Shown here: positions 1-51,872 of the stretch, piece by piece | Numbering within the stretch: position 1 is the stretch's first letter | Layout: each line of letters starts with the position of its first letter | Assembly: GCA_003133685.1 (NCBI GenBank) | Contig: PKYQ01000033.1 | Location: 1-51,872 of the forward strand | Length of the DNA stretch: 51,872 nt | Direction: 5' to 3' | DNA from: Acidimicrobiaceae bacterium | GTDB lineage: Bacteria > Actinomycetota > Acidimicrobiia > Acidimicrobiales > RAAP-2 | The notes under the pieces: generated by a model | Told to the model about the DNA's origin: nothing | Database searches by the model: none | The model's input: the letters and a program-made list of their open reading frames with translations, nothing else | Position numbers and translations under genes: made by a program

Positions 1-488
1 TGACGTTGCCCATTTACGCGACGCTTATTCCGCTGTACCGCATCATGAGCGAACTCGGGCTCGTCGATACCTATCTCGGAATTATTTTGGTTTACACTTC
101 AGGATTCATACCCCTCGCGATGTGGATCATGTACAACGTATTCCTCTCGTTGCCGCCGAGCATCGAGGAGGCCGCCCTAATGGACGGAGCGTCGACGTTC
201 CAGACCTTTTGGAAAATCGCGCTACCGATCGCCTCGCCAGGGATCGCGGCGACGGCAATTATCGCGTTCCTGCTTGGTTGGGGGCAGTTCATCTTTCCGC
301 TCGTTCTCAGCAGCAGTAATTCGACCGCACCACTCACTGTGACGTTGGCGGCGCTCGAGGGTCGTCACGTCGTCCCCTTCACGATTATCAATGCAGCTGC
401 GATCGTCACGATTGCGATACCTGCAGTGCTCGTCTTCGTGCTCAACCGCTGGATAATCCAAGGGATCATCGCTGGAAGCGTAAAGTAG
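1..488 (+). CDS. Sugar ABC transporter permease, MalG type (5' end cut by window)
   Basis: Inner half of a carbohydrate ABC importer membrane subunit of the MalG/UgpE family. The reading frame is open to the left edge (bases 1-2 end a codon, ACG TTG CCC follow), so the N-terminus lies outside the window. The EAA loop that docks on the ATPase is clear at about bases 165-240 (EEAALMDGAS...IALP), flanked by hydrophobic segments, and the protein ends in a typical basic tail (IIAGSVK). The usual length is 270-300 residues; about 161 are seen here. It presumably ends an operon that starts upstream of the window. The ATPase gene on the opposite strand 58 bases away could serve it. The substrate cannot be read from the sequence. 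Confidence 0.9.
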   Translation, partial: TLPIYATLIPLYRIMSELGLVDTYLGIILVYTSGFIPLAMWIMYNVFLSLPPSIEEAALMDGASTFQTFWKIALPIASPGIAATAIIAFLLGWGQFIFPLVLSSSNSTAPLTVTLAALEGRHVVPFTIINAAAIVTIAIPAVLVFVLNRWIIQGIIAGSVK

Positions 489-546
489 GTGTCAAACGAC
501 CACCGCCGGCTTCTCCGTGGCGAAGCGGATAAGTACGTCGCCGAGA

Positions 547-1638
547 TCAGGCCGGTTCTAGCCTCTCGCCGCTGTCGGGCGAGAACAGGTGCAGCGCCTT
601 CTCGATAGGAGCGAGGTGGAGGACGGAGCCCTTCGCGGGGATCGGACCTTCGCGATGCTCGATGACCAGTGGCACATGGTGCCCATCGATTTCGGCTGTG
701 CCGTGAATGTAGGCATCCGATCCGAGATCCTCGACGACTTGGACTTGAATCGCGACGCCTCGTCCGGATTCGACAGTTCGCCACTGCCCTGCGCGGATTC
801 CAACGATGACCTTCTGTGATCCGGCCTCGGACGCCCTAATCGCAAACGGTAATTGGAGTTCGTATTCGCCGAGCGCGGCGGACGTGTCACTGGTGAGACG
901 AACCTCGATCAAGTTCATCGGCGGAGATCCAACGAAGCCAGCGACGAATTCGTTGACGGGCTTCTCATAGATGGCCTTCGGCACGTCGATCTGTTGGAGG
1001 ACGCCGTCGCGAAGGACAGCGACGCGGTCCCCCATAGTCATCGCCTCGACCTGGTCATGGGTCACGTAGAGAGTCGTTACGCCTAAGCGACGCTGGAGAT
1101 CTGCGATTTGTGCGCGCGTCTGGACGCGGAGCTTCGCGTCGAGATTCGACAGCGGCTCGTCCATGAGGAAGGCCTGGGGATCCCGGACGATGGCACGACC
1201 CATTGCGACGCGCTGTCGCTGGCCCCCTGAGAGCGCGTTTGGCCTTCGGCTGAGAAACTCCGTGAGATCGAGTATCCGTGCCGCTTCTTCGACTTTCTGG
1301 CGGATCTCCGCCTTTGGAACGTGGGCGATCTCGAGAGCAAACCCCATGTTCTTGGCGACAGTCAAGTGCGGGTAGAGCGCGTAATTCTGAAAGACCATCG
1401 CGATATTGCGTTCCTTCGGCGGTAGATCGGTCACATCCTTACCGCCGATATAGACATGACCACTGTCGACATCCTCAAGACCGGCCAGCATCCGCAGGGC
1501 GGTCGTCTTCCCGCATCCCGACGGTCCGACCAGCACGAGGAACTCGCCGTCCGCGATGGTGAGCTCAAGGTGATCGATTGCTGGTCGCTCATTTCCCGGA
1601 TAGGTCAGCGTCGCTTTGTCGAATTGAATTTCAGCCAT
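547..1638 (-). CDS. Sugar ABC transporter ATP-binding protein (MsmK/UgpC type)
   Basis: A 363-residue cytoplasmic ATPase that drives a CUT1-family sugar importer. Walker A is GPSGCGKT at about residues 38-45, the signature is LSGGQRQR, and Walker B with D-loop is AFLMDEPLSNLDAKLR. The last ~120 residues form the TOBE-type regulatory domain. The ORF extends 25 codons further upstream, but homology begins at the ATG at 1636-1638 (MAEIQF), so I use that start. It is convergent with the permease ending at 488, which is unusual because such ATPases normally share the operon. It is a close paralogue of the ATPase at 6526-7635, and one ATPase may serve several importers. Confidence 0.93.
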   Translation of the reverse strand: MAEIQFDKATLTYPGNERPAIDHLELTIADGEFLVLVGPSGCGKTTALRMLAGLEDVDSGHVYIGGKDVTDLPPKERNIAMVFQNYALYPHLTVAKNMGFALEIAHVPKAEIRQKVEEAARILDLTEFLSRRPNALSGGQRQRVAMGRAIVRDPQAFLMDEPLSNLDAKLRVQTRAQIADLQRRLGVTTLYVTHDQVEAMTMGDRVAVLRDGVLQQIDVPKAIYEKPVNEFVAGFVGSPPMNLIEVRLTSDTSAALGEYELQLPFAIRASEAGSQKVIVGIRAGQWRTVESGRGVAIQVQVVEDLGSDAYIHGTAEIDGHHVPLVIEHREGPIPAKGSVLHLAPIEKALHLFSPDSGERLEPA

Positions 1639-2295
1639 GAGGCTCCAGCGCACGTCCATCAGGACCGCGGGGAAAGCCTCGGCCGAGACAGTCCGCGAAC
1701 TGGTTACGATCACTCGACTTGCGAGCGCACGTGGTCATGCCACCGAGTCTACAAACCTGACTGCCGCACGCGCGTTGAATCATTTGGGTTTGAATTCGCT
1801 GAAGTACGCGTGAGAGCGCGAAGTTGCCAGCGTTGCGAAATGCGTTTTTTCGGACTCGACACGCGACCAAGTCAGGATCTCGATCGCGGATGCAAAAGTC
1901 CACCTCACACTGGCACTGTGTGACAGCGCAAGCGGAAAGGCCCCGGCGCAAGAGACGAAAGAGTGATACCGCCCTCGTCATTATCCTTTTGCAACTACGA
2001 CTGAGGTATCGACATTTGCGGTGAGGAATGTTGCCCAGCGGACAATCGTGGTTGCTCGTGTGGGGTCCGCGGCATCCAACGTTGCGCATATCGTTTTGTT
2101 CGTCTTCGAAGTGCGAGTGCTCGTCAGAATCCAGAGACTTAAGTTACCGATGCCATGAACTCAAAACCATCAATGTCTTAGTACCCACCACTTCGGGATT
2201 ACTTCGCAATCCATCAACGACTCTTTGAAGGTGCTGTACATTTTCAACTCTGATGCGGACTAACGTATCTGGATCTCCGGCGACCGTAAATACCT
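1639..2295. other. Intergenic stretch without recognisable gene
   Basis: Only short overlapping ORFs of unremarkable composition occur here in all six frames. None carries a motif I recognise, and none has a convincing ribosome binding site. The promoter of the minus-strand ATPase gene must lie near 1640-1750. The stretch runs into the transposase relic that follows, so it may itself be decayed mobile DNA. Confidence 0.5.
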
Positions 2296-2508
2296 CTATA
2301 ACTTCCTCCAATGACGGTGTGGCCGCACCTCGTTGTAGTAACGAACGACGTCGACCGAGGTCTCTTGGAGTTCACCGAATGTTGAGGCTGGATGTTTGGC
2401 CGAGAACTTCCTTAACGTGCGATGCCAGCGCTACACCTTGTCGCACGTTTGTGGGTGGTAGGGACGCACGGTTACCGATGCGGGGCTGAGCGGCCAGCCG
2501 CTCAAGAG
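2296..2508 (-). pseudogene. IS481-type transposase relic (C-terminal part)
   Basis: Translating the minus strand gives the familiar end of an integrase-core (rve) transposase: VRPYHPQTCDKV, then an in-frame TAG at 2431-2433 exactly where the family has Glu (KVER), then RWHRTLRKF and, about 30 residues later, VVRYYNEVRPHR before a TAA/TAG end. The frame is also closed upstream by TGA. Intact IS481 transposases are over 300 residues, while only about 70 remain. No terminal inverted repeats were found. This marks an old insertion between the two sugar transporter loci. Confidence 0.75.
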
Positions 2509-2703
2509 CAATCAAGGCGTCTGGAAGGTACTGGTCATACCCTGGAACGAAGTAACCGCATACGTGGGCCTGTCTTCACTGAATGCGCATTGTGAGCGAT
2601 GCGTGATACGTTCAAAATGATCCGCTGGTGAACAGATGGTTTCAATTGTGGAAGGACTGAGTGGCACCACAATGGTGACGCTCCGATTTTGGATGGGGGA
2701 GAT

Positions 2704-4074
2704 TTGAGAGTCGTTAAATTCTTTGGGAAGCGTGCTGTCGTCACAGCAACCGCGGCAGCAATGCTCGCTTCATTTTCAGTTGTAGGCGTGAACAGTGCGG
2801 CGAGCGCTTCATCGTCGACCAAAATCGGCGGGTCGGTGTCGGTGTGGAATGAATTTTCCGGCGCCGAAGCGACAGGTTTTGCCACGGCGCTGAAACCCTT
2901 CGAAAAGGAGACAGGGGTTAAGGTGACCGTTCGCAACATAGGCTCTTCCGGACCGACATTGATCGAAGCCGCAGTGGCGGGTGGAAAGCCACCGAACATC
3001 GCTGCAGTCCCGACTCCTGGGTCGTTTGACTTGCTAGCCGCAGGCAAACGGTTAACTCCGCTGAAGCCAATTTTGGGCAGCGAAGTGAAGAACTTTTCCG
3101 CCGGGTGGAGTGCGGCTGCATCGTATAAGGGTACGCTGTACGGCCTTTGGCTTGATTCTTCATCGAAGAACACTGTCTTCTACAACCCAGCAGTGTTCAA
3201 GGCCGCGGGCATTACTTCTACACCAACGACCTTCGAGCAGATGCTCTCTGATGCGTCGACGATTGCTCAGGCTGGTTACACGCCGATTTCCTACTGCAGT
3301 GGAACTGCCGGCGCAGGCTGGTCGGCAACGGACCTCTTTCAAAACCTGTTCGTGAAGGCGAATGGTGCAGCCGCGTACAACAACCTCGTGAGCGGGAAGT
3401 TGAGTTGGACGAGTTCTGATGTCACCCAAGCATTTGCCGATTACTCCTCGCTTCTCGGTACCAACGGAGCAAACGTGGGCGGAATTAGCAATGCTCTGGG
3501 CACAGATCAGTTGTGGCCCACGTGCGTCAACAACGTGTTCCCCACTGCAGGAGCACCGACGGCCGCCATGGTGATTGAGGCTTCCTTTGTGGAGCAGACC
3601 ACTCCAGCGAACTACGTGGGGTCTGATGCATCATCGTGCACCTTGACGCAGACGAACCCGTGCTACGACTACTTCCCGTTCCCGGCGTCCTCTGGTAGCA
3701 AGTACGTCAAGGACGACCAGTCGTCGGGAGACGTGGCCATGTTGCTGAAGTCGACGAAGGCATCTCGAGCGCTGATCAAGTACATGGGTTCAAAGCAGTT
3801 CGCGACGTTGTGGGAAGAGGCTCCCGGAGGGACGATCACTCCTAACCTGTCGGTGCCGGCGAGCGCCCTCAAGAATCCCGTGACTGCGAGCATCGTGAAG
3901 AACCTGAATAGTGCGACCGCGACTGTCTTCAGTATGGACGACGAATATGGTGGCACGCTTGAGCCGCAGATGTGGTCGAACATGCTCGCCTGGGTCGGCG
4001 GCACGGACACTACGGCTCAGTTTGAGTCAACTATGCAGAGCGAAACGAAGGCTTACCTGGCCGCAAACGGTTAG
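2704..4074 (+). CDS. Extracellular sugar-binding protein of ABC importer
   Basis: Solute-binding protein (456 residues) of the MalE/UgpB class that delivers a sugar to the permeases encoded downstream. The N-terminus has a basic stretch, a hydrophobic core (about residues 10-30) and an Ala/Ser-rich cleavage region (NSAASAS). There is no lipobox cysteine, so it may be cleaved by signal peptidase I rather than lipid-anchored, which is less usual in Gram-positives. The mature part starts with GSVSVWNEFSG, typical of the family. I prefer TTG at 2704, just after the purine-rich GGATGGGGGA at 2691-2700; the frame is open from TTG 2689. It is the first gene of a four-gene operon, followed by a strong hairpin. 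Confidence 0.88.
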   Translation: MRVVKFFGKRAVVTATAAAMLASFSVVGVNSAASASSSTKIGGSVSVWNEFSGAEATGFATALKPFEKETGVKVTVRNIGSSGPTLIEAAVAGGKPPNIAAVPTPGSFDLLAAGKRLTPLKPILGSEVKNFSAGWSAAASYKGTLYGLWLDSSSKNTVFYNPAVFKAAGITSTPTTFEQMLSDASTIAQAGYTPISYCSGTAGAGWSATDLFQNLFVKANGAAAYNNLVSGKLSWTSSDVTQAFADYSSLLGTNGANVGGISNALGTDQLWPTCVNNVFPTAGAPTAAMVIEASFVEQTTPANYVGSDASSCTLTQTNPCYDYFPFPASSGSKYVKDDQSSGDVAMLLKSTKASRALIKYMGSKQFATLWEEAPGGTITPNLSVPASALKNPVTASIVKNLNSATATVFSMDDEYGGTLEPQMWSNMLAWVGGTDTTAQFESTMQSETKAYLAANG

Positions 4075-4085
4075 TCGTACTTAGC

Positions 4086-4135
4086 GTCATCGGCGTGCGT
4101 GTAGTTCTTCAGTGAGCTACGCGCACGCCGATGAC
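4086..4135 (+). terminator. Long hairpin between binding-protein and permease genes
   Basis: Bases 4087-4104 (TCATCGGCGTGCGTGTAG) pair with 4117-4134 (CTACGCGCACGCCGATGA) with a single G-U wobble, and the outer G4086/C4135 also pair. The loop is 12 bases. There is no U-tract. In sugar ABC operons such a structure after the binding-protein gene commonly acts as a partial terminator or 3' mRNA stabiliser, giving more binding protein than permease; that role is inferred here. Confidence 0.7.
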
Positions 4136-4192
4136 CACACGGTGGCTGTCGTTATTCAGCGCAGCCGTATTGTTTTTTGAGTGGTGGGGTCC

Positions 4193-5602
4193 GTGAGCGG
4201 TAGCACAATCAACGCAAAGATACGAACAAGCGGGCATCGCCCGTGGATTCGCGAGCACGCAGTCTCGTTCGCATTTTTAGCGCCCGCCGCGATCTGGTTG
4301 TTGTTCATTGTGATCTACCCCACGATCGACACGGTCCGCTTGAGCCTCTTTAACGAATCGGCCACGAAGTTTCTCGGGCTTACCAACTACAAGACAGTAT
4401 TTTCAACGGACACAATCCTTACTGCTTTTCGCAACAACGTCATCTGGGTACTGATTTTCCCGTTTTTCGTCACCACCATTGGTCTCATTTTTGCCGTGCT
4501 CACTGAACGAATTCGTTGGGCCACGGCGTTCAAAGCGTTGATTGTTATGCCGATCGTGTTTAGTACTACGGCGTCAGCCCTGGTGTGGGCGACCATGCTC
4601 GATAACAGCCCGCAGATTGGAGCGGTGAACGCGGCTGTATTGACGGTGAGCGATTGGTTTAACCCGCCTGGCGCATACCCAGTGAGTGCGACGGCCGGTC
4701 AAACGGTCGCCAATCTCGTGGGGAGCAATGCGCACGCCGAGAAGAACAGCAGTATCGTCAGTAACTCCTCGGCTCGAGCAGGCGGGATGATCGATATCGG
4801 CCTGGAGGATGTCAGTCCCACGACTCTGGCTCTCCTCAAGGCCCAAGACGCGGTGAAGCCGCAGCCGATGTCAGGCGCCATCACCGGTGTCGTCTGGCGC
4901 GCGTTTTCACCGAGCGATCCGACGAATAAGACTGATATCCTGCCCGCGGAGTTGGGCCTTCCGATACTTCGCCTCTCGTTGGTGAACCCTCAGGGCGTGA
5001 GCGTAGCGACGACAACGACTACGACTAGTGGCCAGTACAAATTTTCAAATGTCGGAACGGGTTCATATTTCGTCGAACTCGTAGGCTCCAATTTTAGTTC
5101 GGGCTTTACCGGTATCTCGTGGCTAGGCGGTAGTTCACTAACGCCCGTTTCTGGGTTGGGTCAAACTGCACAAGCGCTGCTATCAGTTCCCCTAGCCGAT
5201 ATGGCGATGATAATCACCTACTTGTGGATTTGGGCGGGGTTTGCGATGGTGCTTATCGGGGCCGGACTGGCGTCGCTGAACCGCGAGGTCCTCGAAGCCG
5301 CTCGAATAGATGGAGCGAAGGAGTGGCAAGTTTTTCGCAGAGTTACCGTCCCAATGCTGGCTCCCGTCCTAGCCGTCGTTTTCGTCACCATGATTATCAA
5401 CGTACTAAAGGTCTTCGACATTGTCTTGAACATGGCGTCCGGTTCATCGATCAACGCAACTCCCACACTGGCGGTGGAGATTTATAACGATGGCTTCACC
5501 GGTGGTGTTCACTCGGGCGTTTCGAGCGCCATTGCGGTCATACTCTTCTTGCTCGTACTTCCCGCGATGATCATGAACTTAAAGCGGATCAAGGGAGTGT
5601 GA
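4193..5602 (+). CDS. Sugar ABC permease, MalF type, with inserted Cna-B/SdrD-like domain
   Basis: Membrane subunit of a carbohydrate importer, 469 residues instead of the usual ~300. TM segments are seen at about residues 23-44, 80-105 and 110-136. After them comes an insertion of about 190 hydrophilic residues (roughly 137-332), then further TM segments and the ATPase-docking EAA loop (EAARIDGAKEWQVFRRVTVP, about 369-388). Within the insertion, residues ~228-300 read like a prealbumin/Cna-B or SdrD B-like fold: it opens with ITGVVW and has a Thr-rich strand leading to SGQYKFSNVGTGSYFVEL. By topology it should sit outside the membrane, where E. coli MalF has its P2 loop. GTG 4193 follows GGTGGGG and is preferred to GTG 4181. 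Confidence 0.88.
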   Translation: MSGSTINAKIRTSGHRPWIREHAVSFAFLAPAAIWLLFIVIYPTIDTVRLSLFNESATKFLGLTNYKTVFSTDTILTAFRNNVIWVLIFPFFVTTIGLIFAVLTERIRWATAFKALIVMPIVFSTTASALVWATMLDNSPQIGAVNAAVLTVSDWFNPPGAYPVSATAGQTVANLVGSNAHAEKNSSIVSNSSARAGGMIDIGLEDVSPTTLALLKAQDAVKPQPMSGAITGVVWRAFSPSDPTNKTDILPAELGLPILRLSLVNPQGVSVATTTTTTSGQYKFSNVGTGSYFVELVGSNFSSGFTGISWLGGSSLTPVSGLGQTAQALLSVPLADMAMIITYLWIWAGFAMVLIGAGLASLNREVLEAARIDGAKEWQVFRRVTVPMLAPVLAVVFVTMIINVLKVFDIVLNMASGSSINATPTLAVEIYNDGFTGGVHSGVSSAIAVILFLLVLPAMIMNLKRIKGV

Positions 5603-6516
5603 TGACAACGACTGCTCAGACGAGTGATCCTACGAAGCGCCGCCACTTACTCCGGCGAATGTTGCCGGCACGGGGACCATCAAACTTAGTCCTCGGGATT
5701 ATCGCCATCGTCTGGCTGGTACCAACAGTGTCACTACTCGTCATCTCACTGCGTCCAGAAGCCGACTTCGGTGTTAGTGGTTGGTGGAAGGCACTGCTGG
5801 ATCCGGCCAGCCTCACCTTTTCGAACTATCGAGTCCTCTTTGACCAAGGGTTTGTTGCTGGTGGACTACTGGACTCGTTGATGACGTCAATCGAAATTAC
5901 GGTACCCGCCACATTGCTGGTGGTCTTTTTCGCGTGTTTCGCCGGACACAGTTTGGTCTTTGGCAAATGGCGCGGGCGTGACGTCGTGTTCTTGACTGTC
6001 GTGGGGCTCATGGTGGTACCAGTACAAGTTGCCCTCATCCCGGTCGTGCAGTTCTACCACGAGTTAGGGAATCTCTTCGGCTTAAACCCCTACGGGACGA
6101 TTCCGGGTGTGATCATCTTTCACGTGGCGTTCGGCCTCCCGTTTGGGATCTTTCTGATGCGCAATTTCATGAGTGGTATTCCGATGGACTTGTTGGAAGC
6201 AGCCCGCATGGAGGGCGCGGGTGAGTGGAAGGTTTTCTATCGCATTGTGCTGCCGCTCGCCCTACCGGCCTTGGCGTCGCTCGCAATTTTTCAGTTCATC
6301 TGGGTGTGGAACGATCTGCTCGTGGCTCTTGTCTTCTTGGGAGGAAACGCCCACACCCCCCTCACAGTCTTTCTCTACGACCAAAATCACGAACTTCAGG
6401 CGAACTACTGGATTATTTCGACGGGCGCCATCGTTTCAGTGATTGTGCCACTCATTGTGTTCTTCTCCTTTCAGCGTTACTTCGTCCGAGGCGTCCTGGC
6501 GGGCGCCGTTAAATAG
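5602..6516 (+). CDS. Sugar ABC transporter permease, MalG type
   Basis: Second membrane subunit (304 residues, normal length) of the importer. It has six predicted TM segments. The EAA loop LLEAARMEGAGEWKVFYRIV lies around residues 190-210, and the C-terminus FVRGVLAGAVK is typical. Its ATG at 5602 overlaps the TGA of the MalF-type gene (TGATG), with AAGGGA 5-10 bases upstream, so the two permeases are translationally coupled and presumably made in equal amounts. The ATPase gene follows after 9 bases. Confidence 0.93.
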   Translation: MTTTAQTSDPTKRRHLLRRMLPARGPSNLVLGIIAIVWLVPTVSLLVISLRPEADFGVSGWWKALLDPASLTFSNYRVLFDQGFVAGGLLDSLMTSIEITVPATLLVVFFACFAGHSLVFGKWRGRDVVFLTVVGLMVVPVQVALIPVVQFYHELGNLFGLNPYGTIPGVIIFHVAFGLPFGIFLMRNFMSGIPMDLLEAARMEGAGEWKVFYRIVLPLALPALASLAIFQFIWVWNDLLVALVFLGGNAHTPLTVFLYDQNHELQANYWIISTGAIVSVIVPLIVFFSFQRYFVRGVLAGAVK

Positions 6517-6525
6517 AGGGTTTTC

Positions 6526-7635
6526 ATGGCAAGCGTAGTTTTGAGAAATCTCACCAAGCAGTATTCCGGCAACAACGCACCTTCTCTCGAAATGCTCAAC
6601 TTGGAGATTGCCGATGGCGAGTTTGTGTGCCTTGTTGGTCCTTCGGGCTGCGGCAAGACCACGGCGCTGCGTATGATCGCCGGCCTCGAAGACGTCACGA
6701 GCGGCGAAATCGAAATTGGTGGTCGCATTGTGAATAATCTTCCATCGAGGGATCGCGACATCGCGTTGGTTTTTCAGAGCTACGCGTTGTACCCGCATTT
6801 GACCGTAGCCGACAACATGAGTTTTGGCCTGAAGTTGCGTAAGGTGCCCAAGGCCGAGATTGAAGAAGCCGTGCAGAGCGCCGCCAAAATCCTGGATCTA
6901 GTGGATCTGCTGAAGCGTAAGCCTGCCCAACTTTCGGGCGGCCAGCGTCAACGCGTAGCCCTCGGCCGCGCGTTGGTGCGTGATCCGGCCGTGTTCTTAA
7001 TGGACGAACCCTTATCGAACCTCGACGCAAAACTTCGTGTGCAAACACGAGCAGAAATCGCTCAGTTGCACCATCGACTCCAGGCGACCATGTTGTACGT
7101 CACGCACGACCAGGTAGAGGCTATGACCATGGCCGACCGCATTGCGGTCTTGAATCTCGGCGTACTGGAGCAGTACGGGACACCCCGCGAACTGTATAAC
7201 TTCCCGAACAATCAGTTTGTCGCTGGTTTCATTGGATCGCCGTCAATGAATTTCGTGTCAATGCGAATCAATCGAGACGTTGAGCGCGTATATCTCACTG
7301 GCATGAGTGCAGACTCGAATATCAAAGTCACGCTGACCGACGAGCAGTCAGACATTCTTCGCAAAAGTGACTGTAGCGACATTGTTGTCGGCGTACGACC
7401 GGAACACCTGATCGAAGAATCAATCGACCACGCTGGTTTTAGCGCGGTGGCCGAAGTAGAAGTCATCGAATTCCTCGGAAACGACGAACATATTCACGCT
7501 ACGAGCGACGACACTGACCTTGTCGCGATCTTGAACGCGCACTCCAGCGTTGCTCGGGGAGATTCGATCACCTTAAGCGCTCCGCATGACACAGTCCATT
7601 TCTTTCATCCGACATCGGGTCTCCGGTTGAACTAG
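6526..7635 (+). CDS. Sugar ABC transporter ATP-binding protein (MsmK/UgpC type)
   Basis: ATPase of the importer, 369 residues, cytoplasmic. Walker A GPSGCGKT is at about 38-45, the signature is LSGGQRQRVALGR, and Walker B is VFLMDEPLSNLDAKLR, followed by the H-loop (TLYVTHDQ-like, here MLYVTHDQ). A C-terminal TOBE-type domain of about 130 residues follows. It lies 9 bases after the MalG-type gene and closes the operon. It is very similar to the product of 547-1638, so the two are paralogues of one CUT1 lineage. The sugar is not predictable from the ATPase. Confidence 0.94.
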   Translation: MASVVLRNLTKQYSGNNAPSLEMLNLEIADGEFVCLVGPSGCGKTTALRMIAGLEDVTSGEIEIGGRIVNNLPSRDRDIALVFQSYALYPHLTVADNMSFGLKLRKVPKAEIEEAVQSAAKILDLVDLLKRKPAQLSGGQRQRVALGRALVRDPAVFLMDEPLSNLDAKLRVQTRAEIAQLHHRLQATMLYVTHDQVEAMTMADRIAVLNLGVLEQYGTPRELYNFPNNQFVAGFIGSPSMNFVSMRINRDVERVYLTGMSADSNIKVTLTDEQSDILRKSDCSDIVVGVRPEHLIEESIDHAGFSAVAEVEVIEFLGNDEHIHATSDDTDLVAILNAHSSVARGDSITLSAPHDTVHFFHPTSGLRLN

Positions 7636-7848
7636 TCAACTAAACGTGCAGCAGTCTCCTTCGTTTCGAATAGCCGTTCCGGAGCCATTCAACCCTGTGT
7701 TAGCAAGCCAAAAACGAATTCTGGATAATCGCGCGGTAATTGTTTTTCCTTCTGCGCCGGTCAACCCAACCACTGGCGCTGGAGCACTCCCATGTCACGA
7801 GAAATTGACACTAGGCGGGTTCAAGGGGTGAGCGCACGGTCAACACTC

Positions 7849-8229
7849 TCAGATGGCGACGATACGAAGTTTCGGATCCAAGCGGCGAAGATCATCAGGA
7901 TCGGTTGTGACCACGGCGTCGTCCGCCAACTTCGCGCATACAACGACTGACGCATCAACAATGTCGTTCACATCACTGCGAGCGCACAAGACACCAGCTG
8001 CTCGGGCTCCGGCGTCATCGAGTGGCACAACCGAGACGTTGGACAGGTTGAGGAAGCGCGCCAGGCGCGCCCGTCGCGGCGTACCGCGCCAGGCCTGAGC
8101 GAGAACTCCCGCCGGAACGTTGAACGTGGCACCAACTGCTCCGGCCTCGTCGAGCAGAGCCTGCATCCGCCTCGTCCCTCGCTCGATACCGATCAAAGCA
8201 CCGGCGTCGAGCGTGACGCTCGGGGCCAC
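7849..8229 (-). CDS. PIN-domain toxin, VapC family
   Basis: Likely ribonuclease toxin of a type II toxin-antitoxin pair, 126 residues. It has the PIN pattern: an N-terminal acidic residue in TLDAGALIGIERG, and C-terminal acidic residues in NDIVDASVVVCAKLADD and VTTDPDDLRRL. The GTG start at 8229 sits immediately after the TAA of the antitoxin gene (TAA-A-GTG), so the pair is co-transcribed and coupled. Known VapC enzymes cleave tRNA or rRNA; the target here is unknown. The acidic residue often found mid-chain is not obvious, so activity is not assured. Confidence 0.85.
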   Translation of the reverse strand: MAPSVTLDAGALIGIERGTRRMQALLDEAGAVGATFNVPAGVLAQAWRGTPRRARLARFLNLSNVSVVPLDDAGARAAGVLCARSDVNDIVDASVVVCAKLADDAVVTTDPDDLRRLDPKLRIVAI

Positions 8230-8230
8230 T

Positions 8231-8458
8231 TTAGATCAGTCCAAGGGCTTCACGCGCCCAGCGTCGGTCAGAGTCATCGGGTGGCCCCGACTCCGCCGCC
8301 ATATCGGCGAGCAACGCCTCAAGATCGTCGAACCGTGTCTTGTCGGCCATCGCCGAGGCGATGAACGCGGACACTGAACTGGATCGACCCTCAGTCACCG
8401 CTCGACGGGCCGCGTCGACAAGCACGTCGGGCAGGCTCACTGCAATCTTCGTAGTCAT
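8231..8458 (-). CDS. Ribbon-helix-helix antitoxin of VapBC pair
   Basis: A 75-residue antitoxin. The N-terminus MTTKIAVSLPDVLVDAARRA is a ribbon-helix-helix DNA-binding module of the CopG/ParD kind, and the acidic C-terminal half (residues ~40-75) should wrap the toxin. I start at ATG 8456-8458, because the longer frame adds 26 residues with no homology. A -10-like TATGAT lies only 6 bases upstream of this ATG, suggesting leaderless translation. TGGTATG occurs twice in that region and may be the operator for autoregulation. Confidence 0.85.
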   Translation of the reverse strand: MTTKIAVSLPDVLVDAARRAVTEGRSSSVSAFIASAMADKTRFDDLEALLADMAAESGPPDDSDRRWAREALGLI

Positions 8459-8475
8459 ACCAGAATCATACCAGA
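8459..8475 (-). promoter_or_regulatory. Leaderless promoter/operator of RHH-vapC
   Basis: On the minus strand the sequence reads TGGTATGATTCTGGTATG, with the final ATG being the antitoxin start. TATGAT (complement of 8465-8470) is a good -10 hexamer 6 bases before the start, and TGGTATG is repeated directly. The repeat may bind the antitoxin. Confidence 0.5.
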
Positions 8476-8637
8476 GCGCGAGCGGAACCGAGTTCCACGC
8501 GAGACTCTCAGGCTCTCGTGTAGGTAGGTGAATCACTATGAATCGGTCGGGGTTTAGCGGAGACTGTGTCGCTTGGATCTATCGGCTATCGGATCAATTC
8601 GTCACTTGGTCAGCGTCCTTGAGAATTCTTCATTTGC

Positions 8638-8671
8638 CTTGACAAAAGGTTGCGCTTGACAAAAGGTTGCG
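8638..8671 (+). repeat. Tandem 17-bp repeat carrying two TTGACA boxes
   Basis: CTTGACAAAAGGTTGCG occurs twice back to back at 8638-8654 and 8655-8671, just upstream of the Xre-RES operon. Each copy contains a perfect -35 hexamer TTGACA. The proximal copy is spaced about 16 bases from a weak -10 candidate (TAGTAA, 8678-8683). A perfect duplicate next to an antitoxin gene is a natural operator for autoregulation; it could equally be a recent slippage duplication of the -35 region. Confidence 0.75.
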
Positions 8672-8695
8672 GTACAGTAGTAACAAGGAGGATCC

Positions 8696-9157
8696 ATGGA
8701 AAACGCGAGTGGCACCGTCCAACAGGCGGCTGACGTGGCCAGAAAGCATCCTGATGAGTTTATCTCAGCGCTCTTGGCCGATTCATTGGACAAGGCGGCC
8801 GAAGTGGCGGAAGGTCTCGAGCGAGGGTTAGGGGTTCAGCCCCTGAAGCGCCTCGAGCGCTTGTGGCAGTTGAGCGGCACCGAGGTGGCGGGCGCGTTTG
8901 GCGTGAGCCGTCAGGCCTACTCGAAGTGGCTAGTTTCAGGTATCCCTAGTGAGCGCGTGAAGGACGTAGGTCTACTCGACGAAGCCACGATGGAATTATT
9001 GGCGAATGTGAAGATGGACAAGATCCCTGCGGTGGTGCGCCGGGAGGCGCCGAACTTGGGTGGCTGGTCACTGGTGGAACTGCTGAAGAAAGGCGACTTC
9101 CAAGAGATACGTGACGCCGTAGAGCGCACGTTCAATCTTCGTCTTGTCCAGCCGTGA
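8696..9157 (+). CDS. Xre-like antitoxin of RES-Xre toxin-antitoxin pair
   Basis: A 153-residue DNA-binding antitoxin. A helix-turn-helix is seen at about residues 50-82 (LSGTEVAGAFGVSRQAYSKW), and the C-terminal region (about 100-150) is the part that in the family blocks the toxin active site. A perfect ribosome binding site AAGGAGG at 8685-8691 precedes ATG 8696. The toxin gene overlaps the stop codon (GTGA). The tandem repeat upstream is its probable operator. MbcA of Mycobacterium and ParS of ParST are the functional parallels. Confidence 0.85.
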   Translation: MENASGTVQQAADVARKHPDEFISALLADSLDKAAEVAEGLERGLGVQPLKRLERLWQLSGTEVAGAFGVSRQAYSKWLVSGIPSERVKDVGLLDEATMELLANVKMDKIPAVVRREAPNLGGWSLVELLKKGDFQEIRDAVERTFNLRLVQP

Positions 9158-9726
9158 CGCTGGCAACACTGGAGGTACGGCCGAATGGGCATCTTTGGTT
9201 GCGAGTGTGTAAGTCGACATGGGAAGATCCGGTTGACACCAGTTTTGCCAGGCAAAGCGGTGGACGGTGGAACCCGCCAGAGAGCTGGGACGCGCTCTAC
9301 TTGTCGCGTGATCTGGCCACGGCGCGCTCGCAACTCGACTTGATGGTGGAGGGGTCGTTCGTCACGGTCAATGACCTAAGGACCGAGTTGTACCAGATCG
9401 TCGGAGTGGGTTTACCCAATGACCAAGTGGCCGTCGACGTGGTGAGTGCTGACGGCGTTGCCGCTGCCGGATTTGCGTCGACCTACCCACTTGATGGTGC
9501 GGGCAACATCTTTCGTCACGAGGATTGTTGGCCTGTGGCTCGTGATGGGTTTGATGCAGATCTCGACGGTGTCGAATGTCGCTCGGCCAAGACCACGAAT
9601 GGTTCGAGCAGTGAGTTCTGCTGGTGGCCGCGCGGCAGAACGGTGACAAGCGTCACGGGACGCGTGACCCTAGAGCACTGGATCAGTTCACTGGTCATTG
9701 ACGCAGCAAAGATTTTCACGACTTAG
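9154..9726 (+). CDS. RES-domain toxin (NAD-degrading family), possibly altered active site
   Basis: A 190-residue protein of the RES family, whose characterised members (MbcT, ParT) attack NAD+ or ADP-ribosylate targets. The diagnostic stretch is at residues ~31-50: FARQSGGRWNP, then ALYLS. Arg17 and Tyr49 match the spacing of the family's conserved Arg and Tyr, but the position 11 residues after Tyr49, where the family has Glu, is Gln60. It starts at GTG 9154, overlapping the antitoxin TGA by four bases, so the genes are coupled. If the Glu is truly lost, the toxin may be weakened or dead while the operon still works as a regulator. Confidence 0.82.
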   Translation: MTLATLEVRPNGHLWLRVCKSTWEDPVDTSFARQSGGRWNPPESWDALYLSRDLATARSQLDLMVEGSFVTVNDLRTELYQIVGVGLPNDQVAVDVVSADGVAAAGFASTYPLDGAGNIFRHEDCWPVARDGFDADLDGVECRSAKTTNGSSSEFCWWPRGRTVTSVTGRVTLEHWISSLVIDAAKIFTT

Positions 9727-9913
9727 GCCTGAGTCGATGGAGTTAAGCGGCGTTGTGATGACCAAAGTCAATGGCAAGTGCGCGCTAGTGTGCTCATTCT
9801 TGGACGATCTTGTTTACCGGAGCCGCAGCAAGCACACACCAGGTGTTGCGCCTGTGGTTTTCCATTGCGCAAAGCTTAAGTGACCTAGTGGATCGTGACG
9901 GGAAATCTGGAAG

Positions 9914-10048
9914 CTAAGTCGTTTCCAAAACGGTCGGACTTTCTGACTCGCTGAGTGCATGGTGGTGAGCTTCGAACTCGACCGGTGGCATGTAGTCGAG
10001 CGACGCGTGGATTTGCCGGTTGTTGAACCAGTCGACATTGTTGAGGAT
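9914..10048 (-). pseudogene. IS3-family transposase tail (relic)
   Basis: On the minus strand the translation ends like an IS3-type OrfB: NNVDWFNNRQIHASLDYMPP, then VEFEAHHHAL and a stop at 9914. Intact OrfB is about 280 residues; only the last ~45 remain. The 5' side is replaced directly by the sigma factor region, so the insertion or its decay ended about 50 bases before the sigma factor start and may have replaced its promoter. No inverted repeats were resolved. Confidence 0.8.
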
Positions 10049-10100
10049 CGAAATCGGCAGGAGATGTAACGCGATTCTCGAAAACGGGCAACTAGTAGGT

Positions 10101-10703
10101 ATGAGCAAAAACATGAGCGAGTTGTTGCAGCCCCCGGAAGTCCTGCCACCTGCAGATCCCACCGGAAGGATGGCGGAGTTCGAGAGGATCTACCGAGCGA
10201 ATTTCGTCACGGTGACGTCGTATTTCGCGAGGAAAACGGGGAACCCACAGGTGGCAGCGGATCTCACTGCGGACACCTTCGTTGCAGCGATCACTTCGTT
10301 CGCCTCGTTCGATCCGGGGAAGGGAAGCCCACGTGCCTGGCTGTTCGGCATCGCGAGGCATGTCTTCGCGCGCCACTGCGAAATCACGACGCGCGGGAGG
10401 TATGTCGTTGCTCGGCTGGGCGGCTACCGGGTCCTCGATATCGACGAGGCCGCCGAACTCGTCGACCGCATTGACGCGGAGCGGCCGGGCCGGGTTCTGC
10501 TCAACGGCCTGGCGACTTTGTCCGCAGCGGACTGTGAGGTCGTTGAACTAGTGGACATGACTGGACTGACTCCTAAAGAAGCGGCGACGGCACTGGGAAT
10601 CTCTCCCGGTGCGCTTCGAGTTCGGCTGTTTCGAGCCCGACACAAACTTCGCAAATTGACCGAAAGTATCCAAACCAATGAGAAAGGCACTACCAATGAC
10701 TAA
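10101..10703 (+). CDS. ECF-type RNA polymerase sigma factor
   Basis: A 200-residue sigma-70 family protein with region 2 at about residues 30-95 (YRANFVTVTSYFARKTGN, ADLTADTFVAAI, GSPRAWLFGIARH) and region 4 at about 140-195 (LSAADCEVVELVDMTGLTPK then a helix-turn-helix). It directs polymerase to a small stress or envelope regulon. ATG 10101 is preferred because homology starts soon after it; the frame extends 27 codons upstream into the IS3 relic. The next gene, a membrane-anchored protein, overlaps the stop codon by 8 bases and is the likely partner. Confidence 0.88.
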   Translation: MSKNMSELLQPPEVLPPADPTGRMAEFERIYRANFVTVTSYFARKTGNPQVAADLTADTFVAAITSFASFDPGKGSPRAWLFGIARHVFARHCEITTRGRYVVARLGGYRVLDIDEAAELVDRIDAERPGRVLLNGLATLSAADCEVVELVDMTGLTPKEAATALGISPGALRVRLFRARHKLRKLTESIQTNEKGTTND

Positions 10704-11247
10704 TTTTCAAGACAATCTGCTGCGCGACCTGATGGTCAACCACGGCTCCGAACTCGCCAAGGTCGGCCACCCACGAGCGCGTCGCGTGGCATTGCGTCCG
10801 GGGCGGTTCATTGCGGGAGCGATGGCTGTCGCGACTGTCGCTACCGTCGGGATCACGACGCTCGGGAATAGTCCGGCCGCCTTCGCGGTGACCCAGAACC
10901 CCAACGGCACGGTCACTGTGTCGATCCAGGACATCCAGGCGATCGCACCAGCAAACGCAGCGTTGCAGGCGCTCGGTGTGCGGGCCAAGGCTGTACCCAT
11001 GACGTCAGACTGTGCGAGTCTTGAAGGCGACGTGACGTATCGAGGACCGTTCTCGATTGTGACCGGCGCGGACGGTTCGGTCACACTTGGCCAGAACCTC
11101 CCGGTCGGCTACACCGTGTTGCTCACGGTCGACGACAGCCCTGGAGTTGGGAACGGACTCGGCTTCAGTGCACCGGTGAAGGACCCGGCACCGTCTTGTT
11201 TTTTGAATCCCGTGGACGATCCCAGTCAGCAGCCGCCGACTCCGTAA
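10696..11247 (+). CDS. Membrane-anchored protein coupled to ECF sigma factor (anti-sigma-like)
   Basis: A 183-residue protein with a short basic cytoplasmic N-terminus (about 40 residues), one TM segment near residues 45-70 (ending NSPAAFA), and an extracytoplasmic domain with two cysteines and a Pro-rich tail. It starts at ATG 10696 inside the last codons of the sigma gene. Position and topology suggest it holds or senses for the sigma factor, but no zinc-binding anti-sigma motif is visible, so the role is inferred. The second sigma module (21124-22676) has the same layout. A strong hairpin follows the stop codon. Confidence 0.65.
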   Translation: MTNFQDNLLRDLMVNHGSELAKVGHPRARRVALRPGRFIAGAMAVATVATVGITTLGNSPAAFAVTQNPNGTVTVSIQDIQAIAPANAALQALGVRAKAVPMTSDCASLEGDVTYRGPFSIVTGADGSVTLGQNLPVGYTVLLTVDDSPGVGNGLGFSAPVKDPAPSCFLNPVDDPSQQPPTP

Positions 11248-11253
11248 GCCGTC

Positions 11254-11300
11254 GGCCACGGTTCGGGGTGACCACTATGGGCCCACCCCGAACCGTGGCC
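11254..11300 (+). terminator. Perfect 17-bp hairpin after sigma/partner operon
   Basis: GGCCACGGTTCGGGGTG (11254-11270) is the exact reverse complement of 11284-11300, with a 13-base loop. It starts 6 bases after the stop codon at 11247. There is no U-tract, as is common for actinobacterial terminators. Confidence 0.8.
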
Positions 11301-11628
11301 TTAGCGTGAAGCTGATTTCGACGCGTACGACTATCGTCGTAACTTTTTATGAGCGGACAAATGACCTGCAGCGCCCACGAATCGTTCTCAGGAATACAAC
11401 GTTTCTTTTGTCAACGATCAGCGTGCCTCATCTGATGTCTCGAGGCCAACCGCAGTTTCGTGAGACTGAATCGGTCCAGGTATTCCGGAGACTCTTGTGC
11501 TGGGCAGCACCCTTCTCCCGTTTCGCTGGTTGGTTCCCTAAGGAACCAACTTGTCAGCCGGGGCTGTTGGGTGTGGCTGTTTTCGGCCAGCGTTTTCGCG
11601 GCTTAGTGCGGCTATTTTCGATCAAGGT
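11301..11628. other. Non-coding stretch with a short perfect hairpin
   Basis: No ORF here shows a recognisable product. A perfect 9-bp hairpin lies at 11529-11550 (GTTGGTTCC, loop CTAA, GGAACCAAC). It could be the terminator of the minus-strand MarR gene that ends at 11629 or a remnant of mobile DNA. Confidence 0.45.
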
Positions 11629-11925
11629 TTACAAGCTCAGCCGACGCAGCAATCCGAGAAGCACACGCTGATCATCGACATCCAGGTCGATGAAAAGATG
11701 TGAACTGTGCAGTCGGTTTTGAAGCTCTTTCCATAGCTTGCTGCCGCGGTCGGTGAGTTCGAGGACGCGTTTTCGTCCATCGGTGGGGTGCGGGCAGCGC
11801 ATCACGAGCCCCGCATGTTCGAGCTTGTCCACCATGAGACTTACCGTGGACGAATCGCGACCCAATCTGGATGCGATGTCGCGCCGCGTCGCCCGGTGCT
11901 CGCTGGATGCTAAAGCCCATAACAA
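11629..11925 (-). pseudogene. MarR-type regulator lacking its N-terminal helices (probably broken)
   Basis: The 98 residues cover the winged helix-turn-helix of a MarR regulator: LLWALASSEHRATRRDIASR, STVSLMVDKLEHAGLVMRC, and the wing with DGRKRVLELTDRG. Normal MarR proteins are 140-150 residues and begin with a dimerisation helix that is missing. In the same frame a TGA lies four codons before the TTG I mark as start, and upstream of it the frame still reads TLSTEQLALDS, which looks like the lost coding region before a TAG. Either a short protein starts at TTG 11925, or this is a pseudogene; I favour the latter. It is divergent from the amidase gene. Confidence 0.6.
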
Positions 11926-11978
11926 ACGTCGCTCTCAACTATCAAGTGCCAGTTGCTCCGTCGATAGTGTCTAGTTCC

Positions 11979-13385
11979 ATGGAGAGTGAACCGTGGCTGG
12001 GCGACTCGTGTTCCCTCGTTGACGCATTTCGTGCCGGCGACTTAAGTCCCCTCGAAGCGCTCGACGCATCACTTGGCGCAATCGAAAAGTCCGACCTCAA
12101 CGCCTTCTCGCACGTCGACGCCGACGCCGCACGAGCGAGCGCCGCTGGAGCCGATATCTCACTCCCTTTTGGCGGCGTACCGATGGCAATAAAAGAGCTG
12201 GAGTCGGTCGCCGGCTGGCCCTCCACCGAAGCCTCGTTGGTGTATCGCGACCGCGTCGCAAACTACGACAGCACCCAGATCACTCGACTGCGAGCTGCGG
12301 GCGCCGTTCTCGCAGCGCAAACAACCGCGTCGGAGTTTGGCGGGATCAACTGCACCAGTACCAAGCTGCACGGAACCACACGCAATCCTTGGAACCTGGA
12401 GCGAACGCCAGGCGGCTCCTCGGGCGGTTCAGCGGCCGCCGTCGCTGGTGGCATCTTCCCCATCGCTTCAGGAGGCGACGGCGGCGGCTCCATTCGAATT
12501 CCCGCGGGCTTCACCGGTCTCTTAGGACTGAAGTCCACGTTTGGACGGATTCCGCGAGGTCCCCACGCCCAACAGCCCCCGCTCACCGTGACCGTCGGCT
12601 GCGTCTCGCGCTCGGTGCGTGATACTGCGCGCTGGTTTGATTCGTGCAACGGCTTTGACTCGCGCGACACCTTGAGCCTTCCTCGCGTGAGCCGCTGGGA
12701 AGCAAATCTCGACTCCTTTGACCTCGCGGGCAAGCGAGCGGTGATCTCCATTGATTTGGGTTCCGTGGTCGTTGAACCCGTGCACGGTGCCGTGCTGATC
12801 GAACTGGCCGAATTTTTGATCACCAGGGCCCAACTCATACGAGTCGATCTCGCGATCCACCTCCCCAACGGGGGCCTCGAGTGGTCACTCTCGAACTTGA
12901 TCGGTCTGGCCGGTGCACTGGGCGACAAGTATCCCGCCTGCCACGACGACCTCACGCCGGAGATTCAAATAGGCATGAGAATGGCCACGTCCAGGCTCAA
13001 CCTGCAAAGCGCTGGTGCGGCCGAGATGTTCCGTATCGACGTCAATGAGCAGATGGCTGACATCTTCGAAGAGACCGACTTCATCTTTGCCGCAACCAAT
13101 CCCGACGTGGCCTTCGCGGCCGCCGGTCCAATGGCCACCAAAGTGGGCAACGTCGACATGGTCGCGGAGTATGGCTTCTCCAAAGCCATTGGCAATAACG
13201 GAGCGCTCACCATACCCGCCAACCTCACGGGCAATCCGGCCGTTTCCATTCCCGCCGGTCTCGTTGATGGTCTGCCCGTAGGACTACAGGTCATCGGGCG
13301 TCACCACGAAGAACAACTGTTGTTAGACCTCGCTCGCATCGTTGAGCGAGAACGTCCGTGGCCGCTGGTCGCCCCGTCGGCCTAA
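11979..13385 (+). CDS. Amidase signature family hydrolase
   Basis: A 468-residue cytoplasmic amidohydrolase. The Ser-cisSer-Lys triad is complete: Lys72 in AIKELESVAG, Ser147 in TPGGSSGGSAAA, and nucleophile Ser171 in GGDGGGSIRIPA. The spacings of 75 and 24 residues match those known for the family. The usual GTD before the nucleophile is GGD here. The ATG at 11979 is used, because the frame upstream is the antisense of the MarR relic. No strong ribosome binding site is visible. Family members hydrolyse aryl or alkyl amides, or serve as GatA. The lack of gatC/gatB neighbours argues for a catabolic enzyme. Confidence 0.88.
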   Translation: MESEPWLGDSCSLVDAFRAGDLSPLEALDASLGAIEKSDLNAFSHVDADAARASAAGADISLPFGGVPMAIKELESVAGWPSTEASLVYRDRVANYDSTQITRLRAAGAVLAAQTTASEFGGINCTSTKLHGTTRNPWNLERTPGGSSGGSAAAVAGGIFPIASGGDGGGSIRIPAGFTGLLGLKSTFGRIPRGPHAQQPPLTVTVGCVSRSVRDTARWFDSCNGFDSRDTLSLPRVSRWEANLDSFDLAGKRAVISIDLGSVVVEPVHGAVLIELAEFLITRAQLIRVDLAIHLPNGGLEWSLSNLIGLAGALGDKYPACHDDLTPEIQIGMRMATSRLNLQSAGAAEMFRIDVNEQMADIFEETDFIFAATNPDVAFAAAGPMATKVGNVDMVAEYGFSKAIGNNGALTIPANLTGNPAVSIPAGLVDGLPVGLQVIGRHHEEQLLLDLARIVERERPWPLVAPSA

Positions 13386-13437
13386 ATTCCTAGCGCGTAC
13401 CATTGCTCGGGACATTGTTTGCGAGTGATTCGTAAAT

Positions 13438-13471
13438 TAGTGGTTTGCTAATTCCTCCATGCAAACCACTA
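13438..13471 (+). terminator. Hairpin between amidase and helicase genes
   Basis: TAGTGGTTTGC (13438-13448) and GCAAACCACTA (13461-13471) are perfect inverted copies with a 12-base loop, 53 bases after the amidase stop. It is a probable terminator, though it could also be an operator for the helicase gene starting 44 bases downstream. Confidence 0.6.
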
Positions 13472-13514
13472 TCGCCATTCTGGTTTGGTGCGATCACGTG
13501 GAAAGCAGGAACTC

Positions 13515-16436
13515 ATGAGACCTGAATGTCGCCCAACTGATGGGATCGATTTGGAAGATCAACCTAGTGGTCCGGGGATTTCCTGGACGGGGCTCGCCGG
13601 ACCGGTGGTGCTTGGTCGGTCCGTCCTGCTCGCGCCCGGGGTTGATGCTCCGATGCCTTGGGCAAACTGCGAACGAATCTCGCTCAACGATGTCTCTATC
13701 GCTAGCCCAACGACACTTCGCGCCGTGCGTCGCGCCTTCCTCACCCGTTCGTCGGTCGTCTACGAGATCGATCCCACCATGCAGGAGCCGTGGGGGGGAA
13801 CTGATCAACGCGAAGTCTGGGACGTTGCGCCCAACGCGGATCTGGTCGCGGAGGCGACGTGGCGTCTTGCGTGCTCCAACGCTGTGGATGCCCGCGACGT
13901 GTCGCACCCGACGTGGCCGCTCGTCGCGATGGCCATGAAGTCTGGCGCGAGTCCGGCGACCGGGCGTGACGCCGATGTGGTTCTCGCCGATGGCACTTTC
14001 GTCTGGTGCGATGGCGGTCCCCTGCAACTGTGGGAAGTCGGGGACCAAAGGCTCGGGGGAGCGGCGGTGGTGCCCCGCGCTGCACTCACCAGGGGCCTGC
14101 TCACGCCGGTCGTGGCGACTTCTCTCGCCGCCGCGCTGGCGCCCGACCAGTTACTCGCGGTAGCGGATCCTTCCACGCGTGCGCGCATCATCGCGCCAGC
14201 CGGGTCGGGCAAGACCAGGGTGTTGACCGAGCGAGCCCGACACGTGCTGGACTCCGGCGTGCCGGTCGACTCGCTGCTCCTCGTGGCTTTCAACAAGCGG
14301 GCCCAGCAGGAGATGCGCGAGCGCACGTCCGATCATCCGCGCCTGCAGATCCAGACGCTGAACGCGCTGGCACTGTCGGTCCTCAACGGGACCAACGGGT
14401 TCGTGAGCCGCGGGACCAGGTTGCAGACGATCAATGAACGCGACGTTCGCGCCATCCTCTCGGACTCCGAATACGTCAAGTACCCGCGCAAGACCAATAC
14501 CGACCCGGCGGCGGCGTGGATCGACGCGCTCACCGAAGTCCGGCTCGGTCTGCGCTCGCCGCAGTCGGTGGAAGACGCGTATCGGGGCGACCTCGAGGGC
14601 TTCGCGGCGTTCTTCCCCCACTACCGCCACTATCTCGCGGAGCACAATCAGGTCGATTTCGACGAACAGATCTATTTGGCGATCGAAGTACTACTGCGCG
14701 ATCCCCGGGTGCGGCTCGCCGCCGAGCAGCGCGCCGAGGTATTGCTCGTCGATGAGTACCAGGACCTCACGCCCGCCCACATGCTGCTGCTGCGACTTCT
14801 GGCGGGGCCGTCACTGTCGATCTTCGGGGTCGGTGACGATGACCAGACCATCTACGGTTTTTCGGGCGCGACGCCCGAGTGGCTCGTGCGCTTCGAGGAC
14901 CACGTTCCCGAAGCCGTTCATCACGCGCTGGAGATCAACTACCGCTGCCCGGCGCCGGTGATTACGGCCGCCTTCAACCTATTGTCGCGCAACGCGGTGC
15001 GAGTGCCCAAGGAGATCCGGCCCGGCCCGAACAACGTGCGCTCGGCGGATTCCTTCGCTGTCGCGAAGGTCGATGATCAGCTCCAGCACGTGACCAACCA
15101 CGTGCGACTGCTCCTCGACGCCGGCACGACGCCTTCGCAGATCGCGGTGCTCTCGCGTGTGAACGCGCTCCTGGTCCCGGTGCAAGTTGCGCTCCTGGAG
15201 GCCGGGGTCCCGGTCAACCTGCGCGACGGAGGCGATTTTCTCAAGAGCTCGGGCGTGGAGTCGGCGCTCGCGTGGTTGCGTCTCGCGCTGCGACCCGACC
15301 GGATGAATGGCGCCGACATCATGTTGGCCGTACGCCGGCCGGGCCGAGGCATCTCGCCTCGGGCGCGCGGGTGGATGGGTGAACAGTCCACCGTCGAGGG
15401 CCTCACGCGTCTCGCCGGACGGATGGACGAGTCCACCTCGAAGAAGATCGCCGAGTTCGTCCACGATCTTGAACGCCTCACCAGGTTCGCCGAACGTGCC
15501 ACGACGCCGGAATTGATCGAGTTCGTCCGAACAGAGATTGGCCTCGATCGAGCCCTGGCGACGCTGGACGCCTCGCACCAAGGCCGCAACAGTGCCTCGA
15601 ACTCCGACGGCCTCCGAAGCCTGATCGCCCTGGGGCGCCTGCACGCTGAGCCCAAGACTTTTGACGACTGGCTCTGGAGGTTGTTGAACACGCCGCCGGA
15701 CGAGAACGGCGTGGTGATTGCGACCGTGCACAAGGTCAAGGGCCTCGAGTGGCCCCACGTCATTGTCTACGACGCCAGTTCCACGGTGTTCCCGCATCGG
15801 CTCAGCACTGACATCGAGGAGGAGCGCCGCGTCTTCCACGTCGCCATCACCCGCTGCACTGCGTCGCTGGTCATCACCGCTGACGCCGAGTCGCCGTCAA
15901 TCTTCTTGAACGAGCTGAGCTCTCCGCCCGAGCTTCCTCGTTCGATCAGGGACGAGGAAGCCGAACCAGTTTCGAGCCACAGTCCCGTCGCGAATGATCC
16001 GGTCGCGGCCGAAGTCGGACTGCGCTTCACCTGGGGTGGCTATGACTGCGTGGTCCGCGCCGTGGACGTAAGCGGTGCCTTGGTGTCCGCTGGCGGAGTC
16101 CGGATTACCGTGCCCTTCGGTTCGAGAGTGCAAGTCAACGGGCGGGCCCGATCGCTCAGCCACCCGTCGTCAACGAAGGCACGTCGTGCCCCTGGGCCAA
16201 TCTCGGAAGCCAACGCCGGTCTCTACAACATCCTGAAGGCGTGGCGACTGGAGCAGGCGCGGGCGGACAAGGTTCCGGCATATGTGGTCTTCACCGATCG
16301 CACGCTCGAGGAACTCTCCAGTGTCCGTCCCTGCACGGTTGCTGAGTTGCTAGCCATCAGCGGGATTGGTCCTGCGAAGGTTGATCGATACGGCGACCAG
16401 ATCCTCGCGATTATCAACGTCAGAATCGGCAACTGA
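13515..16436 (+). CDS. UvrD/Rep-type DNA helicase with N-terminal extension and HRDC domain
   Basis: A 973-residue superfamily 1 helicase. Residues 1 to about 215 form an extension I do not recognise (aromatic and Val-rich, probably beta-rich). Walker A is APAGSGKTR at about 226-234, Walker B is VDEYQDLTP near 412, motif III is GDDDQTIYGFSGA, motif V ATVHKVKGLEWPHVIV, and motif VI RVFHVAITRC. The last ~75 residues are an HRDC nucleic-acid-binding domain (FTDRTLEELSSVRPCTVAEL, then GIGPAKVDRYG). AAAGCAGGA precedes ATG 13515. Mycobacterial UvrD2 also ends in HRDC but is about 700 residues. The role is probably DNA repair; the accessory setting leaves defence possible. Confidence 0.9.
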   Translation: MRPECRPTDGIDLEDQPSGPGISWTGLAGPVVLGRSVLLAPGVDAPMPWANCERISLNDVSIASPTTLRAVRRAFLTRSSVVYEIDPTMQEPWGGTDQREVWDVAPNADLVAEATWRLACSNAVDARDVSHPTWPLVAMAMKSGASPATGRDADVVLADGTFVWCDGGPLQLWEVGDQRLGGAAVVPRAALTRGLLTPVVATSLAAALAPDQLLAVADPSTRARIIAPAGSGKTRVLTERARHVLDSGVPVDSLLLVAFNKRAQQEMRERTSDHPRLQIQTLNALALSVLNGTNGFVSRGTRLQTINERDVRAILSDSEYVKYPRKTNTDPAAAWIDALTEVRLGLRSPQSVEDAYRGDLEGFAAFFPHYRHYLAEHNQVDFDEQIYLAIEVLLRDPRVRLAAEQRAEVLLVDEYQDLTPAHMLLLRLLAGPSLSIFGVGDDDQTIYGFSGATPEWLVRFEDHVPEAVHHALEINYRCPAPVITAAFNLLSRNAVRVPKEIRPGPNNVRSADSFAVAKVDDQLQHVTNHVRLLLDAGTTPSQIAVLSRVNALLVPVQVALLEAGVPVNLRDGGDFLKSSGVESALAWLRLALRPDRMNGADIMLAVRRPGRGISPRARGWMGEQSTVEGLTRLAGRMDESTSKKIAEFVHDLERLTRFAERATTPELIEFVRTEIGLDRALATLDASHQGRNSASNSDGLRSLIALGRLHAEPKTFDDWLWRLLNTPPDENGVVIATVHKVKGLEWPHVIVYDASSTVFPHRLSTDIEEERRVFHVAITRCTASLVITADAESPSIFLNELSSPPELPRSIRDEEAEPVSSHSPVANDPVAAEVGLRFTWGGYDCVVRAVDVSGALVSAGGVRITVPFGSRVQVNGRARSLSHPSSTKARRAPGPISEANAGLYNILKAWRLEQARADKVPAYVVFTDRTLEELSSVRPCTVAELLAISGIGPAKVDRYGDQILAIINVRIGN

Positions 16437-16620
16437 TACCCCGCGGTGCCGCTTCAAGTCAGTTCGTGCGTAACAGTTGGGTCAAGATGACAGTCGGTGC
16501 GTGAGGGTTCACGTCGGGCCTCCGACATCAACGATCTACGACTCATGTGAGCATTTGCATTGCCCGCCTCGTTCAAGTTGCGGTCCATCTGGGCTTCTGT
16601 GGACCATTAGGTTTTGTCTC

Positions 16621-17490
16621 ATGGCAATGGGATCCGGACTCGCGCGCCTAGGCGGCTATCCGTTTGAGGTGCGTTACAGCGACGGGTCACTAGTACGCGC
16701 GCGGGCTGCGGCCGATGTCGCCGCGGACGCCTACGTTTACTTCAGTCGCCTACTTTCAGGAGTCGAGCCCAGCCTCGCAGTCATCGTGGCCGACGAGACG
16801 GACTGGGAGAGCAGGCAGCCATATGGGCTGCCGTTTTTTGACGATGACGATGGTCAGATCCGTCCCGGCATAGTGGTGATGCCCGCCGGAAGCGGGGACT
16901 TCTGGATCGCGATGGGACAGGACCTTCGCGAGGCGTCGCCACGGAGCTATACGAGATTGCTTGCAACATACCCCGACGGTGCAGGTGGCTTGGATCTGCA
17001 GCCATTCTTCGACCTCATCACGATCCATGAACTCGGCCACGCTTTCGAGGTTCTCGGTGATCTCAGACTGCCGACCTTCTGGTTGGGCGAGATCTTCGCC
17101 AACCTGTGCCTCCACGCGTTCATCGCAACGAGGCAGCCGGAATGTTTGGACACGCTCGAGGTGCTCTCCACCGTGGGAGCGCAGAGTGCGCGCCTTGACG
17201 CTCGGATCCGTGCCGAGGGCTACAGCACGTTGGAGGAACTCGAAGCCCACTACACGGGTGGTGATGACCCAATGAGCCCGCTGAACTACGTCTGGTATCA
17301 GTATCGGTGGCAGCGTCTCGCGGCAGCGATGTTCGACGCCGACGGTGAGGACGGACTAGTCCGCATTTGGGATTACTTTCACGCGACCGATCGCCTCAGT
17401 TCTGACGAGATCACGGCGGCGTCGCTGGCCCCTCTGCTAAGAACCGAGGTGAGCGAGACCCTCGGTCGAGCAGTCCAAGATTGGCGATAA
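16621..17490 (+). CDS. Putative zinc metallopeptidase (HExxH)
   Basis: A 289-residue protein. The central motif HELGH at residues 136-140 followed by Glu157 (GEIFANL), 17 residues after the second His, fits the gluzincin arrangement of zinc ligands. No signal peptide or TM segment is evident, so it is probably cytoplasmic. I use ATG 16621; the frame extends upstream to 16477 with a Cys-rich stretch that does not look like protein, and ATG 16627 is also possible. It follows the helicase by 184 bases on the same strand, and a shared function is not shown. Substrate unknown. Confidence 0.65.
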   Translation: MAMGSGLARLGGYPFEVRYSDGSLVRARAAADVAADAYVYFSRLLSGVEPSLAVIVADETDWESRQPYGLPFFDDDDGQIRPGIVVMPAGSGDFWIAMGQDLREASPRSYTRLLATYPDGAGGLDLQPFFDLITIHELGHAFEVLGDLRLPTFWLGEIFANLCLHAFIATRQPECLDTLEVLSTVGAQSARLDARIRAEGYSTLEELEAHYTGGDDPMSPLNYVWYQYRWQRLAAAMFDADGEDGLVRIWDYFHATDRLSSDEITAASLAPLLRTEVSETLGRAVQDWR

Positions 17491-17613
17491 CCCTGTAAGA
17501 GGTTCAATTTATGGTTCAGGAGGATAAGCCCTCGCCGTTGCTGCTCAATCGCCAGTGGCTGGTAGCAGACCTGTTGCGTCGGGCCTCCGGCACCACCAGA
17601 TTGCAGCCATTTG

Positions 17614-18477
17614 TCAAACAAGGCGCCAAAGTTGGCGACCCTGTCGGAAGATGATAATGACCCCGGCGAGGACCACGATAGGTACGTACATTGGCCAAAG
17701 AACGCCATGTTGGAAATGAGATAGTTGTTGATTCATCATCAAATCGAGATAGAAGCCCAACATCGGCGGCGTCCACGCAGCGCCGATGGCCAAACTTCGA
17801 ACCCTACGGAATCTGAAGACGTCGTCCCATTGGAGTTCTTTCGCATCACTGGCTGTCGAAGGATGATGCAGAACGGCAAGCTCCATGAGCCACCACAACA
17901 CGCCCGCTAACGCGAATGCGCCGAATTCGAACAACCACCAGGAAATGGGCGAGTGCACCTGACTTAAGCCCCCCGCAACCACTGCACCCGTCGCACCGAT
18001 TCCGGCCACGAGTGTGTATGTTTCTGCGGGCGTGAACGCCTCACGCAGGCGGACCTTTGGAAAGTGCGACAGGCGCGTCGGACCGGGAATGCTCCAACGC
18101 GCAACAATGACGGTGCTGAAGCTGATGATAACGCCGAAGATGGACAGCAGCATCGCGAGACGTGGGAACCACGTGGCCCAGAATGTGGCATCTCGAAGGG
18201 CGCCGGTGGACGAGATGAACAGCAACGGTCCAAACCACAATGGGTAAAACACCAAAAAGGCGAGCCATTCGTTGCGTAGTCGCTTCGCAATTCGATCTTC
18301 CAGGCGACTGGGTAGATCAATGCCTGATTGACGAGCCAGCCGTTGGGCCCGCGCGACCCATCGTTTCTTGCGATTGACGATCAAGAGGCTAGCCACGCTC
18401 ACGCCAATAAACACCAAGATGAATTCAGTGGCGAAGGTCCTTGTCGACGCATGGGCAACGACCGCGAAGACAGTCAT
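17614..18477 (-). CDS. Multi-pass membrane protein paired with GntR regulator
   Basis: 287 residues with about six to seven hydrophobic segments (near residues 15-35, 70-95, 100-130, 155-175, 180-205, 235-255 and 258-280) and basic loops between them. No conserved catalytic motif was recognised. Its ATG overlaps the TGA of the upstream GntR gene (ATGA), so the two form a coupled operon. YtrA-type regulators commonly control membrane transport proteins encoded with them, which suggests this is the controlled target. Confidence 0.75.
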   Translation of the reverse strand: MTVFAVVAHASTRTFATEFILVFIGVSVASLLIVNRKKRWVARAQRLARQSGIDLPSRLEDRIAKRLRNEWLAFLVFYPLWFGPLLFISSTGALRDATFWATWFPRLAMLLSIFGVIISFSTVIVARWSIPGPTRLSHFPKVRLREAFTPAETYTLVAGIGATGAVVAGGLSQVHSPISWWLFEFGAFALAGVLWWLMELAVLHHPSTASDAKELQWDDVFRFRRVRSLAIGAAWTPPMLGFYLDLMMNQQLSHFQHGVLWPMYVPIVVLAGVIIIFRQGRQLWRLV

Positions 18478-18872
18478 GTTGATGTGCGCAACCCTGAATG
18501 GCCCGCAACCCCATGACCTTCGATCTCGTTTCGGAAGATCGCCAACATTTCAGCGTCGCCCATTCCCAGATCACGCATCCGTTGGGCCAGAGTCGCCGCC
18601 AGTCGGGTGCCAGCCGCCTTACGAGGCGATAGTTCGCCGGCGACAATGGTGCCGTTGCGGCCCCGCGTCTCTATGATTCCGACCAGTTCCAGTTCCCGGT
18701 AAGCCCGCGCCACAGTATTCGCAGCTATGCCCAAGTCCGCAGCGAGTTTGCGAACCGTCGGTAACTGGTCTTGAGGTTTGAGCCTCCCGGAGCTAATGGC
18801 TTGGGCCAGTTGGCGACGAACCTGTTCGAACGGTGGTAGCGCTGATGTTGAATCAGTCCTCAAGAAGCTCAT
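18474..18872 (-). CDS. GntR-family regulator, YtrA subfamily
   Basis: A 132-residue transcription factor with an N-terminal winged helix (PPFEQVRRQLAQAISSGRLK, LPTVRKLAADLGIAANTVAR, RGRNGTIVAG) and only a short ~50-residue C-terminal helical dimerisation part, as in the YtrA subfamily, which lacks a large ligand domain. ATG 18872 is chosen; the frame extends upstream without homology. TACAAT (complement of 18880-18885) lies 7 bases upstream, so the mRNA is probably leaderless. ATACAAT recurs 13 bases further out, possibly the operator. Confidence 0.88.
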   Translation of the reverse strand: MSFLRTDSTSALPPFEQVRRQLAQAISSGRLKPQDQLPTVRKLAADLGIAANTVARAYRELELVGIIETRGRNGTIVAGELSPRKAAGTRLAATLAQRMRDLGMGDAEMLAIFRNEIEGHGVAGHSGLRTST

Positions 18873-19105
18873 AGGTGTGATTGTATCAATTATTGTATTG
18901 CCATAGCAGGGCGGCGCGTGGCTTCTGAGTTTGCATTGGTAATGCACCTCACATCGGACACCATTGGTGTTGACCCATTTGCATTGATGAGGCTATGGCG
19001 GGGTCAAGCCTCCAGTCCCATTAGGTTGCATTTCTGTGGCGTGGGGTCTCCGATACCGAGGTTCGAGTCCTGTCCGTAGCCATCACGGGCGTGTAGTCTC
19101 CGACG

Positions 19106-19360
19106 GTGGCCGCCACGGACCGATCCATTGAGACCGGTATTCAACTTGACCTCCGATTCGCGAATCCGGGTTATAACTGGAAGCGACCTTGGTTGGCAAT
19201 TGATGGAACTCTCCCCGAGACCGTGAATTGGGGTCAGGAGTCTTTTTCCTTGTCGCCGGGTAAGCACATAATTGAATGTGGCGTAAAGCTCATTGGTAGT
19301 TGGGGCGTCGTCAGTAGTGAGCACCAATTCGATGTCGTTCAAAATAAGGTGACAAATTGA
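19106..19360 (+). CDS. Small beta-rich hypothetical protein
   Basis: 84 residues from a GTG start. The pattern LAIDG, then VNWGQESFSLSPGKHIIE and a terminal strand, resembles a small beta-sandwich domain common at the ends of actinobacterial membrane proteins, in which an IDG turn and a PGxH turn recur. The domain seems complete, but it stands alone with no anchor, so it may be a fragment of a longer gene. It lies in a zone with other gene relics. Function unknown. Confidence 0.4.
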   Translation: MAATDRSIETGIQLDLRFANPGYNWKRPWLAIDGTLPETVNWGQESFSLSPGKHIIECGVKLIGSWGVVSSEHQFDVVQNKVTN

Positions 19361-19390
19361 TCACACGGATTCTCAAGTCGCCGTTAGTAG

Positions 19391-19612
19391 CCGTCACTAC
19401 CCAATGTTGACCGGCCTTTACGCGCCACTGGTCCCTCCCTCGAGGAGGTCAAGTCCAAAGGCGGCGTTTTCCGTCTCTGGGGTCACAGTTGGGAGGTCGA
19501 CGCCAACGACGATTGGGGTCGACCGCGCTCCATCCTCAAGGAGATATCCGAATCTGACGCTATCTTCCTGACGAATGGAGAGTTGGACACTGAGCTGCGG
19601 GGAAATGAGTGA
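19391..19612 (+). pseudogene. Polysaccharide deacetylase C-terminal fragment
   Basis: A plus-strand frame without start reads KGGVFRLWGHSWEVDAND, then WGRPRSILKEISESDAIFLT and NGE before TGA 19610-19612. The GGVF-LWGHSWE block followed by a Trp and a helix with TNGE is the usual end of NodB-type deacetylases. The catalytic N-terminal part is absent and a TAG closes the frame at 19388-19390. This is a gene relic. A GTG overlapping its stop (19609) opens the frame of the following membrane protein. Confidence 0.6.
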
Positions 19613-19716
19613 CACACGTACCATTAGTGAATCCTGCATTGATCGCATCTTCTACCCCCCGTCGTAGGCTGTCGTTACCGAACAGCTCGAAGGACCTGGA
19701 TTCTCATTATGCGACT

Positions 19717-20235
19717 ATGAACCTTCAGGAAATGAACCGCGATCAAGTTCGGCGAGGTATTGAGGGCGGGGTGAGCGGTCTGGCGTATTCCAGCGGACTG
19801 GTAGCCCTGAGCGCGTTCCTCGTTGGTAGCTTTCGCCCCCAGGATCTCTCCCATCCCTATGTGGGTCATCTCGCGTGGCTTCGAACCGACTCGTTCGGAA
19901 TCGTATGCTTCTTCGTGGCGACGGTCGGACTCGCCACCAGCGGCTATCTCAGACGTTCATACGTGGTCACTCGTCGATCCGCGACCGCCGGCCGTGCGCC
20001 AGCAACCATCAGTTTGTTCGCCACCGTCGTGGCGCGTTCGCTCGTCGCTGCCGGTACGACCCTGGTCGTCTACATTTCCATCAATGCGGTCACCCATCCC
20101 ATCACACTTGGGCTGCCGGCGACTCACCTGCTTTCCTGGCCGACTGAACGGACCCTCCGAGCCGTCAGCCTAATTGTTGTAGCTTTCGCCGTCGCCATCG
20201 ACCGGGCACTGCGCGACCCAGAGATGCGGAAGTGA
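19717..20235 (+). CDS. Hypothetical membrane protein
   Basis: 172 residues with about four hydrophobic segments (near residues 20-40, 55-75, 100-130 and 140-165) and no motif I recognise. The start is uncertain: ATG 19717 and ATG 19732 both give a plausible short cytoplasmic N-terminus, while the frame is open back to GTG 19609, which overlaps the deacetylase relic. Charged residues at the C-terminus (RALRDPEMRK) suggest it ends in the cytoplasm. Confidence 0.5.
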   Translation: MNLQEMNRDQVRRGIEGGVSGLAYSSGLVALSAFLVGSFRPQDLSHPYVGHLAWLRTDSFGIVCFFVATVGLATSGYLRRSYVVTRRSATAGRAPATISLFATVVARSLVAAGTTLVVYISINAVTHPITLGLPATHLLSWPTERTLRAVSLIVVAFAVAIDRALRDPEMRK

Positions 20236-20285
20236 AATGCCATCCACGTCTGTTCGACTAAGAATTTGTCGTTGGATAATCCTTT

Positions 20286-20316
20286 CATACCATTAATCTG
20301 GTATACTCATGGTATG
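20286..20316 (+). promoter_or_regulatory. Operator/promoter of AbrB-VapC operon
   Basis: CATACCAT (20286-20293) is inverted as ATGGTATG (20309-20316), and a third half-site TGGTAT lies at 20299-20304. A -10-like TATACT (20302-20307) is 6 bases before the ATG at 20314, so the transcript is probably leaderless and the operator covers both promoter and start codon. Confidence 0.6.
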
Positions 20317-20547
20317 AGAACAACCATTGATAAGGTGGGCCGTCTGGTTGTTCCGAAGGCGCTACGGGACCGGTTAGGACTTCATTCCGGCGAAGTCGAG
20401 ATAACGGCCGATGGCGCCTCACTTCGCGTGGAGCCGGTCTTCGATGACTCGCTCGTTGAGAAGGGCGGACGCCTCGTGATTCCAGCTTCCAATGCCACCA
20501 TCACTGATGAGTTTGTTCGGGAGTTGAGGGATGCCGATCAAAAGTAG
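20314..20547 (+). CDS. AbrB/MazE-type antitoxin
   Basis: A 77-residue swapped-hairpin DNA-binding antitoxin. The AbrB signature is at residues 1-35 (TTIDKVGRLVVPKALRDRLG), and a weaker second copy of the GRLVIP strand appears near residue 50. The acidic C-terminus should bind the toxin. ATG 20314 is chosen because it follows a -10 element by 6 bases and opens the domain; the longer frame adds 16 residues without homology. The toxin gene overlaps by 17 bases. Confidence 0.88.
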   Translation: MRTTIDKVGRLVVPKALRDRLGLHSGEVEITADGASLRVEPVFDDSLVEKGGRLVIPASNATITDEFVRELRDADQK

Positions 20548-20962
20548 TGGTGTGGACGTTCTTGCGGACACGAGTGTGGCAGTTGCCGTCGTTGTCGAGG
20601 ATCATGAGCATCATGCAGCCACTCTGCGTGCCATTGGCAACCGTAACTTGGGTCTCGCGGGTCATGCCGCATTCGAGACATTCTCGGTCCTGACGCGTCT
20701 GCCCCCGCCTGCTCGCCGATCACCGGAAGCGGTAGTGCGGCTGATGAGCGCGAATTTCCCATCTATCACGTACCTGACAACGTCGGCTGCCGAAGCGCTT
20801 GTGCCAAAAATCGCGAGTCTCGGAATCGCCGGTGGATCGGTGTACGACGCGCTCGTTGGAGCAGCAGCAGCCGAGAGTGGTCTGGTCCTTCTCACCCGTG
20901 ATGCACGAGCCATACCCGTGTACAGGGCGCTCCAAGTCGACGTCGAAGTGATTCGAGATTAG
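20531..20962 (+). CDS. PIN-domain toxin, VapC family
   Basis: 143 residues. The PIN acidic residues are visible: Asp in VLADTSVAVAVV, Glu in AAFETFSVLTRL, Asp in GGSVYDALVGAAAAE, and Asp in LLTRDARA. All four positions of the classic active site are present, so this toxin should be active as a ribonuclease. It overlaps the AbrB-type antitoxin gene by 17 bases. A perfect inverted repeat follows about 80 bases after its stop and separates it from the convergent sigma factor module. Confidence 0.88.
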   Translation: MPIKSSGVDVLADTSVAVAVVVEDHEHHAATLRAIGNRNLGLAGHAAFETFSVLTRLPPPARRSPEAVVRLMSANFPSITYLTTSAAEALVPKIASLGIAGGSVYDALVGAAAAESGLVLLTRDARAIPVYRALQVDVEVIRD

Positions 20963-21043
20963 CTGCGAAGACATTCGCGGACATAGGTGTGATTCCCAGT
21001 CGGTTCGAGTAGGTCGTTGCAGGTCGGCGAGGCTGTTGCCATT

Positions 21044-21106
21044 CAAGTCTGACGATGGGCGCACGTCGCGGTTGCGTCGCCGAGCGGGCGCCCATCGTCA
21101 GACTTG
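21044..21106. terminator. Perfect 19-bp inverted repeat between convergent genes
   Basis: CAAGTCTGACGATGGGCGC (21044-21062) is exactly inverted at 21088-21106, with a 25-base loop that is itself GC-rich. It lies between the vapC stop (20962) and the stop of the minus-strand partner gene (21124), and is symmetrical, so it probably ends transcription from both sides. Confidence 0.75.
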
Positions 21107-21123
21107 ATGTCCGCAATAGAGCG

Positions 21124-22077
21124 TCAGGACCCTGGTGGAGTCTGACTTGGAGGAATCGAGTTGACGACGCCGATCCCGAGAAGCGCATCGCCGTCGTAGG
21201 GCGCGCTGAGGACGGGAGGTCCGGGCCAGGAGCGATCACCTAGGAGCGCGTAGGTCGTGGGATTGAAGATAAGGGCGCCTGAATCGCCCTGGAAATTCCA
21301 CTCGACTCCCACACCAACGCGTCCGATGGCGTCCGCCATGTTAGGAACGATCGTGAAACCAGGGGTCTGCGCCATGAGCTCGAACAGCGCCGATTGCTGC
21401 GCAGGCAGCAGATAGCTGGTCTCCATCAGGTACATGATGCCCTTCGCGAGATCGTTGTCCATCCAACCCGGCGCGTTGGCCGGGGGCGATTCGGTGTCCG
21501 TCACGCCGATCTGATTGAGGTACGACAGTAGAGCGTTGGGGTTGGTGGGCATATCGGGAAAGTAGCCAGCTTGGGGAAAGCAGCCCGTCGATTCAACCTG
21601 GGCGACGGCGCAGGCGGGGTAGGGGATCGCTCCGCTCGCGGGAACTTCGCCCTTGATCCCCGACGTCCAGCGTTGCAGTCCCGGAAGGCTTCCGTCGGCC
21701 GAAAGCCAGATCTGAGTCAGCGTGCCATTTGGGTCTTCAGTTTCTGAGTACACGTACTGGTTCGCTTGGGGTACGACAGCGCTCTGCTCGCTAAAGGTGG
21801 GCGCCGTCAGGACCGCTCGTGCGGCTTGCCTTAGGAATGGCGCCGCCGACGCCGAAGTCGGTGTGCCGACAGAGCCGGGAAGGGTCTGAAACACGACAAC
21901 GCCGGCCGCGGCTGCTGCTACGGCGGCCGCGAGAATAATTCGACGACTCCGTCGGTGCGAGCTTGTCGCGCGACGGTCGCCGTTCATTGCAGCCTGCACG
22001 GCGAGAAGCTCATCCAGCAGACGCTCTTCGAACGGCCGGCTGGCGTCGATGACATTGATCGAATTGATTTGTTTCAT
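21124..22077 (-). CDS. CU044_5270-like membrane protein coupled to ECF sigma factor
   Basis: 317 residues with a cytoplasmic N-terminus (1-45), one TM segment (about 46-66), and a large extracytoplasmic domain with aromatic and Pro-rich stretches and two cysteines (YPACAV and GCFPQAG). This layout matches the CU044_5270 family, found next to ECF sigma factors in actinobacteria. Its ATG overlaps the TGA of the sigma gene (ATGA). It likely senses an envelope signal or restrains the sigma factor. The role is by context only. Confidence 0.7.
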   Translation of the reverse strand: MKQINSINVIDASRPFEERLLDELLAVQAAMNGDRRATSSHRRSRRIILAAAVAAAAAGVVVFQTLPGSVGTPTSASAAPFLRQAARAVLTAPTFSEQSAVVPQANQYVYSETEDPNGTLTQIWLSADGSLPGLQRWTSGIKGEVPASGAIPYPACAVAQVESTGCFPQAGYFPDMPTNPNALLSYLNQIGVTDTESPPANAPGWMDNDLAKGIMYLMETSYLLPAQQSALFELMAQTPGFTIVPNMADAIGRVGVGVEWNFQGDSGALIFNPTTYALLGDRSWPGPPVLSAPYDGDALLGIGVVNSIPPSQTPPGS

Positions 22078-22676
22078 TTTTCCTCCATTGATGAGTCATT
22101 GCAGTGATCGAGAGTGAGTGGTCCATCTATCGCGTCCGTCACCCGACCACGAAGCCGTTCCAAGCGCTTGCGTCCCGCCGAGGGCGATATGCCGAGGGAA
22201 CGCGCAGCTTCGGTCGCGCTTTCGTCGTTCGCAACGACGCGATCAAGAAGTTCGAGCTCTTTCGCGGGTGCCGTACTAAGGGCAACATTCAAGCGAGCGG
22301 CAGCGCGCTCGTAGTCGATGAGTTCTGCGATCCGATCGGTGTCTTCTTGCGAAAGCAATGCGCTGCCTTGTAAGCGGACACGTAGGGCTTCGCGTCGACC
22401 GGCCGAACGGGATTGTCCACGCGCTTCATTGCGGGCAATCGTGTAAAGCCAGGCGAATGCCGTGCCCCGCTCTGGATCGAACCTCTCGGCCGAAGTGAGT
22501 ACGGCCAGGAATGTTGCAGAGACGCCGTCGGCGACGTCTTCGGGCGTTCGACAACGGCGTGCAAGGTAGCGAGTGATGTCAGTGACATGTCGGCGATAGA
22601 ACGTCTCAAACGCTCGAGGGCTCTTGGCCAAGGTTCGCAGGAGCTCAACGTCGTCCAATAGCTCTTCGATACTCAT
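22074..22676 (-). CDS. ECF-type RNA polymerase sigma factor
   Basis: A 200-residue sigma-70 family protein. Region 2 lies at about residues 22-95 (FETFYRRHVTDITRYLARRC, then GTAFAWLYTIARNEARGQ) and region 4 at about 130-190 (ELLDRVVANDESATEAARSL, then ISPSAGRKRLERLRGRV). It is encoded in one operon with the membrane protein that overlaps its stop. Together with 10101-11247 this is the second sigma/partner module in 12 kb, in opposite orientation. Their sequences differ, so they are not a recent duplication. Confidence 0.9.
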   Translation of the reverse strand: MSIEELLDDVELLRTLAKSPRAFETFYRRHVTDITRYLARRCRTPEDVADGVSATFLAVLTSAERFDPERGTAFAWLYTIARNEARGQSRSAGRREALRVRLQGSALLSQEDTDRIAELIDYERAAARLNVALSTAPAKELELLDRVVANDESATEAARSLGISPSAGRKRLERLRGRVTDAIDGPLTLDHCNDSSMEEK

Positions 22677-22955
22677 ACCTCTCCATAGTCCTACGGGGCG
22701 AAATGTGTGACATCCGTTCGCAGGGACTCAGCGAGTAAATCGTCCGAAAGCCGTCGGCGTCAGGTCATATGGTCGTTCGGGTCAATCGAGTCCCGTGGTG
22801 TTGCGGGGCTAACCCGGCGAGGGCGATCGAGCCAATTTGAACTCCTGGGCGACGGGCGATGAATCAGGGTGCGTGATTGAATACCGCTGTCGAGGTGCGA
22901 CAGTGCTGCGACTGTGAGAAGTGGCGAACAGTGGCGAAAGCCAAAAGCATTGTGC
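22677..22955. other. Intergenic stretch upstream of sigma factor gene
   Basis: No supported gene. It should hold the promoter for the minus-strand sigma factor operon. The short minus-strand ORF running from here through 23046 is the usual false translation through a tRNA. Confidence 0.5.
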
Positions 22956-22978
22956 GCAACGATTTAGCCAATCGTTGC
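22956..22978 (-). terminator. Hairpin downstream of tRNA-Gly fragment
   Basis: GCAACGAT (22956-22963) and ATCGTTGC (22971-22978) pair perfectly around a 7-base loop, 14 bases beyond the 3' CCA of the tRNA fragment on the minus strand. It is probably the original tRNA terminator carried along with the fragment. Confidence 0.5.
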
Positions 22979-22992
22979 AACGAGGTCAAGCC

Positions 22993-23041
22993 TGGAGCGG
23001 GCGACGAGAATCGAACTCGCGTTCTCAGCTCGGGAAACTGA
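22993..23041 (-). pseudogene. 3' half of tRNA-Gly(CCC): probable attachment-site remnant
   Basis: Read on the minus strand: an anticodon stem TCAGT/GCTGA with loop TTCCCGA (anticodon CCC), variable region GAAC, a T-arm with loop TTCGATT and five paired bases, the acceptor 3' strand CGCCCGC, discriminator T and CCA at 22995-22993. The 5' half (acceptor strand and D-arm) is absent: the bases before it do not pair with the acceptor strand. Such 3' halves are left where an integrative element used a tRNA gene as attachment site. No integrase gene adjoins it now. Confidence 0.8.
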
Positions 23042-23117
23042 GACACAGAAATGAATTTGCTTGCTCATTTAGACTTGTGGCGTGTACGAGCACTTGAAAC
23101 GCCGCGGGTTCCAATAA

Positions 23118-23780
23118 ATGCCACTGAACTCAGCAGCGAGGCGGCAATCAGTAGTAGTTCTAATCGCGTTAACAGGGGCATTCCTCTTTGGTGCGTTCGA
23201 TCAGTGGATAGGTGGTCGCTACAACTTGTTCTGGACGCAAGTTAGCTACGGTTTGTCGGCGCTTTGGCTGGTGGTTCCATTCATCGCTGGCTTTTTGATG
23301 TTGAATCAACGCAAGGCAGCCGTTATGGGTCTGTGTACGACCTGCGTGTCCATTCTTGCGTACGTGTTGATGATTGTCAGTCCAATGGAAGGCACGCACA
23401 TCGGACCGGCGCCAACAGACCTTCACGGCACGTGGAACCAACTGAGCTTCAGTCTGCTCGCTCACTCTCTCTCGAGCCAAGGGCAATGGTTCGCGCTCGC
23501 AGTAGTTGCTGGTCCGGTGTTCGGATTGCTTGGCTACCGTTGGCGTACCTTGCGCTACTGGGCGTACGCGCTACCGGTTGCCCTAGCTTTGGTATTGGAA
23601 CCTCCGGCACGATGGACCTTGAGCAGGATTGGTTTAGGTGACATCCCCTTTGTTCCATTCACGTGGCCGAATAACGGTCTCGCGCAACGGGCTGAGTTAG
23701 TCGAGTTCGTTCTCGGCGTAGTAGCGACTTCTCTAATCCTTCGCTTCGGAGCTCAACGTCGAAAGACAGCCTCATCTTGA
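23118..23780 (+). CDS. Multi-pass membrane protein (DUF6518-like)
   Basis: 220 residues with about six hydrophobic segments and short loops. The pattern with an early Gly-rich TM (LFGAFDQWIGG) and a Trp-rich middle resembles the actinobacterial DUF6518 group; this assignment is from memory and moderate. It begins about 75 bases after the tRNA fragment, in the direction away from it. No partner genes are evident. Confidence 0.6.
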   Translation: MPLNSAARRQSVVVLIALTGAFLFGAFDQWIGGRYNLFWTQVSYGLSALWLVVPFIAGFLMLNQRKAAVMGLCTTCVSILAYVLMIVSPMEGTHIGPAPTDLHGTWNQLSFSLLAHSLSSQGQWFALAVVAGPVFGLLGYRWRTLRYWAYALPVALALVLEPPARWTLSRIGLGDIPFVPFTWPNNGLAQRAELVEFVLGVVATSLILRFGAQRRKTASS

Positions 23781-24117
23781 TTTGTGGCCCGGCACCAAAT
23801 TGTAAGACGCGCTCTCATTTTTGCGATATCAGCGATATGACCGGTTATTGATCGAGAGCGAGGCGAAGGGTAGTCCGAGTTGTGGGGCGGACGTGCTGAT
23901 CGCCAGCATGGAAAAGTAATGTCCCGCGGCGGCGGTGTACGCACTTACCGAACAATCTTGGCGTGGATTCGTAATGGCGCGGCACTCGCTGCAGAACGGA
24001 ATGAGTATCGGCACCATCAATTCTCGTGACAGCGTGGCGTCGCAACGGCGCGATAAGAAGTAGTCGTTGCCCCGGACGCTACAGAGCACGAGGGCCACTC
24101 GAAGAGGGTGTCATTCA
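23781..24117. other. Intergenic stretch without supported gene
   Basis: A minus-strand frame of 89 codons (23829-24098) is open, but it has no motif, no clear ribosome binding site and overlaps the region expected to hold the promoter of the phospholipase-like gene. I do not call it. Confidence 0.4.
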
Positions 24118-25434
24118 GTGAGCGCAGTTTTGACTATCCGTGGGATCATCGGCGCGTCGCTCATTGCCGGCGTCACCTTTTTGCCCGTGGCGACTTCAGC
24201 GGCGTCGGTCGGACACACCGCGTCACCGATCGTCAATGTATGGACCGAACCTGCCAGCGGGTACGGCTTCCTCGACGCGGCCATTGACTCCGCCGAACAC
24301 AGCATCGACGTCTCGATGTACGAACTCTCTGACACGACCATTGAACATGAGTTGATAGCGCGGGCCAACGCCGGTGTCGACGTCCGGGTGGTGCTGAATT
24401 CCGCGTACGACGGTACGACGCACAACGCAGACTCCTACGCGGCGTTGCACGCCAGCAAGGTCCACGTCGAGTGGGCGCGCGGGAATCAGATTTTCCACGC
24501 GAAATACGTGGTCATCGATTCTCGAGTGGCGTACGTTGGAACGGGCAATCTGGAGTCGAATGATTACTCCTCAACCAGGGACTTCTGGGTCGAGGACTCG
24601 CGGGTCGCCGATGTCGACGCCATGACGAATACTTTTATCTCTGACGACGCCCACGTCGGCACGACCTTCCAGACGGGTGGCCTGGTGTGGAGCCCGGGAT
24701 CGACGTCGGCGTTGGTTGGGCTCATTGATGTCGCGAAGCGTTCACTGCTCGTCGAAAACGAGGAGATGGATTCCACCAGTATTGAATCGGCGTTGAAATC
24801 GGCTGCGCGTCGAGGCGTTTCGGTGAAGGTCATAATGACTGCGTCGTCGTCGTGGACTGCGGCATTGGAGAGTTTGGCTGCTTCGCGCGTCCACGTGCGA
24901 GTACTCAGTTCGTCGCAGGTCTATATCCACGCCAAGGTGATCTGCGACGACTGTAGTGGAGGGGCGGGCACTGTGTTCATTGGTAGCGAGAACTTCTCCA
25001 CCTCATCGCTCTCGTATAACCGCGAACTGGGGGTGATCACGACGACACCGAAAGTCGTGCGCGCTGTCGATTCGGCCGTCCACGCTGACTACGCCATAGG
25101 AACGACCGTCACGGCGCCACACGCGACGTCACCTTCGAAGGGCACGAGTGGGGGATCGACCGTCACCGTCACGTCACTTGAAATCTTGATCAATCCCGGT
25201 GCGGAGGATTCACTGGGCGTTCACTCGCCGAAGCCTGACGACTCGTGCAACTTGGCCGTCACGTTGCCCAGTGGTTACAAGAGTCAATCCCAGGGCTTGG
25301 GGGTCGCGCGAGCGAACGTGGACGGCAACGTCACGTGGAAATGGGAGATCGGTCCGAGCACCGATCCCGGAACAGCGCGGGCCACGATTACGTGCACTGC
25401 TGGAAGCGTGCAGCGGACCTTTCAGATTCGCTAG
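24118..25434 (+). CDS. Secreted phospholipase D-like protein
   Basis: A 438-residue exported protein with a Sec signal peptide (hydrophobic segment about 5-28, cleavage near TSAASVG). Two HKD motifs of the PLD superfamily are complete: IFHAKYVVIDSRVAYVGTGN (first, near residue 125) and YIHAKVICDD with IGSENFS (second, near residue 275). The C-terminal ~100 residues after a Ser/Thr/Gly-rich linker form a separate beta-rich domain with two Cys, perhaps for surface attachment. GTG 24118 with GAAGAGGG upstream is preferred to the earlier frame start. The substrate may be phospholipid or nucleic acid (Nuc-type PLD). Confidence 0.87.
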   Translation: MSAVLTIRGIIGASLIAGVTFLPVATSAASVGHTASPIVNVWTEPASGYGFLDAAIDSAEHSIDVSMYELSDTTIEHELIARANAGVDVRVVLNSAYDGTTHNADSYAALHASKVHVEWARGNQIFHAKYVVIDSRVAYVGTGNLESNDYSSTRDFWVEDSRVADVDAMTNTFISDDAHVGTTFQTGGLVWSPGSTSALVGLIDVAKRSLLVENEEMDSTSIESALKSAARRGVSVKVIMTASSSWTAALESLAASRVHVRVLSSSQVYIHAKVICDDCSGGAGTVFIGSENFSTSSLSYNRELGVITTTPKVVRAVDSAVHADYAIGTTVTAPHATSPSKGTSGGSTVTVTSLEILINPGAEDSLGVHSPKPDDSCNLAVTLPSGYKSQSQGLGVARANVDGNVTWKWEIGPSTDPGTARATITCTAGSVQRTFQIR

Positions 25435-25577
25435 CTCCGAATTGAGGTGGCCCGTTTCGAACTTCCGGTGAGGACACCGACGAGCAAGGTCGCGTAATCA
25501 CCATGGCAAGACATTCACCGCGCAATCGGGACCGCGAGGCCTCTCCTAGGCGACGTCATGACTGATGAGCTTCTCGT

Positions 25578-27068
25578 TTACAGCGCCGCGTGTACTGGAT
25601 TCGCGTCGGAACCCAACTCCTTCGGCGCCCGAATCACCATCACCGAGATGAGCAGTCCGGCGAAGGCGATGAATGCTCCAACTTGGAACGCCGTCGTGTA
25701 GCCATGGGTCGTCGCGATGTTCTTCGCTTGGCGCGAGAGCGTTCCCTGTGAACCACTCGCGAAGCTGATGATCTTCGACTTGTATGCGTCAATGGAAATC
25801 GTCGAGAGAATTGCGAGGCCGAGGGCGCCGCCCACCTGTTGGGTCGTGTTGAGCAGAGCCGAGGCCAAGCCGGCTTCGTTCGGCTCAATTCCCGATACCG
25901 CGGTCAACGTCAGTGGGACGAAGGACAGACCCATACCGATCGACACAATGAGCAGAGGCAACACGATCGTGCCGTAGCCACTATGGATCGTCAAACGCGT
26001 GAGCAGCTCGAGCCCGATGACCGCCGCCGCCGGACCGACGAGGAGGGGAATTCGAATGCCGATCCGACTGATCATTCGTGACGCGAGCACTGCGGCCGCG
26101 ATGATGCCGATGGTCATGGGCAAGAAACCAACGCCGGTCCGGATGGCGCTCCAACCCAAGACGTTCTGCAGGAACTGCGTGAGGAAGAAGAACATCGAGA
26201 ACATGGCGGTACCGATGCAGAGCATCATGGCGTAGACACCGGAGCGATTGCGATTGGCGAAGATGTGCAGGGGCATCAACGCTTCAGCCGTTCGAGTCTC
26301 GATCAACACGAACGCCAGGAGAAGGATCGCCGCGATGAAGAGCGAGAGGAGCGTGCTCGTGGCGGTCCAACTGTGGCCCGCCACGTTGGAGAGTCCGTAG
26401 ACGAGAGCGAGCATGCCACCGGTCGCGCTCACGGCCCCCGGAACGTCCAACTTGCCGGACGTCGTCGACGACTCATTCAGTGCGCGAGGCGTGAGAAAGA
26501 GAATGAATGCGGCGATCGGCACATTGACGAAGAAGATCCAACGCCACGACACCAGGTCGACCAACATTCCTCCCAGGAGGAGCCCGACGGCACCGCCGGC
26601 GCCCGCCATCGCGGCGTAGACGCCCATGGCCCGATTGCGCTGTGGCCCTTCAGGAAAGTTGGTCGCGATCAGTGAGAGCGCGGTCGGTGCGGCGATTGCT
26701 CCACCGACGCCCTGGCACGCTCGGGTGAGAATGAGCCAGATATCGGTGGTCGCGAAACCTCCGAGGAGCGAGGAGACCGCGAAGATCGCAATGCCGATCA
26801 TGAACATTCGACGTTTGCCGAAAAGGTCTCCGGTGCGACCACCGAAGAGCAGCAGTCCTCCGAATGTCAGCGAGTACGCGGTGATGAGCCACTCGAGATT
26901 GTTGACGGAGAAATTCAGATCATGGTGAATCGTTGGCAGAGCGACGTTGACGATGGTGGCGTCGAGGACGATCATGAGCTGGGCACCAGCGATGACCGCC
27001 AGCGCGAGGCCGAGGTGTTTGCCCTCGGTGTTGCTGCCGGTGAGTTCCGGAGCTTCGGTCGTTGACAT
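25578..27068 (-). CDS. DHA2-family drug exporter (MFS, 14 TM)
   Basis: A 496-residue proton-driven efflux pump of the EmrB/QacA group. It has the N-terminal LDATIVNVALPTI motif (motif D1), the cytoplasmic loop GGRTGDLFGKRRMF (motif A), GAGGAVGLLLGG (motif C), and about 14 hydrophobic segments. AAGGA precedes the ATG. It lies 14 bases downstream of a TetR regulator gene in one operon, which points to inducible multidrug or antibiotic export. The substrate is unknown. Confidence 0.93.
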   Translation of the reverse strand: MSTTEAPELTGSNTEGKHLGLALAVIAGAQLMIVLDATIVNVALPTIHHDLNFSVNNLEWLITAYSLTFGGLLLFGGRTGDLFGKRRMFMIGIAIFAVSSLLGGFATTDIWLILTRACQGVGGAIAAPTALSLIATNFPEGPQRNRAMGVYAAMAGAGGAVGLLLGGMLVDLVSWRWIFFVNVPIAAFILFLTPRALNESSTTSGKLDVPGAVSATGGMLALVYGLSNVAGHSWTATSTLLSLFIAAILLLAFVLIETRTAEALMPLHIFANRNRSGVYAMMLCIGTAMFSMFFFLTQFLQNVLGWSAIRTGVGFLPMTIGIIAAAVLASRMISRIGIRIPLLVGPAAAVIGLELLTRLTIHSGYGTIVLPLLIVSIGMGLSFVPLTLTAVSGIEPNEAGLASALLNTTQQVGGALGLAILSTISIDAYKSKIISFASGSQGTLSRQAKNIATTHGYTTAFQVGAFIAFAGLLISVMVIRAPKELGSDANPVHAAL

Positions 27069-27082
27069 GAGGATCCTTGGGG

Positions 27083-27730
27083 TTAGGAGTTGACGGGACT
27101 GGTTGAAGCGGTGGCGAGGGGGAGGATGACGTCATTCATGACGCGTGTTGAGAAGTCGGTGTCCGGAAGTTCGCCGGTAATGAGCACTTGTTGAATCATC
27201 AGTGCGGGAAAGAGCGCGACCAGAAGGTCGAGGTTACGCTCGGTCGAAACTTCGCCCCTCTCGACCGCCCGTTCGAAAATTGCACGGATGACCTTGGTTC
27301 GCGGTTCGATCATCCGTTCGCGAACAACGTCGCGCAGTTCGGCGTCGTGCGCGAGCGCCGTGATGAGGCCCAGCATGATCTGGGCGTTGAATCGATTTTC
27401 CTGGCTGCACGAAGCATGACTCAATGAAGCCAAATCGCCCTCGAGCGAACCGGTGTCCGGCTCGAGCATCGAGCCCTTCGAACAGTTAAGGGCGTCGACG
27501 ACGAGAGCAGCCTTGCCCTGCCAGCGTCGATAAATCGTGGCCTTGCTGGCGTGGGCGCGGGCCGCGACGGCGTCCATGGTCAATCGGTCGTAACCGATCT
27601 CGGAGAGTAAGTTGAGCGCGGCCTCGCGAATCGCGACGTCACGACTGGTATCGAGTGGATGGCCGCGATGACGAATGCCGTGACCTCCCTGGAGCTTCAA
27701 TCGACGATTGACGATTTCTGTTTGATCCAT
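27083..27730 (-). CDS. TetR-family repressor of the adjacent exporter
   Basis: 215 residues. The N-terminal helix-turn-helix is at about 32-80 (ALNLLSEIGYDRLTMDAVAA, then ASKATIYRRWQGKAALV). The C-terminal ligand and dimer domain is helical. AAGGAAAA precedes the ATG. It is first in a two-gene operon with the DHA2 exporter, so autorepression and release by pump substrates is the likely control. The inverted repeat 31-46 bases upstream of the start is the likely operator. Confidence 0.92.
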   Translation of the reverse strand: MDQTEIVNRRLKLQGGHGIRHRGHPLDTSRDVAIREAALNLLSEIGYDRLTMDAVAARAHASKATIYRRWQGKAALVVDALNCSKGSMLEPDTGSLEGDLASLSHASCSQENRFNAQIMLGLITALAHDAELRDVVRERMIEPRTKVIRAIFERAVERGEVSTERNLDLLVALFPALMIQQVLITGELPDTDFSTRVMNDVILPLATASTSPVNS

Positions 27731-27760
27731 GGGCCGTTTTCCTTGGTCGTAAATAAGTAC

Positions 27761-27776
27761 TGTACTGTATCGTACA
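27761..27776 (-). promoter_or_regulatory. Candidate TetR operator
   Basis: TGTAC (27761-27765) and GTACA (27772-27776) form an inverted repeat with a 6-base spacer, inside wider arms TAAGT/ACTTA. The AT-rich region lies just upstream of the regulator's start, where the promoter is expected. Confidence 0.5.
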
Positions 27777-27850
27777 CTTAATCATCATTTTTCAATCACC
27801 AATGATTTAAAGGAAATGCTTGGACCTCCTCAGGGTTCCGGCAGTGGTGA

Positions 27851-28045
27851 TTTGGTGATTCACCGCGGCCGGCGTCGTTCACTGATTGCATCAACAAGAT
27901 CACGGCGTCGTTTCACGAAGTCCGGACGTATCAGCCGGCGAATCGATTCTGGACCTTCCAGTGGTACGAGGTGACGATCTACGTCGTGATCGCCATTCTT
28001 CTGGGTGCCCTCAGTTACTGGTGGTTGCGGCGCCGAATCGCCTAG
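27851..28045 (+). pseudogene. C-terminal fragment of a membrane protein
   Basis: A plus-strand frame without a proper start (TGA at 27848) reads ITASFHEVRTYQPANRFWTF, then a clean TM helix (about 20 residues) ending SYWWLRRRIA and TAG. The FWTFQWYE-TM-WWLRRR ending is typical of the last helix of a larger transporter-like protein. Upstream sequence lacks the rest of the gene. Its stop overlaps the stop of the convergent gene at 28042. It is a remnant of a deletion. Confidence 0.55.
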
Positions 28046-28443
28046 AGCGCTCGCATCTTGTTGTTACGAGCGTCGTGGGTGACTTCCGCGTGGCCAAGCG
28101 CTTCGAGTAGGGGAGGAAGATACATCGCGAATCGACCGCGGTAGCCCTTGCGAAGCCCGTACCAACCGCCCACAGGATTCGTCGTCGATCGTCCCCAGGC
28201 CTCGACCGTGCCGTCGGCGGCCGGTTTGTTCTCGTCGGCCGCGCCGAAAGCGACCCAATCGCCTTGGGCCACCAGCCACGCGTGCAGGTCGTCGACCGCC
28301 GACAAGTGATATTTCAGTGTCGTTGAACCAACGACGCACACCAGCGCCGGCGGATCACCCTCGGGGTCGCGGTACATCGAGTACTTCGATGACCCGGGCG
28401 GTGTCGTCAACTCCCACGGGTCGCTCTTCGTGCCGTTGGTCAC
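28042..28443 (-). CDS. Conserved hypothetical protein (DUF6855-like)
   Basis: 133 residues of a small soluble protein that I recognise as a conserved actinobacterial family: the blocks DPWELTTPPGSSKYSMYRD, PALVCVVGSTTLKYHL and NPVGGWYGLRKGYRGRF are strongly conserved in type. No catalytic motif is known to me. It is the last gene of the minus-strand operon ArsR, AHSA1, DinB-like, DUF6855, 36 bases after the previous stop. The co-occurrence with AHSA1/ArsR genes fits a house-keeping module of unknown purpose. Confidence 0.7.
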   Translation of the reverse strand: MTNGTKSDPWELTTPPGSSKYSMYRDPEGDPPALVCVVGSTTLKYHLSAVDDLHAWLVAQGDWVAFGAADENKPAADGTVEAWGRSTTNPVGGWYGLRKGYRGRFAMYLPPLLEALGHAEVTHDARNNKMRAL

Positions 28444-28479
28444 GTCATCCCCTTCTTTCTTCGGCTCGAATCCAGCTGG

Positions 28480-29112
28480 TTACTTCTGGAGTCGACTCCG
28501 CAGTGTGTCGACGCCGTCGCCACGCAACGAAGCCGGGAGCGGTCTCGTGGTCATCGCCATCAGGAGCGCGACCATCGGTCCCGCGACCTCCGGACCACTG
28601 CCGTAGGACCAGTCGGCGTCAGTCGCGCGCAGTCGAAGTCCGGCAATCGTCTTTTTCGCCGCGACCGGAAAGTTCGAGCTCTTGAACATGTTCAGACAGG
28701 CCAGCTTGGCCTCGCTCGACGTGTCATCGGCGATGCCCAGGGGCTGGCGAATGTCAGTGCCGTGGACCACGACTTCGCCGAGCATCGCCATCGCCGCGGC
28801 CGGTGGTTTGTTCGTGGTCGTGGTGCGCGCCCTGATTCGCGCGATGATTTCACTTGGTGGCAATTGGGCGCCCTCACGAGCAGCGCGGTCCATCATGACG
28901 TTGAAACGGAACCCACTGGCGAGCAGACCCATCATGAACGAGCCCGTCGTCTGTTCGCTCGCAATCATCATGTGCGCGGCGACGTGGCGAACGTTCCAAC
29001 CCTCGCACAGGGTGTCGGCCGTCCACTGTTCGGGCGAGAGCGATTCGAGCATGTCGGCCGAACGCTCACGCTCGTCGTGGATCATCTTCCAGGTCCTGAC
29101 GTCATCGCTCAT
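28480..29112 (-). CDS. Mycothiol-dependent maleylpyruvate isomerase / DinB-like protein
   Basis: A 210-residue four-helix-bundle protein of the MDMPI/DinB_2 group. The N-terminal pattern with WTADTLCEGWNVRHVAAHMM carries the first conserved metal-binding His, and VVHGTDIRQPLG carries a further His. Known members are thiol-dependent (mycothiol or bacillithiol) transferases or isomerases. The start at 29112 is supported by GAGGAGAG just upstream. It is encoded 40 bases after the AHSA1 gene. Mycothiol is likely made by this organism, given mshC at 41931. Confidence 0.8.
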   Translation of the reverse strand: MSDDVRTWKMIHDERERSADMLESLSPEQWTADTLCEGWNVRHVAAHMMIASEQTTGSFMMGLLASGFRFNVMMDRAAREGAQLPPSEIIARIRARTTTTNKPPAAAMAMLGEVVVHGTDIRQPLGIADDTSSEAKLACLNMFKSSNFPVAAKKTIAGLRLRATDADWSYGSGPEVAGPMVALLMAMTTRPLPASLRGDGVDTLRSRLQK

Positions 29113-29152
29113 TTTCTCTCCTCTAACTGCGCCATATTCCAACAGAAATTCA

Positions 29153-29587
29153 TCATCCGGGTGGCAATTCGCCTGATTCGACGAGTTCGCCGCCCACCGC
29201 CACCGTGGCGAGACGATCCAGGAAGAACTGCCAGCCGTTCTCGTGATCACTGATGGCGTCATCGGGCAGGCCACTGTGCACTAATCGAACGAGCGTGTCG
29301 TCACCTTCGGGAATGAGCGTGATCGCGACCTTGGTCGAGCCGGCCGGAATCGGGTGACCCGGTTCGTTCCAGCCAAAGGTGAAGACCACCTTCTCGTTCT
29401 CCACCACTTCCGTGAACTCTCCCAATGCCTGATGATCGCCGACGACATTGACCTTGTAGATGCCGCCGGGACGGGGGTCGAATTCCACGTCGGTGCCGAG
29501 CCACGACTGCATTCCGGGCTCGATCAACAAAGCGAAGATCGTTGACGGTTCGGCCTTGATCAAGACCTCGCGCGTAAGTTCAGCCAT
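29153..29587 (-). CDS. SRPBCC/AHSA1-family protein
   Basis: 144 residues with the START-like hydrophobic-cavity fold: EVLIKAEPSTIFALL at the N-terminus, DPRPGGIYKVN, a Trp-rich strand pair, and the long C-terminal helix with NGWQFFLDRLATV. Members bind hydrophobic ligands or act as AHA1-type activators. It overlaps the upstream ArsR gene by 8 bases; ArsR-AHSA1 pairs are a widespread gene arrangement. Function unknown beyond that. Confidence 0.88.
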   Translation of the reverse strand: MAELTREVLIKAEPSTIFALLIEPGMQSWLGTDVEFDPRPGGIYKVNVVGDHQALGEFTEVVENEKVVFTFGWNEPGHPIPAGSTKVAITLIPEGDDTLVRLVHSGLPDDAISDHENGWQFFLDRLATVAVGGELVESGELPPG

Positions 29588-29903
29588 TGTTGTTGTCCTT
29601 CTTTCGTTGGGCCGCTTCCGCGGCGGTTCTCAGGCGATCGAGGCCCCCGGACCAGTACTGGTCGAGGAACGTGCGAAGTCGTGTCATTTCGTCGACGTTC
29701 GCGACGTACAAGCGACGATGCCCATCTCGGCGTTCACGGACCAGATTCGCCCGTCGCAAGACGCCGAGATGTTGGGAGATTGCCGAACGAGTGACGCCAT
29801 GAAAGTACGACGCGATGACTGAAGCGGGCATTTCGCTCGACCAGACGAGACGCAAGATCTCGCGACGCTTCGGATCGGCGATTGCTTTTAGTGCGGTGTC
29901 CAC
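29580..29903 (-). CDS. ArsR-family transcriptional repressor
   Basis: A 107-residue winged-helix regulator: ALKAIADPKRREILRLVW, then the recognition helix in TRSAISQHLGVLRRANLVRE and the wing RRDGHRRLY. The metal-binding ELCVCDL motif is absent, so it is of the non-metal kind that accompanies AHSA1 genes. It is first in a four-gene operon. A perfect palindrome lies 10 bases before its start codon and is the likely autoregulatory operator. Confidence 0.9.
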   Translation of the reverse strand: MDTALKAIADPKRREILRLVWSSEMPASVIASYFHGVTRSAISQHLGVLRRANLVRERRDGHRRLYVANVDEMTRLRTFLDQYWSGGLDRLRTAAEAAQRKKDNNNG

Positions 29904-29912
29904 CGAATTAGT

Positions 29913-29928
29913 GTAAGCGTTGGCTTAC
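29913..29928 (-). promoter_or_regulatory. Palindromic operator of the ArsR operon
   Basis: GTAAGC (29913-29918), spacer GTTG, GCTTAC (29923-29928) is a perfect palindrome located 10 bases before the ArsR start, in the expected promoter region. A partial further half-site (ACGTAAG) follows at 29927-29933. Confidence 0.6.
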
Positions 29929-29947
29929 GTAAGAAGCAACTTTGGGG

Positions 29948-31849
29948 CTATCCATCTAAGCGGAGTTGACGACCTCGCGGTCGGTCAGTCTCCGTTGTGG
30001 ACGCTTCGTACCGAAGCCTTTCGGCGTGTGCCTTCCTGACGCCCACGTCGCTGAGGAACGGGTCCTCTGCGCGTCCGAGACTGTCGGGGTCGACGTCACT
30101 GGCGATTGCTCTACCAGCCCGATTCGAAGCCTTTCGTCGCGACCAACACGAAGTCCCACGCGAATGGGGCTGGCTGGTTCTCCTCGATTGAGGATCCCCG
30201 GACACCGCGACGAGGGGCGCCTCGGCCCCCGACCAAGCCGCGAGGGCTCGGTCCGTGTCCAGGATTGCTGCGATGGGTGACGATGTAACGGTGACGAAGG
30301 CTGTCAGGTAGGCCGAGTGAAGATCACGGTCGACGGGTGCAGTTTTGAATCCAGAACCGCAAGCCTCACATCGGTGCCAACGTTCGGCGAGGGACTTCTT
30401 CTTCACCGTCCCACAGTGGCAGGTCTGGGTGAGACCCAACCGGCAAGGGACCTTGGTGAAGGACCCTCCGGCGAGGCGCGTCTCGCGTTCGAGAGCTGAG
30501 ATCATCTCACTGGGGGCGAAGTAGGAGATGGACCCGCCCCAGGTGCGCTGCCAGGCCTTGACGGTGATGTCTTCGGTGATGATGTTCGTTCCGCAGCGCT
30601 GGAGAACGGCAATGGCCGCGCGATTGGTGGTGATGACGCGCGATTCGCGATCTCGACGACGCTCGTCGCGTAGGACTTGTCGTCGGTCGCGATAAGCCTT
30701 GGAGGTGGCAAGACGAGTTCCTGGGAGTCGCGATCCCCGGCCCGCGCGCCCGCGGCGGTCGGGTCCGTAGGCGAATGGATTGGTGGCTCGGCGCGAGCGC
30801 TCGAGCGCGCGTTGGGTGCGTCGGCGCTGGCGAGCGACGAAACGGCGTTGTTCAAGTTCTTGCGCGGACGCTCGCACCAGCAACGCGTCAGTGAGTTCAC
30901 CATCGGGGCCGATACCCACTGCCGCCAGGGTCGAGACTCCCAGGTCGACGCCCACGACGCCGTCCGGGGCGCATCCGTAGCGCGAAGGGTCGCGGTAAGA
31001 CTCCTTCGCGCAAAGCAGATGGGCTTCATAGACGAAGTGCTTACGGACTTCACGGCGCACAATCTTCACCTGTCGCCAGGACGTGGGGTCGTTGAGGTAC
31101 CAGCCCTCGCGCGAGGCCTGATCACCTCCCTGGGTCACGACCGGGATCACCAAGTGGCGTGCACGATCGCGCGATGGGTGTAGGTGCAGCGCAAAAACAC
31201 CATCCTCGCTCGTCCGTAAGGAGAGGCCAGTCCACCCGGCGCTTCGGGCCTTCGGTGGCTCTTTCCCTTGGGCTGCGAACTTCTCCACTTCCTCTTCTGT
31301 CGCCGCTGCGCGACCCTCATCGCGGAAGTAACCGTGGAGCACACGGTTCTCCCACGGGCGCGGGACCGTCGGTCGACCGGCGCCCCGAAATAGGTGGGCG
31401 GCGAAGGACTCCCATACCTGCGTAGCGTGCACCAAGGCGCTCGAAGAGGGAACGTGCTCACCGATCCAGTGCGAGTCGCGGCGCAGTTCCAAGATCCTCT
31501 TCGTGAAGTCGTACTCGCTCAGACAGAACTCTTTGCGCAGAGCGTTGAGTGCCGCGTTGCGGGTGCGGCGAGCAGCTGCGTCGTTCACCTCGCCACTCGC
31601 CGAGAGTCCGGTTGACAGAGCGCAAGCGTCACGCCAGCGCGTGGTATGACGCATTGAGTCGAGGTTGGTGAGGGCCCACCGGGTCAGGGCCCTCTCCAGG
31701 TGACCGGCGGCCACGAACGCCACGTCGAGGCGACGACGGGTGTTTTCGTCCGGCATCAGACGACAACGCAGCACGCTGAAGCAGACGGGTTCGTTCGTGG
31801 CCACGTCTGCGATCGTACGGAACGGGTGTGACACGACACGACTCGGCAC
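29948..31849 (-). CDS. Large TnpB-like RNA-guided nuclease homologue (IS605 OrfB group)
   Basis: 633 residues, against about 370-450 for ordinary TnpB. The split RuvC nuclease is intact: Asp302 in GVVGVDLGVSTLAAVG, Glu426 in NIITEDITVKAW, and Asp509 in VDRDLHSAYL (usually DRDxNAA). The zinc ribbon is C477-x-C479...C494-x2-C497. The N-terminus VLRCRLMPDENTRRRLD is the TnpB-type first strand. Residues ~60-290 are longer than usual and ~110 residues follow RuvC-III. No tnpA gene or CRISPR array is nearby. An omegaRNA would be expected at the 3' end of the gene (near 29.9-30.1 kb, minus strand). GTG 31849 is taken as start. A Cas12-type relative is the alternative. Confidence 0.85.
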   Translation of the reverse strand: MPSRVVSHPFRTIADVATNEPVCFSVLRCRLMPDENTRRRLDVAFVAAGHLERALTRWALTNLDSMRHTTRWRDACALSTGLSASGEVNDAAARRTRNAALNALRKEFCLSEYDFTKRILELRRDSHWIGEHVPSSSALVHATQVWESFAAHLFRGAGRPTVPRPWENRVLHGYFRDEGRAAATEEEVEKFAAQGKEPPKARSAGWTGLSLRTSEDGVFALHLHPSRDRARHLVIPVVTQGGDQASREGWYLNDPTSWRQVKIVRREVRKHFVYEAHLLCAKESYRDPSRYGCAPDGVVGVDLGVSTLAAVGIGPDGELTDALLVRASAQELEQRRFVARQRRRTQRALERSRRATNPFAYGPDRRGRAGRGSRLPGTRLATSKAYRDRRQVLRDERRRDRESRVITTNRAAIAVLQRCGTNIITEDITVKAWQRTWGGSISYFAPSEMISALERETRLAGGSFTKVPCRLGLTQTCHCGTVKKKSLAERWHRCEACGSGFKTAPVDRDLHSAYLTAFVTVTSSPIAAILDTDRALAAWSGAEAPLVAVSGDPQSRRTSQPHSRGTSCWSRRKASNRAGRAIASDVDPDSLGRAEDPFLSDVGVRKAHAERLRYEASTTETDRPRGRQLRLDG

Positions 31850-31963
31850 GTACGATTTTGATTAAAGTCCGTTTACGAGAAGCAGGGTTTCGGCGCCCGG
31901 CGATTCGAAGGTCTCGAAATACAATTCGTCGGGTCCGTCATCGGCGAACTGCGTAGTCAACCT

Positions 31964-33466
31964 TCACTCGAACACCAAACAACCGTCATCTAGATCGACC
32001 AACGGCAGTTCGTCGCGCTCGGTCCAGTAGTCCTGGGTGTGGCGCCACTCGGGCTTGTCGAGGCGCTTGGGCATGAGGTGCATCGAACGCATCAAGTAGT
32101 TCGGGTTGAAGTATTCGACGTCGACCCACTCCAGCCACTTCTCGTCGAGGTCTTGGGGCCGTAGTTGCGGGGTGACCCGCTGGGCGCCGAGTTCGTCCAT
32201 GTGCGAGAGCATTCGATTGACAAAATCGCTGACGAGGTCGACGCGTAGGGTCCAGCTGGCTCGGAAGTAGCCGAAGACCCACACAAGATTCGGAACGCCG
32301 GAGAACATCATTCCGCGATAGGTGACCGTGTCGGCGAGGTCCAAGGGCACGCCGTCGATCGAGAACGAGATGTCGCCCAGGACGCTCAGGTTGAAGCCGG
32401 TCGCGGTCACGATGACGTCCGCGTCGAGTTCTTCTCCGCTGTTCAACCTGACGCCGTGTTCGGTGAAGGTTTCGATCTCGTCGGTGACGATCGAAGCCTG
32501 ACCCGCGCTGATTGACTTGAACAGGTCCCCGTCCGGCAGAAACGCGATTCGCTGACGCCACGGCATGTAGCGCGGTGTGAAATGCGTCGCCACGTCGAAG
32601 CCCGGAGGCAGCGCGGCGCGCACCAAGTCAATCAGCGCCTCCTTGGCGAACTCGGGTTCTTCGAGCGCGAGTTGCGTGAGGGCGCGCAGGTTGAAGAGGT
32701 TCTCACGACGAACGATGTCGTGGACCCACTCTTCGGGGACGTCGAGTTCGCGAAGGTGATCGGCCAAGAGATTGCGGTTTTCCCCGGTGAAGTAATACGT
32801 CGGCGAGCGCTGGAGGATCGTCACGTGCGAGGCGTCCTCGGCGATGGCCGGCACCAACGTCGCCGCGGTCGCACCCGAACCGATGACGATGACCTCCTTA
32901 TCGCGGTAGTCCAGGTCTTCGGGCCAGGTTTGGGGATGGACGATCGTGCCCTCGAATCGCTCCATCCCGGGCCACTGGGGCGTGTAGCCCTCGGCGTGGC
33001 GGTAGTAGCCCTGGCACATCCACAGGAAATTGGCACTGACGGTGACCGTCTCGCCGGTGTCCGCATACGTCGCGTTCACGGTCCATTGGTTGTCGTCACC
33101 ACTCCACGACGCGGAATCGATGTGGTGTCCGTAACGAATGTGTCGTTGTAGGTCGTTTTCGGCGATGACGTCACTCAGGTATTTCTGGATCTCGGCGGCC
33201 GTAGCGATTGGTGCACTCGTCCAGGGCTTGAATCGGTAACCGAACGTGTAAAGGTCGCTGTCGGAGCGGATACCGGGGTAACGATGCGTGCGCCAGGTCC
33301 CGCCGAAACTGTCCTGGGCCTCGAGCAGGACGAAGCTGCGACCGGGGTTTTGGGTTTGCAAGTGATAGGCCGTGCCGATACCGGAGATGCCGGCACCCAC
33401 GATGACGACGTCGAAGTGTTCGATGGTCTGGTCCTTGGTTTCCTCGCGCTCCATCGTCGTGCTCAT
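31964..33466 (-). CDS. Flavin-dependent Baeyer-Villiger-type monooxygenase (EthA-like)
   Basis: A 500-residue FAD- and NADPH-dependent monooxygenase that inserts oxygen into ketones or oxidises sulfur. The FAD-binding VGAGISGIGTAYHL is at about residues 22-35, the family fingerprint FEGTIVHPQTWPEDL near 160, and the NADPH-binding VIGSGATAATLVPA follows it. Length fits EthA (489 residues). ATG 33466 with GCGGGGGAAG upstream is preferred to a frame start 48 codons earlier. It is divergent from the quinone-reductase-like gene, so the two may share control. Confidence 0.92.
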   Translation of the reverse strand: MSTTMEREETKDQTIEHFDVVIVGAGISGIGTAYHLQTQNPGRSFVLLEAQDSFGGTWRTHRYPGIRSDSDLYTFGYRFKPWTSAPIATAAEIQKYLSDVIAENDLQRHIRYGHHIDSASWSGDDNQWTVNATYADTGETVTVSANFLWMCQGYYRHAEGYTPQWPGMERFEGTIVHPQTWPEDLDYRDKEVIVIGSGATAATLVPAIAEDASHVTILQRSPTYYFTGENRNLLADHLRELDVPEEWVHDIVRRENLFNLRALTQLALEEPEFAKEALIDLVRAALPPGFDVATHFTPRYMPWRQRIAFLPDGDLFKSISAGQASIVTDEIETFTEHGVRLNSGEELDADVIVTATGFNLSVLGDISFSIDGVPLDLADTVTYRGMMFSGVPNLVWVFGYFRASWTLRVDLVSDFVNRMLSHMDELGAQRVTPQLRPQDLDEKWLEWVDVEYFNPNYLMRSMHLMPKRLDKPEWRHTQDYWTERDELPLVDLDDGCLVFE

Positions 33467-33657
33467 CTTCCCCCGCTCACTGGCCACCACGCCATCGGAA
33501 AGATCCGAGCACTCGTGCCGTCCGCTTCCCAATCCGGAGATTAGACGCCCCGCGAAACCCTCGCCGGCCGAAGTCGCTTTCTCGTCACGTGAATGGCGCT
33601 GATCACACATCAGCGCACATTAGGTTTTTGGGCGAACCATCCCGAATGAGGAGCACG

Positions 33658-34629
33658 ATGAAAGCCGCGGTCTATTACGAAAACGGTGCCCCGAGTGTCT
33701 TTCGCTACGAAGACGTCCCGGACCCGGTTCCCGGTCCCGGCGAGATGCTCGTCGGTGTCGAGGTCGTCAGCATCGAAGGCGGCGACACGCTGAACCGATT
33801 GGCTGGACCGCTCGTCACGGTGCCGCACGTCGTGGGCTACCAGAACGCGGGAACCGTACTGAGCGTCGGTGCGGACGTCGAAGGCTTCGCGGTGGGGGAC
33901 CGCGTCGTCGGACTCGCCATTCACGGCTCGCACGCTGAGTTGCGAGTCGCACATCCGCTCACGACGTGGAAAATCCCCGATGGTCTGGCGACCGAACTGG
34001 CCGCCTGCGTGCCGGTCGCCTACGGAACGGCCCACGACGCGCTCTTTGAGTTCGGACGGCTCGTCGAAGGCGAGACGGCGCTCATCCACGCCGGCGCCGG
34101 TGGCGTGGGACTCGCCGCCGTCCAAATGGCCAAGCACGCGGGCGCACGGGTAATCGCGACCGCCTCGAGCGACGATCGGCTCGATCGACTTCGCGAATTC
34201 GGACTCGACGACGCCATCAACTACCGCGAGAAGGATTTCGTCGCCGAAGTCCGATCGCTCACCAAGAACCGCGGGGCCGACGTCATCCTGGATTCCGTCG
34301 GCGGCGAAAACCTGCAAAAGAGTTTGACGGCGCTCGCGTACCGCGGCCGGTGCGTCACCTTCGGCAACGCGGGTCGAAGCGAAGAGACGAAGCTCGACAC
34401 CTCGATGTTGGGTGGTTCGAATCAGAGTCTGATCGGTTACTTCCTCGGGCCCGAGTTGTTCGTCGGCTCCCGGGCTCACGCCATGATCGCCAAGCTGCTC
34501 GACGACGTCGCCGCCGGAGAGTTGCGCGTCGAGATCGACCGGCGCTTTGCCCTGGCCGACGCCGAAGAGGCTCACGCGTTTATTGAGAGCCGTCGGGCCT
34601 TCGGCCGGGTAGTTCTTCTAACGGAGTAA
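33658..34629 (+). CDS. Zinc-free MDR oxidoreductase (quinone reductase-like)
   Basis: A 323-residue NADPH-dependent oxidoreductase. The cofactor motif HAGAGGVGLAAVQMAK is at about residues 144-159, and the N-terminal GroES-like domain has VVGYQNAGTVLSVGADVEGF. Catalytic zinc ligands are absent, as in quinone reductases (QOR). GAGGAG precedes ATG 33658. It is divergent from the monooxygenase with about 190 bases between the starts. Confidence 0.9.
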   Translation: MKAAVYYENGAPSVFRYEDVPDPVPGPGEMLVGVEVVSIEGGDTLNRLAGPLVTVPHVVGYQNAGTVLSVGADVEGFAVGDRVVGLAIHGSHAELRVAHPLTTWKIPDGLATELAACVPVAYGTAHDALFEFGRLVEGETALIHAGAGGVGLAAVQMAKHAGARVIATASSDDRLDRLREFGLDDAINYREKDFVAEVRSLTKNRGADVILDSVGGENLQKSLTALAYRGRCVTFGNAGRSEETKLDTSMLGGSNQSLIGYFLGPELFVGSRAHAMIAKLLDDVAAGELRVEIDRRFALADAEEAHAFIESRRAFGRVVLLTE

Positions 34630-34634
34630 TCGAA

Positions 34635-34907
34635 CTACGAGTTCGAAGTGTCCTCGGCGCTCAGTTCACCGTGCTCGGATTCATAGGTCTTCAGCGTTTC
34701 GATGTACTTCTCGATGTCACTATCGGTCGAAGCCGGGGCACGATTTTGTGTCTGGAGATAGGCGGCGAGTCCCAACTGACGAAGTACGCCGTCAGCGCCA
34801 CGCTTGGCCTGAACTTCACCGACCTTGGCCTGACCTTTGGCCGCCGCGTCCTTGGCCACTGAAGCCGCTGAAGCCGCCTGTTCCTTCACCTTGTCCAAGA
34901 ATCCCAT
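34635..34907 (-). CDS. Small conserved hypothetical protein, coiled-coil N-terminus
   Basis: 90 residues. The N-terminal half (MGFLDKVKEQAASAASVAKD and onward) is an Ala/Lys-rich amphipathic helix, and the C-terminal half is acidic. The start is fixed by a strong AAGGAG 6 bases upstream. Similar small actinobacterial proteins exist, but I know no function. It is convergent with the MDR gene, 5 bases apart. Confidence 0.7.
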   Translation of the reverse strand: MGFLDKVKEQAASAASVAKDAAAKGQAKVGEVQAKRGADGVLRQLGLAAYLQTQNRAPASTDSDIEKYIETLKTYESEHGELSAEDTSNS

Positions 34908-35168
34908 GGGATCTCCTTTTGTCGCCTATCCGGCTTCAGTTTACCTCTCGACGCCCACCCCGGTCGTGTGCGTAGCTCGAACGTCGCGAGGTGTCACGTC
35001 GTGGAGGAACCGTTGGCGTCGAATCGTCTCAGCACACGTGTTCGCGGTCCAAGGATTTGGAGCCCTAATCCAGCCGTCTTAGAATTGATTCGCGCCACGG
35101 ATTGGTGTCGCGCCACATCGCGCGATCCGTCACCATCTCCCGGGCCACGACAACTAAGGACCGTACCC

Positions 35169-36554
35169 ATGAGTGTTCCCAGTGCCTCCTATTCGGTAAC
35201 CATGCGCGTGACCCTCGAGAGTCATTCTCGGATCGGTGCAGTCACGACCGCGGTCGGCGACGCTGGCGGCGCCGTCACCGCACTGGACGTGGTCGATCCC
35301 AACGGTTCGGGGATGACGATCGACCTCACGTGCAACGCCGTTGACGAGGGCCACTCCGAACTGCTTCGTGCGGCCGTCGAGGTCATCGAGGGCGCCCGAG
35401 TGATTGCCATGAGTGACCGCACGTTCCTCCTGCACCTCGGCGGCACGATCTCGGTCGAGCCGAAGGTTTCACTCAAGACCCGAGACGACCTGTCAATGGC
35501 CTACACGCCGGGCGTGGCGAGAATTTCAATGGCGATCGCGAAGGACCCTTCCGCGGCGCGAAAGCTGACCATCAAGCGCAACACCGTCGCGGTGGTGACT
35601 GACGGATCGGCGGTCCTCGGTCTCGGCAACATTGGACCGGAGGCGGCGTTGCCGGTGATGGAGGGTAAGGCCCTCCTCTTCAAGCGCTTTGCCGGTATCG
35701 ACGCGTGGCCGGTCTGTTTGGCGACCCAGGACGTCGACGAGATCGTGCGGATCGTCCAATGCATCGCTCCGGTCTATGGCGGAATCAATCTCGAGGACAT
35801 TTCGGCGCCACGCTGCTTCGAGATCGAACGGCGTCTGCGCGACCTGCTTGACATTCCGGTCTTCCACGACGACCAGCACGGAACGGCCATCGTCGTCTTC
35901 GCGGCCTTGCTGAACGCGCTGCGCGTCGTCGGCAAGCAGATGAAGGACGTCCGAGTCGTCGTGCTCGGTGTCGGCGCCGCCGGCGTCGCCATCTCCAAAC
36001 TGTTGTTGAGAGAAGGCGTCGGCGACGTCATCGGCGTCAATCGCGGTGGCATCATCTCCCAAGACGACGAGAGGCTCGACAGCGAGCGCCGGTGGCTGGC
36101 GACGCACACCAACAAGGAGAAGCGAACGGGATCACTCAGTGACGCCATGGCCGGCGCTGACGTCCTCATCGGCGTCTCCGGGGCCAATCTCGTCAGCGAG
36201 GACCAGCTGAAGTCGATGGCGCCGGAGTCGATCATCTTTGCCCTCGCCAACCCGGATCCCGAGGTCGATCCGGTGCTGGCGAGAAGATACGCCGCGGTCG
36301 TAGCGACTGGTCGAAGCGACGAACCGAACCAGATCAACAACGTGCTGGTCTTCCCGGGGATATTCCGCGGCATGTTGAACGCGGGAGCGAAACAGGTCAC
36401 CGAAGAGATCGAGATCGCCGCGGGTCGCGCGATTGCCGACGTGGTCACGCCGGGCGAACTGTCCGCTGACTACATCGTTCCGACGGTCTTCAATCCGTTG
36501 GTCGTGACCGCAGTGACGAACGCCGTCGAGCGCTTAGTTGGACAAACGCGCTGA
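35169..36554 (+). CDS. NAD(P)-dependent malic enzyme with N-terminal ACT domain
   Basis: 461 residues. It decarboxylates malate to pyruvate with NAD(P) reduction. Residues ~8-85 are an ACT domain ([20 protein letters not shown]), probably for allosteric control by an amino acid. The malic domain follows: [12 protein letters not shown] with the catalytic Tyr, [20 protein letters not shown], metal-binding [12 protein letters not shown] and DDQHGTAIV. The nucleotide-binding domain has [16 protein letters not shown]. The ATG at 35169 begins the ACT domain; the open frame reaches back to 34968 without homology. It stands alone in its operon. Confidence 0.93.
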
Positions 36555-36674
36555 GACTCGCGACTATCGACTTGGCATCGCTGACGATTCGCTCGATCAC
36601 GTTTCAGTGAACACCGCGATTGTGTTCGTTCGTCGCCTTTAATTCGCGCGGACCACTGTTAGCGTTTGAGGATC

Positions 36675-37325
36675 ATGAAGCTCAGCCACCGGATACCAGA
36701 GACGCCGTGGCGAGCTCGCAGTACCTGGGCCGTGCGACCACGAATGTTGGTGCCACTCTTCGGGGGACTGGCGGCCTTCGGGTTTGGCGAGGGCCTGCTC
36801 GTCCAGTCCCACTGGGGGGCATCTCCGTGGACCGTCTTCGCCGAAGGGATCGCCAAGCACGCGCAGATATCGCTCGGCTGGGCGACGGCGCTGATCAGCG
36901 TCGTCGTTCTTCTCAGTTGGATTCCGTTTCACCAACGCCCGGGGTTCGGGACGATATCGAACGTCATCATCATCGCCTACGTCTTGGACCTGACGACGTA
37001 CGCGGTGGCGGCGCCGCACGCCGCATGGCTGAAGATCGTCTACATCGTCGGTGCGGTCCTATCGATTGGCGTTGGCAGCGCCTTCTATCTGACGTGCAAC
37101 CTCGGTCCCGGTCCGCGCGACGGGCTGATGACCGGCCTCCACAACCGATTTCATGCCAGCGTGGTCTACGTCCGGCTCTCGATCGAAGTGGTGGTGTTGA
37201 CGATCGGCTGGTTGCTCGGTGGTTCCCCGGGTTTCGCTACGGCATTCTTCGCCACGACGATTGGATTTAGTATCGGCGCGAGCTTGAACGTGATGGAGCG
37301 AACGGTGAACTGGCGGCGCGCGTGA
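36675..37325 (+). CDS. YczE/YitT-family membrane protein
   Basis: 216 residues with about five to six TM segments. The conserved block QSHWGASPWTVFAEGIAKHA at about residues 43-62 and NLGPGPRDGLMTGLHNR near 145 mark the YczE/YyaS family. Function is unsettled: in Bacillus YczE is needed for antibiotic production. TGAGGA precedes ATG 36675; TTG 36666 is an alternative. The LysE-type gene starts inside its stop codon (GTGA), so both are co-expressed. Confidence 0.85.
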   Translation: MKLSHRIPETPWRARSTWAVRPRMLVPLFGGLAAFGFGEGLLVQSHWGASPWTVFAEGIAKHAQISLGWATALISVVVLLSWIPFHQRPGFGTISNVIIIAYVLDLTTYAVAAPHAAWLKIVYIVGAVLSIGVGSAFYLTCNLGPGPRDGLMTGLHNRFHASVVYVRLSIEVVVLTIGWLLGGSPGFATAFFATTIGFSIGASLNVMERTVNWRRA

Positions 37326-37963
37326 TTTCGGGAAGCCATCTCGCGGAGTTCTTCATCGCGTCGATCACCATCATCTTGGTGCCCGGACCGAGTGTGCTGT
37401 TCACGCTCGCGCGTGGCGTGGCGTGGGGTCGTGCCGTGGCCGTCCTGACGGTCCTCGGCAACTCCATCGGAACTTTGATCCTGTCGGTCATTGTGGCCGT
37501 GGGACTCGGACCACTGCTCAGTCACTCCAAGACGTTCTCGATCACGTTGCAAATGGCCGGAGGCTTGTACTTGTTGTGGCTCGGCGTGGGCGCGATGCGG
37601 CACCGACACGCGCACGCGGCCGCCATGGCCAAGCGCGAAGAGTTTCGACCGTCGAACGTCCAGGTCATTCGCCAGGGTTTCACGGTCGGCATCTTGAACC
37701 CGAAGTCGTTGGTGTTCTTCGCCGCCGTCTTTCCCCACTTCGTCGATCGCACCAAGGGCAGCGTGACGCTGCAGTTGCTGATCTTCGGCGGCATTTTCAG
37801 CGTCATGGCTTTTCTCAGCGACGCCACGTGGGGCATGATCGCCGGCACGGCGCGCGAGTGGCTCTCTGATTCACCGCATCGTTTGGTCGTCCTTCGTATC
37901 GTGGGCGCGTGCGTGATGATGACGCTCGGCGTGATCATCGTGGTGAGTGCACTGACGTCCTAA
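37322..37963 (+). CDS. LysE/RhtB-family amino acid exporter
   Basis: A 213-residue membrane protein with six TM segments. The signature is at the start, VPGPSVLFTLARGVAWGRAV, then LLWLGVGAM and GFTVGILNPKSLVFFAAVFP near residue 118. Members export amino acids or homoserine lactones. It overlaps the YczE-type gene by four bases (GTGA) and starts with GTG. Confidence 0.9.
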   Translation: MISGSHLAEFFIASITIILVPGPSVLFTLARGVAWGRAVAVLTVLGNSIGTLILSVIVAVGLGPLLSHSKTFSITLQMAGGLYLLWLGVGAMRHRHAHAAAMAKREEFRPSNVQVIRQGFTVGILNPKSLVFFAAVFPHFVDRTKGSVTLQLLIFGGIFSVMAFLSDATWGMIAGTAREWLSDSPHRLVVLRIVGACVMMTLGVIIVVSALTS

Positions 37964-38005
37964 GCCGCGCGGTCGTGTGTCACACCGTTTACCTATTTTT
38001 GATTC

Positions 38006-38464
38006 GTGGGAACAGTGCACGTCGGACGACATGACGAGCGAACGACGTCGAGTGTCGGCTCATTTATCGCGAATCTGCCTGAGATGCTGGGCGCCATGGT
38101 CGTCGACCCTCGTTGTCTCGTCGCGGTGATCGAGTTCGAAGACGTGCGCTACGTGCAGTATTGGGTCGAACCGCACGGTGCCGTGATCGCCGAAGTCATC
38201 TCGAATCTCAATATCGGCGACGCCGTGGCCCTGAGTCCCGAGGACGAGGAGAAGTTGCGAACGGCCGGTTGGTCCGAACCGTCACCCGGACCGAGACCGA
38301 ATTGGCGATTCGAGGCGGACGACGCGGCCGGTCTCATGAAGATCGTCTCGATGTCGCGCGACGCGGTCTACGACGTACTGCGCGAGCGAGACACCAATAC
38401 CGTGTCGGTCCGGATTTGGGAAGGGCGATCCATCGCGGGTCCGGGCGACGAACGTCGAGGATGA
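38006..38464 (+). CDS. TY-Chap-like putative chaperone protein
   Basis: 152 residues resembling actinobacterial proteins with a type III secretion chaperone-like (TY-Chap) fold: VIEFEDVRYVQYWVEPHGAV, then LSPEDEEKLRTAGWSEP and the PNWRF block before a C-terminal helix that ends in VYDVLRERD. The GTG at 38006 is 6 bases after TATTTT, suggesting a leaderless start. Partner unknown. Confidence 0.6.
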   Translation: MGTVHVGRHDERTTSSVGSFIANLPEMLGAMVVDPRCLVAVIEFEDVRYVQYWVEPHGAVIAEVISNLNIGDAVALSPEDEEKLRTAGWSEPSPGPRPNWRFEADDAAGLMKIVSMSRDAVYDVLRERDTNTVSVRIWEGRSIAGPGDERRG

Positions 38465-38580
38465 ACCCGCGACTATCACCACAACAAGCGCTTTGAAGAC
38501 GACAGCCGACCCGAAGAAGGTTAAGGAGCGCTCGTTTCATCTATCGCCCTTCCTACAATCGACTGGGCAATGGAGACGCG

Positions 38581-40464
38581 ATGAGCATGCACGGTGGCGG
38601 TGGCGGGGGCGGCCGCATGGGACTGCGTTCGATGCGTACGGACCGCAACATCCTCGAACACCAGATCAAAAAGGGAACGCTGCCGCGGATACTCACCTAC
38701 GCGAAGCAGTATCGCGCGCTGCTCATCGTTTTTCTCATTGCCGTCGTTCTCGATGCCGTGGTCAGTTCGGTCACCCCGCTGTTGTTTGCCGCCATCATCG
38801 ACATCGGCATCAAGCACAAACATGAGGGCCTGGTTATCGGACTCGCGTCGTTGGGGGCCGGTCTCGCGCTCTTCGACGCGGTCCTCTCGCTCTTCGAGCG
38901 CCGAACGTCAGCGGTGATCGGTGAGGGACTGATCTATGACCTGCGCGCCAAAGTGTTCAGCCACATTCAAGAGATGCCGATCGCGTTTTTCTCGCGCACC
39001 CAGACCGGGGCTCTGATCAGTCGTTTGAACAATGACGTGATCGGCGCGCAACAGGCCTTCACCGACCTCTTCTCGAACGTCGTCGGCAACGTGATCTTGG
39101 TCACGATCGTGATCGGCACCATGCTGGTCTTGAGTTGGCAGATCACGCTGGTCGCGTTGCTCTTGCTGCCGGTGTTTTTGATTCCGGCGCGAAGGGTCGG
39201 GCGAAAACTCGGGACGCTGTTCCAGCGCGGCATGGAACTGAACGCCGAAATGAATATGGTGATGACCGAACGCTTCAATGTCTCCGGTGCCATGCTCGTC
39301 AAGCTCTTCGGACGCCCACGTGACGAGCGCGAGTTCTTCGAGAGTCGCGCCGGGCAAGTCCGCGACATCGGTATCCATCAGGCGATGTATCAGCGTTTCT
39401 TCTTCATCGCGCTCTCCCTGACCGCGTCGTTGGCGACGGCGTTCGCCTACGGCTTCGGCGGCCTTGAGGTGATACGCGGCGAGCTCGCACTCGGAACGCT
39501 GGTGGCCCTGACGCTCTATCTGGTTCGGCTCTACGGACCTCTTACTCAGTTGTCGAATCTGAACATCGACTACATGTCAGCCATGGTGAGTTTCGAGCGA
39601 CTCTTCGAAGTGCTCGACCTGGAACCGATGATCAAGGAGAGTCCCGACGCTGTCGTGATGCCCGACGGACCGGCGGAGTTGATTTTCGATCATGTCGATT
39701 TTTCTTATCCCGGCGCCGAAGAAGTCTCACTGGCTTCGTTAGAGGCGGTCGCGCGCCTCGATGACACGCCGCGCACTGACGTGCTCCACGACGTCTCGTT
39801 CCGCATCGAACCGGGCACGATGACAGCGTTGGTCGGTCACAGCGGTGCGGGTAAGACGACGATCTCGATGTTGGTGTCGCGTCTCTACGACGTCGACCGC
39901 GGGTCGGTCACCATAAACGGTGTCGACGTACGCGAAGCGACGACGGCGTCACTGAACGCCATGGTCGGCGTCGTCACGCAGGACCCCCACCTCTTTCACG
40001 ACTCGTTGCGTACGAACTTGGTATTTGCGAGACCCGGGGCGACGGAGGCGGAGATCGAATCGGCCCTGCGGGCCGCGCAGATTTGGGAGTTGGTGCAGTC
40101 ACTGCCACTTGGTCTCGAGACTGTGGTCGGCGAGCGGGGCTACCGGCTGAGCGGCGGTGAGAAGCAGCGGGTCGCGCTGGCGCGACTCTTGCTCAAGGCG
40201 CCGCGACTCGTAGTGCTCGATGAGGCGACCGCACACCTCGACAACGAGAGCGAGGCGGCCGTGCAGCGCGCGTTGGACGAGACGATGTCGTCGCGCACGT
40301 CCTTGGTGATCGCCCACCGGTTGTCGACGATTCGAAACGCCGATCAGATACTCGTCGTCGAGAACGGCACCATCGTCCAGCGCGGCAGTCACGCGCAGCT
40401 CCTGGCCGAAGGCGGCGTGTACCGCGTCCTCTACGAGACGCAGTTCGCCGACCAGGAGGATTAA
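38581..40464 (+). CDS. ABC exporter, fused membrane and ATPase domains
   Basis: A 627-residue half-transporter of the MsbA/LmrA kind, working as a dimer to export lipids or drugs. A Gly-rich N-terminus precedes six TM segments (about residues 45-330). The nucleotide-binding domain has Walker A GHSGAGKTT near 420, Q-loop VTQDPHLFHDSL, signature YRLSGGEKQRVALAR, and Walker B LVVLDEATAHLDNESE. An insertion of ~20 residues lies between the first NBD strand and Walker A (around 380-400). Its stop overlaps the stop of the convergent fabI by four bases. Confidence 0.93.
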   Translation: MSMHGGGGGGGRMGLRSMRTDRNILEHQIKKGTLPRILTYAKQYRALLIVFLIAVVLDAVVSSVTPLLFAAIIDIGIKHKHEGLVIGLASLGAGLALFDAVLSLFERRTSAVIGEGLIYDLRAKVFSHIQEMPIAFFSRTQTGALISRLNNDVIGAQQAFTDLFSNVVGNVILVTIVIGTMLVLSWQITLVALLLLPVFLIPARRVGRKLGTLFQRGMELNAEMNMVMTERFNVSGAMLVKLFGRPRDEREFFESRAGQVRDIGIHQAMYQRFFFIALSLTASLATAFAYGFGGLEVIRGELALGTLVALTLYLVRLYGPLTQLSNLNIDYMSAMVSFERLFEVLDLEPMIKESPDAVVMPDGPAELIFDHVDFSYPGAEEVSLASLEAVARLDDTPRTDVLHDVSFRIEPGTMTALVGHSGAGKTTISMLVSRLYDVDRGSVTINGVDVREATTASLNAMVGVVTQDPHLFHDSLRTNLVFARPGATEAEIESALRAAQIWELVQSLPLGLETVVGERGYRLSGGEKQRVALARLLLKAPRLVVLDEATAHLDNESEAAVQRALDETMSSRTSLVIAHRLSTIRNADQILVVENGTIVQRGSHAQLLAEGGVYRVLYETQFADQED

Positions 40465-41240
40465 CCCATCGAGTGATAGCCGCCGTCGACGTAGATGACC
40501 GACGCGGTCGTGCCTCGCAGCAGTGGCGACAACATCGCGACGGCGGTGTCGGCGACGGCGCTCGAGTCATAGACGTCCCAGCCGAGCGGCGCTTTCTCGG
40601 TCCACGCGTCCTCGAACTGTGAGAAACCGGGGACCGATTTGGCGGCGACAGTGCGAATCGGCCCGGCCGCCAGCATGTTGACGCGGATCTTGTCGGGTCC
40701 GACCTCCTTGGCGACGTAACGACCGAGTGATTCGAGTCCGGCCTTCATGACGCCCATCCAGTCGTACGCCGGATAAGCCCTCGAGCCGTCAAAGTCCAAC
40801 GCGATGACCGATGCCCCGCCGAGGGCCTCACTTTTTTGCAGTAGTGGCCGACAGGCGCCGACGAGCGCGGCCAGCGAAAAGGTCGAGACGTGCAGCGCGG
40901 TCGCGACGTCTTCGAAGGGGGAGGCGAACATCCCGTTACCGAGACAACTCGGCGGCGCCATGCCAATGGCGTGCACGAGCCCGTCGAGTCGTCCGAATCG
41001 AGTCGTCAACTCGGCCGCGGCGGCCTCGACCTGGTTGGGATCGGTGACGTCGAGTTCGATGATTTCGCCAACGTCGCCGAGTTTGCGCGCGGTGCGCTTC
41101 GTCAGCGATAGGCCGCGCCCGGCCCCCGAGAGCGCAATCGTCGCGCCCTCTTCCAGGGCGCGCTTGGCGATGCCGAAGGCCAACGAGTCGTCGGTGAGGA
41201 CCCCGGTGACGAGAATTCGGTGGTCATTTAACAGTCCCAT
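40461..41240 (-). CDS. fabI: Enoyl-[acyl-carrier-protein] reductase (NADH), FabI/InhA type
   Basis: 259 residues, the short-chain-dehydrogenase-type enzyme for the last step of fatty acid elongation. The start MGLLNDHRILVTGVLTDDSL and the LVHAIGMAPPS region match the InhA type of actinobacteria. The catalytic Tyr-x6-Lys is in YDWMGVMK, and the substrate-binding loop follows in AAGPIRTVAAKS. It starts opposite to npdG with about 40 bases between, a shared promoter region. Confidence 0.93.
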   Translation of the reverse strand: MGLLNDHRILVTGVLTDDSLAFGIAKRALEEGATIALSGAGRGLSLTKRTARKLGDVGEIIELDVTDPNQVEAAAAELTTRFGRLDGLVHAIGMAPPSCLGNGMFASPFEDVATALHVSTFSLAALVGACRPLLQKSEALGGASVIALDFDGSRAYPAYDWMGVMKAGLESLGRYVAKEVGPDKIRVNMLAAGPIRTVAAKSVPGFSQFEDAWTEKAPLGWDVYDSSAVADTAVAMLSPLLRGTTASVIYVDGGYHSMG

Positions 41241-41281
41241 CTTGTTAGGTTACTTCCGAACATCTATTTTCGAGGACGACG

Positions 41282-41926
41282 ATGACAACAGTTGGCATTC
41301 TTGGTGGCACCGGTCCCGCCGGTCGAGGCGTCGCGGCGCGACTCGCCGGTGCGGGTTACACCGTCGTACTCGGCTCTCGTGACGCCGAGCGCGCGAAGGG
41401 AATCGCGCGAGGACTCACGCTTCGTGGCGAGGGCACCGTTGAAGGCGGTACGAATGAGGAGGCCGCCGCGTGCAACCTGGTCGTGGTCGCCACACCGTGG
41501 GATTCGGCGATCGCCACGGCGAGCGCCCTGCGTCAAGAGCTCAAGGGCAAGATCGTGATCTCGATGGTGAACGCACTCTCGCGCGAAGGTCGTGAGATGG
41601 TGGCGCTCTATCCGTCGCGCGGATCGATGGCCGCCCAGATCGCGCACGCGCTACCCGAGAGCGTGGTCGTCGGTGCGTTTCACCATTTGCCGGCCGCGCA
41701 GATGGAAGACCTCGACTCCGATCTCGACGCGGACGTGCTGATTTTCTCCGACGACGACGACGCGCGTCGACAGGTCGCCGAGATGATCGATCGCGTGAGC
41801 GGGCTACGCGCGGTCATCGCCGGTTCGATGTCCCTCGCCAGTCCCATCGAGGCTTTCACGGCCGTGTGCATCTCGATCAACATCCGTCACAAGACCCACA
41901 GCTACGTGAAGATGGCGGGTCTGTAG
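41282..41926 (+). CDS. npdG: F420-dependent NADP reductase
   Basis: A 214-residue enzyme that moves hydride between coenzyme F420 and NADP. The N-terminal Rossmann motif is VGILGGTGPAGRGVAARLAG, followed by GSRDAERA, which selects NADP phosphate. VVATPWDSA and GAFHHLPAAQM are family blocks, and the length is typical. It implies that F420 is made by the organism. mshC starts 4 bases after its stop. Confidence 0.9.
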   Translation: MTTVGILGGTGPAGRGVAARLAGAGYTVVLGSRDAERAKGIARGLTLRGEGTVEGGTNEEAAACNLVVVATPWDSAIATASALRQELKGKIVISMVNALSREGREMVALYPSRGSMAAQIAHALPESVVVGAFHHLPAAQMEDLDSDLDADVLIFSDDDDARRQVAEMIDRVSGLRAVIAGSMSLASPIEAFTAVCISINIRHKTHSYVKMAGL

Positions 41927-41930
41927 CTCG

Positions 41931-43052
41931 ATGCAGCTCTACGACACCGCGCGCTGCGGCGTGCACGCCCTGGAGGCCGGCCCGCTCGTCACAATCTATA
42001 GCTGTGGCATCACGCCGTACGACGCGGCGCACCTCGGCCACGCCTACGTCTATCTCTGCTTCGATCTGCTCCAGCGACGACTGCGCGACGCCGGACACGA
42101 GACGCGTTGTATCCGCAACGTCACCGACGTCGACGACGACATGTTGCGCAAAGCGCGCGAACTCGGCGTCAACTACCTCGACCTCGCGGCTCAGGAGATG
42201 GCCAAGTTCGAGCGCGACATGCAGCTCATCAACTTGTTACCGGTCTACGGCGAACCGCGCGCGACCGGCGCCATTCCAGAGATCCTCACGATGATCGGAC
42301 GCACCTTCGACGCCGGTATTGCCTACGAGGTCGACGGTTCGGTCTACTTCGAGGTTTCGAAATTCCCACGGTTCGGTCAGGTGAGTCACGAGGACCGGGC
42401 CGCGATGTTGGAACTCGCGGCCATTCACGGTGGACGTCCCGACGATCCGAACAAACGTGACCCGCTCGACTTCGTCCTGTGGCAGCCGTCCCTGGAAGAC
42501 GAGCCGGCCTGGGAGTCGCGTTGGGGCGCGGGACGACCGGGCTGGCACATCGAGTGCTCGGCCATTGCGCTGCGCGACCTCGGGGTAACCCTCGACGTCC
42601 ACGGCGGGGGACGCGACTTGGCGTTTCCGCACCACGAATGCGAAGCGGCCCAGAGCGAGTCGGTCTCGGGGGCGCCCTTCGTGAAGCACTGGATGCACGT
42701 CGGACTCGTGGGACTCGACGGCACCAAGATGTCCAAGTCCCTCGGTAACCTGATCTTCGTCGAAGAGTTGACCCAGCGCGCCGAAGCCGCCGCGGTTCGA
42801 TTGGCCCTGCTCGACCACCATTACCGCGAGGACTGGGAGTGGCGCGACGAATTGCTCTCGATGGCGCAGTCGCGCCTCGCGACGTGGCGCTCGACGCTCA
42901 CCTACGGACGTCCGAGCCCGGTCGTGGACGACGTGCGCGCCGCGCTCGATGAGGACCTCGACAGTCCCGCGGCGTTGCGCGCGATCGACGACGCCGCGCA
43001 CGCGGGCTACAACGTCGCCCCGGCGGCTTCATTGTTAGGCATTAACATTTGA
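41931..43052 (+). CDS. mshC: Cysteine:glucosaminyl-inositol ligase of mycothiol synthesis
   Basis: 373 residues, homologous to cysteinyl-tRNA synthetase but of the MshC kind: the active site block is YSCGITPYDAAHLGHAYVYL (CysS has CGPTVYD-HIGNA), and the anticodon-binding C-terminal region is short. The second ATP motif is TKMSKSLGN, and the zinc-site residues CSAIAL and HHECE are present. It ligates Cys to GlcN-inositol in mycothiol synthesis. It is slightly shorter than the ~410 residues of mycobacterial MshC. It follows npdG by 4 bases and precedes thrS by 15 bases. A truncated CysS is the alternative. Confidence 0.82.
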   Translation: MQLYDTARCGVHALEAGPLVTIYSCGITPYDAAHLGHAYVYLCFDLLQRRLRDAGHETRCIRNVTDVDDDMLRKARELGVNYLDLAAQEMAKFERDMQLINLLPVYGEPRATGAIPEILTMIGRTFDAGIAYEVDGSVYFEVSKFPRFGQVSHEDRAAMLELAAIHGGRPDDPNKRDPLDFVLWQPSLEDEPAWESRWGAGRPGWHIECSAIALRDLGVTLDVHGGGRDLAFPHHECEAAQSESVSGAPFVKHWMHVGLVGLDGTKMSKSLGNLIFVEELTQRAEAAAVRLALLDHHYREDWEWRDELLSMAQSRLATWRSTLTYGRPSPVVDDVRAALDEDLDSPAALRAIDDAAHAGYNVAPAASLLGINI

Positions 43053-43067
43053 CAATGAGTGGTCGAA

Positions 43068-45050
43068 ATGTCTGACATCGAAGTACGACTTCCCGACGGC
43101 AGTCAACGCTCCCTTCCCGAAGGTTCCTCGGCGCTCGATCTGGCGAGCGCCATTGGCAAACGACTCGCGAAAGACGCGCTCGCCGCCCAGGTGAACGGCC
43201 AACTGACCGACCTCACGGCGCCGCTGCCCGACGGCGCGAACGTGGCAATCATCACCCCGGCGAGCGAACTCGGCCGCGAGGTGATTCGTCACTCGAGCGC
43301 CCACGTGCTGGCCCAGGCCGTCACGCGACTCTGGCCCGGCGCGCACTACGCCATCGGACCGGCGATCACCGACGGTTTCTATTACGACTTCGAACTTCCC
43401 GGCGGCGCTCACTTCAGTGATGACGACCTGACACGCATCGACGCCGAGATGCGCGCCATCATCGCCGAGGATCAGCCGTTCACGCGAAGCGAGTACTCCA
43501 TCGAGGACGGCTTGGCGCTGTTTCAGGACCAGCCCTTCAAGTTAGAGATCATCCACGCGGTCGAAACGGCGCCGACCGACGAGGACCTCGGCGAACTCGA
43601 CAGCACGTCCTCGGTCTCGACGTACTCCAACTCTGCGGCCTTTCGAGACCTCTGTCGCGGACCGCACGTCCCCTCGACGTCGCGCCTCGGACACTTCAAG
43701 TTGACACGCGTCGCCGGGGCGTACTGGCGCGGGGATGAGAAGAAGCCGCAGTTGCAGCGCATCTACGGCACCGCCTGGGAGAGCGACGCGGCGTTGGCCG
43801 CGCATCTCGAACAGATGGCCCAGGCCGAGTTACGCGATCATCGCAAACTCGGCCAAGAGTTGGACCTCTTTTCCTTCCCGAGCGAGATCGGACCGGGACT
43901 GGCCGTCTTTCATCCCAAGGGCGGCACGATGCGCCGAGTGATGGAGGAGTACTCGCGCAAGCGTCACGAGGTCTCGGGTTATGACTTCGTCTACTCGCCT
44001 CACATCACCAAGTCCGAGCTCTTCGAGATCTCGGGTCACCTCGACTGGTTCGCCGAATCGATGTATCCGCCCATGGAACTCGACGGCGGTACGAAGTACT
44101 ACCTGAAGCCGATGAACTGTCCCTTCCACACGTTGATCTTCAAGTCGAGCCAACGCAGTTATCGCGAACTGCCGCTGCGCTACTTCGAGTTCGGTTCGGT
44201 CTATCGCTACGAGAAGTCCGGCGTCGTGCACGGGCTCACGCGCGTACGCGGCATGACGCAAGACGACGCCCATATCTTTTGCACGAAAGAGCAGATGGGC
44301 GAGGAGTTGACGCGAACGTTGCAGTTCGTGCTCGACCTGCTGCGCGACTTCGGACTGAACGACTTCTACTTGGAACTCTCGACGCGCCCTCCGGGCAAGG
44401 CCGTCGGCACCGTTCAGGAGTGGGACGAGGCCGAGGCGACGTTGGAGAGTGTCGCGATCGCCGCCGGACTCGAACTCGTGATGGACCCCGGCGGCGGTGC
44501 GTTTTACGGACCGAAGATCTCGGTCCAGGCTCGCGACGCCATTGGCCGCACCCACCAGATGTCGACCGTGCAACTCGACTTCCAGACGCCCCAACGATTC
44601 GACGCGAGCTATATCGCGGCCGACAACTCGCGTACCCGGCCCATCATGATCCACCGCGCCCTCTTCGGCTCCGTGGAGCGCTTCATGGCGATTCTCATCG
44701 AGCACTACGCCGGCAACATGCCGACGTGGCTCTGTCCCGAGCAGGTTCGCGTCCTCGGCGTGCGCAACGACCACGACGTCTACGCGCTCTACGTCGCCGA
44801 GACCCTCGCCCTCGAGGGTATTCGCGTCAGTGTCGAAGAGGCGAGCGAGCCACTGGGCGCCCGTATTCGAAAGGCCAAGCTCGAGAAGATCCCGTACATC
44901 CTGGTCGTCGGTGACGACGACGTCGAAAAGGGCACCCTCGGCGTCAACGCACGCGGATCGAACGACCCGGAGCGTGGCGTGAGCGTGGCGGCGTTTCGCG
45001 AGCGGGCGCTCGAAGAGATCGCGACACACGGCTCGCCCGAGGACGAGTAG
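43068..45050 (+). CDS. thrS: Threonyl-tRNA synthetase
   Basis: 660-residue class II synthetase. N-terminal TGS domain (about 1-60), editing-domain block HSSAHVLAQAV with the zinc-like HxxxH, then the catalytic domain with motif 2 FRYEKSGV-like (YRYEKSGVVHGLTRVRGMTQ) and motif 3 ending in RALFGSVERF, and an anticodon-binding domain at the end. I take ATG 43068 over GTG 43059. Gene order thrS-HIT-pgsA is conserved across actinobacteria. The HIT gene starts inside its stop codon (TAGTG). Confidence 0.95.
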   Translation: MSDIEVRLPDGSQRSLPEGSSALDLASAIGKRLAKDALAAQVNGQLTDLTAPLPDGANVAIITPASELGREVIRHSSAHVLAQAVTRLWPGAHYAIGPAITDGFYYDFELPGGAHFSDDDLTRIDAEMRAIIAEDQPFTRSEYSIEDGLALFQDQPFKLEIIHAVETAPTDEDLGELDSTSSVSTYSNSAAFRDLCRGPHVPSTSRLGHFKLTRVAGAYWRGDEKKPQLQRIYGTAWESDAALAAHLEQMAQAELRDHRKLGQELDLFSFPSEIGPGLAVFHPKGGTMRRVMEEYSRKRHEVSGYDFVYSPHITKSELFEISGHLDWFAESMYPPMELDGGTKYYLKPMNCPFHTLIFKSSQRSYRELPLRYFEFGSVYRYEKSGVVHGLTRVRGMTQDDAHIFCTKEQMGEELTRTLQFVLDLLRDFGLNDFYLELSTRPPGKAVGTVQEWDEAEATLESVAIAAGLELVMDPGGGAFYGPKISVQARDAIGRTHQMSTVQLDFQTPQRFDASYIAADNSRTRPIMIHRALFGSVERFMAILIEHYAGNMPTWLCPEQVRVLGVRNDHDVYALYVAETLALEGIRVSVEEASEPLGARIRKAKLEKIPYILVVGDDDVEKGTLGVNARGSNDPERGVSVAAFRERALEEIATHGSPEDE

Positions 45051-45544
45051 TGGCCCTCGAGAGGTTTTCGGCCGCGTGGCGCGAGGACTACGTTGCCAAC
45101 GTCGCCCAGTCCCACGTCGACGACGGCGCGTGCGTCTTTTGTACGTTGGCCGAAGAGCCGGTCGATGAGAGCACCGGTGTTCTCGCCAAGAGCGACCTCA
45201 GCTTCGTCGTCCTGAACGCCTTTCCCTACGGGTCGGGACACATCCTGGTCCTGCCGAGACGCCACGTGTCGGCGGTACAAGAGCTCAGCGACGCCGAATA
45301 CGAGGACTATTTCTTGATGGTGCGCCGTAGCGTCGTGGCCCTCGAGGCCGCCTACGGTCCCGACGGCATGAACATCGGCATGAACCTGGGACAGGCCGCC
45401 GGGGCGGGGATTCCCAAGCATTTACACGGTCACGTGCTCCCGAGGTGGCTCGGCGACACGAACTTCATGACCACCATCGGCGAAACGCGGGTCTTGCCCG
45501 AATCACTCCAATCCACGTGGCGGAAGGTCCACGACCATTTCTGA
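45050..45544 (+). CDS. HIT-family nucleotide phosphorylase/hydrolase
   Basis: A 164-residue histidine-triad protein. The triad HLHGHVLPRW is at about residues 124-133, with a zinc-type CVFCTL near residue 28. The mycobacterial orthologue in the same position is an Ap4A phosphorylase, so diadenosine tetraphosphate removal is a fair guess. The GTG start overlaps the last base of the thrS stop codon. Confidence 0.92.
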   Translation: MALERFSAAWREDYVANVAQSHVDDGACVFCTLAEEPVDESTGVLAKSDLSFVVLNAFPYGSGHILVLPRRHVSAVQELSDAEYEDYFLMVRRSVVALEAAYGPDGMNIGMNLGQAAGAGIPKHLHGHVLPRWLGDTNFMTTIGETRVLPESLQSTWRKVHDHF

Positions 45545-45597
45545 GACCACCGGATATGACGGTTCGTTATAATTGAGAAACGGGATCCGGAGGATCG

Positions 45598-46263
45598 ATG
45601 CTCGACGGAAACTTTAGGAAGTCGGTGGAGACGGTAACGCTGCCGACTGGTCGTTGGATGGTGCGCATCGGATTCTCGGCCGACGTCCTCACCTTCTCGG
45701 GCCTGGTCTTCTCCTTCGCCACCGCTTGGATGATCGCTCTCGGCCACTTCTGGATCGCCATCGTGCTCCTCACGCTGACCGGATTCCACGACCTCTTCGA
45801 CGGACCGGTCGCCAAGGCCTCGAAGCGCGCCAGCCAACGCGGCGCCTTCTTCGACTCGGTCATGGACCGACTCGCTGACTCGCTGATCCTCGGTGGTGTC
45901 GCGTTCTATCTCACGGCGCACGGTCACGGCCAACTGGTGTTGTTGCCCTTCGCGATCCTTACCACGACGTACCTGATCTCCTACCAACGTTCCAAAGCGG
46001 AGAGTCTCGGACTCGCGGCGAAGGGCGGCCTGATGGAGCGCGCCGAGCGCATGATCCTGTTGGGCATCGGTCTTCTCGCCAAGCCGATCTTCGTGCCGGT
46101 CCTTTGGATCATGTTGGCGTTGACGGCCATGACCGCGGCCGGCCGGTTCTGGCGGATTTGGCAGATCGCGGCGAGCGCGGATCCGCCGATGACCCAAGCC
46201 GGTCGGATCCATCACCACAGCAGCCGGATTCGTCGAGGGCTTAGTCGCACGTCGCGTCACTAA
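45598..46263 (+). CDS. pgsA: CDP-alcohol phosphatidyltransferase, phosphatidylinositol-phosphate synthase-like
   Basis: A 221-residue membrane enzyme with about six TM segments. The family motif D-x2-DG-x2-AR-x8-G-x3-D-x3-D is present with exact spacing in DLFDGPVAKASKRASQRG and onward, but the Arg is Lys. By position (between HIT and the acyltransferase/PimA pair) it should make phosphatidylinositol phosphate, the lipid that PimA mannosylates. TCCGGAGG stands 4 bases before its ATG. The next gene starts 2 bases after its stop. Confidence 0.87.
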   Translation: MLDGNFRKSVETVTLPTGRWMVRIGFSADVLTFSGLVFSFATAWMIALGHFWIAIVLLTLTGFHDLFDGPVAKASKRASQRGAFFDSVMDRLADSLILGGVAFYLTAHGHGQLVLLPFAILTTTYLISYQRSKAESLGLAAKGGLMERAERMILLGIGLLAKPIFVPVLWIMLALTAMTAAGRFWRIWQIAASADPPMTQAGRIHHHSSRIRRGLSRTSRH

Positions 46264-46265
46264 CG

Positions 46266-47153
46266 GTGAGCGATAGGTCGAAGGTCACGCTCTTCAAGAC
46301 CCTCGGCGCCGTCATGGAACGACTGCCCGAGCGATTCGACGTCGCGATCGCGAAGCGCCTGGCCAAGCTCGTCGGTCGACGTAGCACCAGGACTCGAGCC
46401 AACCTTCGAACGAATCTGGCCCACGCGTTGCGTGGTGACGACCGCGAGCTCGATCAGCGTTTGTTGGAACACTTCATCGACCGGGGCTTCGACAGCTACG
46501 GACAGTACTGGGCCGAGGGCGCGAAACTACCGGGGATCAAACCCGAGCACGTCTTCGAACGCTTTCGCATCGGTGAAGGACTCGAGTACCTCTATGACGC
46601 CAAGACCAAGGGACTCGGCACGATCATCGGCTTACCGCACATCGGAAGTTGGGAGTGGGGCGGGTCGTACCTCAACTCCCTCGGGCTCGGCATGACCGCG
46701 GTCGCCGAAGACCTCGAACCGCCCGAGCTCTTCGCGTGGTTCAAATCCAAGCGCGAGTCGATCGGTATTCGCATCGAACCATTGGATGAACGCGCCGGCA
46801 CCGTGCTTCTCCAGACGCTGAAGGACGGCGGCGTCATTGGCCTGCTCTGTGACCGCGACATCCAGGGCAACGGCATCGAGGTCGAGTTCTTCGGTGAGCG
46901 GGTGCGCTTGCCCGCCGGTCCCGCGACGTTGGCACTGCGTACCGGGGCGACGCTGGTGGCGGCGGCCTGTTACTCGGGACCGGGCCGAGATCACTTCGCC
47001 GTGATCACCCCGCCGATTGCGGCCGAACGGCACGCGCGACTGCGCGAGGACGTCACGAGGGTCACTCAGGCACTCGCGGTTGAGCTCGAGGGCCTCATCC
47101 GACGTGCACCCGAACAGTGGCACGTACTACAACCTCGATTCGAAGATGCCTGA
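46266..47153 (+). CDS. Phosphatidylinositol mannoside acyltransferase-like (LpxL/HtrB family)
   Basis: 295 residues of the LpxL/HtrB acyltransferase superfamily. The catalytic H-x4-D/E appears as PHIGSWEWGG, near residue 124, and GLLCDRDIQGNGIEVEFFGE is the second conserved block. Mycobacterial PatA, in the same gene position, acylates phosphatidylinositol mannosides on the cytoplasmic face. It starts with GTG 46266, and the mannosyltransferase gene overlaps its end by 8 bases. Confidence 0.88.
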   Translation: MSDRSKVTLFKTLGAVMERLPERFDVAIAKRLAKLVGRRSTRTRANLRTNLAHALRGDDRELDQRLLEHFIDRGFDSYGQYWAEGAKLPGIKPEHVFERFRIGEGLEYLYDAKTKGLGTIIGLPHIGSWEWGGSYLNSLGLGMTAVAEDLEPPELFAWFKSKRESIGIRIEPLDERAGTVLLQTLKDGGVIGLLCDRDIQGNGIEVEFFGERVRLPAGPATLALRTGATLVAAACYSGPGRDHFAVITPPIAAERHARLREDVTRVTQALAVELEGLIRRAPEQWHVLQPRFEDA

Positions 47154-48255
47154 GTTGCGTGTCGCGATCGTGTCGTCCTACGCGCTGAGCGCCTACGGCG
47201 GAGCCCAAGAGCAGGCGCTCGCCATGAGCCGAGAACTCATTCGTCGCGGTCACGACGTTCTCCTCGTCGCCCCCGACGGACACGATCACGCGATATACGA
47301 CACGCCCGCGCACGTGGCACGATTCGGTGCGGTTCTAAAGATCCCGGCCAACGGAAGTCGCGCGCCACTGACGCTCTCGCCCTCAGCCGCGCGACACGCG
47401 CGACGAACCGTCGAGCACTTCGGGCCCGACGTCATACACTTTCACGAACCGTTCGCGCCCCTTATTGGTTGGGGAGTACTCCGGGCGCACGCTGCTCCGG
47501 CCGTGGCGACCTTTCACCGCGGTGGCGGCGGACCGGCGCTGCGCCTCACCAAACCGCTCCTTCGTCGACTGGCGAGACACCTCGACGCCGCGGCGGCGGT
47601 GAGTGCGTCGGCCGCCTCGACGATCAAAGCGGCGTGCGGGATTGAGACGACCGTGCTCTTCAACGGCTTCGAGATGGGACGATTCGTCGTCACGCCACGT
47701 GAGCGCAGTGACGAAACCGTATTGGTGGTGCTGGGACGCCACGAGGAGCGAAAGGGCGTGGCCCACGCCATCAACGCCGTGCGCGCGCATAACGCCAAAA
47801 ATGAGGGCCCGTGGCGACTCGTCGTGGTGGGCGACGGACCACAACGACGTTCACTCGAGGCCCTGGCCGCGGGCAATCCACTGATCGAGTTTGCGGGCGC
47901 GCTCAGTGACGAAGAGAAGCGACGGTGGCTTCGCCGAGCGAACGCGTTGATCGCGCCATCGATTGGTGGCGAGAGCTTCGGGATGACATTGCTCGAGGGC
48001 ATGGCGAGTGAGACATCGGTTGTGGCGAGTGACATCGAGGGTTATCACGAGGCGGCGTCGGGATTCGCCGCGATGTTCACACCGGGCGACGACACCAGTC
48101 TCGAAAAGGCGATCGAACGGGCGTTGGTGGAAGAGACTCCGGAGTCGATTGCGCGAGCAAAAGCGCACGCGAACGAGTGGTCGATGACAACATTGATGGA
48201 CCGCTACGAGGAGTTATACGAAGTGGCGCGCGAGCGATTTTTGGCTACCCGGTAA
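47146..48255 (+). CDS. pimA: GT4 glycosyltransferase, PimA-like mannosyltransferase
   Basis: A 369-residue GT-B enzyme that likely transfers the first mannose from GDP-mannose to phosphatidylinositol. N-terminal loop SYALSAYGGAQEQALAMSR, the linker region LGRHEERKGVAHAI with nucleotide-binding residues, and the E-x7-E motif in GGESFGMTLLEGMA. It starts at ATG 47146, within the last codons of the acyltransferase. The upstream frame back to 47017 is antiparallel to nothing conserved. Substrate by synteny. Confidence 0.86.
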   Translation: MPELRVAIVSSYALSAYGGAQEQALAMSRELIRRGHDVLLVAPDGHDHAIYDTPAHVARFGAVLKIPANGSRAPLTLSPSAARHARRTVEHFGPDVIHFHEPFAPLIGWGVLRAHAAPAVATFHRGGGGPALRLTKPLLRRLARHLDAAAAVSASAASTIKAACGIETTVLFNGFEMGRFVVTPRERSDETVLVVLGRHEERKGVAHAINAVRAHNAKNEGPWRLVVVGDGPQRRSLEALAAGNPLIEFAGALSDEEKRRWLRRANALIAPSIGGESFGMTLLEGMASETSVVASDIEGYHEAASGFAAMFTPGDDTSLEKAIERALVEETPESIARAKAHANEWSMTTLMDRYEELYEVARERFLATR

Positions 48256-48264
48256 GATTGTCCA

Positions 48265-49164
48265 ATGGCAACCAAGCAACGCTCGAGGTCTCGCCGTTCC
48301 AGTCCCTCGCGCGACCGGGGACCGCGCTACGTCGCGCCGGTGTTGGATCCGAACTGGCAGAGTCCGTATTCGCCCACCAACGCCGAGAAGCACCACAATC
48401 AAAAAGTCGTCCGCAGTTTCGCGATGCGCAAGAAACTGCCGCAGAGCATCGGTGTCGGCGTCGTGGTGTTGATTCTGGTCGTCGGCGTGATCGTGGCGCC
48501 CTGGGTCCCGATCGTCGGTATTGCCGTGGCCCTGCTCTACGGATGGGACTTGCGCCGTTCGCTCGTTCGCTACGAGACGAAGGGACTCGCCCTCGGGAAC
48601 CTCGTCCTCGATCAGTTCCAGGCCGGCGGCACCGAGAATGATCGCCTGCGCCTCGCCACCGTGATGGACCGACTCGCCGCCACCTTTGGCGTTGACGCCG
48701 TCAATATCTACATCGTGAGCGACCCCGGTTACAACGCCGCGCTGGTGCCGACCGGCCCGGGACTGTCGTTCTTCGTAACCGACGCATTGATGCGCGACTT
48801 CGAGCTCATCGAACTCGAAGGTGTCGTGGCGCACTGTCTCGCGCGACACCGCCTCGGACTGTTATTACGCGAGAGCGTCGCGTCGATCGCGGTGACGAGT
48901 GACGAATCGCGTCGAGCACTCGCCGGCCAGGGGCTGGCCTATCGCGCCGACGAGGTCGCGGCCGCCGCCATTCGCTACCCGCCGGGCTTGGCCGGGGCGT
49001 TGCGGAAATGCGCTGGCGAGAACCTTTCGAGCACCTCATTTTTCGCGGGCTCGGCCTACGCGCAGTGGCGTTGGATCTGGTTCAATATTTGGAGCGATCG
49101 CGCCAGTGATCTCAGTGATCTCGACGACGTCGAGCTACGCGCGCGAGCGTTGGAAGAGTGGTAG
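48265..49164 (+). CDS. M48 peptidase-like membrane protein lacking the HExxH motif
   Basis: 299 residues. A basic Arg/Ser-rich N-terminus, two adjacent TM segments (about residues 58-95), and a cytoplasmic domain like that of HtpX/M48 peptidases: LATVMDRLAATFGVDAVNIY, NAALVPTGPGLSFFVTDALM, and LIELEGVVAHCLARHRLG. At the last block M48 enzymes have AHELxH; here Glu is Cys and the second His is shifted (H-C-L-A-R-H). It is therefore probably a non-catalytic relative, or uses other ligands. It lies between pimA and pdxS in the core operon; TAAGAT 7 bases upstream suggests a leaderless promoter. Confidence 0.65.
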   Translation: MATKQRSRSRRSSPSRDRGPRYVAPVLDPNWQSPYSPTNAEKHHNQKVVRSFAMRKKLPQSIGVGVVVLILVVGVIVAPWVPIVGIAVALLYGWDLRRSLVRYETKGLALGNLVLDQFQAGGTENDRLRLATVMDRLAATFGVDAVNIYIVSDPGYNAALVPTGPGLSFFVTDALMRDFELIELEGVVAHCLARHRLGLLLRESVASIAVTSDESRRALAGQGLAYRADEVAAAAIRYPPGLAGALRKCAGENLSSTSFFAGSAYAQWRWIWFNIWSDRASDLSDLDDVELRARALEEW

Positions 49165-49188
49165 AAGACGTCAATTAGGCTCGGTGTT

Positions 49189-50085
49189 ATGAGTTCATTG
49201 CACGATTCTTCAATCATTGGATCGGCCCTCGTCAAGCGAGGGCTGGCCGACATGCTGCGCGGCGGCGTCATCATGGACGTCGTCAACCCCGAACAGGCGA
49301 AGATCGCCGAAGACTCGGGTGCCGTCGCGGTCATGGCCCTCGAGCGCGTACCGTCGGACATCCGTCGCGACGGCGGCGTGGCGCGCATGAGCGACCCCGA
49401 GATGATTCAAGGCATCCAGGCCGCGGTCACGATTCCCGTCATGGCCAAGGCGCGTATCGGTCACTTCGCCGAGGCCCAGATCCTCGAGGCGCTCGACGTC
49501 GACTACATCGACGAATCGGAAGTCTTGACGCCGGCCGACGAAGAGAACCACATCGACAAGTGGGACTTCACCGTGCCCTTCGTGTGTGGCGCGACGAACT
49601 TGGGCGAGGCCTTACGTCGGATCGGTGAAGGCGCGTGTCTGATCCGTTCCAAGGGCGAGGCCGGTACCGGCAACGTCGTCGAAGCGGTTCGACACCTGCG
49701 CACGATCAACGCCCAGATGCGCCGACTTCAGACCGCTGACTCCAATGAACTGTTCGCACTCGCGAAAGAGCTGCAGGCGCCGCTGTCGCTCGTCCAAGAG
49801 GTCTCGCTCACCGGCAAGCTTCCCGTTCCGCTCTTTTGCGCCGGTGGCATCTCGACGCCCGCCGACGCGTCGCTCGTGCTCCAACTCGGCGCCGAGGCGA
49901 TCTTCGTTGGTTCGGGCATCTTCAAGAGTGACGACCCCGAGCGCATGGCCAAGGCCATCGTCGAAGCGACGACGCACTTCCGCGACGCGCACATGGTCGC
50001 CAAGGTCTCGACCGGACTCGGCGCCGCGATGAAGGGCATCGAGATCGCCTCTTTGGAGCAGCGTCTCGCCGAACGCGGCTGGTAG
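49189..50085 (+). CDS. pdxS: Pyridoxal 5'-phosphate synthase, PdxS subunit
   Basis: 298 residues. The TIM-barrel synthase that makes PLP from ribose-5-phosphate, glyceraldehyde-3-phosphate and ammonia. [34 protein letters not shown] with the catalytic lysines, [14 protein letters not shown] and the phosphate-binding FAGGI-like [10 protein letters not shown] are all present. pdxT follows after 2 bases and supplies the ammonia. Confidence 0.97.
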
Positions 50086-50087
50086 AC

Positions 50088-50666
50088 GTGGCGCGCGTTG
50101 GCGTCCTCGCCCTCCAGGGCGACGTGTGCGAACACACCTCGATGCTCGAACGTGTCGGCGCGGAGGTTGTCGCCGTGCGCGACGTCGAGCAACTGGACAC
50201 CCTCGACGGCCTGGTGATGCCCGGTGGCGAGTCGACGACGATCGCCTATCTGCTGACGACGTCGGGCATTCGACCGATATTGGAGAAGAAGATCGACGAC
50301 GGCCTGAGCGTCTTGGGCACGTGCGCCGGACTCATCCTGTTGGCCCATGAAATCCTGGATGGGCGAAGCGATCAGTGGAGCTTCGACGTGTTGCCGCTGT
50401 CGGTTCGGCGCAACGGTTACGGCCGTCAGATCTCGAGCTTCGAGACCGTGGTCGAGGTGAAGGGCGTCGGTGAGGTGCCCGGCGTCTTCATTCGCGCGCC
50501 GAAAATCGAGACGTGGTCCGACGATCTCGAGGTCCTCGCGTTCCACGACCACGGCGATGGTGAACACCCCGTGCTCGTTCGCCGCGAGCGTATCTGGGGC
50601 TGTTCCTTCCACCCGGAACTGACCAATGACGACCGGATTCACCGGCTCTTCGTCGACGCTTTGTGA
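50088..50666 (+). CDS. pdxT: Pyridoxal 5'-phosphate synthase, glutaminase subunit PdxT
   Basis: 192 residues, class I glutaminase. MPGGESTTIAYLL, the nucleophile elbow GTCAGLILLA with Cys near residue 84, and the His-Glu pair in WGCSFHPELTND are intact. It starts with GTG 50088, 2 bases after pdxS, and works in a PdxS-PdxT complex channelling ammonia. Confidence 0.96.
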   Translation: MARVGVLALQGDVCEHTSMLERVGAEVVAVRDVEQLDTLDGLVMPGGESTTIAYLLTTSGIRPILEKKIDDGLSVLGTCAGLILLAHEILDGRSDQWSFDVLPLSVRRNGYGRQISSFETVVEVKGVGEVPGVFIRAPKIETWSDDLEVLAFHDHGDGEHPVLVRRERIWGCSFHPELTNDDRIHRLFVDAL

Positions 50667-50708
50667 ATCTCAGATACAGTAATTGAGCCCAATCGGGTAG
50701 GGAGAATA

Positions 50709-51458
50709 ATGTCCGGCCATTCGAAATGGGCAACGACCAAACACCGCAAGGGCGCCAAAGACAGCGCGCGCGCCAAGGTCTTTGCCAAGTTGATCCGCCA
50801 AGTGGAAGTCGCCGCCCGCGAGGGCGGCGGTGACGTCGACACCAACGCGTCGCTGCGCACCATGTACCAGAAGGCCCGCGAGGCGTCGGTACCCCTGGAC
50901 ACGATCGAACGCGCCATCAAGCGCGGCACCGGTGAACTCGAAGGCGTGCGCTACGAGGCGATTAGCTACGAGGGTTACGGCCCCGACGGCGTCGCGGTCA
51001 TCGTCGAGACGCTCACCGACAATCGCAATCGCACGAGCGCCGAGATCAGGCACGTCTTCGCGAGAAATGGCGGCACGATCGCCGAACCCGGTGCGGTGGC
51101 CTGGCAGTTCGACCGCAAGGGGATTATCGAGGTAAAGGGACCAATCGACGAGGACCAACTCCTCGAGTGGGTCATGGACGCCGGGGGAGAGAACTTCGAG
51201 GCCAACGGCGCGAACTTCACGGTCACGACCGAGCCGCACGACCTCGGATCCGTGCGTGACGCCCTTGACGGCTACGGCGCCAAGGTGCTCAGCGCTGAAC
51301 TGACGCTGGTGCCTCAGAACTCGATTCCGGTCGACTCAGAATCCGAGGCGAAGAAGATTCTTCGCCTGATGGACGCCATTGACGACCACGACGACGTCCA
51401 GAACGTCTTTTCCAACTTCGACATCTCCGACGAGATCCTCGCGTCCTACGAGGGATAA
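50709..51458 (+). CDS. yebC: YebC/PmpR-family protein
   Basis: 249 residues, full length. It starts with SGHSKWATTKHRKGAKDSAR, the family hallmark, and contains YEGYGPDGVAVIVETLTDNR. The family was described as DNA-binding regulators, and more recent work implicates it in translation of difficult sequences. A GGGAGA ribosome binding site precedes ATG. It lies upstream of ruvC, as in most actinobacteria. Confidence 0.95.
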   Translation: MSGHSKWATTKHRKGAKDSARAKVFAKLIRQVEVAAREGGGDVDTNASLRTMYQKAREASVPLDTIERAIKRGTGELEGVRYEAISYEGYGPDGVAVIVETLTDNRNRTSAEIRHVFARNGGTIAEPGAVAWQFDRKGIIEVKGPIDEDQLLEWVMDAGGENFEANGANFTVTTEPHDLGSVRDALDGYGAKVLSAELTLVPQNSIPVDSESEAKKILRLMDAIDDHDDVQNVFSNFDISDEILASYEG

Positions 51459-51490
51459 TTCCCAGTTTCTGGGCTGATTCCGGTCTAGTA

Positions 51491-51506
51491 TCGAACGTAT
51501 GTTCGT
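51491..51506 (+). promoter_or_regulatory. LexA (SOS) box overlapping the ruvC start codon
   Basis: TCGAACGTATGTTCGT matches the actinobacterial SOS box TCGAAC-N4-GTTCGA in 11 of 12 defined positions. The ruvC ATG (51499-51501) lies inside it. A -10-like TAGTAT (51486-51491) ends where the box begins, so LexA would sit on the promoter and start of a probably leaderless transcript. Confidence 0.8.
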
Positions 51507-51872
51507 ACTCGGAATCGACCCCGGATTGACCCGGTGCGGCTATGGCCTGGTCGAAGGGTCCTTCCAGGGTGTCGAATCTTTTCGGGCCGTTCGTGCCGGG
51601 ACCATCGAAACGGACCACGAAACTGCCGTCGAGTTACGCCTCGGTCAGATGTTGATTGAGTTGCGCACGCTGCTCGAAGAGACCACGCCGGACGCTGTGG
51701 TCGTCGAGCGGGTCTTCTATCAGCGAAACGCGAAGACCGCGATCCCGGTGGCTCAAGCGAGCGGCGTCGCCGTCGCGCTCGCTTCGGCGATCAACGTGCC
51801 GGTGCGACAGTTCAATGCCCAAGAGGTCAAGTTGGCCGTGACCGGGTACGGCGCGGCGAGCAAGGTCCAGGT
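51499..51872 (+). CDS. ruvC: Holliday junction resolvase RuvC (3' end beyond window)
   Basis: The first 124 residues of an endonuclease that cuts Holliday junctions together with RuvAB. The catalytic Asp7 is in LGIDPGLTRCGYG and Glu70 in AVVVERVFYQRN; the remaining acidic residues lie outside the window. The ATG is inside a LexA box, so expression is probably DNA-damage inducible. ruvA and ruvB are expected next. Confidence 0.95.
   Translation, partial: MFVLGIDPGLTRCGYGLVEGSFQGVESFRAVRAGTIETDHETAVELRLGQMLIELRTLLEETTPDAVVVERVFYQRNAKTAIPVAQASGVAVALASAINVPVRQFNAQEVKLAVTGYGAASKVQ

What the first reader, a model, noticed from the sequence alone, without database searches (positions are those of the whole stretch)
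29948..31849. Oversized stand-alone TnpB-like nuclease with intact RuvC site
At 633 residues this protein is well above the TnpB norm and near the size of compact Cas12 proteins. All three RuvC acidic residues are present, but the third motif is DRDLHSA instead of DRDxNAA, and the zinc ribbon begins CxC. No transposase A gene and no CRISPR repeats flank it. It could be a domesticated or intermediate RNA-guided nuclease with its guide RNA encoded at its 3' end.
Basis: partly seen in the sequence, partly recalled or inferred. Interest (0 to 1): 0.57.

Follow-up and report, generated by a model that had tools for sequence, protein, structure and literature searches.

The report
TnpB nuclease carried by DDE transposon
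The gene encodes a large, apparently intact RNA-guided DNA-cutting enzyme of the TnpB type that rides on an ordinary cut-and-paste transposon with inverted-repeat ends, instead of on the usual IS605 or IS607 vehicle, so each jump should hand it a new guide.

Summary
The ORF is real: a 633-aa TnpB with RuvC D302/E426/D509 and a CxC...CxxC ribbon. Size and RD-x-x-SA motif are normal for its kin. It is neither stand-alone nor CRISPR-like: the assembly holds pieces of three copies, and the element ends can be drawn. They are imperfect ~24-bp terminal inverted repeats (TGGGG.TATCCATCTAACCGGAGT) with 8-bp target duplications, exact at 6 of 7 insertion sites; an empty site in a relative shows the 8 bp once. 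Closely similar ends with 8-bp duplications bound IS1595-family transposases (PF12762) in related genomes, so this is a non-autonomous IS1595-type element carrying tnpB. The ORF stops inside the right repeat; its last ~120 codons show excess silent-site conservation, as expected of an omegaRNA whose guide is the flanking DNA. The window copy lost its left end with most of an alpha/beta-hydrolase gene. In the sister clade of large actinobacterial TnpBs several sit on another DDE vehicle: an IS5/IS112-like transposase divergent from tnpB inside CTAAGAG... repeats, including mycobacterial and Euzebya plasmids. Ten searches of an open-licence library found no paper on bacterial TnpB in DDE transposons. 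Nuclease activity, guide RNA and mobilisation in trans are inferred.

The parts
29948..31849 (-). TnpB-family RNA-guided nuclease gene (633 aa)
   Evidence: NCBIfam guided_TnpB E=8.2e-16 but below its curated cut-off; invariant RuvC and ribbon residues
30944..30946 (-). RuvC-I Asp (D302, GVDLGVS)
   Evidence: invariant in the four full-length members aligned
30572..30574 (-). RuvC-II Glu (E426, ITEDI)
   Evidence: invariant
30323..30325 (-). RuvC-III Asp (D509, DRDLHSA)
   Evidence: invariant
30359..30421 (-). zinc ribbon CxC...CxxC (C477, C479, C494, C497)
   Evidence: invariant
29943..30319 (-). predicted omegaRNA scaffold overlapping the last ~120 codons (5' limit uncertain)
   Evidence: four-fold sites identical between window and G282: 55/67 here against 105/212 in codons 1-510, Fisher p=2e-6; two G312 internal-deletion derivatives keep this end
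29943..29966 (-). right terminal inverted repeat; contains the stop codon of the ORF
   Evidence: nearly identical end in the C31, C13 and G282 copies; matched by inverted left ends of other copies
29923..29942 (-). predicted 20-nt guide (flanking DNA; its first 8 nt would be the target duplication)
   Evidence: inferred from the element end and from TnpB biology
31850..31857 (-). start of homology to the C10 copy; the left inverted repeat is missing here
   Evidence: no left-end match in the window copy
31862..31960 (-). 5' remnant (32 codons and a stop) of an alpha/beta-hydrolase gene cut off at the element's left side
   Evidence: 19/28 identical to the start of a 304-aa ORF of G299 that matches Abhydrolase_1 E=3.8e-18 and stands between the same two flanks

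Best explanation
This is a TnpB RNA-guided nuclease gene that is the sole cargo of a non-autonomous IS1595-type DDE transposon. Shown by sequence: imperfect ~24-bp terminal inverted repeats on other copies, 8-bp target duplications, an empty site in a relative, closely similar ends on IS1595 transposase-bearing elements of related genomes, purifying selection on the protein, and silent-site conservation in the 3' tail. Inferred: an IS1595 transposase supplied in trans moves the element. The omegaRNA is made from the 3' end of the tnpB transcript and its scaffold runs into the right inverted repeat, so the guide is the DNA just outside: the 8-bp target duplication plus the right flank. TnpB then cuts target alleles that lack the element, favouring its copying back and spread. 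The window copy keeps gene, RNA end and guide but has lost its left end, so it should no longer move.
For: Five pieces, read as three copies, in the assembly. The inverted repeat was found 5 times in the genome (up to 2 mismatches), all at element ends, reversed-pattern control 0. Exact 8-bp duplications at 6 of 7 sites; 5 of 3000 random flank pairs reach 8/8. Empty site in G299: the flanks of the C10/C31 copy overlap by exactly 8 bp; the C7 and C13 flanks are continuous in 31 of the 61 genomes searched. Inverted repeats beat all 300 shuffles in 5 of 5 members tested. The outer part of the repeat (up to 1 mismatch) occurs in 33 of 172 family genomes, 69 matches against 5 for the control; L091-L094 encode PF12762 transposases (those of L093 and L094 have stops inside), all four with exact 8-bp duplications. 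IS1595 elements usually have 8-bp duplications (PMC8101967, passages). dN/dS 0.22-0.27 and tail silent-site constraint. A profile of the family matches a PDB 'Transposase' chain, 8iaz_A, at E=5e-4 over the RuvC-II/ribbon part. Sister clade on a second DDE vehicle.
Against: No assembly in which I found a tnpB copy was found to hold the cognate transposase: G000's three IS1595 transposases are at most 43% identical to it; two have other inverted repeats, and for the third (C32) I found no flanking pair, only a lone 11-of-12 match to the outer repeat about 100 bp away, facing outwards. G312 has no match at E<=1e-10, and the G282 and G279 matches are 30-33%. The window copy itself shows no left repeat. 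At the C7/C13 site the duplication is only 6/8, which 405 of 3000 random pairs reach or exceed. The NCBIfam match is below its curated cut-off, phmmer with the single protein found no PDB chain at E<=1, and the AlphaFold model is poor (pLDDT 41). Folding of the 3' end is only mildly better than shuffles (z -1.6 and -2.4), Rfam finds nothing at gathering scores, and no transcript data exist.
Confidence: 0.82

Rival explanations
1. Ordinary IS200/IS605 or IS1341-like TnpB element that moves by a Y1 TnpA in trans, the inverted repeats being incidental hairpin-like ends.
For: It is a TnpB-family protein, and TnpB-only elements are common (recalled; PMC3627910 passages). Two relatives outside the clade have TnpA next door.
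Against: Long inverted repeats with exact 8-bp duplications; Bao and Jurka state that TnpB-only elements of the IS605/IS607 type lack TIRs (PMC3627910, passages). Closely similar ends bound IS1595 transposases. Four comparators outside the clade show no such repeats (0 of 4), though their right end was simply taken at the stop codon, a weak control.
Confidence: 0.06
2. Domesticated nuclease or Cas12 intermediate.
For: The window copy has lost its left end yet keeps an intact ORF and active site; dN/dS is low.
Against: Multi-copy mobile element, no CRISPR repeats, patchy presence (15 of 172 family genomes at E<=1e-8, 11 of them with remote homologues only). Purifying selection is seen between the C10 and C7 copies too. 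It belongs to a clade that includes transposon-borne TnpBs.
Confidence: 0.07
3. TnpB is dead cargo: a gene hitch-hiking in an IS1595-type element without nuclease function.
For: IS1595-like elements here carry unrelated cargo (GNAT, SIMPL), and two of the four G312 copies are internally deleted.
Against: Catalytic and ribbon residues invariant at 45-71% identity to the window protein, dN/dS 0.22-0.27 and extra silent-site constraint where an omegaRNA should be.
Confidence: 0.1

Closest known systems
TnpB of IS200/IS605 and IS607 elements
   Same: RuvC D/E/D, zinc ribbon, gene ending at the right end of the element, so that a 3' omegaRNA would take its guide from the flank
   Different: No Y1 or serine TnpA recognised; long inverted repeats and 8-bp duplications, i.e. 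a DDE vehicle; 633 aa
IS1595 family (ISXO2-like DDE transposons)
   Same: End sequence closely similar to that of PF12762-bearing elements in the same bacterial family; 8-bp duplications
   Different: No transposase gene inside; tnpB is the only gene recognised
Eukaryotic Fanzor1/Fanzor2 captured by DNA transposons (Mariner, IS4-like, Sola, MuDr, Helitron)
   Same: TnpB-type nuclease moved onto other transposons, many with TIR and TSD (PMC3627910, PMC10711439, passages)
   Different: Bacterial; RuvC-I reads D-L-G and the Glu lies in ITED, not the derived DPG/alternative-Glu lineage that PMC10711439 (passages) names as the Fanzor source
Sister clade: large actinobacterial TnpBs with divergent IS5/IS112-like transposase (Euzebya NZ_CP031166.1, M. 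abscessus NC_021278.1, M. intracellulare NZ_CP015269.1)
   Same: Nearest clade in the tree (grouping 99/97), several members on a TIR-bounded DDE transposon
   Different: Transposase in cis, ends CTAAGAG..., third motif RD-[LAI]-VSA where seen, no clear target duplication

Membership tests
TnpB RNA-guided nucleases | RuvC D-E-D triad and zinc ribbon | tested here: met
TnpB RNA-guided nucleases | family model score | tested here: inconclusive
   NF040570 E=8.2e-16, 58 bits against a cut-off of 100; Pfam Cas12f1-like_TNB and OrfB_IS605 also below cut-off; G282 and G312 members likewise below
TnpB RNA-guided nucleases | omegaRNA at the 3' end | tested here: inconclusive
   silent-site conservation; folding weak; Rfam none; no RNA data
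TnpB RNA-guided nucleases | RNA-guided cleavage | not testable with these tools
   needs bench work
IS200/IS605 or IS607 element | Y1 or serine TnpA, no inverted-repeat ends | tested here: not met
   no TnpA recognised in the element (by reading); TIR and 8-bp duplications
IS1595 family element | inverted repeats shared with IS1595 transposons, 8-bp duplications | tested here: met
   met by the sister copies, not by the window copy, whose left end is lost
IS1595 family element | encodes a PF12762 transposase | tested here: not met
   only tnpB recognised between the ends; hence 'non-autonomous derivative'
Cas12 / type V CRISPR | CRISPR array nearby | tested here: not met
   (window 26.0-35.5 kb only)
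pro-Fanzor TnpB | derived RuvC signatures (DPG, alternative Glu) | tested here: not met
   sequence reads GVDLGVS and ITED; definition from passages of PMC10711439

The most novel reading that the evidence does not exclude
A clade of bacterial TnpBs with the canonical active site left the IS605/IS607 world and was taken up at least twice by DDE, inverted-repeat transposons (IS5/IS112-like in cis; IS1595-like in trans). There the right inverted repeat doubles as the 3' end of the omegaRNA, so each DDE transposition writes a new guide beginning with its own target duplication: a bacterial counterpart of the Fanzor captures.
Probability: 0.6. Interest if true: 0.76.

Novelty: new variant of a known kind. 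Interest (0 to 1): 0.62.

Why it matters
TnpB-type nucleases are described in bacteria as partners of single-strand (Y1) or serine-recombinase transposases, with capture by other DNA transposons described for eukaryotic Fanzors (PMC3627910, PMC10711439, passages). If a bacterial TnpB clade rides on DDE transposons, the questions of how a guided nuclease adapts to a new transposase, and whether it helps cut-and-paste elements keep or copy themselves, can be tested in ordinary bacteria. It would also give a family of large TnpBs with a different RNA boundary.

Tried and rejected
Rejected: stand-alone domestication or Cas12 intermediate (see rivals). A TAM (conserved base 5' of the target) was sought: reading the boundaries by eye gave T before the duplication in all seven TnpB sites, but the scripted boundary gave 5 of 7, and non-TnpB IS1595-type elements gave 4 of 11; undecided, not claimed. 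At G312 C44 the repeated stretch is 9 bp, so its 8-bp boundary is ambiguous by one base. AlphaFold2 on four sequences gave pLDDT 41, so no fold search was run. Rfam at gathering scores: nothing. Phages: no match. Viral contigs: 40 candidate stretches, none a relative. Genome contigs: 30 candidate stretches, 4 loci, all from the two genomes already known as G282 and G312. Target duplications for the IS112-like sister elements were looked for and none was clear. In the sister clade 7 of 12 loci have a left repeat above all 300 shuffles; G290 is borderline (18 of 300 shuffles as good), and G298 (Ns at the right end), G694, Streptomyces and G284 (contig starts at the gene) fail. An automated scan for repeat plus exact 8-bp duplication over 21 loci recovered L046 and L047, missed L048 because of one extra base, and found nothing convincing in the 18 remote TnpB entries (two of which overlap, L010 and L060). 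The output was cut, so its neighbour list was seen in part. Paper searches that found no bacterial TnpB on IS1595, IS5 or other DDE elements; these cover only the open-licence PMC library, and for most papers I saw only the listing. Seen as passages: PMC3627910, PMC10711439, PMC8101967, PMC10045372.

Full report
Observation. The ORF at 29948-31849 (-) is real: 633 aa from GTG, stopping at TAG. The three RuvC acids and the four ribbon cysteines are present and invariant in the four full-length members aligned. NCBIfam's guided_TnpB model matches at E=8.2e-16 but below its curated cut-off; Cas12f2 reaches only E=0.13. A profile of the family matches one PDB chain named Transposase (8iaz_A) at E=5e-4 over the RuvC-II/ribbon part, and one TnpB chain at E=0.69; the single protein matched none. 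The size is not remarkable: among 25 TnpB rows that I chose for a tree, stop-to-stop frames run from 386 to 816 residues, and the RD-x-x-SA form of the third motif is the rule.

Copies and ends. The same assembly holds five matches: the full window gene, two 5' halves that run off the ends of contigs C10 and C7, and two 3' tails at the starts of contigs C31 and C13. Aligned, they give a sharp right end just after the stop codon and, in C10 and C7, a left end that is the inverse of the right end. A pattern for this repeat, with up to 2 mismatches, occurs five times in the whole assembly, each time at an element end, and the reversed control pattern never. The closest relative, G282 (72% over 629 of 633 residues), and four copies in G312 (two long ones at 47-49%, two internally deleted) have the same architecture. 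The repeat pair (19 to 23 of 24 bases) beats all 300 shuffles in 5 of 5 members tested.

Target duplications. Six of seven sites have an exact 8-bp duplication (one in G000, one in G282, four in G312); the C7/C13 site matches at only 6 of 8. Under the same search 5 of 3000 random flank pairs reach 8 of 8, and 405 reach 6 or more. In G299 the C10/C31 site is empty, and the two flanks overlap there by exactly the 8 bp ACTCCTCT; the predicted guide matches that empty site over its first 26 nt (read by eye). The joined C7/C13 flanks are continuous in 31 of the 61 genomes searched, which also shows that these two contig ends belong together. G279 shares the C10 left junction.

Whose ends are they? 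The outer part of the repeat (up to one mismatch) occurs 69 times in 33 of 172 genomes of the bacterial family, against 5 for the reversed pattern. I fetched 20 chosen stretches; 11 of them hold inverted pairs, whose repeat starts lie 0.07-1.8 kb apart. Some pairs share the inner CCGGAGT with the tnpB elements (for example L091-L094, L098-L100), others have another inner sequence (L095-L097). L091-L094 encode transposases of the IS1595 family (PF12762 E 8e-24 to 2e-22); those in L093 and L094 contain stops. Of the 11 non-TnpB pairs, 7 have an exact 8-bp duplication, including L091-L094. IS1595 elements usually have 8-bp duplications (PMC8101967, passages). I conclude that the tnpB elements are non-autonomous IS1595-type transposons. 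Against a simple picture: G000 has three IS1595 transposases, but the closest is only 43% identical to the cognate type; two have other ends, and beside the third (C32) I found only a lone match to the outer repeat, facing outwards, and no pair. No cognate transposase was found in G282 or G312 either. Mobilisation in trans is therefore inferred.

The 3' end as guide RNA. Between window and G282, four-fold degenerate sites are identical at 105 of 212 in codons 1-510 and 55 of 67 in codons 511-633 (Fisher p=2e-6), although amino-acid identity is similar. The protein itself is under purifying selection (dN/dS about 0.22 against G282 and 0.27 against the C10 and C7 copies). Two G312 copies with different internal deletions keep both ends and the tail. 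Thermodynamic folding is only mildly better than shuffles and Rfam gives nothing, so the omegaRNA is a prediction.

The window copy. It has the right end but no left repeat. Its left flank holds the first 32 codons of an alpha/beta-hydrolase gene: 19 of 28 residues match the start of a 304-aa Abhydrolase ORF in G299 that stands there between the same flavin-monooxygenase-like gene and the same ArsR-type regulator gene, whereas in G337 the two flanks are nearly adjacent. The simplest reading is an element-adjacent deletion that removed the left end and most of the hydrolase gene. This copy should be immobile.

Wider clade. A 25-row tree puts the four inverted-repeat TnpBs in one clade (99/98), grouped (99/97) with twelve large TnpBs: seven from the same bacterial genus, two from elsewhere in the phylum, and Streptomyces, Mycobacterium and Euzebya; TnpA-linked and cyanobacterial TnpBs fall outside (midpoint root, two long outer branches). 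In that sister group an IS5-like transposase often stands upstream and divergent: of ORFs from six loci given to Pfam, those of four loci reach a cut-off for HTH_Tnp_4, DDE_Tnp_4 or DDE_Tnp_1, one is below and one has no hit but is about 50% identical to another. Inverted repeats CTAAGAG... at both ends exceed all shuffles in 7 of 12 loci, against 0 of 4 comparators outside the clade, whose right end was simply taken at the stop codon. On plasmids, all five records with this TnpB were looked at: M. abscessus NC_021278.1 and M. intracellulare NZ_CP015269.1 have a full-length transposase divergent from tnpB inside repeats matching at 20 of 22, although in NC_021278.1 the tnpB frame is annotated as two genes; Euzebya NZ_CP031166.1 likewise has a full transposase (19 of 22); M. 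intracellulare NZ_CP012886.2 has a 108-aa annotated transposase ORF and repeats (19 of 22); the unannotated Streptomyces record shows no left repeat. Plasmid relatives of the Euzebya transposase include genes annotated as IS5-like IS112 at about 40% identity (40 of 140 records listed); NCBIfam's IS5 model matches the M. intracellulare one at E=1.6e-15, below cut-off. No target duplication is clear for these elements.

Relation to print. Bao and Jurka write that TnpB-only elements of the IS605/IS607 type lack inverted repeats, and describe Fanzor1 capture by several DNA transposon superfamilies in eukaryotes (PMC3627910, passages). A 2023 study reports Fanzor2 capture by TIR/TSD transposons and ties Fanzors to one TnpB lineage with a derived active site (PMC10711439, passages). 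I found no report of bacterial TnpB on DDE transposons in ten searches of the open library (listed under Tried and rejected); subscription papers were not searchable, so priority is unproven.

Noticed in passing
L095, L096, L097, L098, L099, L100, L106: Other short elements with similar IS1595-type ends lack a recognised transposase (L095 holds a GNAT acetyltransferase, L096 a SIMPL/DUF541 protein) or hold almost nothing (repeat starts 72 bp apart in L106): a family of cargo elements and MITEs in this bacterial family.
   Followed up: partly
L091:931-1548 and L094:714-1175: Two IS1595 transposase-bearing elements carry a second open frame beside the transposase (206 and 154 codons); neither has a Pfam match.
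   Followed up: partly
L007:1063-1336 (contig C7): The C7 copy has about 275 extra bases between its left repeat and the gene start, absent from the C10 copy.
   Followed up: no
L051 (G279) and L006 (G000 C10): The same left junction is present in two species (flank 99% identical over 153 bases), so the insertion is older than their split or was exchanged.
   Followed up: partly
L049, L050 (G312): Two internally deleted copies with different break points keep both ends and the 3' RNA region, each with an 8-bp duplication.
   Followed up: partly
window 29943-29966: The inverted repeat supplies stop codons (TTAG, ATAG), so the tnpB frame closes inside the transposon end; window and G312 copies use different ones.
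   Followed up: no
window 29153-29903: An ArsR-type regulator gene (HTH_5) and an AHSA1-domain gene lie just right of the element; the predicted guide falls on a palindromic stretch upstream of the regulator gene (read by eye).
   Followed up: partly
G000 C32 30079-30090 (L144:6080-6091): A lone match to the outer IS1595-type repeat lies about 100 bp from an IS1595 transposase gene of the window's own genome, facing outwards, without a partner nearby.
   Followed up: partly
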